DNA from: a virus
Strand: one strand, 5' to 3'
IMG/VR virus record: IMGVR_UViG_3300042301_002602
Coordinates: 1-39,527 of that record
DNA length: 39,527 nt
In this document: positions 1 to 39,527 of the stretch, in pieces
Position numbering within the stretch: position 1 is the first letter of the stretch
Layout: each line of letters opens with the position of its first letter
Made by a program: the position numbers and the translations under genes
Notes under the pieces: generated by a model
Databases searched by the model: none
What the model saw: the letters and a program-made list of their open reading frames with translations, nothing else
What the model was told of the DNA's origin: nothing

Positions 1-258
1 ACTTGAAATGATAGGGTTTGATTCATCAACCGGAGTTATTGGTATGAAAATTGAAACTCTAGCGTTAGGTATTCCAAATCCATTATTCGCGGTTACTCTA
101 CCAACAACCACACCATATTGAGAACAACTTTTAATGTAGATATCTTCTTGTTGTAAAGTTAAAGATAAAATTTCTAAAAATTCAAATTGTTGGTCTAACT
201 GAACATTAATTGTTTTATTAACCCCTAACTCCGTTCTTATTCTATATGATTGTCCCAT
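1..258 (-). CDS. Partial baseplate-type structural protein with a carboxypeptidase-regulatory-like beta domain (N-terminal 86 residues)
   Basis: Only the first 86 residues are in the window; the gene runs off the left edge. The ATG at 258 is the first in frame and has no Shine-Dalgarno sequence, but a copy of the candidate late-promoter motif lies just upstream (266-281). Residues 53-71 (GRVTANNGFGIPNARVSIF) resemble the opening strands of a transthyretin-like carboxypeptidase regulatory domain, which is common in surface and structural proteins. The gene follows gp25 and gp6 on the same strand, a position where T4-like phages carry further baseplate wedge genes (gp7, gp8). A baseplate role is inferred from this position. 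I do not recognise the family, and its full length is unknown. Confidence 0.7.
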   Translation of the reverse strand, partial: MGQSYRIRTELGVNKTINVQLDQQFEFLEILSLTLQQEDIYIKSCSQYGVVVGRVTANNGFGIPNARVSIFIPITPVDESNPIISS

Positions 259-265
259 CAAACTA

Positions 266-281
266 CTTTATTTAATAAATA
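266..281 (-). promoter_or_regulatory. Candidate late-promoter motif before the partial baseplate gene
   Basis: On the minus strand TATTTAT is followed four bases later by TAAAG, ending about 8 bases before the ATG at 258. It is one of twelve similarly placed motif sites in the window. Assignment as a promoter is inference. Confidence 0.4.
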
Positions 282-350
282 CTTATTATAGGATTTTTAA
301 AATAATCCCATTATTAAAATTATAGAATAAAGTCAAATAAAGTGAACTTG

Positions 351-2189
351 TTATGAGAAAGTTATTGATTGGAAATTTTTAACAGATATTCTAATGTCTC
401 TGTTAGGGTATCTCACTTGATATACTTGTGATGGTTGTGCAAATATGGTATCATCCACCGGACCAATTTGTTTTGTTTCAAGATTTGAATATTCCATAGA
501 TGTTTCAGCTGATGAATATTGACCACCAACTTCGTTAAAAATGTCAATTCCCGCAACAGTTAAAACCCCATTCGTATTTTGGACAATACTCCTTAATTCC
601 GAAAGATACACATTTTGACCTAAATTCCTTGTTTGAGGGTTGAAATATGCCGAAACTTTATCAACAACACTCGCAATTACTTGTCCCGAGTTTTGTGCGG
701 AATCTAAAACAATTGAAATGTCCATACTTAAATCGATAACTTCCGCACTTAATATGGAAATGTAATCGTTCATCATTCTATAATTTGATAAATAATTTGC
801 AATGTTTTGTCTTAAAGTATTTGAAACAATATTTGTTAATTTACCTGAAGTATCGTAGGATAATATCTGTATTAAAATTTTATTATCATTTTCAGTTATT
901 GAAACTTTTGCTGGTGCTCCAAATTGAGCCGGCATATTTCTAATTAAAGATTCATAATCTTGAACCGTAACCGCTCTTTTTTGTGCCGAAAAATTAAATG
1001 AAACATAATTTCTAATCTCTTCTAAAGAAGGTATTCCCGCTCCACCAATAGCCGCAGTCACATTATTACAACGTAAAGAATTCACAACAGAGGTGTTTGT
1101 AACCTCTGACGGTCCATTAACAAAAAAGGAAACCGTACCAATCTGATTAATTACATTGGTACCTAAATTAGTTGCTAATCCTCCACCAATTCTATATTGA
1201 ATAAATAAGGTAGAATTCGGTGTTAAAGTTGAACCTAATGAAAAGTTATTTGAGTATTTTTGTAATTCTAATGTAGTCCCTAAAGTCGTAAACTGATTTA
1301 ATTGGTCTTGGGCCGTATTGGTTCCTCCACCAAAAGTCATTTTCTTAAATCCTTCAGGTGTATATTCGGTTATAAATCTATTTTGTGTTTGAATATATCT
1401 ACCTACTTTAATTCCCGGTTGGTCGGAAACTTTTGTTGGGTCTTCAACAAACACTCTATCTTCAGCTAAGGCATCCACTTCATACCATCTATTCTCTAAC
1501 CCTAAAAATTCCGCTGTCGTTGGGACATTCGTATAATTAGTTCCATTTTTCAATAAAACACTTGTAATCCCTAAAACATTTTTTTCAGGTAAAAACAATT
1601 CAAAAAATGGTCTAACGTCATTCGCGCCAATCACCCTTTTGAATATTTTTGTAATTCCATTAACAACTATTTCTCTTTTTGTTATAGTATAATTTACCAA
1701 AACATTATTCGCATTAAAGTTTGGTATTTTTAATCTATTTGGAAATCCTTGAGCGTTATATGGTGACGCAAAATCAATATCATAAACATTTTCAAATACA
1801 ATACCCGCACCAACGACTTGAGAACCTCTTGACAATGTTCCAAGATATCTCTCATCTTCTTTATCACCAAACGCAGGAACTGTAATAGAAAAATCAACCA
1901 ATGAAACTGAAGGTCTTTGTCCCGGTAATTTCAAACCGTAAGTTCGTGCTATGTTGTAAATTGACGACCTTTGTTGGGCATATTGTAATACAGTCTCTTG
2001 AATACTCCTATCTATATTATAGTGTAGATTATCCGCAACTGCCGCATTCAAATCAAGAAATACCGAAAAAACTGAAGCGTCATTAAAATCCTGAATCAAA
2101 TCAGGATAATATGTTCGAGTATAATTTAATAAGTCTGTCCTAATTGATTGATAATCTCTACTACTGTACGATATTCTATTGTTTGCCAT
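351..2189 (-). CDS. 6: Baseplate wedge protein gp6-like (J-like)
   Basis: A 612-residue protein close in length to T4 gp6 (660). The N-terminus (DYQSIRTDLLNYTRTYYPDL, then DASVFSVFLDLNAAVADNL) is the helical start typical of gp6/J wedge proteins. The C-terminal third, from about residue 385, has the baseplate-J pattern, including AVTVQDYESLIRNMPAQFG. In contractile tails gp6 dimers form the inner ring of the wedge and hold gp25 and gp53. The gene starts 5 bases after the stop of gp25 and is probably co-transcribed with it. No separate promoter or terminator is evident in front of it. The family call is firm; the symbol follows T4 usage. Confidence 0.88.
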   Translation of the reverse strand: MANNRISYSSRDYQSIRTDLLNYTRTYYPDLIQDFNDASVFSVFLDLNAAVADNLHYNIDRSIQETVLQYAQQRSSIYNIARTYGLKLPGQRPSVSLVDFSITVPAFGDKEDERYLGTLSRGSQVVGAGIVFENVYDIDFASPYNAQGFPNRLKIPNFNANNVLVNYTITKREIVVNGITKIFKRVIGANDVRPFFELFLPEKNVLGITSVLLKNGTNYTNVPTTAEFLGLENRWYEVDALAEDRVFVEDPTKVSDQPGIKVGRYIQTQNRFITEYTPEGFKKMTFGGGTNTAQDQLNQFTTLGTTLELQKYSNNFSLGSTLTPNSTLFIQYRIGGGLATNLGTNVINQIGTVSFFVNGPSEVTNTSVVNSLRCNNVTAAIGGAGIPSLEEIRNYVSFNFSAQKRAVTVQDYESLIRNMPAQFGAPAKVSITENDNKILIQILSYDTSGKLTNIVSNTLRQNIANYLSNYRMMNDYISILSAEVIDLSMDISIVLDSAQNSGQVIASVVDKVSAYFNPQTRNLGQNVYLSELRSIVQNTNGVLTVAGIDIFNEVGGQYSSAETSMEYSNLETKQIGPVDDTIFAQPSQVYQVRYPNRDIRISVKNFQSITFS

Positions 2190-2194
2190 ATTAT

Positions 2195-2665
2195 TTAAAT
2201 ATTAATGATAACAAAATCACTCCCTCCAAATGTAGAACCATTAGTGGAATAATCTATTCTTATTTTTGCAGTATATTCTGCGGTTCCTTTACCCGGAAAT
2301 CTATATATTGACGATTCACTAGTTCCTACAAAATTTTGTCCCGTTGCAATATCCACCTCTTCTTGTGGGTCAGCAGGAGTTATCGATAAACTATTAACTA
2401 ATAAATTTGGCATAAAAGTCTCAATCGCGTCTCTTATGTCAGATTCAATTGCGTTAAATGTTAACCCATCAAAAGGTTCGAATAAAAATTCATACAATCT
2501 TGTACCAAATTGAGGTAAATAATATCTTGACCCCTTTCTAGTTAATAATAAATGAATTAAATCAGCTTTTATTTCATCTGATTCAAATTCGGTTAATTGA
2601 AGGTAATCTCCCCTTAAAGAATCTCTAAAAGGAAAATTAATACCATAAGTAATTCCATCTGCCAT
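2195..2665 (-). CDS. 25: Baseplate wedge protein gp25-like
   Basis: A 156-residue protein of the gp25 family (T4 gp25 is 132). The core signature is visible: LLLTRKGSRYYLPQFGTRLY followed by EFLFEPFDG, matching the family pattern in which a glycine-rich turn precedes an FG motif and an FEP motif. gp25 sits at the wedge-sheath junction and starts sheath polymerisation. The gene follows the nrdA terminator and has two copies of the candidate promoter motif upstream (2667-2702), so it probably opens a new late transcription unit with gp6. The proximal motif ends only four bases before the ATG, with no Shine-Dalgarno sequence. Confidence 0.9.
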   Translation of the reverse strand: MADGITYGINFPFRDSLRGDYLQLTEFESDEIKADLIHLLLTRKGSRYYLPQFGTRLYEFLFEPFDGLTFNAIESDIRDAIETFMPNLLVNSLSITPADPQEEVDIATGQNFVGTSESSIYRFPGKGTAEYTAKIRIDYSTNGSTFGGSDFVIINI

Positions 2666-2666
2666 A

Positions 2667-2702
2667 ACTATAAATATATTACTCTATTTTTTTCTATAAA
2701 TA
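2667..2702 (-). promoter_or_regulatory. Two candidate late-promoter motifs before gp25
   Basis: On the minus strand TATTTATAG occurs twice: the TATTTAT cores are at 2696-2702 and 2670-2676. Both lie between the nrdA terminator and the gp25 start. The upstream copy leaves a leader of about 30 bases; the downstream copy almost touches the ATG. Promoter function is inferred from recurrence. Confidence 0.4.
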
Positions 2703-2703
2703 G

Positions 2704-2739
2704 ATAAAAAAAGAAAATCCCAACATTAAGTTGGGATTT
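2704..2739 (-). terminator. Rho-independent terminator after nrdA
   Basis: A perfect 10-bp stem (2715-2724 with 2730-2739) with a 5-base loop is followed on the minus strand by a T-rich tract. It lies 4 bases after the nrdA stop and separates the replication/nucleotide block from the gp25-gp6 unit. Confidence 0.85.
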
Positions 2740-2743
2740 ATTT

Positions 2744-5164
2744 TTAAGATGAACATCCAAAACATTCAAATGGACTATCTTCAGGTTTAGTTGTTGTGTT
2801 TACAATTTCAACTTTAGGTATTTCCACACTTGTTTTCGGTTTTTGAATTTTTGAAATATCCACCGCTAAATGTTTTGCCCCTGTTGATATCGCTTTAGTT
2901 CTAACATAATAACACAATGTTTTTAAACCTTTTGACCACGAATGGAAATGAGATGAAGTAATTTTTGATAATGTTGGATTCGACATATAGATATTCATTG
3001 ATTGAGATTGGTCAATAAATGGTGCTCTATCTGCAGCCATATCAATTAATTCTCTTTGAGAAATTTCCCAAATAGTTTTATATTTGTTAATCAAATGTTC
3101 CGCTCTTTTAACTTTTTTAGCGTAATGTTTATCTTCTGGGTCGAGATAGTTATTGAAATTAATATTTTGGATTGAACCCTCATTTAGAATGATTTCATTT
3201 TTCAAATCTTCATTCCAAATGCCAATTTTTTCAAAATCAGTAATTAAATACTTGTTTACAATTAAAATCTCACCTCCAACAACACGTCTATTAAACAACG
3301 CCGAGTGAGCCGGTTCGGTCATTTCAAAAGAACCTGTAATCTTAGCCGAAGACGCAACCGGCATTTGTGCTGTGAATAAAGAGTTACATACCCCATATTT
3401 TTTAACATCTTCTTTCAATGAAGTCCAATCTAAAAATAATTCAGATTCATTCAATCCCCACATATCGAATTGTAAAATACCTTTTGACATTGGAGAACCT
3501 TCGAAATATTTGTAAGGTGTTCTAACACCTGATTTACATAATTCCATACTTTCAGTCACTGCCGCGAAGTATATTGCCTCAAAAACATTTTTATTAAGTG
3601 TTTTCGCTTCTTCTGATGTGAAAATATAATCCATTAAGTAGAATACATCCGCTAATCCTTGTGTACCAATCGCGATGGCTCTTTGTTCAAGACCACCTTT
3701 CAATCCTTTCTCAGTTGAGTAGTTGTTTTTATCAACAACATTATTCAATGCTCTTACTACTTTTCTAACTTCACTAATTAAAAGATTATAGTCAAATTTA
3801 CCATCTCTAATAAAGTTCTTTAATACTATAGATGATAAAGTACAAATAGCCGTTGTTTCTTCATCTGTAAATTGATAAATCTCATTACAAAGATTGGATT
3901 GTTTGATAACACCAATGTTTTGGTGATTTGTTTTTTTGTTCGCATTATCTTTTGAACATAAATAAGGAACTCCTGTTTCAATTTGAGATTCCACAATTTT
4001 TGACCAAATGTCTTGTGCTTTAATTTTCTTACCAAGACCCATTTCAACCGCTTTGTCATAGTTAGCTTCGTATTCTTCACCATAACACTCTTGAAGTGGT
4101 TTAATTCCCGCTTTGATAATATCGTTAGGACAGAACAAATACCAATCCCCATTATCTCTAACCGCTCTCATAAAGTTGTCCGGAATCCATAATGCTGTAA
4201 ATAAATCTCTCGCTCTTAATTCTTCCATACCTGTATTTTTCTTTATATCCAACAAGTCCATAATGTCCTTATGCCAAGGCTCTAAATAAATCGCTGCACT
4301 ACCAGGTCTTCTACCTTGTTGATTAAAGAACCTTAAAGATTCATTAACGATTTTCAAATACTTTAATAATCCACCCGCAAATCCACCTGAAGTGTTAATT
4401 CTACTTTCTTTACTTCTAATGTTAGACATTGATAATCCAATACCTGCCGCATCCGAAGAATAAGTAGAAATATCGTTTAAACTTTCCAACAACCCATTAC
4501 GAGAATCGGAGTTATTATAATGTAATACACAAGACGCCAACTGAGGAACTCTAGTTCCCGAGTTAATCATAATTGGTGTTGCTGGTGATATTAATTGATT
4601 TGATAACGAATTATAATAATCCATTGCTTCTTCATAGGTATTTGTCACCCATAAAGCCACTCTCATATACATATGTTGTGGTCTTTCAACTACTTTACCT
4701 TGAGGTGTTTTTAATAAATACATTTCTTGTAATGACCTCCAAGCGAAATAATCAAAATTATAATCATTCTCGTGATTGATTTTTTCATCAATTTTTTCTG
4801 GTCCGTAGTTTTTAATAACATCAATTAGTTTTTCGTTAACAACACCCAAATCGTATAACTCCATCATAGTCTCCGAGAAACTTTCTTTAGTTACTTTATG
4901 ATACGAAGAAATCGCAACCGATGACGCCAATCTTGAATAATCGTGATGACTACCAGTATAAGCCGCCGCAATCTCATAGATAAGTTTATCTAACTCTTTA
5001 GTGGTAATCAAACCTTCAGTTGGGACCGAAGTAATTACTTTAATAAAAATCTCGTCAGAATTAACATTTAATCCTTTTGCCGCCCGTTTAATTCTATTAT
5101 ATATTTTCTGTGGATTAAACGACGCATCGTCTCCACTTCTTTTTTTAATTTTTAATGACATCAT
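2744..5164 (-). CDS. nrdA: Ribonucleoside-diphosphate reductase, class Ia large subunit
   Basis: Reduces ribonucleoside diphosphates to deoxy forms, supplying dNTPs for phage replication together with NrdB. The 806 residues (T4 NrdA 754) start with an ATP-cone domain (about 1-95, beginning KIKKRSGDDASFNPQKI). The first active-site cysteine lies in QLASCVLHY (about 213) and the radical cysteine in NLCNEIYQF (about 427). The partner cysteine is in TAICTLSSIV and the tyrosine pair in CYYVRT (about 753). The C-terminus ends CFGCSS, so the redox pair C801/C804 is intact. It lies 12 bases after nrdB, an order (B then A) opposite to many bacterial operons, and ends at a strong terminator. The first two codons are both ATG, so the start could be one residue later. 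Confidence 0.96.
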   Translation of the reverse strand: MMSLKIKKRSGDDASFNPQKIYNRIKRAAKGLNVNSDEIFIKVITSVPTEGLITTKELDKLIYEIAAAYTGSHHDYSRLASSVAISSYHKVTKESFSETMMELYDLGVVNEKLIDVIKNYGPEKIDEKINHENDYNFDYFAWRSLQEMYLLKTPQGKVVERPQHMYMRVALWVTNTYEEAMDYYNSLSNQLISPATPIMINSGTRVPQLASCVLHYNNSDSRNGLLESLNDISTYSSDAAGIGLSMSNIRSKESRINTSGGFAGGLLKYLKIVNESLRFFNQQGRRPGSAAIYLEPWHKDIMDLLDIKKNTGMEELRARDLFTALWIPDNFMRAVRDNGDWYLFCPNDIIKAGIKPLQECYGEEYEANYDKAVEMGLGKKIKAQDIWSKIVESQIETGVPYLCSKDNANKKTNHQNIGVIKQSNLCNEIYQFTDEETTAICTLSSIVLKNFIRDGKFDYNLLISEVRKVVRALNNVVDKNNYSTEKGLKGGLEQRAIAIGTQGLADVFYLMDYIFTSEEAKTLNKNVFEAIYFAAVTESMELCKSGVRTPYKYFEGSPMSKGILQFDMWGLNESELFLDWTSLKEDVKKYGVCNSLFTAQMPVASSAKITGSFEMTEPAHSALFNRRVVGGEILIVNKYLITDFEKIGIWNEDLKNEIILNEGSIQNINFNNYLDPEDKHYAKKVKRAEHLINKYKTIWEISQRELIDMAADRAPFIDQSQSMNIYMSNPTLSKITSSHFHSWSKGLKTLCYYVRTKAISTGAKHLAVDISKIQKPKTSVEIPKVEIVNTTTKPEDSPFECFGCSS

Positions 5165-5176
5165 AATTTATAGTTT

Positions 5177-6124
5177 TTAGAAATCGTCTGTAAATGTAAT
5201 AGTTTCGTTCAATTTTGCTTTTTGGTATTCCATAGTTCTTGATTCAAAGAAGTTACCTTTGGTTTCAACAGCAATTTGTTCCATAAATTTGAATGGTTGT
5301 TCAACATTAAACTCTTTCTTACATCCAAGTTTAACTAAAAGTCCGTCAACCACAAACTCAAGATATTGTTTCATCAAGTTTGAATTCATACCAATAAGTG
5401 ATACTGGTAAAGATTCAGTAATGAATTCTTTTTCGATTTCTAAAGCTGATAATAAGATTTCTTTTATTCTTTTCTCACTTGGTCTTTCTTCGACGTGATT
5501 ATTCAATAAATGAATTGCAAAGTCACAATGTAAGTTCTCATCTTTAAAGATTAATGAGTTAGCATTACACAAACCTTGCATAAGTCCTCTTGACTTCAAC
5601 CAAAATATCGAACAGAATGAACCTGAGAAGAAGATACCTTCAACTGCCGCAAATGCAACCAATCTTTCTTGGAATGACGCATCTTTAATCCAATTCAATG
5701 CCCAATTCGCTTTCTTTTGAACTGCCGGTAATCTATCAATAGCGTGGAAACATTCGTCTTTTTCTTTTGGATTTGACACATAAGTATCAATTAAAAGTGA
5801 ATACATTAATGAATGGATATTCTCCATCATTAGTTGGAATCCATAGAAGAATTTAGCTTCCGGGTATTGAACTTCTTTTAGGAAGTTTTCTGCCAAGTTC
5901 TCATTAACGATACCGTCTGATGCCGCAAAGAATGATAAAACATTCTTAACGAAATATTTTTCATTATCCGATAAATTTTCCCAATCACGAATGTCATTAG
6001 TTAAATCTACCTCTTCTGCCGTCCAAAAAGCGGCTTGATGTTGTTTATAATATTCCCAAATATCGTTATGCTCAATTGGGAATATTACGAAACGATTTGG
6101 ATTCTCTACTAAAATTTTTTCCAT
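5177..6124 (-). CDS. nrdB: Ribonucleoside-diphosphate reductase, class Ia small subunit
   Basis: The 315-residue diiron-tyrosyl radical subunit that partners NrdA. All six iron ligands can be placed: D70, E101 and H104 (in ENIHSLMYS), E162, E196 and H199 (in KDENLHCDF). The radical tyrosine is Y108 in the same helix as E101/H104, the position seen in eukaryote-like and phage R2 proteins. The C-terminal tail ends TFTDDF; acidic and aromatic ends of this kind dock R2 onto R1. The gene starts 9 bases after the helicase gene stop, so helicase, nrdB and nrdA look like one transcript. No truncation or missing ligand is seen. Confidence 0.96.
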
Positions 6125-6133
6125 ATATAATTT

Positions 6134-7510
6134 TTAATTTTGTTGTTGTTCTCTTAATTTTCTTTTTTCTAATAATTCTTTAACTCTATCCCTCTTTCTC
6201 TCTTCTTGTTGTTCTTCAAATCCTAAAAATGTTACCGAACTTTCAGTGTCTATCTCAAGTAATTCGTTGTTGAATTTACAATTCTCAAATACAACCCCAT
6301 CCTTACCCAATCTTGATTTGGTAATTGCAATCGTTGCCAAATTCATTTCTTTTTGTTGTAATGTTTTAGCCACCGATATAATTACGTGTCCTACTTGTGC
6401 TTTCTTAATTGAACCTCCCATTTGGTCTGTAGTTACAACCTCAGATGAGATTGAACTTCTATTACCTTGTGTTGCAGTCCAACCAACTAAATTAAGTTCA
6501 TGACACATCGCCTCAAATCCTCTCATAACCGAACCCTCAGCTTTCCACTCATCTTTACTACTACTTTCAGGAACCACACAATCAATATAGTCTAACAAAA
6601 CTAAATCAATTTTTGTTCCATCCGCAATCATCTTTCTAATCTGATTTTTTATATGGTTCATTGTAACAGAATCTGAAGGGAGTTTTTTCAAGATTAACTC
6701 GTTCTTCATCGTCTCTTTAATTTCGGTAATTTTACCCATCACCTCGTCTTTGTGATTCATTAAATTATCTGGTTCAATACCAGTCCAAAGTGTGAAGTGT
6801 TTTCTTTGAACGATTTTAGGATTGTCTTCAAAAAATATTTGAAGAACACTATAACCGAGGTTAAATGCTGTGTTCGCAATTTTGGTTAATATTGTGGTTT
6901 TACCCACACCTGTTGGTGCCAATATCACACCAATCTCACCTTTTGCTAACCCACCTTTTAACAACTTGTCAATACCCGGAATACCCATTGGTATTGGATG
7001 TCTGAAGTCCTCATCCAAAACACTATCAAGATTGGAAAAGATATCCGTTATTCCGGTATCTCTTTCTCCTACTTGTAACGCTTCTCGAACCAACCCTTCA
7101 ACTTTATCATAAGATTCAAAATCACCTTCGGTGATGATTTTTTGAGCCCTATCCATCGCTTTTTGAAGTTCTTGTTGTTTACAGAATTTCAAGGCTTTCT
7201 CTTGAACGAATTGGGTTCCTTCAAATGGAGCGTCTTTAACTTGTGTTATGGTATCAAGAACGATTTTAGCAACCAGTTCTTGTGAGATTTCAGACCTAAC
7301 AATTTGTTCAAGAGTATCGAAATTAGGTGTTGATTGGTATTTTGTATAATACTCTTTAGTCATCTGTAAGATGATTTTAAAGTATTTGTTGTCAAAGTAA
7401 GAACTCTCAATTACATCCATGATGGTCATTGAAAATTCCTTATCTACTATGATTTGGTTTAAAAGTTGTAATTGAAATGTATTCCCTAAATAATCAAAAT
7501 TCTTGTTCAT
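6134..7510 (-). CDS. 41: Replicative DNA helicase, DnaB/gp41-like
   Basis: A hexameric 5'-3' helicase that unwinds the replication fork. At 458 residues it matches T4 gp41 (475). Residues 1-150 form the helical N-terminal domain. The RecA-like motor carries Walker A APTGVGKTT (K204) and Walker B IDLVLLDYID (D307), with a downstream glutamine-rich segment around TATQGNRSS typical of DnaB motif 3. The C-terminus is highly charged (EEQQEERKRDRVKELLEKRK) and probably helical. It lies between the 150-residue unknown gene and nrdB. The primase partner is not in this window. Confidence 0.93.
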   Translation of the reverse strand: MNKNFDYLGNTFQLQLLNQIIVDKEFSMTIMDVIESSYFDNKYFKIILQMTKEYYTKYQSTPNFDTLEQIVRSEISQELVAKIVLDTITQVKDAPFEGTQFVQEKALKFCKQQELQKAMDRAQKIITEGDFESYDKVEGLVREALQVGERDTGITDIFSNLDSVLDEDFRHPIPMGIPGIDKLLKGGLAKGEIGVILAPTGVGKTTILTKIANTAFNLGYSVLQIFFEDNPKIVQRKHFTLWTGIEPDNLMNHKDEVMGKITEIKETMKNELILKKLPSDSVTMNHIKNQIRKMIADGTKIDLVLLDYIDCVVPESSSKDEWKAEGSVMRGFEAMCHELNLVGWTATQGNRSSISSEVVTTDQMGGSIKKAQVGHVIISVAKTLQQKEMNLATIAITKSRLGKDGVVFENCKFNNELLEIDTESSVTFLGFEEQQEERKRDRVKELLEKRKLREQQQN

Positions 7511-7545
7511 ATGTTCTTTGTAAGTTTCTCTGTTTTATTAAATAG

Positions 7546-7998
7546 TTACTTACTCAAATCAATTCCCAAATAATTAAAATTTAATTTGTTTGTGGAAAAA
7601 ATGTCAGTCAGTTCACGAAGTGCATCTTTCAAAATTGGTCGTATATCAACCGTGTAACGAACTTTCGGTGGGAATAATTTTCCATCAAAAATTCTATGAC
7701 AAATTGTCTGTTCTCCAAGTTTAATATAAATGTTAAAAATTTCCGGACCATCTGTGAACGATGTATTCATTATTGTTGGGTCGTTTGAAATTGAGTCTTG
7801 ATTATCCATCATATAGGTAACCGTTTTCATTTTTAAGTTATATTCCAACGCTTCCTTGAAGTGTTTCATATAGTAATGGAATTCCAACGAATTTTTTGCT
7901 TTAGGATTAAATCCTCTAACATTGAAAAATCTTTGAACTATGATATTGTCATTTAATGTCAATAAAAATTCAATTTTTGTGCTTTCCTGTTCTCTCAT
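7546..7998 (-). CDS. Unknown 150-residue protein in the replication block
   Basis: I do not assign a function. The protein is a mixed alpha/beta chain without a signal peptide or membrane segment. It begins with a strand-rich part (EFLLTLNDNIIVQRFFNVRG), has a central helix (FHYYMKHFKEALEYNLKMK), and a second strand-rich half with GEQTICHRIFDGKLFPP that seems to echo the first half (a polar strand, then IV/IC-x-R-x-F), suggesting an internal duplication. It lies 4 bases downstream of the 5' nuclease and 35 bases upstream of the helicase. Tight packing between two fork enzymes suggests a replication or nucleotide-metabolism accessory; that is inference only. Confidence 0.8.
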   Translation of the reverse strand: MREQESTKIEFLLTLNDNIIVQRFFNVRGFNPKAKNSLEFHYYMKHFKEALEYNLKMKTVTYMMDNQDSISNDPTIMNTSFTDGPEIFNIYIKLGEQTICHRIFDGKLFPPKVRYTVDIRPILKDALRELTDIFSTNKLNFNYLGIDLSK

Positions 7999-8002
7999 AA
8001 AT

Positions 8003-9004
8003 TTAAATTTTTTGTGTGTTTCTTTTTTCTTTTCTTGTTAATTTCATAAATGGTTTGAGGAAATTTACCCAAGCGTCATCATCTTTCGGTAAATACTTAA
8101 AGAGCCCGTCCTCCATCATCATTCTCATTAAGTTTTTGTATCCCCTATCTGTTGGGTCAATACTATCGTTTAAAATCTGTTCTACTAAGTTTTTTCCATC
8201 ATCGGTAATAAGGGGGTTTTTAAGGTCAACAATTTTTCTATTCGTATTATAAAACTCTTCTCCAAGTATAGACAATTTTGTCTTACCTGTCAAAATATTA
8301 TTTAAAGTTTTAATTGGTTTCTTTTGTTCAATATTTCGGGCACACTCCAATAATTCCTCCACAGTACAAGGTTTCTCTTGTATTTGAGGGAAATATTTAA
8401 TCAATGTTTTTTCTCCCAATCCTTCAATACCATAAATGTTATCGGATTTGTCACCAGTAAAGATTTTGGTTAGTAATACATTATGGTGGGGAATATCAAC
8501 CTTATTAATGGTTATCATATCCCCATTCTTATAATATTGTTTTGATATTGGTGAATAAATGGTTACCCTCTCGGAGATGAGTTGAGTAAGGTCTTTGTCC
8601 GCCGAGAAGATAATAATATCCTCATCAGTTGTAATTTGTGTATAATACGCCATTAAATCATCGGCCTCATTATCTTTAACCTCAACCTGTCTAACAAAGA
8701 TTTCTTCCAAATATTGTTTTACACGGACTTTTTGTTGAAGATACGACTCGTATTTGAACTCGTTCATATCTTGTCTTCGGTTCGCCTTATATTGGGGGTA
8801 AATGGACTTTCTAATAGATGAATTTGATTCACCATCCCAGAATACAATTACTTTATCGTGATTGTGTTCTTCAAGAAATTTTCGTAAGATATTGATGAAA
8901 TGGTAAATTCCTCCCAAGTGTTCACCATCATTGTATAAATCTCTAGCCCCATGAAAGCCTATCTTAAATAGGTTGTCACCGTCAACTAATAATGTTTTTT
9001 TCAA
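8003..9004 (-). CDS. rnh: 5'-3' exonuclease / RNase H-type flap nuclease
   Basis: A FEN-family nuclease that in T4 removes RNA primers from lagging-strand fragments. Of its 333 residues (T4 Rnh 305), the acidic metal-binding residues are all present: D8 in LLVDGDN, D57 in VFWDGES, E113/D115/D116 in NEADD, D136/D138 in SADKDLT, and D185/D188 in GDKSDN. The last is followed by the helix-hairpin-helix YGIEGLGEKT. The KANRR segment matches the arch region. The start is a TTG codon at 9004: an in-frame stop lies six bases upstream and the first conserved strand begins at residue 3, so no ATG can serve. It is 17 bases downstream of the methyltransferase gene. Confidence 0.9.
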   Translation of the reverse strand: MKKTLLVDGDNLFKIGFHGARDLYNDGEHLGGIYHFINILRKFLEEHNHDKVIVFWDGESNSSIRKSIYPQYKANRRQDMNEFKYESYLQQKVRVKQYLEEIFVRQVEVKDNEADDLMAYYTQITTDEDIIIFSADKDLTQLISERVTIYSPISKQYYKNGDMITINKVDIPHHNVLLTKIFTGDKSDNIYGIEGLGEKTLIKYFPQIQEKPCTVEELLECARNIEQKKPIKTLNNILTGKTKLSILGEEFYNTNRKIVDLKNPLITDDGKNLVEQILNDSIDPTDRGYKNLMRMMMEDGLFKYLPKDDDAWVNFLKPFMKLTRKEKRNTQKI

Positions 9005-9021
9005 TTTTTTTTATTTATTGA

Positions 9022-10017
9022 TTAACAATTTGTTTCCTCTTTTTTGAATGTTGGTTTGATATATTCTCCCAAAAATTCCGTAAATATCGCCTCCATTACC
9101 GGAACACATATTGAATTACCGGCCAACGCAATATGATTATTTGTTGAAAGATTTGTCGATAATAATTTAGTGATGTCATCTTCTCTAACACCCATAAATC
9201 TATAACCCTCTCGTCCTGTAATAGTTCTCACTCTACCATCAACCATAATCTGTGGCGAACCTGTTGTCGTCAAACAAGGGGAACACCCATCTATAGAATA
9301 TATACGTCTTGCTTGGTCATATTTAACATCGTTTCTTCTTGCCACAAGTTTACACACACTATCTTTTTTAGGTGTATTAGGGGTAATCTCACATTCAATA
9401 AATAAATCTTCCTTGATATCTTTATCAATAAATGACCTCATTGATACTCTATCTTTTCTATGTTTATCAACACCACTCATAATAGATTCAACTTCTTCGT
9501 TTGTCATTCCATAAACAGACATCATGAACACTCTTTCTCTATTCTGTGGACACCCAAAGTTAGCACCATTAAGAACCTTCCAAGAACAACCATATCCCAA
9601 ATCATTTAAGAATGAAATATGACTTTTAAAGTTTTCAATGTGATTATGTGATACCAAATTTTTAACATTCTCCATTAAAAGATATTTGGGTTGGTTTTTA
9701 GTTAAAATTCTTTCAACTTCATATAATAAACCACTCCTCGTACCTCTTTGAATACCCTTTTGAATCCCTGATATTGAAATATCTTGACAAGGGAAAGAAT
9801 ATGTCATTAGGTCACATTGGGGGTAATTATCTTCACTTACTTTAGATATATCCCCCAAATTACCCAACGTTGTTTCGTGTAATGAATCGTATGCGATATT
9901 TGCGGTTTTAAGTATGTCACAATTTGCGACATTCTCATAATCAACACCAATATAATTTAGTGCTAATTCTTGAGTCCCATAACCCGAAAATAATGATATA
10001 ACTTTTAACTTATTCAT
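9022..10017 (-). CDS. DNA cytosine-C5 methyltransferase
   Basis: Transfers a methyl group from S-adenosylmethionine to C5 of cytosine. The 331 residues carry the ordered motifs: I (VISLFSGYGTQELAL, residues 6-20), IV with catalytic C77 in SFPCQDIS, VI with E116 in MENVKNL, VIII QNRERVF (158-164), and a late GNSICVPVMEAIF for motif X. The stretch between VIII and IX (about 175-265) is the target-recognition domain; its specificity cannot be read by eye. No restriction partner is adjacent. The gene sits inside the replication operon, 5 bases from uvsX, which favours modification of the phage's own DNA against host restriction. A regulatory role is possible. Confidence 0.93.
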   Translation of the reverse strand: MNKLKVISLFSGYGTQELALNYIGVDYENVANCDILKTANIAYDSLHETTLGNLGDISKVSEDNYPQCDLMTYSFPCQDISISGIQKGIQRGTRSGLLYEVERILTKNQPKYLLMENVKNLVSHNHIENFKSHISFLNDLGYGCSWKVLNGANFGCPQNRERVFMMSVYGMTNEEVESIMSGVDKHRKDRVSMRSFIDKDIKEDLFIECEITPNTPKKDSVCKLVARRNDVKYDQARRIYSIDGCSPCLTTTGSPQIMVDGRVRTITGREGYRFMGVREDDITKLLSTNLSTNNHIALAGNSICVPVMEAIFTEFLGEYIKPTFKKEETNC

Positions 10018-10022
10018 GTTTT

Positions 10023-11030
10023 TTATTTATCTTCCTCAATTTCTTCTTTCAAATCAAAATCACCATCAACACCAATGATATCTTTCCAATAATCAGCATA
10101 TTCTTTCTTGTATTTTTCAATATTAGATTTTTCTTCCACAGAATCTTTACCCGCCAAAAACCCATGCGGTGTAACAATTATTTTACCATCATCATAACCT
10201 AATCCCGAGATATGATTCTTTAATACAGATACTTTACTTCTTATTGCAAACTTAATTGAACGTTTGTCTTTTGTTGCCGTAATTTTTGTAGTTCCCGCAC
10301 CTTTTTGATTTCCAAATAAGAATACTAAAGACGAGTTTAACCAAATTGCTTCACCACCTTTCGCCTTAATCTTAGGCTGGCCAAACGGATTGTCAGGCAA
10401 CTCTACCCAAGGCTGATTCACGATTATTAAAGTATTTTCATATTTTGAATCTGCTTTACGAGAACCCGAGATACGTTGATTTATACCCATACCTATTTTA
10501 TCGGCTAGTGTTGAAGCATTGTGTTGTTTCCCACCTTTTCCCTCATAAGTCATTTTACAAGGAACTGAACCAACAGAATCCCACATAAAACATAAACTAT
10601 AATCTAATTCACCTTTTTCTTGTGCATCTAATAATGAGTTAATATAATCCGTGATTTGTTCAATATAATCGAAATTATTGTTGAATATATAGAATCCATC
10701 CCAGTCTAATTCACCGGTCTCTTCATCAATAACCTCTTCGCACTCAAATCCCATAAGTTTAGCATGTTCAAAAGACCACTTCTGTTCTGTAATAATAAAA
10801 ACAGGAAGAATACCTTTCTTTTGAGCGTCAACCGCAGTTTTAACTAACGCAGTTGTTTTACCCGTATCAGAGTGACCCAAAAACATATTTAAGTGTCCTA
10901 TCGCCGGACCCGGTAATCCCACCGCATCCAAGAAGTCAGGACCCAAATCAAAAAATCTTTGGGGTTTATATTTTGCAGATGTTGAGAACTTTTTCTTCAA
11001 CGAACTGAAATCATTTTTCTTTATTGCCAT
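10023..11030 (-). CDS. uvsX: Recombinase UvsX / RecA-like
   Basis: An ATP-dependent strand-exchange protein for recombination-dependent replication and repair. The 335 residues carry Walker A GHSDTGKTT (K58) and Walker B SLCFMWDSVGS (D151). A glycine/lysine segment (NQPWVELPDNPFGQPKIKAK) falls where RecA proteins have the DNA-binding loops. The C-terminus is acidic (LKEEIEEDK). The gene lies directly downstream of gp32, but a strong terminator (11048-11087) separates them, ending 17 bases before the ATG. UvsX is therefore probably made by read-through. No Shine-Dalgarno sequence is visible; the leader is A-rich. Confidence 0.92.
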   Translation of the reverse strand: MAIKKNDFSSLKKKFSTSAKYKPQRFFDLGPDFLDAVGLPGPAIGHLNMFLGHSDTGKTTALVKTAVDAQKKGILPVFIITEQKWSFEHAKLMGFECEEVIDEETGELDWDGFYIFNNNFDYIEQITDYINSLLDAQEKGELDYSLCFMWDSVGSVPCKMTYEGKGGKQHNASTLADKIGMGINQRISGSRKADSKYENTLIIVNQPWVELPDNPFGQPKIKAKGGEAIWLNSSLVFLFGNQKGAGTTKITATKDKRSIKFAIRSKVSVLKNHISGLGYDDGKIIVTPHGFLAGKDSVEEKSNIEKYKKEYADYWKDIIGVDGDFDLKEEIEEDK

Positions 11031-11047
11031 AATTTTTGTTTTTAATT

Positions 11048-11087
11048 AAAAAAAACATTCTCAAGGACGAAATATCTTTGAGAATGT
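11048..11087 (-). terminator. Rho-independent terminator between gp32 and uvsX
   Basis: A perfect 10-bp stem (11055-11064 with 11078-11087) with a 13-base loop is followed on the minus strand by eight T. It lies 13 bases after the gp32 stop and 17 bases before the uvsX ATG, suggesting strong gp32 and reduced uvsX expression. Confidence 0.85.
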
Positions 11088-11100
11088 CTTCGATGAGTTA

Positions 11101-11958
11101 TTAAAATGGTAATTCACCATCCACCTCGTCATTTACTTGAGGGTCGATGATAGTTGTTTCTGATTTTTTAGAACCACCCATAGTTGTTGTAGATTCTACA
11201 TCATTACTATATACATATCCACCTTTTTCACTATCCCATTTTGGAGTTTCTCCACGAGCAATAGCTTCAAGATATTCAACAGGTTTTTTAGAATAAACAT
11301 CTAACCAAGTTAATTCATCATTAACCCAAGCGTTACCTTGTTCTTTTTCGTCATGAACCGGAGTTGGGTCATCATACATAATTGTTGATACACTTGTATA
11401 TTCTTTACCTGCCGGTGTTTTAGACTTTGTAAGTTCTATGATAAGGTCGCGACCTTTTTCAGGGTCTGTGATGTCTCCTTTGTTTCTCCAAATAGGAATA
11501 ATCTTATCTAAGATACCATCATTTTTGTAGTTGTGTTTGAATCTCCAAAATTTTGGTCCATCCGCTTCATTATCTCTATCAATAACTTTAACGATGTAAA
11601 ATTTACGAGATTTATATTGTTTTGCCAATTCTTTGTCAGACTCTTTACCCGTAGATATCAATTCTTCATAAACCTCATTTAAAGGAGAACGCTCATTGTC
11701 ATTCTTTCCCGGGTCATAGAATTTCTGCCATTGTCCACCTACTTGGATTTCGTGATACCAAGCTTCTTTAAATGGTGAACTTCCGTCATGTGTTGGTAGG
11801 ATACGTATTCTACGTTGTCCTGATTTTTCTTTTTCCCCAAGAATAAGAGCGAAATACTTTTTCATTCTTTCATCTTGAGACAATTTACCTTGGGCCCCGC
11901 CCCCTCCTTGTTGTGCTTTTTCGTACTGTGCCAATACGGCGTCTAATGAACTCATCAT
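11101..11958 (-). CDS. 32: Single-stranded DNA-binding protein gp32-like
   Basis: Covers single-stranded DNA at replication forks and loads recombination proteins. The 285 residues are near T4 gp32 (301). There is a short N-terminal basic/glycine segment (QGGGGAQGKLSQDERMKKYF), an OB-fold core with RRIRILPTHDG and KFYIVKVIDRDN, and an acidic C-terminal tail ending VNDEVDGELPF. Such tails recruit partner proteins. There is no cysteine in the whole chain, so the zinc site of T4 gp32 is absent; the corresponding region is a charged loop and helix. The first two codons are both ATG. It has its own candidate promoter motif (11969-11985) and is bracketed by terminators. Confidence 0.85.
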   Translation of the reverse strand: MMSSLDAVLAQYEKAQQGGGGAQGKLSQDERMKKYFALILGEKEKSGQRRIRILPTHDGSSPFKEAWYHEIQVGGQWQKFYDPGKNDNERSPLNEVYEELISTGKESDKELAKQYKSRKFYIVKVIDRDNEADGPKFWRFKHNYKNDGILDKIIPIWRNKGDITDPEKGRDLIIELTKSKTPAGKEYTSVSTIMYDDPTPVHDEKEQGNAWVNDELTWLDVYSKKPVEYLEAIARGETPKWDSEKGGYVYSNDVESTTTMGGSKKSETTIIDPQVNDEVDGELPF

Positions 11959-11968
11959 GTGTTTTACG

Positions 11969-11985
11969 TTTTAAATTTATAAATA
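11969..11985 (-). promoter_or_regulatory. Candidate promoter motif before gp32
   Basis: On the minus strand TATTTAT (11979-11985) is followed by AAATTTAAAA, ending about 10 bases before the ATG. It lies between the upstream gene's terminator and gp32. The second element is weaker than at the sheath or tape measure. Confidence 0.35.
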
Positions 11986-12024
11986 ATTAATTAATGATAA
12001 CTGATATTACCCATATAGTCAAAT

Positions 12025-12051
12025 AAAAAAAACCACCTTTTGGGTGGTTTT
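12025..12051 (-). terminator. Rho-independent terminator after the acidic coiled-coil gene
   Basis: A 9-bp stem (12029-12037 with 12043-12051, core ACCACC/GGTGGT) with a 5-base loop is followed by a T run on the minus strand. It isolates gp32 from upstream late transcription. Confidence 0.85.
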
Positions 12052-12071
12052 GTTGTTTAGGTTTTTTCTAT

Positions 12072-12728
12072 TTATTTGTATTTATACTCATCTTTAAATC
12101 CGATACCTTGAAATGAATTTTTAATGTCATTTACATTTATATCAGTAACATCGTCAGCGGTTAAAATATAATCATTTTTTCCTGTTTTTTCCATCTCCTC
12201 TTGTTTATCATCAAAAAATTGTGATAATTTTTGATTAAAAGGATATGAATCATAACTTCTTAATTCTAATTTTTCCTGAGGTGTTTTTTCTCTGTATTTT
12301 TCAATTTTGTTTTCAAGTGAGTTAAGTTTATTCATAATGGTATCCATCTCACTTAATTTTTGTTCTAAATTACTTAATTGACCAAATAAGTTTTCAAAAT
12401 AATCATCTTGTTTTGTTTGAATACTTTTTTGAGCATCCACTAATTCAGTAATATCAAGTTCTTCAGAACCTGAAGTTTCATCCGTATTTTCTTCCGAGTT
12501 TCCTTCGTCATCAATTTTTTCAACATCTGGGTCAGATTCAACATCAATAGGTTCGGGTGTCGCTTCCGCTCCGGGTACTGGTGGCGCCATCCCTGCATCA
12601 GGTGCCGGTGCAATATCATCACCAGGTAATGGTGTTGTTAAATCATCAATTGCATCTTGTTCTGAAATATAATTATTAATACTTCTATATCTTTGGATTT
12701 CCGCCAATATTTTTTTATCTAAACTCAT
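12072..12728 (-). CDS. Unknown acidic coiled-coil protein
   Basis: No family recognised. The 218 residues split into three parts: a short basic/aromatic start (KKILAEIQRYRSINNYISEQ, residues 5-24), a proline-, alanine- and acid-rich linker (about 30-95) that is probably disordered, and a heptad-like coiled coil (about 98-145, with LFGQLSNLEQKLSEMDTIMN). A charged tail follows. It starts 4 bases after the 74-residue gene and ends at its own terminator. Extended acidic coiled coils occur in scaffolding and assembly proteins of tailed phages, so a head or baseplate assembly role is possible, but nothing in the sequence proves it. Confidence 0.75.
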   Translation of the reverse strand: MSLDKKILAEIQRYRSINNYISEQDAIDDLTTPLPGDDIAPAPDAGMAPPVPGAEATPEPIDVESDPDVEKIDDEGNSEENTDETSGSEELDITELVDAQKSIQTKQDDYFENLFGQLSNLEQKLSEMDTIMNKLNSLENKIEKYREKTPQEKLELRSYDSYPFNQKLSQFFDDKQEEMEKTGKNDYILTADDVTDINVNDIKNSFQGIGFKDEYKYK

Positions 12729-12732
12729 TTAA

Positions 12733-12957
12733 TTAACCGTTTAATAATTGTTTTATACCTCTTGAGGTTTCAACTCTAACTCTTTTATTAGCGGTTGTTT
12801 GATGTCCGGCTCTTTCAATTAGACCGTCTCTCTCTCTAACCACATAACAATCACCAGTATCTAAGTCACAAACTTGTTTGGTTCCATCACCATTATCTTC
12901 TTCAGAGTATCTAACCGATTTTCCAAGATAGTTGTCTAATGCTGTTTTTAAATTCAT
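12733..12957 (-). CDS. Unknown 74-residue protein
   Basis: A small soluble protein without signal peptide or membrane segment. The central part (KQVCDLDTGDCYVVRERDGL) looks like a beta hairpin with two cysteines seven residues apart, and the C-terminal part is basic (NKRVRVETSRGIKQLL). A well-formed copy of the candidate late-promoter motif ends six bases before the ATG (12964-12979), so it probably heads a small unit with the coiled-coil gene behind it. No function is assigned. The gene is supported by its clean start, tight spacing to the next gene and lack of any competing frame. Confidence 0.7.
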   Translation of the reverse strand: MNLKTALDNYLGKSVRYSEEDNGDGTKQVCDLDTGDCYVVRERDGLIERAGHQTTANKRVRVETSRGIKQLLNG

Positions 12958-12963
12958 AAAATT

Positions 12964-12979
12964 ATTTTATATATAAATA
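12964..12979 (-). promoter_or_regulatory. Candidate late-promoter motif before the 74-residue gene
   Basis: The minus strand reads TATTTATATATAAAAT, among the best matches to the bipartite pattern. It ends six bases before the ATG at 12957, so the transcript would be nearly leaderless. Confidence 0.5.
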
Positions 12980-12997
12980 TATCGTAAATCAAATAAA

Positions 12998-15900
12998 TTA
13001 GGTCATCATTATAGTAAATGGAAATGTTTGTGCAATATCTCTAATAATATCATTAGGATTGTTAGTTATATTATAAACAACATTTCTATCCACAGGTTCC
13101 GCAACCAAGGTAATCTTATTGTAAATTTTACTAATTAAACCAACATTATCCGGAGAAACATTTATATTAACTTCACCTATTATATCCACAGCATTAATTG
13201 TGAAAGTTTTCTTATTACTACTTACATAAATTTGTAATTCATTTCCAAAATTCCCTTCACCAACTTTTTCCTCAATAATTGTATTATTTGGACCAACAAC
13301 CGTTTTAACCGCAACCCAAGTCCATACAGTATTTGCGGAAAGAATATTCCAATTACCTGAAGATGGATTGATAGACACAACCATTTTTTCGGCACTTCCA
13401 ACTTGGTTAAATGTTGTGTTCGCCAATAGAACTACAGGTTGAGGTTGTGTATTAACATTAGGTGGTAATCCCGGAGGTGTTATTGGTGTGGATGGTGAAA
13501 TTTGTTGAGGGTTGTATGTAAAGTCCGTTGAACTTGCAGACGAACCATTTAACCCTGATAGGATTATTGGATTTTGTTGTGATGTTATAGTATTAACAGT
13601 CGGTACTACAACACTAATTGTAAAATTATTAATAATTGTAAAATTAGTTATGAATGTATTACTAATCGTAATTCCCGTTACTTGGTCTAAATTTTCACCT
13701 ATTATCGTTAATATAGTTCCACTAGTTCCTGTTAATGGAGAGAATGAGGTAATTGATGATGGTTCACAAGTATTGGGAACGGTAAATGTATTTAAATTAT
13801 TTGATGGATTAGTTTTTCCACTATTAATATCTTCAATCTTCTTAATTTGTTCCTCGTCATTTTTCTTAATATCAAATACTATTTGTTTATTTAATCCCGC
13901 AGAAACCGCAGTTTTAAACGCATTGTTAAATGTTTTTTCAAGTTCACTATATCGACTAATATTTTCATCAAAATAACCTTGGGATACATTAGGTACCGGC
14001 CATTCACAAACATAAAATTTAGTAATACCAAGTCCTGTGTCAGGATTAATTATTTGGTCCACTCTACTATTTAATCTTGAACTCATAAATCCGATAAAAG
14101 TTTTCACATCTTTAAATAACGCAATTGGTTGTGATGTTTTAGTTCCTTTTGAATCGGGCATTTCAACACAGGTGTATTTCTTTTGTTCAAATAAATTAAC
14201 ACTTTCACCATATAGATTAGTTGTTAACGTAACATTTGCAAAATTATTGTTAAACACATAAAATTTATCAGTATTAAATGTTTTTGCGTAACATATTAAA
14301 TAAACAATAACCTGTAAATATTCATCAGTGATTTCCGACTTTATCGCATCGACTAATTGTTGAGGTGTTAGATTTGTTGATGTTGCGGTTTCGGCGTCAC
14401 CCCAACTTTGGAACTCAGCTGATAAATTATTACTACAAGAATTAATTGTCGCACGAGTATTATCACCAGATTGTGTAATATAATCAGATTTATTGATATT
14501 TGTTATTGCCTTACCAGTAACACTATCTTTACTATTTTTAATAATACTTTCAACTTTAGTTAATAAATTTTGATTAACACTTTGTAAATAAGAATCAATT
14601 GAAGGTAAACTATATATACTTTGTCTAGTTCCTGTAAATGTTGTTTCAAACTTACCAGCAGTAATATTATGGTTTACTTCCGTTATAAAATACGGACCAT
14701 AAAACATAGGAACATTTCGCAAGTTAAAGTACATTGTAGGTTGTAATAATGCGTTTCCAAGACATTGAACCGTACATTGATAACTTCTATTTTTATAAAA
14801 ATTATATAGTCCGGTGTTTTGAGTTGTAACATTTCTACCCGAATATTGGTCAAACATATCTACTTGAGCTTGGAGAGCTTCACTAGTTGCTTTACCCGTA
14901 TCCATAGAAACTTGAATGGAATAAAACACGTTTTGATTTCTAATACCAGCATCAACATTAAATCCAACACACTTATTTGAAATACCCCAATCTTTCTTAT
15001 TTGCAATATCCTCAATTAAAGGGTTGTCTGAATATCTTCTCATTTCAAAAGCATCACTTCTGAATCTTGAGTTATTCTTTGGTAATTCTATGTGTTCTGA
15101 AGGTTTTCCAACAAAGAAACAAATCATTTTTGGACTAGACGCTCGGTAATCAACATTAAGGTATGTTCCCCACATTCTGTCACCAAATTCTAAACTTCCA
15201 TCACTCCTTGGTGTATTAACACCACTAACATCTTGAACATTATAAAAATTAACATATGACGGTAATGGCATTACGTTAAAATTATTTTTAATTAAAATGT
15301 CCGCCAAAAACGCAAACACACTTGTCTTCATATTTAAAGCGTTCTCATTAAGGACATTTTTTAATGAAAAAATATCTAAAATTATCGTATCCCCAATATT
15401 TCTTGACGCTCTATCTAAAAATAAAAAATCTTCAAATAATGTTTTTGTGGTATAATCGGAACCCGCAATCCACTTATCATTCAACGCCTTAAAAACTTCC
15501 CAGTTCTCAATTTTACTTTGTTCCCCATCAATAACACTTTTGATTACTTTTTCAGATATTTCTTGTTGTGGTTTTATATCTAACCTCACTTTTGTTAAAA
15601 TTAAATTCAAAAGGTTGTCTTGAAAATCTGAAGTTTTTACCAAATACTCTTGAAGTTTTTGTTTAAATTGTGTTGGTGTTATAGTTGGTGTTAATAACTT
15701 TTGAGTGGCATACATTTTAATTATCGGTGATAATAATCTTATATTATTTACCGAAAACTCAATATTATTATCAACGAAAAAGTCGGTAATATATGACCCG
15801 TTATTCGAATATTTCAAATTTTGTATTGTTGAAAACCCTACTTCAGTTTCTAACTCAAACCATTCTTTCGGATAATTTGTAATTGAAGCTGATAAACTCA

Positions 15901-18900
15901 CTGAGCCCGATTTTGTTGGCAAACTATTTGGTGTATATATATCAAATACAATTGGATTAACAATAGGATTATTACCACCTCCTTGAGCCAAATAGGAATC
16001 CATTACTCTTCTGTTATATTGTGAAGGGTTACCATATTTCAAAATAACATCATACTCTAAAAACGCCTTTATGGTACTAGTGAATGAAACTAATTGAGAA
16101 TTTCCAATGGAGTTAAAATATTCCTCTGAACTTATTGATTGTCGTTTCCCTTGAATTTCCATTAAATTTCTAAACAAATATTGGAAATTTTTATATAATC
16201 CATTAGGGTCAACAGGTGATTGTCCAATAGGAACAATAGCTTCAAAACCTAAATCAATATTTGCAATCGGTTTTGACCAATTCAAAAATTCTTGTTCTAA
16301 ATTATCCAATATTCTTTTATCAAAAACAGAAAAAATCTCTTCAATTTTAGAATATTCATCATTTAATAATAAATTAAATGGTGATTGTTTTGTCGTACCT
16401 GTTTCAATTTTAATTGGGTATGAATCCGGTTGAGGTTTGGATATTTGATTATTATCAAAATATCCATAATTTGATGTTGACCATAATAATCTAACCGAAC
16501 CATTATATATTGAAGGGTTATTTAAAAACTCACATATTGGTTGATTGTTATTCAAACACTCAATTTTAGTTTGATTGAACGACGTTCCAAATGATGGTAT
16601 TACATAATAGGTCGTCGAACTTGTGTTCTCACTTGGATTACATTTAGCCCCTTGTCCAACATCACTCCCTAATCCATTAGGAACAATAACTGACCAAGTT
16701 TCTATATTTTGATAGGTATCATCACTTGAGGTTTGAATATTTGAATCCGTAAAATTAAATATTTGAACACCATAATCTATACTTCTTTGTATTTCATTAT
16801 CAGTGTACTTTTCATATAAATCATATCCGTTATAAAACGCATTAAAATCATTTATAACTTTTGGATAAAACCCTGTTTGTAGTTGAACACTATTATTTGC
16901 AGAATCTTGTAATTTAATTTTTTTAGTTCCTTCAAAATTAAAAGTATATGTTTTAGTGTCGGAACTTAATATTGGGTCGAAGTTTTGTTTATAATTAAAA
17001 TTGTTCCAAGCACCGTCTAAAATATCTGTGTTAGTAGACTTATATCTTTTATATCGATGCCAAATAGAACCCATCTTTAATACCCAAGCATATGGCATTT
17101 TATGTATTGCACCATATTTCTTAAAACAAGATGCAATATAATCTAAATCACTAGATGCGTCTAATGTTTTATATTTTTCTTTTAATGTTGTTAAAGGTAA
17201 TGAATTGATAAATAAATACGCGGCCTGAACATAAGGATATTGGTCACCACTTCTCCAATTATCAACACCATTCATAATTGCATTAACGAAATAAGGTGTA
17301 TTCAACATTGATGTTGTTGTCTCAACAGGGACAGTATTATTTGGTGAAAAATAATTTACATAACCTTCAGTTGGAACAAATAGTGTTGGGTCTTTTCTTA
17401 AATTGTAAAATGCGGTTAAACCAATTACAGATACTTCTTGTGTTGGATTAGATACTCTAATATATGAAAAGTTAGTAACCGGGCGATTAGTTGTTGTGTT
17501 ATAAATGTCGTTAAAGTTTGAAATAACATCTCTATCTTCAAATACAGTTAAAACATTAGTTGTGTTATACACCGCATTTTTATTATTGGAAAGGTTGTTC
17601 CCCATATTATTTTTAACCCAAGATGGGTCGGTAAATGGATATGTGTCAATAATAATTGGTTCATTATTCGCACTCTTAACTAATTGTAATAACCCATCAG
17701 AATTCGTTTGTAATTGAGGTTCTTTACCTAAATCATTTAAACTTAAAATGTTAAATGAGTTATCTGTTAAAGCCTTTATATAAGGTGTTACAAAAAAATC
17801 TCTAATAAAATCTTGATAAGCCCTACCTGTACCCTCATTAGAGATTGTTCTTAAGAACGATTGGTAATTATCTGCGGTTATATCATAATTTTTAAGTTTT
17901 AATGATAAAAAAGGAGAATTATTACCTAAACCAGTTACAATATTACTAGCTTCAGAATTAACAATTAAAGTCAATAATTGGTTAATTTGATTATCATTTC
18001 CCCTAATAAAATTAGAATAATTTGAAGTTAAGAATTGTCTTTCCCATATTTCATAAAAAAACTTAATTTCTTCTTTGTTAATATAAGCAATACCATTCGA
18101 AGGATATTCAATAGCATTTAAATTAATAACATTAGTTGTATTTTGACTATCTATTGGAGGTTGAGCGGCAGGTGAAACAAATTTTTGGGACAACCCTTTC
18201 ATATATTCTTCAACAAACTCTATTTCAGGCCATATTTCATATGACCAACCTTTTGTTTGGTCTACGTATTTTGGGTCACCAGGATATTTTAATTGGAATC
18301 TTCCTTTTTTATCATCCGGAGTTTCAACAAAAAATTGAGGCCATGGATATACCGGTTCTTGACCATTAACCAATCCTTGATTTTCATTTTTCGCAATTTG
18401 AGAAATCACATAACTATTACGATTATCAACTGAAGGTGCTGATGCGGGATTATTTAATATTGTATTATATCTAATAGGATTGTATTTAACATCCCATGCT
18501 TTAGTGTGAACACCATCTAATAATCTAATAAAAGCCTCAGCTGACGCCATAATTACTGCGGTAATATTTCTAACCGTGGGAACAAATCCTAACCCTTGAC
18601 TTTGACTCTCAATTTTTTTTGCCAAATCAGAAGTTATCTCTGTCTCATATTCTAACAATTTCTTATTGGCCTCGGTTTCCATTTGGGATAATAATTTTTG
18701 GAAATCTGAAAACGTATAAACAGGAGGTGGGATAATATTGGTTCCGGTATTTAAAACTCTATTATCTGAAGCACTTTTTTCAAGAGTGGGTGTAAATTGT
18801 TGTGAAACTAAATCTGTTATTTTTTGAATATCGGTAGATGTTGGGTATAAATTTCCTGTTTGCGAAATTGTTGTTTTAACCAAATCTATATTAGACTCAG

Positions 18901-20281
18901 AAATTTGTTTTAAGTAAGTTTTTTCTGTTATAAGATTTTTAATTGGTGTTGGACTTTTTTTACCTAAAGTTGGGTTATTAGCTAATAAACTATTAAATCC
19001 TGAGGTATACCCACTAAGTAGACTATTAGCCTCTTGTCGTTTTGTAGGGTTTTTTAAATATTCCGATTTGAAAATATAAACAACATCATCACTTCCTTTT
19101 AATACTATAGGTTTAGGATTCATATAGGTATTAAACCATGAACTACTATCCGCATATATTGTATTAAAAAAATTTTTTAAAGTTTCTTTATAATTTCTAA
19201 TATTAGTTAATGGTTCTACTTTAACTTCAGGATATGACTTTTGAATAGTTTTCTCAAATTGTTGTAATAGGTTCATTAACTGCGACACTGTTAATTCCGG
19301 GAAGTTAACATCAATTAAACCTTTTGATTTGTATTCACTATAAACTTCAACAATCTTTTGATAACCTTTTTCACTAACAACTTCTGTAACTACATTATCG
19401 GTTGATATTGACGATTCTTTAGATATTACATTACTTTTGGATTGTGATTCAATTGTTCTATTACTTCCTCCTTCCGGTGAAGTTATTGACTTAGATATTT
19501 CAAAAGTTTTTGAATACATATGTGGTGTAGCAAATAAACTACCCATCGAAATTTCATTTAAAATGTTAAACTTATAACCTACAAATTCTAATTCAATAGT
19601 ATAATTACCACTGTATGTATTAAATCTTGCATTAAAGGTTCTTAAATTTAATTGATATCTAACCGCTTGACCATAATAACCCTTAAGTGTTAAGTAAAAT
19701 GGACAATATGGTAGATTGAAAAACGCGGCATATGGTGAATCATCACCAAGTTGAAATAAAGCTCTTCCTTGGATATCTTCAAGAACCATACTAACACTTG
19801 GAACAAATGCAGTATTTGTTTTAATACTAATACTTGTAATCCCTAATAGTCCGTTATCTATAGATTTATTTCCGGGTCTAGAAATAGTTTGTCTTAGGTA
19901 TGGTCTACTACCATTTGATGGAGAAACTAATTCCTGTTGTAATTGATTATCACCTAACCCATTTGTAGAATTTTTACCCGTCAGTTCATCATAATACCCT
20001 GTAGTTAAATTAGTTTTTTCAGTTGGTCTTAAAAAATTCATTTGTGCAACTGATACGGTTCTAGTATTATCACTTGGAACATCACCTACCGATAATTTTG
20101 TTCCTCGAACAATCTCGGCTTCAAGATTTGCATACATCATCAAATTTTCATGGTCGACAAGTCTCTCTTTTATATTACCAAATGAATCTATTGTTTTATT
20201 TGGGTCAACAACAACAATGTTTTGATAGTCAAATTCTACTAAAATATTACCACTTTTATCCCCTTGTAAATTACCTGCCAT
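12998..20281 (-). CDS. Giant baseplate hub-like structural protein with an IPT/TIG domain
   Basis: A 2427-residue protein, far larger than T4 hub proteins gp27 (391) or gp5 (575). Residues about 150-260 form a beta-rich domain with LTLKGYYGQAVRYQLNLRTF, a pattern I associate with structural proteins of far-T4 phages. Residues about 1849-1890 (NVPMFYGPYFITEVNHNITA, then KFETTFTGTR) resemble the strand end of hub proteins such as gp27 and P2 gpD. Residues about 2164-2260 look like an IPT/TIG Ig-like domain (SPLTGTSGTILTIIGENL). A further beta-rich domain closes the chain. It overlaps the gp53-like gene by 11 bases and follows the tube-cap-like gene. Hub function is inferred from position and the C-terminal motif; domain limits are approximate. 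Confidence 0.75.
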   Translation of the reverse strand: MAGNLQGDKSGNILVEFDYQNIVVVDPNKTIDSFGNIKERLVDHENLMMYANLEAEIVRGTKLSVGDVPSDNTRTVSVAQMNFLRPTEKTNLTTGYYDELTGKNSTNGLGDNQLQQELVSPSNGSRPYLRQTISRPGNKSIDNGLLGITSISIKTNTAFVPSVSMVLEDIQGRALFQLGDDSPYAAFFNLPYCPFYLTLKGYYGQAVRYQLNLRTFNARFNTYSGNYTIELEFVGYKFNILNEISMGSLFATPHMYSKTFEISKSITSPEGGSNRTIESQSKSNVISKESSISTDNVVTEVVSEKGYQKIVEVYSEYKSKGLIDVNFPELTVSQLMNLLQQFEKTIQKSYPEVKVEPLTNIRNYKETLKNFFNTIYADSSSWFNTYMNPKPIVLKGSDDVVYIFKSEYLKNPTKRQEANSLLSGYTSGFNSLLANNPTLGKKSPTPIKNLITEKTYLKQISESNIDLVKTTISQTGNLYPTSTDIQKITDLVSQQFTPTLEKSASDNRVLNTGTNIIPPPVYTFSDFQKLLSQMETEANKKLLEYETEITSDLAKKIESQSQGLGFVPTVRNITAVIMASAEAFIRLLDGVHTKAWDVKYNPIRYNTILNNPASAPSVDNRNSYVISQIAKNENQGLVNGQEPVYPWPQFFVETPDDKKGRFQLKYPGDPKYVDQTKGWSYEIWPEIEFVEEYMKGLSQKFVSPAAQPPIDSQNTTNVINLNAIEYPSNGIAYINKEEIKFFYEIWERQFLTSNYSNFIRGNDNQINQLLTLIVNSEASNIVTGLGNNSPFLSLKLKNYDITADNYQSFLRTISNEGTGRAYQDFIRDFFVTPYIKALTDNSFNILSLNDLGKEPQLQTNSDGLLQLVKSANNEPIIIDTYPFTDPSWVKNNMGNNLSNNKNAVYNTTNVLTVFEDRDVISNFNDIYNTTTNRPVTNFSYIRVSNPTQEVSVIGLTAFYNLRKDPTLFVPTEGYVNYFSPNNTVPVETTTSMLNTPYFVNAIMNGVDNWRSGDQYPYVQAAYLFINSLPLTTLKEKYKTLDASSDLDYIASCFKKYGAIHKMPYAWVLKMGSIWHRYKRYKSTNTDILDGAWNNFNYKQNFDPILSSDTKTYTFNFEGTKKIKLQDSANNSVQLQTGFYPKVINDFNAFYNGYDLYEKYTDNEIQRSIDYGVQIFNFTDSNIQTSSDDTYQNIETWSVIVPNGLGSDVGQGAKCNPSENTSSTTYYVIPSFGTSFNQTKIECLNNNQPICEFLNNPSIYNGSVRLLWSTSNYGYFDNNQISKPQPDSYPIKIETGTTKQSPFNLLLNDEYSKIEEIFSVFDKRILDNLEQEFLNWSKPIANIDLGFEAIVPIGQSPVDPNGLYKNFQYLFRNLMEIQGKRQSISSEEYFNSIGNSQLVSFTSTIKAFLEYDVILKYGNPSQYNRRVMDSYLAQGGGNNPIVNPIVFDIYTPNSLPTKSGSVSLSASITNYPKEWFELETEVGFSTIQNLKYSNNGSYITDFFVDNNIEFSVNNIRLLSPIIKMYATQKLLTPTITPTQFKQKLQEYLVKTSDFQDNLLNLILTKVRLDIKPQQEISEKVIKSVIDGEQSKIENWEVFKALNDKWIAGSDYTTKTLFEDFLFLDRASRNIGDTIILDIFSLKNVLNENALNMKTSVFAFLADILIKNNFNVMPLPSYVNFYNVQDVSGVNTPRSDGSLEFGDRMWGTYLNVDYRASSPKMICFFVGKPSEHIELPKNNSRFRSDAFEMRRYSDNPLIEDIANKKDWGISNKCVGFNVDAGIRNQNVFYSIQVSMDTGKATSEALQAQVDMFDQYSGRNVTTQNTGLYNFYKNRSYQCTVQCLGNALLQPTMYFNLRNVPMFYGPYFITEVNHNITAGKFETTFTGTRQSIYSLPSIDSYLQSVNQNLLTKVESIIKNSKDSVTGKAITNINKSDYITQSGDNTRATINSCSNNLSAEFQSWGDAETATSTNLTPQQLVDAIKSEITDEYLQVIVYLICYAKTFNTDKFYVFNNNFANVTLTTNLYGESVNLFEQKKYTCVEMPDSKGTKTSQPIALFKDVKTFIGFMSSRLNSRVDQIINPDTGLGITKFYVCEWPVPNVSQGYFDENISRYSELEKTFNNAFKTAVSAGLNKQIVFDIKKNDEEQIKKIEDINSGKTNPSNNLNTFTVPNTCEPSSITSFSPLTGTSGTILTIIGENLDQVTGITISNTFITNFTIINNFTISVVVPTVNTITSQQNPIILSGLNGSSASSTDFTYNPQQISPSTPITPPGLPPNVNTQPQPVVLLANTTFNQVGSAEKMVVSINPSSGNWNILSANTVWTWVAVKTVVGPNNTIIEEKVGEGNFGNELQIYVSSNKKTFTINAVDIIGEVNINVSPDNVGLISKIYNKITLVAEPVDRNVVYNITNNPNDIIRDIAQTFPFTIMMT

Positions 20282-20594
20282 AATAATAAAAATATTCGTC
20301 TAATGCCGATTTATAATCTTGTAATGAAGGTAGTAGAGGAAATGGAATTATCAATACTGCACCATCATATATATTATTTTCTAAACCCCCAAATTGAGGA
20401 TTTGCCTGTAAAATTAACCAACTAAAATATGGAGAATTATAAAATTCCTGTGAGACCACATCTAACCTACTTCTAGCAACTTTGTATATATAAGTTTTAT
20501 CCGTTGTCTTTTGAGCAATTCTTACAAAGGGGACTACAGTTTGTTCCCCATTAATTAAAAAATCACTATATCGATTCCAATATTGATACGCCAT
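20271..20594 (-). CDS. 53: Baseplate wedge protein gp53-like (LysM-like fold)
   Basis: A 107-residue protein. The segment RLDVVSQEFYNSPYFSWLIL followed by QANPQFGG and AVLIIPFP has the LysM-like pattern seen in gp53 and related baseplate proteins: strand, helix, W-x-I, ANP, then a hydrophobic strand. T4 gp53 is 196 residues, so this is a minimal version. gp53 clips gp6 and gp25 of neighbouring wedges and supports sheath and baseplate assembly. The stop of the preceding 1678-residue gene overlaps the start by one base and the following gene overlaps by 11, so the three are translationally coupled. The family match rests on the LysM-like motif and position. Confidence 0.75.
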   Translation of the reverse strand: MAYQYWNRYSDFLINGEQTVVPFVRIAQKTTDKTYIYKVARSRLDVVSQEFYNSPYFSWLILQANPQFGGLENNIYDGAVLIIPFPLLPSLQDYKSALDEYFYYYGR

Positions 20595-23500
20595 TAGTTA
20601 AGTTTTGCCTTTGATATTATTACATCTTGAGGACTTTCGTCATTCCAAGTTTTATTATTTGTATTTTGATTCTCAACCCACCCTAAACCTTTAATTAATT
20701 TTTCTTGACCTTCTTTACCCGCATCTTGAGTGGTATAATTAAATGTTCTTTTTTTCTTTAAACTATATGGTGTGAACTTCAAAAACTTCGTTAACTCTTT
20801 CTCTTTCGTATTGATAAATTCTTTAGTAATATTATTCTCTTTAATAAATTTAGATTTAGCGGATTCATCAGGTTTATTAGGATTAATCCAATATTCATCA
20901 AAAACAGTACTTATATCTTTTGCTCCACTACCCTTCAAATCCGTATTATTAATTATATTACCAATTAATGAAGTTTTAAATGATTCATATCTTTTAGAAT
21001 CCACAACATCGTCTGATACTATCATATAAACCCTTTTAAAACTAGAAATTTTAAAATCATCTTTGTTAAATGGTAGAAATACTTCATCCGTTGTGAGTTT
21101 ATAATTAGGACCAAAAACTAAATACCCACTATATTTTTGTTTATCTACTGAATATATAACATCAGATTCTGTATTAATTTTATCATTAAATTCCCTAATA
21201 TCATTATTAATTTTTATAACATCTTGTCTCAATTCTTCCAAAGTATTTGTTACATCTTTTGAACTACTATCAACTTCGATAGTACCTTCAGTTACATATG
21301 TTATAATTTTACCATCAGCGGTTTGATATCCATCGGTTCCAGTATTAGTTTTACTAGCGTAAGTTATAGTATTTATTCTACCAATATATGAAATATATGT
21401 TTGTTGTACATCAACCATACTATTTGTTATCACAGTTACAGCATTTTGAAACGTATTTCTTTTATTGTTAACATAATTAATATAATTTTCACGTACTTGT
21501 CTAATTAATTTTTTAGAAAAATTATTATTTGGATTAGAAATAAATTCAATAAATCCTTCATCCCCACTTTTAATATCTTTGATTAATTGTTTAAATATCT
21601 CATCAATTCGTTGTTCTAATTTCATTGGTTTACCAAATAAAATAGTTTCGTTTTCTTTTTGAATAGTAAATTTACCTTTTTGATAATTTCTCTCTGCCAT
21701 CCATTGTTGTCTAACAGCGTTATTATATTGGTTTGATACTTCTCTATTTTTATTAACAACATTTGTAAAATAATTTTGACTTTCCTCAACCATTTTATCC
21801 ATAATCGAACTATAACTAGTTGTTCCTGTTTGACTTGTACCACTAACTACTGTGGTTAGTATATCACCAATCGTTTTATTATTACTTTGACCATTATTTG
21901 GTGTTGCTTGATTGATTGTAGGAGGTTCAGCATTTGTTATTACACTTCTAAGAAAATCTTCATCAATTATTTTATAACTAGCGTCAGTAACATCTGCCCT
22001 ATCATCATAAATTTCAGTATTTGCATAATAATTAAACGTTAATGCGTTTTGTAATTTATCAACAGATTCTTTTAATCCACTACCACCTACAAAATTAAAA
22101 CTTAATGTTACCGTAGCAATCATTGGTTGTACACCAATACCTTCAGGGTTAAAATCTAACTCTTCATATTTTAACGATAAATTTTCAGGGATAATTTTAG
22201 TATTAAAAAAATCACCAACTCTTAATACTAACACGGGAGGTGCACCAAATGATGTATTAGTTGCGACACTATAATCAAGTTTTTGATTACCATTATCAAA
22301 TTTAACCGTTGGGATTGTGTCTCCAGGTCTCATACATTGTTGTAAGAATGTTAACCTTGAATTTAACCCTTCAGGTGTTATTGAATGAAATCCCGGTTGA
22401 AAAAATTTTAATTTATCTCTTAAATTATCATACACCAATGGACTTTCTTGTTTGATTGTTTCAAAATAATCACATTCTGTTAAGAATGACCTTAAAATTC
22501 TTTTAGTTATGTTGTCTTTAGGTGTTGCGGTAATTTGGGTCACCGGAACATCAACCGCTTTAACAACTTTACCATCGACAGAAACTGTTGTTTTTTTAGG
22601 TGGTAAAACTGGTGGTGGTGAACTTAAAGTCGAAGTTATCTTTGATATATAAGCTCTTCGACAAGCCATTGCATTTGTCGTATAAATTTCATTATTTACG
22701 GTTTGACTATCTCCTCCGTCATTGTCCGTACAATTGACTATCCCGTTAGCGAAAAATGTTTTAGTTTTTTCGTCGTAAGAGTCTGGCTGTGCGTTCTCAC
22801 CAAGAGCGGTTCCAGGAACAACAATTAGTCTTTTAGGAGAGCCATTAACATAGTTTGACAGTTTAGTATTACCTGTAATATAACTAATAGCACTATTAAT
22901 TCTTCTCTCCGCTAATTTTTTATTATAATCTAAAGTGGCTTTAGCCGAAGTAGTTGCATCTATCACAATTGTTACAGTACCCGTACCCTCTTTATCATTA
23001 TTAAATTGTTTAAACAATTCATCAATTAATTCATCAATTGCGGTCTTATTTTTTGTTATTACCGTATCAAAAAATAATGTCGTATCACCTGGACTTGCTT
23101 TAGATTGTTTTTTATAATTATCTATTGTTGGTTGTGACACATATGAATTATATAAATTACTAAAACTTTGATTAGGTGAATTTGGTTCAGGTTGATTATT
23201 ATTATAATAAAATGCTTTATTTACAAATTGTCCAAAATTATTTTGAGGGGCACTTCCACTACCATTAACCTCAGATACTTGGTTATCATTAGTTATATCA
23301 TTGAGAATATATCTGAGTTGTTCCCTACTTTCTTGTTTTGAAGTTATTGCTTCTTGATAATTAAATAAGTCATATGGAGATACTGTGTAGTATTTTTTTG
23401 CCAACTCATATAAATCATACTTCCTACAACCAGCAAAAAACGATTCTAATATGGAATCAATTCTAGTTTTATTTGTTTCATCACCAAGAACTTTATTTAC

Positions 23501-25630
23501 AATAACATTTAGTACCGATGGATGGTCAACAACTATCTTCCAAGTTAAACTACCACTTCTAGTTGTGTTTTTATAGGTAAAAATTGGTTCAGGTCTACCA
23601 AGAAATTCATTCGAAGTCCAACTTGCCCTAACATTTTCATCAAAAGTTAAACCATAAGGTGGAAACCACATAACTCTTCCTCCGTTTGGACCTCTTTCAC
23701 ATACCGGTAAATCTGACACAGTAAAACCCGGAGTACTTGAAGTCGCCCAAGCTAAGTTTTCAATTGAGAACATATATTTTTTAGCATACGCATTATTATT
23801 AGTTCCAATAATATTTGTGGAATCTTGTCCACCTTCTTGTTTGTTTGGTGCAATATTTAAATTATATGTTTTATCTAAAACTGAATATGAAAATCTTCTA
23901 CCTTCGGTAACAATTCCATCTGTCTTCTGTAAATCATTGTATTGTAAGTATGGTGTGTCTTTCGCAAAAACTCGACAATATTCAGTTCCAACTTCTTGAC
24001 CTATTGAACCAACGTAAGTTAATACTCTCGAACCTTTAGTTAATTCTTTATACCCATCATTAAAAACTTTAGATACTTGGTCAATAGCATTTCCAACATG
24101 TTGTAATCTTTTTCCACCTTGTGGTTGACTATCAATTATCCTTTGAGTTTCATCAAGTATAGAACCTTGTTTAAAAGTTCTTTCAGTTGATTCCGTTGTA
24201 TTATAAGATGAAGGTTTAAAATCCTCATCCTGATTAGTTACAACACCTCCAACACCAACTTTTTTACCAGCATTACCCCTATATTTAGTAGAAGTCCATG
24301 TAAATCCACCTTCAATACCTCCACCATTACTGTATGTTGGTCCGTTTGCACCTAATCTAATTTCTTTACTCGGCCCTTCATATAGTTGAGCAAGTTCTTG
24401 AGGACCATAAACAGGCGATTGTTGTTCATTTCCAAAAGAATCTACAGGTAATTCTCTACTTGGCGAGAATACTCTTGAAGGTTCTGATGTTGTTGAACCA
24501 ACATAAAAATTGGCATTATTTGTTTGGGTTCCGACAATCGCTCCTCCCAATCTATCTAATAATGTTCTATCGTAGTTTGGTTTATATCGATTAAAATTGA
24601 TATTTTTCCATAAGATAGACTTTTGTCCTCCTCCGGTATTATTATAAAAAATTTGAGACCCTGTTTTTCCCGCCCCCAATAAATTTGATACAAAATTACC
24701 TGCCGCCGCAATTGGGTTAGCGAGTAAGGATTGGGCAATTGTTGACGGTCTTGGAGGATTAATATTTGGGTCAAAATAAGAACCGGGTATTAACGAAAAA
24801 GGAAGTTCACTCCCCGCCAATTTAAGGGCGAAATCCGCCGCAGCAGTTATAGGGTTAGACGGGACAGTAATTTGATAGTTTGGTTCAATCAAAGGAACTC
24901 GACCTGTTAAAATATTAACAACATTGGTACTACTATTAATATTCAAAAAATTCGCTCTACCAATCGTTTCTCGAGCAATCGCTCTACCTATTCTTTCTTG
25001 AAATTCTCTCCTAAGGGTTCGAGCACCTAATCTGGCAATAAATGAGTCATCACTTAAACGACCATTACTACCCTGTGGATTTGGTGACAATAATATTGAT
25101 AATGGACTATATGACGATGAATTAAATGTTGTTGGATATGCCTGATTATTATATAAATTTGGAACTCCACCTGTTAATCCATTACTAATTGAGTCCGGTT
25201 GAACAATAGCTTCTCCGGCATCAATTAAATTTAAACCGTTATTTCCATACGCATTTAATGGTTGCCATGCGGGTGCAATCCCCGGAAATCCAACTTTAGC
25301 GGCAATTTGTGCGTCATCTAAAAGTTTTGCGTCTTGTTGTCCGGGACCATATTCACCTTTATTCGGTGCAATAACATTAACAGGTAAATCCGGTAATTGT
25401 TGGTACCCCCCATCATTACCCCACTTATTGAGAGGGTATAACTTATCGGCAAAAAATGGTGTATCAATTAGAGAATCGTCGCTATCAACAGGAACCAAAT
25501 CCGATTGAATTATCTCATAATTGGTTGGAGGAGTTACTTTAGTCGGAGATTTAACATAAGGCACTAAGTTTCTTGAAACTAGTTTTTTTCTAAATCCTTC
25601 CGTACTAATAAAATCTAATGGACTTCCCAT
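20594..25630 (-). CDS. Large baseplate/tube-cap protein with an OmpA-like insertion
   Basis: A 1678-residue structural protein. Residues about 655-705 (WFPPYGLTFDENVRASWTS, then GRPEPIFTYKNTTRSGSL) have the look of tube-initiator proteins such as T4 gp48/gp54, in which a GR-x-x-P turn precedes an R-x-x-S/T strand. Residues about 845-1000 resemble an OmpA-like peptidoglycan-binding domain: a strand-helix start (TTLFFDTVITKNKTAIDEL), then DYNKKLAERRINSAISYI, which parallels the N-x-x-L-S-x-x-R-A helix of OmpA. The N-terminal 600 residues are low in recognisable motifs; the C-terminal part has coiled-coil helices. It follows the tape measure and precedes gp53, as gp48/54 genes cluster in T4. Binding to peptidoglycan is inference. 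Confidence 0.72.
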   Translation of the reverse strand: MGSPLDFISTEGFRKKLVSRNLVPYVKSPTKVTPPTNYEIIQSDLVPVDSDDSLIDTPFFADKLYPLNKWGNDGGYQQLPDLPVNVIAPNKGEYGPGQQDAKLLDDAQIAAKVGFPGIAPAWQPLNAYGNNGLNLIDAGEAIVQPDSISNGLTGGVPNLYNNQAYPTTFNSSSYSPLSILLSPNPQGSNGRLSDDSFIARLGARTLRREFQERIGRAIARETIGRANFLNINSSTNVVNILTGRVPLIEPNYQITVPSNPITAAADFALKLAGSELPFSLIPGSYFDPNINPPRPSTIAQSLLANPIAAAGNFVSNLLGAGKTGSQIFYNNTGGGQKSILWKNINFNRYKPNYDRTLLDRLGGAIVGTQTNNANFYVGSTTSEPSRVFSPSRELPVDSFGNEQQSPVYGPQELAQLYEGPSKEIRLGANGPTYSNGGGIEGGFTWTSTKYRGNAGKKVGVGGVVTNQDEDFKPSSYNTTESTERTFKQGSILDETQRIIDSQPQGGKRLQHVGNAIDQVSKVFNDGYKELTKGSRVLTYVGSIGQEVGTEYCRVFAKDTPYLQYNDLQKTDGIVTEGRRFSYSVLDKTYNLNIAPNKQEGGQDSTNIIGTNNNAYAKKYMFSIENLAWATSSTPGFTVSDLPVCERGPNGGRVMWFPPYGLTFDENVRASWTSNEFLGRPEPIFTYKNTTRSGSLTWKIVVDHPSVLNVIVNKVLGDETNKTRIDSILESFFAGCRKYDLYELAKKYYTVSPYDLFNYQEAITSKQESREQLRYILNDITNDNQVSEVNGSGSAPQNNFGQFVNKAFYYNNNQPEPNSPNQSFSNLYNSYVSQPTIDNYKKQSKASPGDTTLFFDTVITKNKTAIDELIDELFKQFNNDKEGTGTVTIVIDATTSAKATLDYNKKLAERRINSAISYITGNTKLSNYVNGSPKRLIVVPGTALGENAQPDSYDEKTKTFFANGIVNCTDNDGGDSQTVNNEIYTTNAMACRRAYISKITSTLSSPPPVLPPKKTTVSVDGKVVKAVDVPVTQITATPKDNITKRILRSFLTECDYFETIKQESPLVYDNLRDKLKFFQPGFHSITPEGLNSRLTFLQQCMRPGDTIPTVKFDNGNQKLDYSVATNTSFGAPPVLVLRVGDFFNTKIIPENLSLKYEELDFNPEGIGVQPMIATVTLSFNFVGGSGLKESVDKLQNALTFNYYANTEIYDDRADVTDASYKIIDEDFLRSVITNAEPPTINQATPNNGQSNNKTIGDILTTVVSGTSQTGTTSYSSIMDKMVEESQNYFTNVVNKNREVSNQYNNAVRQQWMAERNYQKGKFTIQKENETILFGKPMKLEQRIDEIFKQLIKDIKSGDEGFIEFISNPNNNFSKKLIRQVRENYINYVNNKRNTFQNAVTVITNSMVDVQQTYISYIGRINTITYASKTNTGTDGYQTADGKIITYVTEGTIEVDSSSKDVTNTLEELRQDVIKINNDIREFNDKINTESDVIYSVDKQKYSGYLVFGPNYKLTTDEVFLPFNKDDFKISSFKRVYMIVSDDVVDSKRYESFKTSLIGNIINNTDLKGSGAKDISTVFDEYWINPNKPDESAKSKFIKENNITKEFINTKEKELTKFLKFTPYSLKKKRTFNYTTQDAGKEGQEKLIKGLGWVENQNTNNKTWNDESPQDVIISKAKLN

Positions 25631-25638
25631 CTATGTTT

Positions 25639-25653
25639 CTTTATTTATAAATA
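25639..25653 (-). promoter_or_regulatory. Candidate late-promoter motif before the 1678-residue baseplate gene
   Basis: The minus strand reads TATTTATAAATAAAG, ending about 8 bases before the ATG at 25630. The leader then reads AAACATAG, with no Shine-Dalgarno sequence. Confidence 0.4.
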
Positions 25654-25683
25654 GGTTAATGTCATTTTTTTTTTAATAAAAGA

Positions 25684-27492
25684 TTATTTTGTTCTTTCAA
25701 GTTCTTTATCTAACTTAATACTTTTTTCTTTCATAAATCTTGAAAATTCCGGACCTTCAAATATAGTTTTAATTTGTTGTTCAGTCATACCTTGAACACC
25801 TCTAACCTCAACCACCAGTGTACCAAAATCAATTCTAGCATTAAGTTGTTTAGTTTCTATAGGGATTTGATTGGACATCTTATATGATGTTCCTGTTCCC
25901 ATAATTGCCGATGTAGATATTGGACGAACTTTATTAGTTGCGGGTTGGGGTTTGGGTATATTTTTAGCGATAGATGCGAATTCTGAACCTGTGAGTTCTT
26001 TTCTAAAAAATTTCTCTACATCACTACTACCTCTTAATTGTGTTGCCGTTTCTTTTAATATATCTTTAACAACTTTAACACTATCCTCACCTAAAATCTC
26101 AGCCTTTGTTAATAATGTCTGTTCAATATTAGTAAATTTACTTGCTATACTAGCAACACTAGCTTGTCCGGTTGAAACATCACTAACCAAATTAGTTAAA
26201 CTCTTAATAGCACTTGTTACATCCTCTCTAACATCTTCAGTTTTAACTTTTTGTTCAGAAATTGACGTAAATTTTTGAACAATATTTCGTAATCCTTCAA
26301 TATTTGTTCTAATTTCAGGTATCGATACTGCACCAAATTTTCCTGATGCTAACATAGCACTCATATCAGAAGCGATACTATTTAACGCAGTTAATTGACT
26401 TTTTTGAATATCTTCAAGAGTTTTTGGAGCGTTTTTCTGTTGTTCAATCAACTCATCAAACTCTTTTTGATTTAAACTTTGTAGGTCTTTTTTAGTACCA
26501 TCGTTTAATGTAACCTCATATTTACCACCCTTACCCATATTGGCAATATTCGCCAAATATTGTTTGTCTTCTTCATCTTTAAAAGTTAAACCGGCCATAC
26601 TTACTTCAGATAGTCTTCTATCTAAGTCTGCGGCGGCAATCGCCGATTTACTTAGAGAACCTGACGCTAAACCTGCGGCTTCCTCCATTTCTCTCAACAC
26701 TAAAACTCCTTGTCGATTTATTTGGAACGATTTAGTTTGTTCATCAAAATATGTATATTGTTCCCCTAATTTAGCTAAACTTTCTTGTAAACCCGCAGGG
26801 TTGGTTAAAGATTCGTTCATTAACGCAAATGGGTCTACCAAATTACCCGTTAAAACACCTAACCTTTGGAAAGTTGCCGCCATATTAATAGCATTTTCAG
26901 GTGTTAACATTTTGTCCGCAAAATCAAATGTTCTAGACATATCAAATCTTAACATAGACGCTTGTGCCGCCATTTTACTCAAACCTAAAACCCCTCCCTC
27001 AAACTGAAACCTATTCATTTTGTCCATATTGTTGGACACATTTGTCATTACTTGTTGAGCATTTAAACCAACACTTTGAATATATGTTATAGATTCTTCT
27101 AAAATAGGACCTATTTGAGATGTTTCATAACCAACATCTTTAAATTGATTGGTTAATTCCTTTGCTTCAATCCCTAATATTTTTGATGCGGCATATAATT
27201 GTCCAACAACTTCTTTGTTTTCAATCACATTTCTGTTAGACGCAAGAGCAATGTCACTTATGGTACTAACAACATCATCTAATGAACCACCAAGTTTTAA
27301 TACTTCAGAAGCGGTATTTGTAAAAGCGAGATTCATCTCTTGAATTCTACTTCTACCTAACGCAAAATTTTTGTTTAGAGTATTGGAACCCGCAACCATT
27401 AAATCTACCGCATCCCCAAGTGTTTGAATTGGGGATGTTATATCTTTTATTACTTGACCAATTTTGTCAACACCTTCATTCTCTGCCGCCAT
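25684..27492 (-). CDS. 29: Tail tape measure protein, gp29-like
   Basis: Sets tail length and is threaded through the tube. At 602 residues it is very close to T4 gp29 (590), implying a tail of similar length. It is rich in Ala, Ser, Leu and helices throughout, with TMP-like segments such as DDVVSTISDIALAS and AAGLASGSLSKSAIAAADLD. Helices near the C-terminus end in a basic tail (FMKEKSIKLDKELERTK). There is no obvious lytic or transmembrane domain. It follows the tube and chaperone genes, the standard order for contractile tails, and has its own candidate promoter motif (27504-27521). Identity rests on composition, length and position more than on a conserved motif. Confidence 0.82.
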   Translation of the reverse strand: MAAENEGVDKIGQVIKDITSPIQTLGDAVDLMVAGSNTLNKNFALGRSRIQEMNLAFTNTASEVLKLGGSLDDVVSTISDIALASNRNVIENKEVVGQLYAASKILGIEAKELTNQFKDVGYETSQIGPILEESITYIQSVGLNAQQVMTNVSNNMDKMNRFQFEGGVLGLSKMAAQASMLRFDMSRTFDFADKMLTPENAINMAATFQRLGVLTGNLVDPFALMNESLTNPAGLQESLAKLGEQYTYFDEQTKSFQINRQGVLVLREMEEAAGLASGSLSKSAIAAADLDRRLSEVSMAGLTFKDEEDKQYLANIANMGKGGKYEVTLNDGTKKDLQSLNQKEFDELIEQQKNAPKTLEDIQKSQLTALNSIASDMSAMLASGKFGAVSIPEIRTNIEGLRNIVQKFTSISEQKVKTEDVREDVTSAIKSLTNLVSDVSTGQASVASIASKFTNIEQTLLTKAEILGEDSVKVVKDILKETATQLRGSSDVEKFFRKELTGSEFASIAKNIPKPQPATNKVRPISTSAIMGTGTSYKMSNQIPIETKQLNARIDFGTLVVEVRGVQGMTEQQIKTIFEGPEFSRFMKEKSIKLDKELERTK

Positions 27493-27503
27493 ATTTTAAT
27501 AAA

Positions 27504-27521
27504 ATTTTATAACTATAAATA
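27504..27521 (-). promoter_or_regulatory. Candidate late-promoter motif before the tape measure gene
   Basis: The minus strand reads TATTTATAGTTATAAAAT, a full match to both elements, ending 11 bases before the ATG at 27492. Confidence 0.5.
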
Positions 27522-27537
27522 GATTAATAATGTTTTT

Positions 27538-27717
27538 TTACTCTTTACGATTCTCTTCAATCCATTTATCTAATAAGTATCTTCTAACAAATACCGGCAT
27601 TTGAAGAAAATCTTGGTAAGTAACTTTCATCAAATTATTTAAATAATAAAATTCGTCTATTTGATTTTTTCTATAATCAGAAGAAAGGACGAAAAAAGTC
27701 CACCCCAAACCCAACAT
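27538..27717 (-). CDS. Downstream (+1) frame of the tail assembly chaperone, probably expressed by frameshifting
   Basis: This frame is open from an ATG inside the chaperone gene (27717) to a stop at 27538, 59 codons in all, overlapping the chaperone's 3' end by 41 bases. Its C-terminal part (YQDFLQMPVFVRRYLLDKW, then IEENRKE) has the proline-arginine-helix pattern common in the T part of phage G/GT chaperones. It lies between tube and tape measure, where G/GT pairs sit. In the chaperone frame TTT TTT CGT (27689-27697) allows the second TTT codon to slip +1 onto TTC. The fusion would contain 243 residues of the first frame plus 50 of this one. An alternative is independent translation from ATG 27630 (30 residues). 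Function is inferred. Confidence 0.6.
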   Translation of the reverse strand: MLGLGWTFFVLSSDYRKNQIDEFYYLNNLMKVTYQDFLQMPVFVRRYLLDKWIEENRKE

Positions 27718-28420
27718 TCACTGTCAGCTTTTCTCCGGACGGGGCCATAATTGTTTTAGTCATATCTAATCTAGGTTCGTTCTCATTCATAAAATTTCTA
27801 ATGTATTTTGAATCAGCGATTGGCATTGATTCAACAAATTTAGAAATCATTGAAATATCTGTTGACCCATTAAGTTCAACAATTTCTTTTTGAAGTCTCC
27901 ATGTAATTTTTGGAACAATTCTACCTTGAGGGTATGTTTCACTAAGCCGACTAATTTCCATTATTTCACCATAATTAAGAGGTTTTAATTTAACAGATGT
28001 TTGAGATTTTGGTAACATTAATGTAAACGTTCCATCATCATTAGGTTGTTGTCCTTCTATAATTGGTAACTCATTTAATAACACTGTAGTCTTAAATGGT
28101 TTTTTAGTTTTTGGGTCTGTAAGATTTAATTCCATTTCAGGACCAAACGCCGTGTTTCTTAAAAAAATTAATATTGATTCAACATCACCTTCAATTAATT
28201 CTTCAACTCTAAAATCTGGTTCATAAATTTTTGAACGTAATAAATTAATTGTTAAGTCTTCCGAACCTCCCATTAGAATGTTTTCATCAGAAGCGGTTAA
28301 ATACCCTACTTTTAATGACTTTTTCTTATTTTTATAAAAGATTCCTTTTGATGGTAAGACCACCACATCATGTGGTAGTGTAAAATTTTGTTGTCCGTAT
28401 TGTATTGATTGTTCATTCAT
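27677..28420 (-). CDS. 26: Tail assembly chaperone / baseplate hub protein gp26-like
   Basis: A 247-residue protein. Its N-terminus has the gp26-family signature LPSKGIFYKNKKKSLKVGYL followed by ASDENIL, and then a small domain with long helices (IEGDVESILIFLRNTAFGP). A glutamate- and arginine-rich helical part follows after a short strand domain (about 135-160). T4 gp26 (208 residues) was classed as a hub component, and related proteins occupy the place of lambda gpG, the chaperone that coats the tape measure. Here the gene lies between tube and tape measure and ends in a slippery site with an overlapping second frame, supporting a chaperone role. A strong terminator ends four bases before its ATG, so expression probably depends on read-through. 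Confidence 0.75.
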   Translation of the reverse strand: MNEQSIQYGQQNFTLPHDVVVLPSKGIFYKNKKKSLKVGYLTASDENILMGGSEDLTINLLRSKIYEPDFRVEELIEGDVESILIFLRNTAFGPEMELNLTDPKTKKPFKTTVLLNELPIIEGQQPNDDGTFTLMLPKSQTSVKLKPLNYGEIMEISRLSETYPQGRIVPKITWRLQKEIVELNGSTDISMISKFVESMPIADSKYIRNFMNENEPRLDMTKTIMAPSGEKLTVNVGFGVDFFRPFF

Positions 28421-28424
28421 ATAT

Positions 28425-28462
28425 AAAAAAATTAACCGTAAAGTTTATTGCTTTACGGTTAA
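28425..28462 (-). terminator. Rho-independent terminator between tail tube and chaperone
   Basis: A perfect 12-bp stem (28432-28443 with 28451-28462) with a 7-base loop is followed on the minus strand by seven T. It ends four bases before the chaperone start codon. It would cap tube transcripts and leave the chaperone to read-through. Confidence 0.9.
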
Positions 28463-28503
28463 ATATAAATTAAATAAAAATAAATGTAAATGATATAAAT
28501 ATT

Positions 28504-28992
28504 CTAGTAAACTAACACACATCTATCCATTCTTAATGTTGCTTGAATATCAGCTAAAGCATCCTCACTATATCCTAAAGAACCAAAATTAACATCAGTT
28601 AAAAATGTTCCATAAAGAATCCATTTCTCAACAACAACACCTGTCGGGTCTAACATTTCTAAATCAATATCTTTCTTATATCCCGCAGCATAACCCATAC
28701 GACCTGTAACTGATTCAGCATGTAAACGAACCCATTCCATAAGTGCTTGAGCCGCAGATGGTCCAATTGGGTCGCGGAATTTAACCGTAATTGGGTCCCA
28801 ATTAAATCTACCAGCGACAAATGTTGATGTATTTAAAAATTGGATTTCAGTTGAACCAATTTTTATACTTGGTCTAGCCGCAGTCTCAACAAACCATTCG
28901 TTAATCCCTAAACTTGATGGGAACCTTAGTATAAATCGATTCTTTCTTTTTGGCTCATAAGGAATCGGCATTTTCATTAATAAATCAGCCAT
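28504..28992 (-). CDS. 19: Tail tube protein, gp19-like
   Basis: The hexameric ring subunit of the inner tail tube. Its 162 residues match T4 gp19 (163) almost exactly. Typical features are KRKNRFILRFPSSLGINEWF near the start, the strand FNWDPITVKFRDPIGPSAAQ in the middle, and a C-terminal strand pair ending LADIQATLRMDRCVLVY. The gene has a candidate late promoter (29018-29034) and a strong terminator after it, fitting a highly expressed single-gene transcript. The HAD gene lies between it and the sheath; in T4 genes 18 and 19 are adjacent. Confidence 0.93.
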   Translation of the reverse strand: MADLLMKMPIPYEPKRKNRFILRFPSSLGINEWFVETAARPSIKIGSTEIQFLNTSTFVAGRFNWDPITVKFRDPIGPSAAQALMEWVRLHAESVTGRMGYAAGYKKDIDLEMLDPTGVVVEKWILYGTFLTDVNFGSLGYSEDALADIQATLRMDRCVLVY

Positions 28993-29017
28993 GTTATTTC
29001 AATTTTGTTTTTTTGTG

Positions 29018-29034
29018 TTTATATCTAATAAATA
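29018..29034 (-). promoter_or_regulatory. Candidate late-promoter motif before the tail tube gene
   Basis: The minus strand reads TATTTATTAGATATAAA, ending 25 bases before the tube ATG at 28992. The leader is A-rich. Confidence 0.45.
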
Positions 29035-29086
29035 TACTCTTGATTAAAATTTTTTCTATTTACTTTTTTTTTTAAGAAATTATTCT

Positions 29087-29914
29087 CTAGTTATATAACT
29101 TTTTAATACCTCCAGCAGTAGAATAAGTCTTAACTATGTTATCTGGTTTATCTTTAAAATGTTTACTCATTACTTCTACATTTTTAATATCATCATCTGA
29201 AAATCCTATTACTGGTTCTTCTGGTATGAAATTATTTGAAATCTCGTTTTTAATAAATGCTCTTTTATTTAAAATACCTGACATTCTTTTAATATATGAT
29301 ACAAAATTTTCCATTGCCTTTACTTTTAACTCTTCAGGATTAGCAGCACTACCTTCACCAAAAGTTACAGGATGATATCTATTTAATTCCAAATAAGATT
29401 TAATTAATTCATCGTCACTCATGTCATCTTCATCGACGAATGTTCTATATTTTTTTAAATTCTTAACTAATTCATCTTTATCAATACCACCAAAACCACT
29501 TATAATATAATTATAAATCGCTTTTTTTAATGTTTTCGGATGATGACCTCTTGCTGTGATAATTGAAAAAATTGAACCGTTATTGATTGCTTCTTTAAAG
29601 TCGTCAAAAGCTGGTCCTTTTCTCGCTTTCATAGAATCAACAATAAAATCTTTGTCCCCATCGGTTTTAAAAAATCTAAATGGACTTTCAGTGAAACCAA
29701 CAATTGTTTCTCCTTTATATTTGAAAGGAGTTTTACCTACATCGTGTCTATATTCAGCAAAATCATCTGTGCTCATACCAATTTCACCACCGTCTTCTGT
29801 TTGTAACATAATTTTAGTTGGCATATGAACGATATTATCATCCCAATCAAAGGCATAATATTTCATATCTGGTGTTCCTTCTGGTTTAAATCCTTCTTTA
29901 AGTTGTCTTTTCAT
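29087..29914 (-). CDS. HAD-superfamily hydrolase within the tail gene cluster
   Basis: From the ATG at 29914 the protein has 275 residues. HAD motif I is FDWDDN (nucleophile D23, acid D25), motif II is the threonine in SIITARGHH (T120), motif III is probably K198 or K200, and motif IV is the acidic trio in GFSDDD (D240-D242). Together they make an intact phosphotransferase active site; asparagine replaces the usual T or V after motif I. Residues 30-85 and 140-185 look like cap or insert segments. The substrate is unknown; nucleotides, phosphoproteins or RNA ends are all possible. The frame is open upstream to a TTG at 29938, but that codon lies in a terminator hairpin, so I prefer the ATG. 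It lies between sheath and tube. Confidence 0.8.
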   Translation of the reverse strand: MKRQLKEGFKPEGTPDMKYYAFDWDDNIVHMPTKIMLQTEDGGEIGMSTDDFAEYRHDVGKTPFKYKGETIVGFTESPFRFFKTDGDKDFIVDSMKARKGPAFDDFKEAINNGSIFSIITARGHHPKTLKKAIYNYIISGFGGIDKDELVKNLKKYRTFVDEDDMSDDELIKSYLELNRYHPVTFGEGSAANPEELKVKAMENFVSYIKRMSGILNKRAFIKNEISNNFIPEEPVIGFSDDDIKNVEVMSKHFKDKPDNIVKTYSTAGGIKKLYN

Positions 29915-29920
29915 ATTTGG

Positions 29921-29949
29921 CAAATAAAGGGGATACAATAGTACCCCCC
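29921..29949 (-). terminator. Probable terminator after the tail sheath gene
   Basis: A GGGG-TAC stem pairs with GTA-T-CCCC (29929-29936 with 29941-29947, one bulged base) around a 4-base loop, followed by TTTATTTG on the minus strand. It lies 13 bases after the sheath stop and just before the hydrolase ATG. Confidence 0.6.
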
Positions 29950-29962
29950 AATAAGTTTATTT

Positions 29963-32900
29963 TTAAATGTTTTCAAACGAAGCACCTGTTGGTGTGATAA
30001 AGAATTCAATATCAATAAATTCTAATGCTTTCGTAGGTTTTAGGTAAATTTTTCCTGTTAATGTATTTCTATCCAAGTCTTCAGGTGATGATGAAACCGT
30101 TACACGGAAATCATAAAGACCTCTATCTCTTCTAATTGAATCTAGAATTGGATTAACACTATCTAAAAATTGTTGTCTAACGATTTGGTCATTTTGTTCA
30201 AATAATAATCTTACCGCTACCGCTGAAATTAATTTACGAGCTTGAAGTAACAATCTTCTTACATTTAATCTGTTAAGAGCCGTATCAGCAACTTGTAAAG
30301 TTTTATTACCCCAAATTACGGTTCCAACATCAGAGAAAGTTGCGATAGGGTTAATTCTACCTTGATACAATGTATCTCTATCTGTTTGTGTAAGTTTAAC
30401 TCTCGCTTTAATTGAATTAACAAGACCTCTTGTGTAACCCGCTGATGCGAACCAAGGGAATGATATATTATCTGTTAATGCTAAGTTTCTACAAACTTCA
30501 CCTGTTGGTGGTAAATAAATTTGAGTGTTATTTACAGTATCACGAGTTAATATCCAAGGGTAGTAAGTCGCAGTGTAATTAGAGTCAATTCCTGTGTTAT
30601 CTAAATTATCAACAGCTTCTTGAGGATATATTATAAGTTGAGGGTTTGTTGAATCCGGATTATACATCGGATAATCAGGTGTTGTTGCAATATATACTGA
30701 ATCCGCTCTTGAGAATTGAACCATATCAATAGCCTCTTCCACAAGATTTGAGTTATTTACATAGTCAATACTTGATGTTGCAAAAATATTAATATTTGTT
30801 GATTCAGGATTTGAAAATGTTAAAATACCAAGTAAATAAGCGTAATAATCAGTATTTGCAAAATCTTGATTGTTGTCTTGAACTGTAATTCTTTTAAACA
30901 AACCGTCTCCTGTTGCATTTGGATATCTTGATGATGATGACGCTCCTGCCAAGTATCCTGAAGCCCCTAATTGGAATCTATCTTCATTAGTTCTCCATTC
31001 TCTATATATATCCCATCCGTCAAAACCTCCCGCAAAACATACAGTATATTTTCTTGAATAAATAAAATAATATGGGTTTTCTTGTGTTTGTGGGTCATTT
31101 CTAAATTCTGCAACACCACATTCAAATGCGGTTTCTCCGCTTGATTTAGAACTAATTCCGATTGTTACAACAGTTGCACCTGAATCCATATGGAATCCTT
31201 TACTTACCACATTCCAAGGTCTTCCCTCAATTGCAGGATTAGTAACCCATCCTGAAGGAGTTTGTTTTCCTTTATAAGTTAAGAATGATTCATCAATACC
31301 ATATTGTGTTGAAAAACCTAAATAACTTCGTCTTACGATATCTCCTGCCGATTCTATAGGTCCTCCTCCAGCACTTGCTCCAAATGGTGGATTTGCAATT
31401 ACTTCACCAGGGAAATAATATTTTGTTTTAAATTTAGGATAAGGTGATGGGTATTCATCATAACTTAAATACTCTCTTTGAGTATATCCGTAAAATCCAC
31501 AAGGTAATGCGTCTATCGGTGCCTCATCAGCCATTTCAACCATTACGTATTTAGAAATCAACGCAAATTCTCCATTAGAAGAACCTATTTTTTTCGCGAT
31601 GAAATTATTTGACGCCGGGTCCATGTTACAATTTGTGAATTTTTCAATTACAATAGGATTTGCATCAGTATCAAAAAAGTTTCTAACAAATACATCAAAC
31701 GACATATTATTGAATGATAAATTCGCAATTGAAACTTTAACTTCAGTATTTGCAGAATCTCCATCAGAAATTGATATGAACTTAAATAATTTATAAACTT
31801 TATTACCTCTCAATTCTGAAACCAAATAAGGTGTTTCCGGTGACTGATATCTTTCTAAATTGTATGCGATTGATGATGATTCTTGACTTCTAGCACTCGG
31901 TAATGCGATTAAGTTACAATTCAATCCTCTCACATATCCTTGGTTATAACCATAATTTAAAGAGTTTAAATAATCTTCTTCAACATAAATAGGGACATCA
32001 AATCTTGATTTACCAAAATTATCAACACCTAAAACTTTTGTTAAATATTTTGATGAAGACGCTAACATTGAAGTCTCAAATGAGAATACTTCATTATCTT
32101 TTGTTACACCTGATAATAAAAATGTTGCATAAGGTGATTTCGCGATATCCGAATATTGTCCGGTACAAATTAATTGTAAATTGTTTGGTACCCAAGTAGA
32201 ATTATTATTGTAATCAATACCTACTTGATAAACAGGTCCGTGATTGATACTAGTTGAACTATTCTGATATAACGATATACCTCTTGACCGAATAGTTGCA
32301 ACCACCATATTATTGTATTCACTATACGCAGTCCCTGTAAATAAATAAGTATTACCTGTTACGGTTCCGGTAAATGTGTTTGGTGAAACAAGTGATAATG
32401 TTGATACAGAATAATCAAAAGAATAACCTGTATAATTTCCTGTCGAAGAACTGAAATTTTCAAATTCAAAATTCGCATAAAACCAAACATCGTTAGAGTC
32501 TGATGTTAAATCATTATCTATGAAATCATTAACACAACCATATGGATTTTGAATTGAACTATATTGAGAAGTTAATATACTATAATCTGTTTCGGGTATA
32601 GCTCCGTAAATTACTGCAGTATTCGCAGACAATATAGGAGAATTCATTATGTTACCTAAATAATTATTAAAATCATCTTGTAATGTTGATGTACTCCCGT
32701 CTTGTTGTCTATATTGAACGTTTAAATTTGCTAAAACTTGAGATGGTAAACCCGAACCAAATGTAACAACACCTGATGTTGAATTACCAGTAAATGTTGC
32801 GGAAAATGGTGTTCCAACTGAAGGATTACCAATTGTAGTTGGGTCAACATTTGCAGTAACACTAATAGACCAAGAAGGTCCTGCATCATATCCGGATAAA

Positions 32901-33202
32901 CCAAGAATTCTTGTCACAAATAATTGATTTGATTGTTGTAAATATGATTTAGCAATATATGCGGCCTCATATTTTGGTATTTGAGTATTTACGAATTTAA
33001 CGGGTTCTGTTCCACCGAAATACGCTTGGAACTCATCATAATTAGTTATAAAAATCGGTTCAAAGGCCGGTCCTTTAATTGTTTCTCCCACTAATCCTAA
33101 CGTAGTAACGCCCACACTTTGGGCTACGAAAGATAAGTCTGTTTCAGATGTATATACACCCGGAGATACGAATACTTTTTGGTTTGCTTGTGCTGTTGCC
33201 AT
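29963..33202 (-). CDS. 18: Tail sheath protein, gp18-like, enlarged
   Basis: The contractile outer tail protein. The N-terminus (QKVFVSPGVYTSETDLSFVA, then TTLGLVGETIKGPAF) and the C-terminal 200 residues are typical sheath. The latter includes ALTDNISFPWFASAGYTRGL, VGTVIWGNKTL, LNRLNVRRLLLQARKLI and a final LEFIDIEFFITPTGAS. Length is 1079 residues against 659 in T4. The extra mass is mainly in the middle: about residues 120-440 are rich in Ser, Thr, Asn and Tyr strands with few charged residues, as in exposed protrusion domains. The gene has its own candidate promoter (33227-33242) and a terminator after it. The family call is firm; the role of the added domains is unknown. Confidence 0.93.
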   Translation of the reverse strand: MATAQANQKVFVSPGVYTSETDLSFVAQSVGVTTLGLVGETIKGPAFEPIFITNYDEFQAYFGGTEPVKFVNTQIPKYEAAYIAKSYLQQSNQLFVTRILGLSGYDAGPSWSISVTANVDPTTIGNPSVGTPFSATFTGNSTSGVVTFGSGLPSQVLANLNVQYRQQDGSTSTLQDDFNNYLGNIMNSPILSANTAVIYGAIPETDYSILTSQYSSIQNPYGCVNDFIDNDLTSDSNDVWFYANFEFENFSSSTGNYTGYSFDYSVSTLSLVSPNTFTGTVTGNTYLFTGTAYSEYNNMVVATIRSRGISLYQNSSTSINHGPVYQVGIDYNNNSTWVPNNLQLICTGQYSDIAKSPYATFLLSGVTKDNEVFSFETSMLASSSKYLTKVLGVDNFGKSRFDVPIYVEEDYLNSLNYGYNQGYVRGLNCNLIALPSARSQESSSIAYNLERYQSPETPYLVSELRGNKVYKLFKFISISDGDSANTEVKVSIANLSFNNMSFDVFVRNFFDTDANPIVIEKFTNCNMDPASNNFIAKKIGSSNGEFALISKYVMVEMADEAPIDALPCGFYGYTQREYLSYDEYPSPYPKFKTKYYFPGEVIANPPFGASAGGGPIESAGDIVRRSYLGFSTQYGIDESFLTYKGKQTPSGWVTNPAIEGRPWNVVSKGFHMDSGATVVTIGISSKSSGETAFECGVAEFRNDPQTQENPYYFIYSRKYTVCFAGGFDGWDIYREWRTNEDRFQLGASGYLAGASSSSRYPNATGDGLFKRITVQDNNQDFANTDYYAYLLGILTFSNPESTNINIFATSSIDYVNNSNLVEEAIDMVQFSRADSVYIATTPDYPMYNPDSTNPQLIIYPQEAVDNLDNTGIDSNYTATYYPWILTRDTVNNTQIYLPPTGEVCRNLALTDNISFPWFASAGYTRGLVNSIKARVKLTQTDRDTLYQGRINPIATFSDVGTVIWGNKTLQVADTALNRLNVRRLLLQARKLISAVAVRLLFEQNDQIVRQQFLDSVNPILDSIRRDRGLYDFRVTVSSSPEDLDRNTLTGKIYLKPTKALEFIDIEFFITPTGASFENI

Positions 33203-33226
33203 TATTTATTAATTCTATACAGATTT

Positions 33227-33242
33227 ATTTTATAGATAAATA
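33227..33242 (-). promoter_or_regulatory. Candidate late-promoter motif before the tail sheath gene
   Basis: The minus strand reads TATTTATCTATAAAAT, a full match to both elements, ending 24 bases before the sheath ATG. The oppositely oriented motif for the ribbon-helix-helix gene lies about 40 bases away, so this gap looks like a divergent promoter region. Confidence 0.5.
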
Positions 33243-33279
33243 TTCTATATTTTACGAAAAAACTTTACTTTTTAATAAG

Positions 33280-33290
33280 TATTTATAATA
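33280..33290 (+). promoter_or_regulatory. Candidate promoter motif before the antisense ribbon-helix-helix gene
   Basis: The plus strand reads AAGTATTTATAATA, matching the first element and a weak second. It is immediately followed by a terminator-like hairpin and lies about 32 bases before the ATG at 33322. Confidence 0.35.
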
Positions 33291-33316
33291 GGTAGGAAAA
33301 AATTCTACCTTTTTTC
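33290..33316 (+). terminator. Terminator-like hairpin in the leader of the ribbon-helix-helix gene
   Basis: AGGTAG (33290-33295) pairs with CTACCT (33305-33310) around an A-rich loop and is followed by TTTTTT on the plus strand. No plus-strand gene lies upstream, so this would act as a leader attenuator for the gene starting at 33322. Confidence 0.55.
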
Positions 33317-33321
33317 TCACT

Positions 33322-33483
33322 ATGAAAACCAAGAAAGAAATTAAAAATATTAAAATATCTCCTGAGTCTCACAACACACTAAAAAAGTATTGTGATAAGA
33401 GAGGTATTAAAATTTATAAATTTTTGGAAAATTTGATAATGGAAAACTGTAAAGAGAAGAAAGATATCTATGGTGAAGATTAA
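33322..33483 (+). CDS. Small ribbon-helix-helix-like DNA-binding protein, antisense to the tail operon
   Basis: A 53-residue basic protein. The pattern is a short strand (IKNIKISPES), a helix (HNTLKKYCDKRG), a turn, then a second helix (YKFLENLIMENC), the layout of Arc/MetJ-type ribbon-helix-helix repressors, which bind DNA as dimers. It is the only plus-strand gene in the first 35.4 kb. Its stop TAA (33481-33483) overlaps the stop of the neck gene on the other strand through a shared TTAA. A promoter-like motif and a terminator-like hairpin precede it. A role as regulator of the divergent sheath promoter is possible but is inference. The short length leaves some doubt, offset by the clear fold pattern. 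Confidence 0.65.
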   Translation: MKTKKEIKNIKISPESHNTLKKYCDKRGIKIYKFLENLIMENCKEKKDIYGED

Positions 33484-34523
33484 ACCAATTTATTTTCAAA
33501 GACAATTAAAGCTTCTTGACTATTATTAATTTTAGTTATTTCAATTCTTAAAATGTCGTTGGTTGTAATTTGTATTGTTTGAGTATCACTACCAAAATAA
33601 TTATCGTTTATATACACATCAAAAGTATCCACATTATCTGAATTTACGAATGTCATATTAGCTCTAAAATCAATTCTATCCACCAAAGTAGTATTGCCTG
33701 TTATAAATAAGAAATCAAAGTTAAAGGTATCCGGATTTTTCGGAAATCTATTTCTTCTTTGTCTTCTTGTTGAAGTATCCGCTTCAATTATTTGAGATAC
33801 TCTTTGAATTGCGGGTTTAACCTCAAATTCTTCCTCATCAATTAAATAACCTAACATAGTAAAGTCATAATTTTGAACGTAATATTTTCTGGCATCCATT
33901 GTCATTTGAGATTCATCGGAAACATTATCCAATATTATCGGAACATATTGTCCTTTAATAAACGTATATGCTTGTCGTGACGCGAATGTTTGCATTACAA
34001 TCTTATTCAATTGATTTAATTCTCTCATTCTGTTACAAATAATTTTAACACTATACTTGATATCGACAGGTACAGGTTGTGGTATTGTATAGATATCCAT
34101 ACCTTGTTCATTACCATTCCAAGTCGGAACCGATGCGTAATAAAATTGTTTTCTATTTGGTATGTTGTATTTTAAAGCAGGGTTTGACCCGTATTTAACT
34201 TCGGGACTTCTAACGACCGTTATAAATGGTGGATTTGGATTATAATCTAAATCTGTGAATTTATAGGTTTCAACATATTGAGACCAGTTTTGAGTGGTAA
34301 TAATAATATCTACCATTGGAACTATTTCTCCTGCGGTAACAACCTTCAATTCATTTTTAACAAAATCCAACATACCTCTATCCAAATCCGCGTGTAACAC
34401 CGATTTGGGTAAATAAGTCCCATCTTCTTTAATGTATTCCAATAATTCTTGTCTACGAGCAGATAATTCTTTTCGTGGGACTAATGGTAAAGTAGGTTTA
34501 ACTAGTTTTTTTGGTAATGCCAT
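33480..34523 (-). CDS. Neck or tail-completion protein, possibly gp15-like
   Basis: A 347-residue structural protein. The central part reads VDIKYSVKIICNRMRELNQL, then ASRQAYTFIKGQYVPIIL, followed by VQNYDFTMLGYLIDEEEFEV. Strands and one helix arranged this way occur in phage tail-terminator and completion proteins. The last 80 residues form a separate strand-rich domain. It lies just upstream of the sheath in transcription order and next to other neck-type genes; in T4 genes 13, 14 and 15 occupy this place. gp15 (272 residues) forms the ring that caps sheath and tube. I infer that role but cannot exclude another neck function. It starts 5 bases after the 171-residue gene and converges with the ribbon-helix-helix gene. 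Confidence 0.72.
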   Translation of the reverse strand: MALPKKLVKPTLPLVPRKELSARRQELLEYIKEDGTYLPKSVLHADLDRGMLDFVKNELKVVTAGEIVPMVDIIITTQNWSQYVETYKFTDLDYNPNPPFITVVRSPEVKYGSNPALKYNIPNRKQFYYASVPTWNGNEQGMDIYTIPQPVPVDIKYSVKIICNRMRELNQLNKIVMQTFASRQAYTFIKGQYVPIILDNVSDESQMTMDARKYYVQNYDFTMLGYLIDEEEFEVKPAIQRVSQIIEADTSTRRQRRNRFPKNPDTFNFDFLFITGNTTLVDRIDFRANMTFVNSDNVDTFDVYINDNYFGSDTQTIQITTNDILRIEITKINNSQEALIVFENKLV

Positions 34524-34528
34524 ATTTC

Positions 34529-35044
34529 TTAAATACCTTTAAATTCATCTTCCGAAACCCAGGTTGCGGTTATGGTACGATAAAATGGACGATAGCCACC
34601 GTAGGTATGTTTATTATCCGACTTAACATATCCGTCATCACTTACAACATAATATCTAACTCGGTCTTCAGATTCATAATACCCAATATAATCACCCAAG
34701 AATATTTCAACTCCCACGTCATCCAAAGTTTTTTGATAGATTGAGAATTTCATATTTCCAGGTTCTTTCTGTTCCACTCTTGAAGTACCAATAAATTTAG
34801 ATGTTGGTGCCATTACTTGAACCATACCTTTCAGTTCAACGGGTGGTAAAAATTGAATTCCATCTTCTAATACTTCACCATAAACATTATCGGTCTTCGT
34901 TTTATATCTATCAATACGATATAGTACAACGGTAAAATTCATATCTCCTTCTAACCATTCTTTTCCCATTTCAATTTCCAACGAATAATCTTCACCTCCA
35001 AAAAATTTTCCTAACCTTGTTATTGGTACTAAATTATTTTGCAT
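34529..35044 (-). CDS. Neck/head-closure protein, possibly gp14-like
   Basis: A 171-residue strand-rich protein. The stretch DNVYGEVLEDGIQFLPPVEL, then FLGDYIGYYESEDRVRYYVV, resembles the neck proteins of T4-like phages in which a YGE segment precedes a proline-rich strand and a later GD turn starts a long hairpin. The C-terminus (PFYRTITATWVSEDEFKGI) is another strand plus tail. It is packed 4 bases after the 105-residue gene and 5 bases before the 347-residue gene, so the three neck-type genes form one unit. The gp14 link is by pattern and position and is moderate at best. There is no signal or membrane segment. Confidence 0.7.
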   Translation of the reverse strand: MQNNLVPITRLGKFFGGEDYSLEIEMGKEWLEGDMNFTVVLYRIDRYKTKTDNVYGEVLEDGIQFLPPVELKGMVQVMAPTSKFIGTSRVEQKEPGNMKFSIYQKTLDDVGVEIFLGDYIGYYESEDRVRYYVVSDDGYVKSDNKHTYGGYRPFYRTITATWVSEDEFKGI

Positions 35045-35048
35045 ATTA

Positions 35049-35366
35049 CTATCTATTTAATTGTTGTTTATACCAAGATTCAGAACTTAATCCTGTTGAA
35101 GTTATTACTACTTTCGCATTTAAAAAATTTTTAAGGTTTTTCTTAACTTCTTCATTCCATTCCATCCTTAAATTATCATATATTCTTGGATTTCCTTTTA
35201 CTTTTAATAACGGACTGTCGTCAGGAAGAATATAAGTAACTGACATATAATACTCATCTTTATCTATTGGTGTTAAATCAAAATCAACAAATGATACTTC
35301 TTTTGGTTTGATTACCGATAACATTTTTCTAATTGCGTTTTCTAAATTTTCTTGTGACATTTTCAT
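35049..35366 (-). CDS. Small protein heading the neck operon, unknown
   Basis: A 105-residue protein with an N-terminal helix (SQENLENAIRKMLSVIKP), a central strand pair (EVSFVDFDLTP and EYYMSVTYILPDDSPLLK), then a helix (DNLRMEWNEEVKKNLKNFL) and a strand (AKVVITSTGLS). This alpha-beta-alpha-beta layout is common in small phage assembly factors but I do not recognise the family. It is the first gene of the minus-strand block, with a candidate promoter motif ending at the start codon. ATG occurs at 35366 and again at 35360; either could be used. A tail or neck assembly role is inferred from the genes behind it. Confidence 0.75.
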   Translation of the reverse strand: MKMSQENLENAIRKMLSVIKPKEVSFVDFDLTPIDKDEYYMSVTYILPDDSPLLKVKGNPRIYDNLRMEWNEEVKKNLKNFLNAKVVITSTGLSSESWYKQQLNR

Positions 35367-35379
35367 ATATTGATAAATA
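35367..35379 (-). promoter_or_regulatory. Candidate promoter motif opening the minus-strand late block
   Basis: The minus strand reads TATTTATCAATAT, directly abutting the first ATG. It lies in the 54-base gap between divergent genes. If the second ATG (35360) is used a short leader remains. Confidence 0.35.
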
Positions 35380-35420
35380 CTTTAATTTTGTTTATATTTA
35401 ATACAAACTTTACTTAACGA

Positions 35421-37172
35421 ATGGATATAAGTTTGGAAACAAAAGCAATGACTATTCTTGAAACCTATGAGGGTGGTAATAATTATATATTAGGATTAAA
35501 AAGAAAATCTCAAGTAAATAAGAAATTTTACCCTACAAGGAGTCAATCGGAGTATGTCATTTCATTTCACGATAAACAACCAAAGATTGCAAAAAAATGG
35601 GTAATATTAGATTCTTATTTCGCCCAAAAACTTGCCGACGATAAATTATACACCGAAATTCCTCAAAAAGTTTGGGTTGAGAAGTTGTTGGCAGATAAAG
35701 AAAAATCTTATCACATTTGGGGTAAAGTTTTTGAAAATGAAGAATTGTCCGATTTTTGGTTACCGAAAGGAGCCATCATTAAAGATAATTCAGTTCAAAA
35801 TGTTGTTGTTGATTATTCAAAATATTCTCATAGACCTCCATTGGAACACCAAAAAGAAGCAATCCAAAAATTACTTGAAAACAAAAAGTTTATATTGGCA
35901 GATGATATGGGTTTGGGTAAAACAACCTCAACAATCATTGGGGCGTTAGAAAGTGGGTCTAAAAAAATATTGATTATTTGTCCGGCAACATTGAAAATTA
36001 ACTGGAAACGAGAAATTGAAAATTATTCTGACAGGTCAATTTTTATTGCTGAAAGTAAAAATTTCTCAACGGAACACGATTTTGTTATTGCAAATTATGA
36101 CATTATAAAAAATTTCCATGACCCAAAAAATAAAGAGGAGTCGTTAATTCTTAATTCCAAATTTGATTTGGTTATTGTAGATGAAGCCCATTATATTAAA
36201 AACGCAACCGCTCAAAGAACAAAACTTATTAATGACCTTGTTAAAAACACTGAAAGATTGTGGTTATTAACTGGTACACCAATGACTTCAAGACCGATGG
36301 ATTATTTTAATTTATTGAGTTTGGTGGATTCTCCGGTTAGTAAAAACTGGATGGCCTATGCAATAAGATATTGTGCCGGTTATCAATTCAAAGTTGGAAA
36401 CCGAAAAGTTTGGAATATTACAGGTGCGTCAAATCTTGAGGAATTAAGGGAAAGAACATCGGGAACCATTTTGAGAAGATTGAAAGAAAATGTTCTTGAC
36501 TTACCTGATAAAATTATAACTCCGGTTTATTTGAAATTGAAATCCAAAGCGTATGAAGATGTGATGGGCGAATATTATGATTGGTATGATAAAAATCCTG
36601 AGGAGTCCAAATCTTTAACCGTTCAATTCTCAAAGTTAACAAAAGTTAGACAAATTATTGCAGATGAAAAAATACATCAAACAATTGAAATTGCTGAAAA
36701 CATTATTGAACAAGGTAAAAAAGTTATCATCTTTTGTAACTTTACGGATTCTTTAAATAAAATTTTGGAACACTTTGGAAAAATCGCAGTTAAACTTGAT
36801 GGGTCAATGTCTCAACACGAAAGACAATTTAGTGTCGACCAATTTCAAGAAAATGAAAAGATTAAAGTTTTTGTTGGTAATATTAAGGCGGCCGGAACCG
36901 GAATTACCTTAACTGCCGGTGAAGCGGCAATTTTCAACGATTTATCATTTTTACCTTCAGACCACGCCCAAGCCGAAGATAGAAGTTATAGATATGGTCA
37001 AAAAAATAATGTTTTGGTTTACTATCCTATTTTCGAAAACAGCATTGAAGGAATAATTTATGATATCTTAAATAATAAAAAACAAGTCATTGAGACCGTT
37101 ATGGGTGACAGGGTTAATAAGGCCGACGCCGCGGAAGAAATCCTAAAAAGAATTAATGATTTGCGAAAATAG
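35421..37172 (+). CDS. SNF2-family DNA helicase/translocase (SMARCAL1-like)
   Basis: A superfamily 2 motor of 583 residues. It carries motif Q/I LADDMGLGKTTSTI (about 159-172), motif II VIVDEAHYI (DEAH about 254-257), motif III LLTGTPMTSRP, and in the second lobe VGNIKAAGTGITLTAGEAA and QAEDRSYRYGQ (motif VI, about 517-527). The GLGKT box and QAxDRxxRxGQ pattern are those of SNF2 proteins. The compact form without extra domains is closest to annealing helicases of the SMARCAL1/HARP type. In T4 the fork-remodelling motor is UvsW, which is not SNF2-like; this gene may fill that role. It is the first gene of the plus-strand block, 54 bases from the divergent neck operon. Confidence 0.92.
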   Translation: MDISLETKAMTILETYEGGNNYILGLKRKSQVNKKFYPTRSQSEYVISFHDKQPKIAKKWVILDSYFAQKLADDKLYTEIPQKVWVEKLLADKEKSYHIWGKVFENEELSDFWLPKGAIIKDNSVQNVVVDYSKYSHRPPLEHQKEAIQKLLENKKFILADDMGLGKTTSTIIGALESGSKKILIICPATLKINWKREIENYSDRSIFIAESKNFSTEHDFVIANYDIIKNFHDPKNKEESLILNSKFDLVIVDEAHYIKNATAQRTKLINDLVKNTERLWLLTGTPMTSRPMDYFNLLSLVDSPVSKNWMAYAIRYCAGYQFKVGNRKVWNITGASNLEELRERTSGTILRRLKENVLDLPDKIITPVYLKLKSKAYEDVMGEYYDWYDKNPEESKSLTVQFSKLTKVRQIIADEKIHQTIEIAENIIEQGKKVIIFCNFTDSLNKILEHFGKIAVKLDGSMSQHERQFSVDQFQENEKIKVFVGNIKAAGTGITLTAGEAAIFNDLSFLPSDHAQAEDRSYRYGQKNNVLVYYPIFENSIEGIIYDILNNKKQVIETVMGDRVNKADAAEEILKRINDLRK

Positions 37173-37181
37173 TAAATTACA

Positions 37182-37207
37182 GATTATTTATTATAAAATG
37201 AATAATC
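37182..37207 (+). promoter_or_regulatory. Hairpin plus candidate promoter motif before the superoxide dismutase fusion
   Basis: TATTTATTATAAAAT occurs at 37185-37199, a full match to the bipartite motif. The same bases lie in an 11-bp hairpin (37182-37192 with 37197-37207, one G-T pair, 4-base loop) that ends seven bases before the ATG. It lacks a T run, so it is not a standard terminator. It could be a promoter in symmetric DNA or a translation-control hairpin in read-through transcripts. Confidence 0.45.
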
Positions 37208-37214
37208 GAATTAT

Positions 37215-38747
37215 ATGAAAAAAACCGAAAAGAAAATTCAAGAACTTGAAAAAAAGATTCTCGAAAACCACATAGTTGAAGAATCCAAGTTATTGATAAC
37301 TGAAATGAAAAAAATAGGGATAGAAAAATTACCTTACGCCTATTCAGCCTTGAAATCGTTTATCGATGCAGAAACAATGGAAATCCATTATTCCAAACAT
37401 TATAAAGGATATGTGGATAAACTAAACGCCGCTTTATCAAAAAAGAAATATGGTGATTTAGATTTGGAAAAAATAATTAAAACAATCAGCCGTTTCGACA
37501 AAACTATTAGAAATAATGCCGGAGGTGCATTTAATCACGCATTGTTTTGGAATTTCCTGACACCTGAACCAACAAAATTACAAGGAGAACTTTATAAAAA
37601 AATCACAAAACAATGGGGAACATTCACCAACTTCAAAAAAGAATTTGAAAAACAAGCCAAAGAGCGTTTTGGTTCAGGTTGGGTATGGTTGATTTTAACT
37701 TCCAAAAATACATTAAAGATTATGTCTACTCCAAACCAAGACAATCCATTAATGAATGTGATTGAAGGTGGGGGATTTCCTTTATTAGGTTTGGACTTAT
37801 GGGAACATGCTTATTACTTAAAATATAAAAACAAACGAGACGAATACATTACAAACTTTTGGAAAGTCGTTAATTGGGATTTTGTTACCAAGATGTATGA
37901 GATGAAGACAAAAACAAAGTTAATTGAATCTGAAATTAAAAAATCTGTTTTATTTGAAGGTCGTTCAGATTATATCAGAATGTGTACAGATGAAGATAAC
38001 GAATTTTTCCAAAACCTACTTAGTAGAGAAGAAATAAGGTCAATCTATGGTAAAGGAATTTACCAAGCGTTATTTAAAGTTCCTTGGTTAGAATTTAGAA
38101 AAAAAGATTTATCAATCAACAGAATGCAAGGTTTTTATAAAGATGGGGAAAGACACAATATTAGTTACTTAGCGGGGAACCATAGAGCTTTTTGTATGAT
38201 TGTTAAAAGTGTTAACGAAATATTAAAACAAAGCGGACAACCTAAAATATTTCTCAAAGATAAATCTCCTGAAGAACAAGTAGTAGGGGTTAAAAGATTA
38301 ATTGATATTTTAGTTAAAAACGCACCAAAAATATTTGACGAAAACAATCCATTTTTTCAAGCAATCATGACAAACTTAGGACAGAGTATTATAAAGGGAG
38401 ACAAGGTTGAAAAAGTTAGTGAAATCAGATTGTCTAAAAAATTTGGTCGAGAAAATGTCAAAATTGAAAGTGGTTTTGGTTTAGATACGGATGCTTCCGA
38501 AGGGTTAGATGGTACTATTAAAATTGGTGGTAATATATATAAATGTCAAATAAAACCTTATAAAACTTCTTTTATTGAAGATGGTAAACTTGTTGTGTTA
38601 ACTAGTAGTACTGTTAGTAATTATAAAGTAGATTTTATGATATTCTCGAATACACAAAATACTTTAGTAATAAAAACCCAAAATACAGAATTAGGGGTTA
38701 ATACATATATGTTTCCACCTGAAGATTTAATTTACACATTAACATGA
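37215..38747 (+). CDS. Manganese/iron superoxide dismutase fused to an unknown C-terminal region
   Basis: Residues about 36-232 are a complete Mn/Fe superoxide dismutase. The metal ligands are H62 (KHYKGYV), H108 (NHALFW), D194 and H198 (LDLWEHAYY). G104 replaces the FeSOD glutamine and Q175 (NQDNPLM) matches the MnSOD glutamine, so the enzyme is probably Mn-type or cambialistic. The first 35 residues are a charged helix. The remaining 275 residues (about 236-510) are not SOD. They include a helical part, then SEGLDGTIKIGG and YKCQIKPYK, where D432, Q445 and K447 fit the D...QxK form of a PD-(D/E)xK nuclease core. The nuclease idea is inference. It starts 42 bases after the SNF2 gene. Confidence 0.9.
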   Translation: MKKTEKKIQELEKKILENHIVEESKLLITEMKKIGIEKLPYAYSALKSFIDAETMEIHYSKHYKGYVDKLNAALSKKKYGDLDLEKIIKTISRFDKTIRNNAGGAFNHALFWNFLTPEPTKLQGELYKKITKQWGTFTNFKKEFEKQAKERFGSGWVWLILTSKNTLKIMSTPNQDNPLMNVIEGGGFPLLGLDLWEHAYYLKYKNKRDEYITNFWKVVNWDFVTKMYEMKTKTKLIESEIKKSVLFEGRSDYIRMCTDEDNEFFQNLLSREEIRSIYGKGIYQALFKVPWLEFRKKDLSINRMQGFYKDGERHNISYLAGNHRAFCMIVKSVNEILKQSGQPKIFLKDKSPEEQVVGVKRLIDILVKNAPKIFDENNPFFQAIMTNLGQSIIKGDKVEKVSEIRLSKKFGRENVKIESGFGLDTDASEGLDGTIKIGGNIYKCQIKPYKTSFIEDGKLVVLTSSTVSNYKVDFMIFSNTQNTLVIKTQNTELGVNTYMFPPEDLIYTLT

Positions 38748-38763
38748 TATTTATAGATAAAAT
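38748..38763 (+). promoter_or_regulatory. Candidate late-promoter motif before the gp13-like gene
   Basis: The plus strand reads TATTTATAGATAAAAT immediately after the stop of the preceding gene, ending six bases before the ATG at 38770. Confidence 0.45.
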
Positions 38764-38769
38764 AATCTT

Positions 38770-39527
38770 ATGTCAGTAATTCCAGAACCGGAAAGGTCAA
38801 AAATTTATACAAGAGTAAAACACTTATTGGGAGCACCAATTAGAAGTGTTGAGATTGAAGATGAAATGATGGATTCATTAATGGAACTATCTATTCAAGA
38901 TTACGAACAATATATTTTGAATTGGTTAATCGATAGTCAATGGGTTAATTTAGTTAATTTGAATATGACTGAAAAGTCTGTTGCAAATGCTTTAATTACT
39001 AGGACTATGGATTTTGAACAACAATTTTCATATTCATATTCTAAAATCGTAGGCCTACAATCACAAGGCCCTTGGGTATTAAAGAAAGACTACATAATAC
39101 TTGAACAAAATAAACAAGATTATGAAATACCTGCAGGTCGTGAAATTAATGAAGTATTATGGTTTAGTAATCAACCTTGGACAGCATTTGGACTTGGTGG
39201 TGTTGGTGGTTTTGGTGGTGTCGGTTTAGGAGCGAATGAGGCAGGGTTTGCTCAAATGGGATATCAAGGCTCATATTTTATGATGTCCGGATTTGACTAT
39301 TTGATAAGAATGCAAGAAGCAAATATATTAAATAGAATACTTGGGGGTTCCCTTACTTATAGAATTACTGCATTACCGGACGGAAAGAAAAATTTACAAC
39401 TTTATAACGCTCCGGGTAATAACTTTAATTGGAGTCAGTATAGTAACTATGTGGGTAAAGCGGTATGGTATTGGTATTATGATACTACACCTGATAGTAG
39501 AGCAGATTGTTTAAAGAACAATCCTGA
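38770..39527 (+). CDS. Partial neck/connector protein, possibly gp13-like (N-terminal 252 residues)
   Basis: The gene starts at ATG 38770 and runs off the right edge after 252 codons. The N-terminus (RVKHLLGAPIRSVEIEDEMM) has the LGAP segment followed by a strand and an acidic helix that I associate with neck or structural proteins of far-T4 phages. Later segments include EIPAGREINEVLWFSNQPW, a strand and turn common in these proteins. A glycine-rich stretch with alternating Gly and hydrophobic residues (about residues 139-154) is inserted near the middle. It has a candidate promoter motif and no Shine-Dalgarno sequence. A gp13-like role is inferred from pattern and from the neck genes on the opposite strand nearby. 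Confidence 0.72.
   Translation, partial: MSVIPEPERSKIYTRVKHLLGAPIRSVEIEDEMMDSLMELSIQDYEQYILNWLIDSQWVNLVNLNMTEKSVANALITRTMDFEQQFSYSYSKIVGLQSQGPWVLKKDYIILEQNKQDYEIPAGREINEVLWFSNQPWTAFGLGGVGGFGGVGLGANEAGFAQMGYQGSYFMMSGFDYLIRMQEANILNRILGGSLTYRITALPDGKKNLQLYNAPGNNFNWSQYSNYVGKAVWYWYYDTTPDSRADCLKNNP

Follow-up and report, generated by a model that had tools for sequence, protein, structure and literature searches.

Among the closest described systems is the gpG/gpGT chaperone pair of phage lambda. Its single gene lies between the tail tube and tape measure genes and yields a shorter and a longer protein by a shift near the end of the short reading frame. In lambda, G coats the tape measure protein and G-T recruits the tube protein (PMC5009743). 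The same 2016 review treated T4 as the exception to an otherwise general tail-chaperone frameshift, and it reported that a likely +1 tail-chaperone shift had been proposed for the archaeal myovirus HSTV-2 (PMC5009743). The tail assembly chaperones of T4-like phages were identified by Vladimirov, Gautam and Davidson in 2022, according to the citing papers PMC10885494 and PMC12846349. The first of these papers also states that in some T4-like phages the frameshift is replaced by two genes, one short and the other longer and fused, and the second cites poly-T -1 signals in T4-like phages. In 2010, gp51 was reported to be essential, its function being unknown at that time.

We analysed a linear IMG/VR record of 39,527 nucleotides (IMGVR_UViG_3300042301_002602; hereafter the window), in which an earlier note had proposed a +1 programmed frameshift in a G/GT-type tail chaperone. 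Conservation, profile links and weak fold matches supported this proposal, which is a reading of sequence data. The locus resembles lambda gpG/gpGT in its neighbourhood, in its predicted short and long forms from one gene and in the placement of the proposed shift near the end of the short frame. However, lambda uses a -1 heptamer, whereas the window phage would shift by +1 on TTT TTT CGY in a protein of the gp26 family. In T4, gp26 matches G, and gp51 covers both G and T within a single frame; T4 has two paralogous genes, as opposed to one gene with a proposed frameshift in the window phage. The cyanophages, KVP40 and Atu_ph07 have a shift-like site at the same FF codons and a profile-related T segment, but their site is a canonical -1 heptamer, T TTT TTC, and their coding frame is -1. 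Bacterial prfB shares the +1 direction and the slow A site, although this site is a stop codon in prfB and a rare Arg codon or TGG in the +1 phages found here. Listeria PSA also uses +1 shifts, but in the capsid and tail shaft genes and on a proline codon, and the +1 tail chaperone of HSTV-2 belongs to an archaeal virus.

The earlier note had called a +1 event in a T4-like phage notable. Chaperones of T4-like phages had already been published, according to the two citing papers named above, and a +1 shift had already been proposed for HSTV-2. The apparent novelty lies in the +1 route of the gp26/gp51 family, in its conserved signal and in its breadth.

Reading frames at the end of the gp26-like gene

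The features of the junction, in the direction of transcription, are as follows.

28504 to 28992, minus strand: upstream gene, tail tube of the gp19 type (phrog_4542, tail tube, 3.8e-27)
27677 to 28420, minus strand: zero-frame open reading frame of 247 aa, putative short chaperone (G / TAC-N) of the gp26 family, from PF12322, phrog_150 and an AF2 model
27715 to 27717, minus strand: ATG in the +1 frame ahead of the slip site, the rival independent start
27703 to 27706, minus strand: GGGG, five bases upstream of the slip site, which may act as an internal Shine-Dalgarno-like stimulator
27689 to 27697, minus strand: candidate slip site TTT TTT CGT, with the P-site Phe codon or codons ahead of a rare Arg codon, from invariance in 38 unique genes and codon usage
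27677 to 27679, minus strand: zero-frame stop TGA ending the short product, read from the sequence
27538 to 27693, minus strand: +1 extension (putative T domain, gp51-like) of about 50 codons plus the stop TAA, from the open frame, pN/pS and a stepwise profile link
25684 to 27492, minus strand: downstream gene of 602 aa, presumed tape measure from its position only

The gp26-like gene ended where the earlier note had placed its end, with TGA at 27679-27677, and its 3' end reads GAC TTT TTT CGT CCT TTC TTC TGA; in a few relatives the stop is TAA instead of TGA. The +1 frame was open from ATG 27717-27715 across this stop to TAA 27540-27538, matching the extent proposed before, and the first ATG past the slip was the one at 27630 named in the note. 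The -1 frame closed about 12 codons past the slip in the window and 6 or 12 codons beyond the zero-frame stop in the readable close relatives, leaving a useful extension in +1 only, as had been claimed. No -1 heptamer X XXY YYZ with an open -1 frame was found in the window gene. The probability of 45 open +1 codons arising by chance at the window composition was 0.005.

The gp26-like gene scored 30.3 bits against PF12322 (curated cut-off of 24.5) and matched the baseplate hub family phrog_150 at 1.9e-11. The phrog_150 score of the fused product was 51.0 bits versus 44.9 unfused, with the match extending into the +1 segment. The gene sits between the tail tube and tape measure genes, the neighbourhood described in the earlier note, with the tube recognised by phrog_4542 and the window tape measure assigned by position only. 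The presumed tape measure showed no family match naming tape measure and no similarity to the immuto tape measure protein; in immuto and LIS04 themselves, the next large gene carries a tape measure annotation. Two very large open reading frames in the tail region of the window, at 12998-20281 and 20594-25630 (2427 and 1678 aa), had no Pfam match, and the tail sheath encoded at 29963-33202 has 1079 aa, with recognised sheath domains near the C-terminus only.

Slip site, relatives and selection on the extension

The slip run (27697-27691) lies four codons ahead of TGA, confirming TTT TTT CGT shortly before the zero-frame stop. The string TTTTTTCGYCC occurs once in the window versus 0.07 expected. 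Both TTT codons, the next CCT TTC and the upstream GGG were invariant at synonymous sites in 38 unique genes, of which the mean synonymous diversity was 0.31, indicating conservation of the slip region far beyond chance; dual coding would account for part of the conservation past the slip. In all unique window-group genes, TTT TTT was followed only by CGT or CGC, codons that the phage uses at 3.0 and 0.2 per 1000, with AGA at 25.1. GGGG was invariant in 17/17 unique window-group contexts, partial in the L082 group and absent in SP-15 and GXN1. RNA structure around the slip did not exceed that of shuffled sequences (z of 0.30), and no tRNA genes were found within the window.

An IMG/VR search gave 80 close relatives at 77-100% identity. 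All 80 shared TTT TTT CG[TC] CCT TTC TT[CT] T[GA]A, and their +1 frame was open and encoded the same protein, one relative being cut by a contig end. Five distant genomes (24-30% identity), including Flavobacterium immuto, Listeria LIS04, Streptococcus GXN1, Bacillus SP-15 and a 484-kb phage, also had a +1 frame open across the stop and an FF- or FL-type site, and the +1 layout was found in Mel-JY01 and RM378 as well. Two more searches added about 100 loci, in which the common form was TTT [CTT, CTA or TTT] TGG CCT GAC. The slip variants were TTT CTT TGG in the L082 group, GAA TTC TTT CGT in L084 and TTC TTT TGG in L167-L177. Neither codon of the FF pair re-pairs well in all relatives, with TTC TTT TGG and TTT CTA TGG favouring different ones. 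Taken together, these sites are consistent with a conserved slippery sequence compatible with +1 shifting, TTT TTT CGY in the window group and related FF sites elsewhere.

The earlier note held that relatives lacking the T run or with stops in the +1 frame would speak against the shift. The close relatives all retained TTT TTT C and the open frame (80/80). The distant +1 relatives kept the open frame and had a variant FF slip; L176 and L182 were exceptions. In contig sets collected by the motif only, a +1 extension of at least 45 codons was present in 116/116 and 117/117 testable cases (233/233), representing 98 and 92 distinct sequences that partially overlap with the earlier loci.

The pN/pS of the extension past the stop was 0.158 in the +1 frame, and 1.87 and 0.84 in the other two frames. 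Upstream of the slip, the +1 frame had a pN/pS of 1.49. The extension in the L082 group showed a pN/pS of 0.328 in +1. These ratios indicate that the extension evolves as a protein in the +1 frame only, and they point to a conserved out-of-frame extension under protein-level selection across the stop.

Links to T4 gp51 and to the chaperone fold

The first 200 residues of T4 gp51 matched the gp26 family, and gp51 also gave an end-to-end match to phrog_150; T4 gp26, in contrast, matched the G part only. In the T4 record (L193:3803-5229), these two genes are paralogues in divergent orientation, and gp51 combines a gp26 domain and a T domain in one frame. T4 alone among 13 records had two separate full G-type genes, with one G gene in each of the others; the second match in P-SSM2 was to a T piece only.

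The T parts were connected by a chain of profile comparisons, from the window to the L082 group (91%), from the L082 group to the cyanophages (85%) and from the cyanophages to T4 gp51 (91%), with every step scoring well clear of 60 column-shuffled decoys. The direct comparison of the window T part with T4 gp51 was not significant, and hmmscan gave no direct match between the T segment and phrog_634, the family of the gp51 C-terminus, the two being linked via the L082 and cyanophage profiles. By this stepwise link, the T segment would correspond to the C-terminus of T4 gp51, which agrees with the T-like nature ascribed to the extension in the earlier note.

In the cyanophage-type loci, T TTT TTC was invariant at the same FF codons (80/80), and the -1 frame had a protein-like pN/pS of 0.087. 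KVP40 and Atu_ph07 carried the same heptamer. The heptamer of cyanophage-type gp26 (L194-L273; L188:3193-3199) lies two codons ahead of the stop, with the annotated gp51 in the -1 frame. A conserved ATG is also present in these loci, so that a -1 fusion and a separate start are both possible there.

In the tree of G proteins, the +1 rows fell on one side along with two long -1 branches, the deep order being unsure because of the long branches. In L176 and L182, the +1 frame is closed and the T domain is a separate open reading frame with its own ATG just past the stop of the hub gene; both loci were nested within the +1 clade. The frameshift therefore seems to have been lost there, and a covalent G-T fusion is not indispensable everywhere.

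The AF2 model of the zero-frame product, which covers the short form only, had a pLDDT of 87. Its best re-aligned PDB match was YqbN (3klu, Z of 5.5), ahead of the HK97 tail assembly chaperone (2ob9, Z of 5.2) and a next row at 3.1. The match is modest, both Z values being below 8 and Foldseek on its own giving no significant match (E value of 2.9 for 3klu). A sequence search against solved structures found no relative, and in a viral structure library the model matched SP-15 and other proteins annotated as hub. The fold matches lend modest support to a chaperone identity for the predicted structure.

Alternatives and the proposed shift

The best-surviving alternative, which we nevertheless consider unlikely, is that T is a separate small gene read from ATG 27717 (59 aa) or ATG 27630 (30 aa), possibly through translational coupling. 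In 80/81 window-group rows, the frame stays open from ATG 27717 into the extension, so the window group by itself does not discriminate against a separate gene; true separate T reading frames with their own ATG occur in L176 and L182, and gp51 is annotated as a separate gene in the cyanophage and KVP40 records. However, no ATG, GTG or TTG precedes the slip in the +1 frame in 31/181 loci, and independent initiation is therefore not the general explanation. Even within the window group, a TAG in L005 cuts the upstream ATG off from the slip. L094 and L107 offer no start until 46 codons past the slip, though the residues before it are conserved, which excludes ordinary independent initiation at these two loci. 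A start at 27630 would skip the conserved VLSSDYRKNQIDEFYYLN, and a product made solely from this ATG is unlikely because the codons between the slip and the ATG are conserved as +1 protein. Frameshifting would account for the loci with no start, L094, L107 and L005 alike.

The same frame could also be reached by a -2 frameshift or by RNA polymerase slippage on the T run, which has six Ts in the window and seven in L005. Six Ts are short for slippage. Furthermore, the L082 group, L084 and L167-L177 have no long homopolymer, and -2 re-pairing is poor in them. Given this lack of conservation of the T run, we discounted both routes and regard them as highly improbable. A sequencing error or a decayed gene with a functionless extension could likewise disrupt a frame near the gene end, but such an artefact is effectively refuted by the recurrence of the layout in isolated phages and in considerably more than a hundred independent assemblies, by the purifying selection seen in pN/pS and by the motif-only contig sets.

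We thus favour the +1 shift, and it is very likely that one gene and one mRNA give rise to two tail assembly chaperones in this way. The conserved site, the conserved +1 coding and the homology of both parts, that of T through intermediates, are evident in the aligned loci; the shift itself, how efficiently it occurs, which codon slips and what the products do in assembly are inferred. Most ribosomes would terminate at TGA, yielding the short form of 247 aa (G). Some would stall with the rare CGY codon in the A site, and the P-site tRNA-Phe would then advance by one base, re-pairing with UUC in place of UUU, which adds a G-C pair at the third position. Alternatively, the slip may occur from UUU to UUU one codon earlier. 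A slow A site combined with re-pairing of P-site UUU as UUC is a plausible setting for +1 shifting. The shifted ribosomes would continue in the +1 frame to TAA 27538, producing the 293-aa long form (G-T). By analogy with lambda gpG/gpGT, many G molecules may coat the tape measure protein and a few G-T molecules may recruit the tube protein.

One chaperone family probably contains four routes to the long form or the T part, all acting at one position of the protein. A broad clade including the window phage would use a +1 shift, the cyanophages and vibriophages a -1 shift, a few phages inside the +1 clade a separate T gene, and T4 a duplication with in-frame fusion. If this is true, the +1 version would be a recoding site driven by a rare codon and without RNA structure. 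With +1 widespread in T4-related phages and the -1 and duplicated forms in sister groups, the family would form a natural series that bears on how recoding arises, changes direction and is lost, and the finding would also bear on gp51. The current annotation of several such phages drops or truncates the T domain, as public records do for the T frame of immuto, SP-15, LIS04 and GXN1 (L082-L085).

What the first reader, a model, noticed from the sequence alone, without database searches (positions are those of the whole stretch)
37215..38747. Phage superoxide dismutase fused to a C-terminal region with nuclease-like motifs
A complete Mn/Fe superoxide dismutase (ligands H62, H108, D194, H198 all present) is joined in one frame to about 275 residues that are not part of that family. 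Superoxide dismutases are rare in phages and I know of no such fusion. The C-terminal part carries D432, Q445 and K447 in the spacing of the D...QxK variant of PD-(D/E)xK nucleases (Mrr-like). Placement after an SNF2 motor and before a neck gene gives no obvious pathway. It might be an anti-oxidant-burst enzyme carried in the virion, or a toxin or defence effector with a redox sensor.
Basis: partly seen in the sequence, partly recalled or inferred. Interest (0 to 1): 0.75.

Follow-up and report, generated by a model that had tools for sequence, protein, structure and literature searches.

The report
Head-packaged phage antioxidant–nuclease fusion protein
Many uncultured T4-like phages make one protein that joins an antioxidant enzyme (superoxide dismutase) to a DNA-cutting-enzyme fold, with what look like cutting sites for the phage's own head-maturation protease placed so that the two parts would be separated inside the virus head, which suggests that both enzymes travel in the particle and may be injected into the host.

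Summary
One frame at 37215-38747 encodes a complete Mn/Fe superoxide dismutase (SOD) and a 262-residue C-terminal region. The same fusion occurs in 114 distinct complete proteins from metagenomic phage contigs, so it is not a sequencing error. The nuclease idea is supported. E399, D426, D432, Q445 and K447 never vary. The predicted C-terminal fold matches PD-(D/E)xK enzymes (I-Ssp6803I, Hjc, the SPARDA DREN nuclease).

The new result concerns processing. These phages are T4-like and encode a gp21-type prohead protease. T4 gp21 cuts after L/I-x-E. Such sites bracket the SOD in nearly every relative: one before it and two in the linker, with the residue between L and E free to change. Cutting would give a 30-residue propeptide, a 208-residue SOD and a 262-residue nuclease. 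Relatives without the SOD mostly keep an N-terminal extension, one such site and the nuclease at the same locus. Some are 93% identical in the nuclease to SOD-bearing ones.

Best reading: a head-packaged precursor protein cut by the prohead protease, delivering SOD and nuclease. Cleavage, presence in the virion and both enzyme activities are inferred, not shown.

The parts
37215..37304 (+). Residues 1-30: predicted N-terminal propeptide (helical), ending in the first L/I-x-E site
   Evidence: Low-confidence helix in the model (res 19-43 pLDDT <50); a related N-terminal segment (..INEMKKIEIEKL..) is kept in SOD-less relatives L192/L195
37296..37307 (+). Predicted prohead-protease site I-T-E|M (res 28-31)
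   Evidence: E30 65/65, P3 I/L 65/65; [LI]xE|M in 107 of 114 distinct SOD+ proteins, LTE|A, LHE|A or VEE|A in six of the other seven, IQE|Q in L188
37305..37928 (+). Residues 31-238: Mn/Fe superoxide dismutase
   Evidence: Pfam PF00081 and PF02777; closest solved chains are superoxide dismutases, mostly MnSODs, E to 5e-61; ligands H62, H108, D194, H198 invariant
37920..37931 (+). Predicted prohead-protease site L-I-E|S (res 236-239), end of SOD
   Evidence: [LIM]xE[AGST] in 64/65; 0.90 in 114 sequences with 10 kinds of residue at the x position
37950..37961 (+). Predicted prohead-protease site L-F-E|G (res 246-249), start of nuclease part
   Evidence: 60/65; P1 Glu in 121 of 124 relatives, SOD-bearing or not, mostly LSE|G, LTE|S or ISE|G; linker 235-245 pLDDT <50
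37959..38744 (+). Residues 249-510: C-terminal part, helical N-terminal half plus nuclease core
   Evidence: AlphaFold2 model mean pLDDT 87.4, pTM 0.69
38376..38744 (+). Residues ~388-510: PD-(D/E)xK-like core; E399 (38409-38411), D426 (38490-38492), D432 (38508-38510), Q445 (38547-38549), K447 (38553-38555)
   Evidence: Fold matches I-Ssp6803I, Hjc, NhoI, DpnI, SPARDA DREN over model residues 141-262; five residues invariant in 59 diverse members including a 735-kb phage
35421..37172 (+). Upstream neighbour: SNF2/UvsW-like helicase, conserved neighbour in all architectures inspected
   Evidence: PF00176, PF00271; phrog_62; synteny in L156, L182, L195
38770..39525 (+). Downstream neighbour: neck / head-tail adaptor protein (cut by window end)
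   Evidence: Full-length copy L118:17041-18162 matches phrog_211 head-tail adaptor Ad2, E 1.3e-10

Best explanation
The gene encodes a precursor that enters the T4-type prohead during assembly and is cut there by the phage's gp21-like prohead protease after three L/I-x-E sites. Products would be a 30-residue propeptide, a free Mn-type SOD (res 31-238), a 10-residue spacer and a PD-(D/E)xK nuclease (res 249-510). SOD and nuclease would stay in the head with the DNA and enter the host with it, as T4 Alt and internal proteins do; the nuclease would act on host or competing DNA or on branched DNA, and the SOD would remove superoxide at the onset of infection. Shown here: domains, invariant catalytic residues, fold, conserved sites, protease and capsid genes in the same phage lineage, SOD-less relatives. 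Inferred: packaging, cleavage, injection, both activities and the biological role.
For: Sites: only two [LIM]xE[AGST] positions are conserved in the whole 510-aa protein and both lie within 14 residues in the linker; P3 and P1 are fixed while P2 varies, and P1' is mostly G, S or A. Control: five neighbouring conserved proteins (2,553 aa) show one such conserved position in all. A third site precedes the SOD in all 114 SOD-bearing relatives if V is allowed at P3, with P1' changing from M to A in divergent ones. The linker is low-confidence, probably flexible, in the model. The lineage encodes gp21 (PF03420), gp23 (PF07068) and gp20; its gp23 carries INE|A at residue 60, its gp21 ILE|A at 8, and the gene beside gp23, probably the scaffold gp22, many sites including ITE|S and LIE|S, the same tetrapeptide as in the window linker. 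T4 gp21 cuts after L/I-X-E, and T4 Alt is cut at both ends (PMC9026906). In a 318-kb relative 31 of 376 proteins have such a site near the N-terminus against 9.3 expected, none of 1000 shuffles as high. SOD-less relatives mostly keep an N-terminal extension, site 2 and the nuclease. Nuclease. Precedent: chlorovirus PBCV-1 packages its Cu/Zn SOD in the virion (PMC7019647).
Against: No protein evidence of cleavage or virion location exists here. L/I-x-E is a short motif; the UvsW-like helicase shows one conserved copy. The N-terminal site usually has Met at P1'. Three nuclease relatives (L156, L365, L019) lack the linker-type site, and a few have V at P3, or N, D or Q at P1'. The window contig does not itself hold gp21 (it is a fragment). 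No sequence profile of a nuclease family matched over its cut-off, and best fold Z scores are below 8.
Confidence: 0.66

Rival explanations
1. An intracellular auxiliary enzyme: the uncut fusion works in the infected cell, the SOD guarding the host and replicating phage DNA from reactive oxygen, the nuclease serving recombination or host DNA breakdown. The L-x-E motifs are incidental.
For: SOD genes are known in freshwater phages and explained as protection of the infected host (PMC6802176). The gene follows a UvsW-like helicase and the fold resembles Holliday-junction resolvases.
Against: Does not explain why P3 and P1 of two linker sites and one pre-SOD site are fixed while P2 varies, nor why SOD-less forms keep an extension with the site.
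Confidence: 0.2
2. The fused SOD is a scaffold: its dimer or tetramer assembles the nuclease domains, as I-Ssp6803I and SPARDA DREN need tetramers; redox chemistry is secondary.
For: The DREN domain is activated by tetramer formation and resembles I-Ssp6803I (PMC12205087); both are among the top fold matches.
Against: The SOD keeps all ligands and evolves slowly (88% mean identity against 47% for the C-part), as an active enzyme would; SOD has been lost or gained several times while the nuclease stays; in L156 the two are separate genes.
Confidence: 0.07
3. The C-terminal part keeps the nuclease fold but is a non-catalytic DNA-binding or structural head protein; SOD is the only enzyme.
For: Internal head proteins may be structural; no activity shown; the alpha-B helix of the classical core is not seen in the model.
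Against: E399, D426, D432, Q445 and K447 are invariant down to about 25% identity.
Confidence: 0.07

Closest known systems
T4 internal proteins (IPI-III) and gpAlt with capsid targeting sequences cut by gp21 (PMC9026906)
   Same: L/I-x-E sites, N-terminal propeptide, T4-type protease in the phage, enzyme cargo (Alt) cut at both ends
   Different: Here one precursor holds two unrelated enzymes with sites between them; propeptide about 30 residues, its likeness to the T4 signal not tested; packaging not shown
Bacterial Mn/Fe superoxide dismutases, nearest in Bacteroidota at 50-55% identity
   Same: Full domain, all metal ligands
   Different: Embedded between protease-type sites in a phage precursor
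PD-(D/E)xK enzymes of the D...QxK type: SPARDA DREN, I-Ssp6803I (2ost), and the related fold of archaeal Hjc
   Same: Core fold over about 100 residues; D, Q, K placement as in DREN
   Different: Extra helical half (res 249-390), no detectable sequence family, alpha-B not seen in the model
Chlorovirus PBCV-1 Cu/Zn SOD, virion-packaged (PMC7019647)
   Same: A virus that carries SOD in the particle; lower superoxide in its infections than with a virus lacking the gene
   Different: Unrelated SOD family, algal host; not described in the passages read as a fusion or protease substrate
SOD genes of freshwater phages (PMC6802176)
   Same: Phage-encoded SOD, aquatic
   Different: No fusion or head processing was noted in the passages read

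Membership tests
Mn/Fe superoxide dismutase | Both Pfam domains over cut-off | tested here: met
   PF00081 82.7 bits, PF02777 135.8 bits
Mn/Fe superoxide dismutase | Four metal ligands H, H, D, H | tested here: met
   H62, H108, D194, H198 in 65/65
Mn/Fe superoxide dismutase | Dismutase activity, dimer or tetramer | not testable with these tools
   Needs the protein
PD-(D/E)xK nuclease superfamily | Acidic residue, D, and (E/Q)xK in the right order | tested here: met
   E399, D426, D432, Q445, K447 invariant in 65 fusions and in 59 diverse members
PD-(D/E)xK nuclease superfamily | Core fold: helix with the acid, then strands carrying D and (E/Q)xK | tested here: met
   Helix 131-162 (holds E399=151), strands 185-189 (D432=184 at its edge) and 192-200 (Q445=197, K447=199); matches led by I-Ssp6803I (Foldseek E 4.3e-3) and Hjc (Z 7.8, 104 residues, 3.6 A); the top rows over residues 141-262 are PD-(D/E)xK enzymes
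PD-(D/E)xK nuclease superfamily | Second core helix (alpha-B) between strands 3 and 4 | tested here: inconclusive
   Not assigned by DSSP in the model
PD-(D/E)xK nuclease superfamily | Membership of a named sequence family | tested here: inconclusive
   Only sub-threshold matches: DUF6602, RE_EcoO109I, C2185-like_N; no nuclease in PDB by profile
T4-type head protein matured by gp21 | Phage has a T4-type prohead protease | tested here: met
   PF03420 over cut-off in relatives bearing the fusion (G003, G004, G031) or the SOD-less form (G021, G022, G023, G026); the window contig is a fragment without it
T4-type head protein matured by gp21 | Conserved L/I-x-E sites at domain borders | tested here: met
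   control
T4-type head protein matured by gp21 | N-terminal targeting peptide sufficient for head entry | not testable with these tools
   Propeptide present; targeting needs an experiment
T4-type head protein matured by gp21 | Cut product found in virions | not testable with these tools
   Needs virion mass spectrometry
Anti-phage defence effector | Match to a known defence family | tested here: inconclusive
   No PADLOC match for the window protein; fixed place beside phage helicase and neck genes argues against

The most novel reading that the evidence does not exclude
A large group of T4-like phages uses the prohead protease to cut a two-enzyme precursor inside the head and injects a superoxide dismutase together with a nuclease at the start of infection: a phage that delivers antioxidant protection with its genome, with the SOD as a removable module between cleavage sites.
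Probability: 0.42. Interest if true: 0.85.

Novelty: new variant of a known kind. Interest (0 to 1): 0.7.

Why it matters
If right, it extends T4-type head maturation from trimming single cargo proteins to processing a multi-enzyme precursor, and puts an antioxidant enzyme inside a phage particle, with a virus of algae (PBCV-1) as the only packaged-SOD precedent found here. It would shift the usual reading of phage SODs (helping the infected host) towards the moment of entry or towards protecting packaged DNA. It also gives a simple sequence rule, N-terminal or inter-domain L/I-x-E sites, to predict which of the many unknown proteins in these phages travel in the head; one purified virion preparation would test it.

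Tried and rejected
Sequencing error or gene-joining artefact: rejected, 114 distinct homologues from independent contigs. Bacterial contamination: rejected, same locus between phage helicase and neck genes on the contigs inspected. Named nuclease family by sequence: no match over cut-off in Pfam, none in PHROGs, no nuclease in PDB profiles. Defence effector: no PADLOC match. C-part in cellular genomes: none found in GTDB contigs by the pattern scan, which is not exhaustive. T4 late promoter TATAAATA: present at chance level in the window and not upstream of this gene, so uninformative. SOD moved elsewhere in SOD-less phages: not found in the 272-kb and 318-kb records, which may be incomplete. 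Host: nearest cellular SODs are mostly Bacteroidota at 50-55% identity, a weak hint only. Rfam: no match in the window. Coordinates of the model were not available, so distances between D432, Q445 and K447 were not measured.

Full report
Observation. The frame 37215-38747 (+) encodes 510 residues without interruption. Residues 37-226 match both Mn/Fe SOD domains far over cut-off and solved MnSODs (E down to 5e-61). Residues after 230 match nothing over cut-off.

The fusion is real and widespread. In the first sets 89 complete frames gave 65 distinct proteins, all fused, with H62, H108, D194, H198, E399, D426, D432, Q445 and K447 invariant. With further scans there are 114 distinct complete SOD-bearing and 10 SOD-less proteins. 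The SOD part is conserved (88% mean pairwise identity), the C-part is not (47%, minimum 25%). A 501-aa entry in the BFVD library (A0A6J5L953, named only 'superoxide dismutase') matches the C-part model over 257 alignment columns and is probably the same fusion, so it is already deposited but, as far as I could find, not discussed.

The C-part is a PD-(D/E)xK-type nuclease fold. AlphaFold2 with 44 sequences gave mean pLDDT 87.4. Foldseek's best PDB matches are the homing endonuclease I-Ssp6803I and archaeal Hjc; VIA-align gives Hjc Z 7.8, SPARDA nuclease Z 7.7, I-Ssp6803I Z 7.7, NhoI 7.2, HhaI 6.9, DpnI 6.4, all over model residues about 140-262. Z below 8 alone would be weak, but the top rows are one superfamily, and the invariant residues fall where that superfamily has its site: E in the long helix, D at the edge of one strand, QxK on the next. 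The SPARDA nuclease uses D41, Q60 and K62 (PMC12205087). A free-standing relative in a 735-kb phage (L019) shares the five residues at about 26% identity. Pfam and PDB profile searches give no named family. The helical half (249-390) has no assignment.

The phage. Longer contigs with the fusion carry T4-type gp21 protease, gp23 capsid, gp20 portal and gp17 terminase. The window has tail sheath, baseplate J-like and other tail genes. The lineage includes records of 272 and 318 kb.

The cleavage-site pattern. T4 gp21 cuts after L/I-X-E, removes N-terminal propeptides of internal proteins, and cuts Alt at both ends (PMC9026906). In the fusion only two positions of the form [LIM]xE[AGST] are conserved, residues 236-239 (64/65) and 246-249 (60/65), both between SOD and nuclease. 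Their L and E are fixed while the residue between takes about eight to ten kinds, and the next residue is mainly S or G. A further [LI]xE|M stands just before the SOD in 107 of 114 distinct proteins; six of the seven others have LTE|A, LHE|A or VEE|A there and L188 has IQE|Q. As a control, five neighbouring proteins with 2,553 residues had one conserved position of this form. In the same phages gp23 has INE|A at residue 60, gp21 has ILE|A at residue 8, and the gene next to gp23, probably the scaffold gp22 (identified by position and composition only, no family match), has many, including ITE|S and LIE|S. In the 318-kb relative 31 of 376 proteins have an L/I-x-E-[AGSN] site near the N-terminus, against 9.3 expected and at most 21 in 1000 shuffles, often in the form MK(I/L)IITES.

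Modular SOD. At the same locus, between the UvsW-like helicase and the neck gene, three arrangements occur: fused (window), SOD-less (L182, L195 and others) and two overlapping genes, SOD then nuclease (L156). SOD-less L192 has 'SINEMKKIEIEKL-KSIISEGKSERCS' where the close SOD-bearing L327 has 'FLNEMKKIGIEKL-[SOD]-LKSVISEGKSERCS'; the nucleases are 93% identical. On the nuclease tree SOD presence changes at least four to six times. Repeated loss is the simpler reading because SOD-bearing forms are the majority and lie on most branches, but direction was not tested.

Mechanism. The best-supported account is a head-packaged precursor cut by gp21 into propeptide, SOD, spacer and nuclease. That cutting happens, that the products remain in the head, and that they are injected are inferences from T4. 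The SOD could act on superoxide at entry, as suggested for the virion-packaged SOD of PBCV-1 (PMC7019647), or protect packaged DNA. The nuclease could attack host or rival DNA, or resolve branched DNA; nothing here decides. Confidence: fold about 0.9, head processing about 0.7, injection of both about 0.4.

Novelty. The parts are known kinds; their combination in one precursor with protease-type sites between them was not found in the papers searched, a search limited to open-licence full texts. SODs in freshwater phages have been reported and read as protection for the infected host (PMC6802176).

Noticed in passing
L290-L305 (318-kb record G022), e.g. L295:14683-15141, L297:250-621, L297:7671-8075: Many small unknown proteins begin MK(I/L/V)(I/L)ITES or similar, an apparent shared head-targeting and cleavage signal; 31 of 376 proteins against 9.3 expected.
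   Followed up: partly
window:29087-29914 (-); L109:3252-4076; L304:864-1682: A protein with HAD-phosphatase-like sequence (YYAFDWDDNIV) starts with an L/I-x-E-G/A site (MKRQLKEG, MEPIIKEA, KIIEG), so it may also be head cargo; no Pfam match.
   Followed up: partly
L299:8176-9582; L301:13816-14415: A DHH-phosphoesterase-like and a RuvC-like protein carry N-terminal LIKES/LKES sites.
   Followed up: partly
L156:1923-4250: The helicase gene has an in-frame insertion after LVVLDE with intein-like sequence (CFTYDTKI...HNYFANNILVSN), in the contig where SOD and nuclease are separate genes.
   Followed up: no
L115:11829-13571 and L112:5512-7134: The probable scaffold protein has, in L115, a tandem run of LEE[SAG] repeats, many potential protease sites in a row.
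   Followed up: no
BFVD A0A8D9CCA0: A 1113-aa protein of an uncultured marine phage matches the C-part model (TM 0.79), probably another fusion with a different partner.
   Followed up: no
phages collection H1-H9, H14: Several records named as phages (OR84xxxx/OR85xxxx, AFYI, AGRM, PQ520312) hold SODs at about 44-52% identity that look like bacterial chromosomal genes, probably host DNA in phage records.
   Followed up: no
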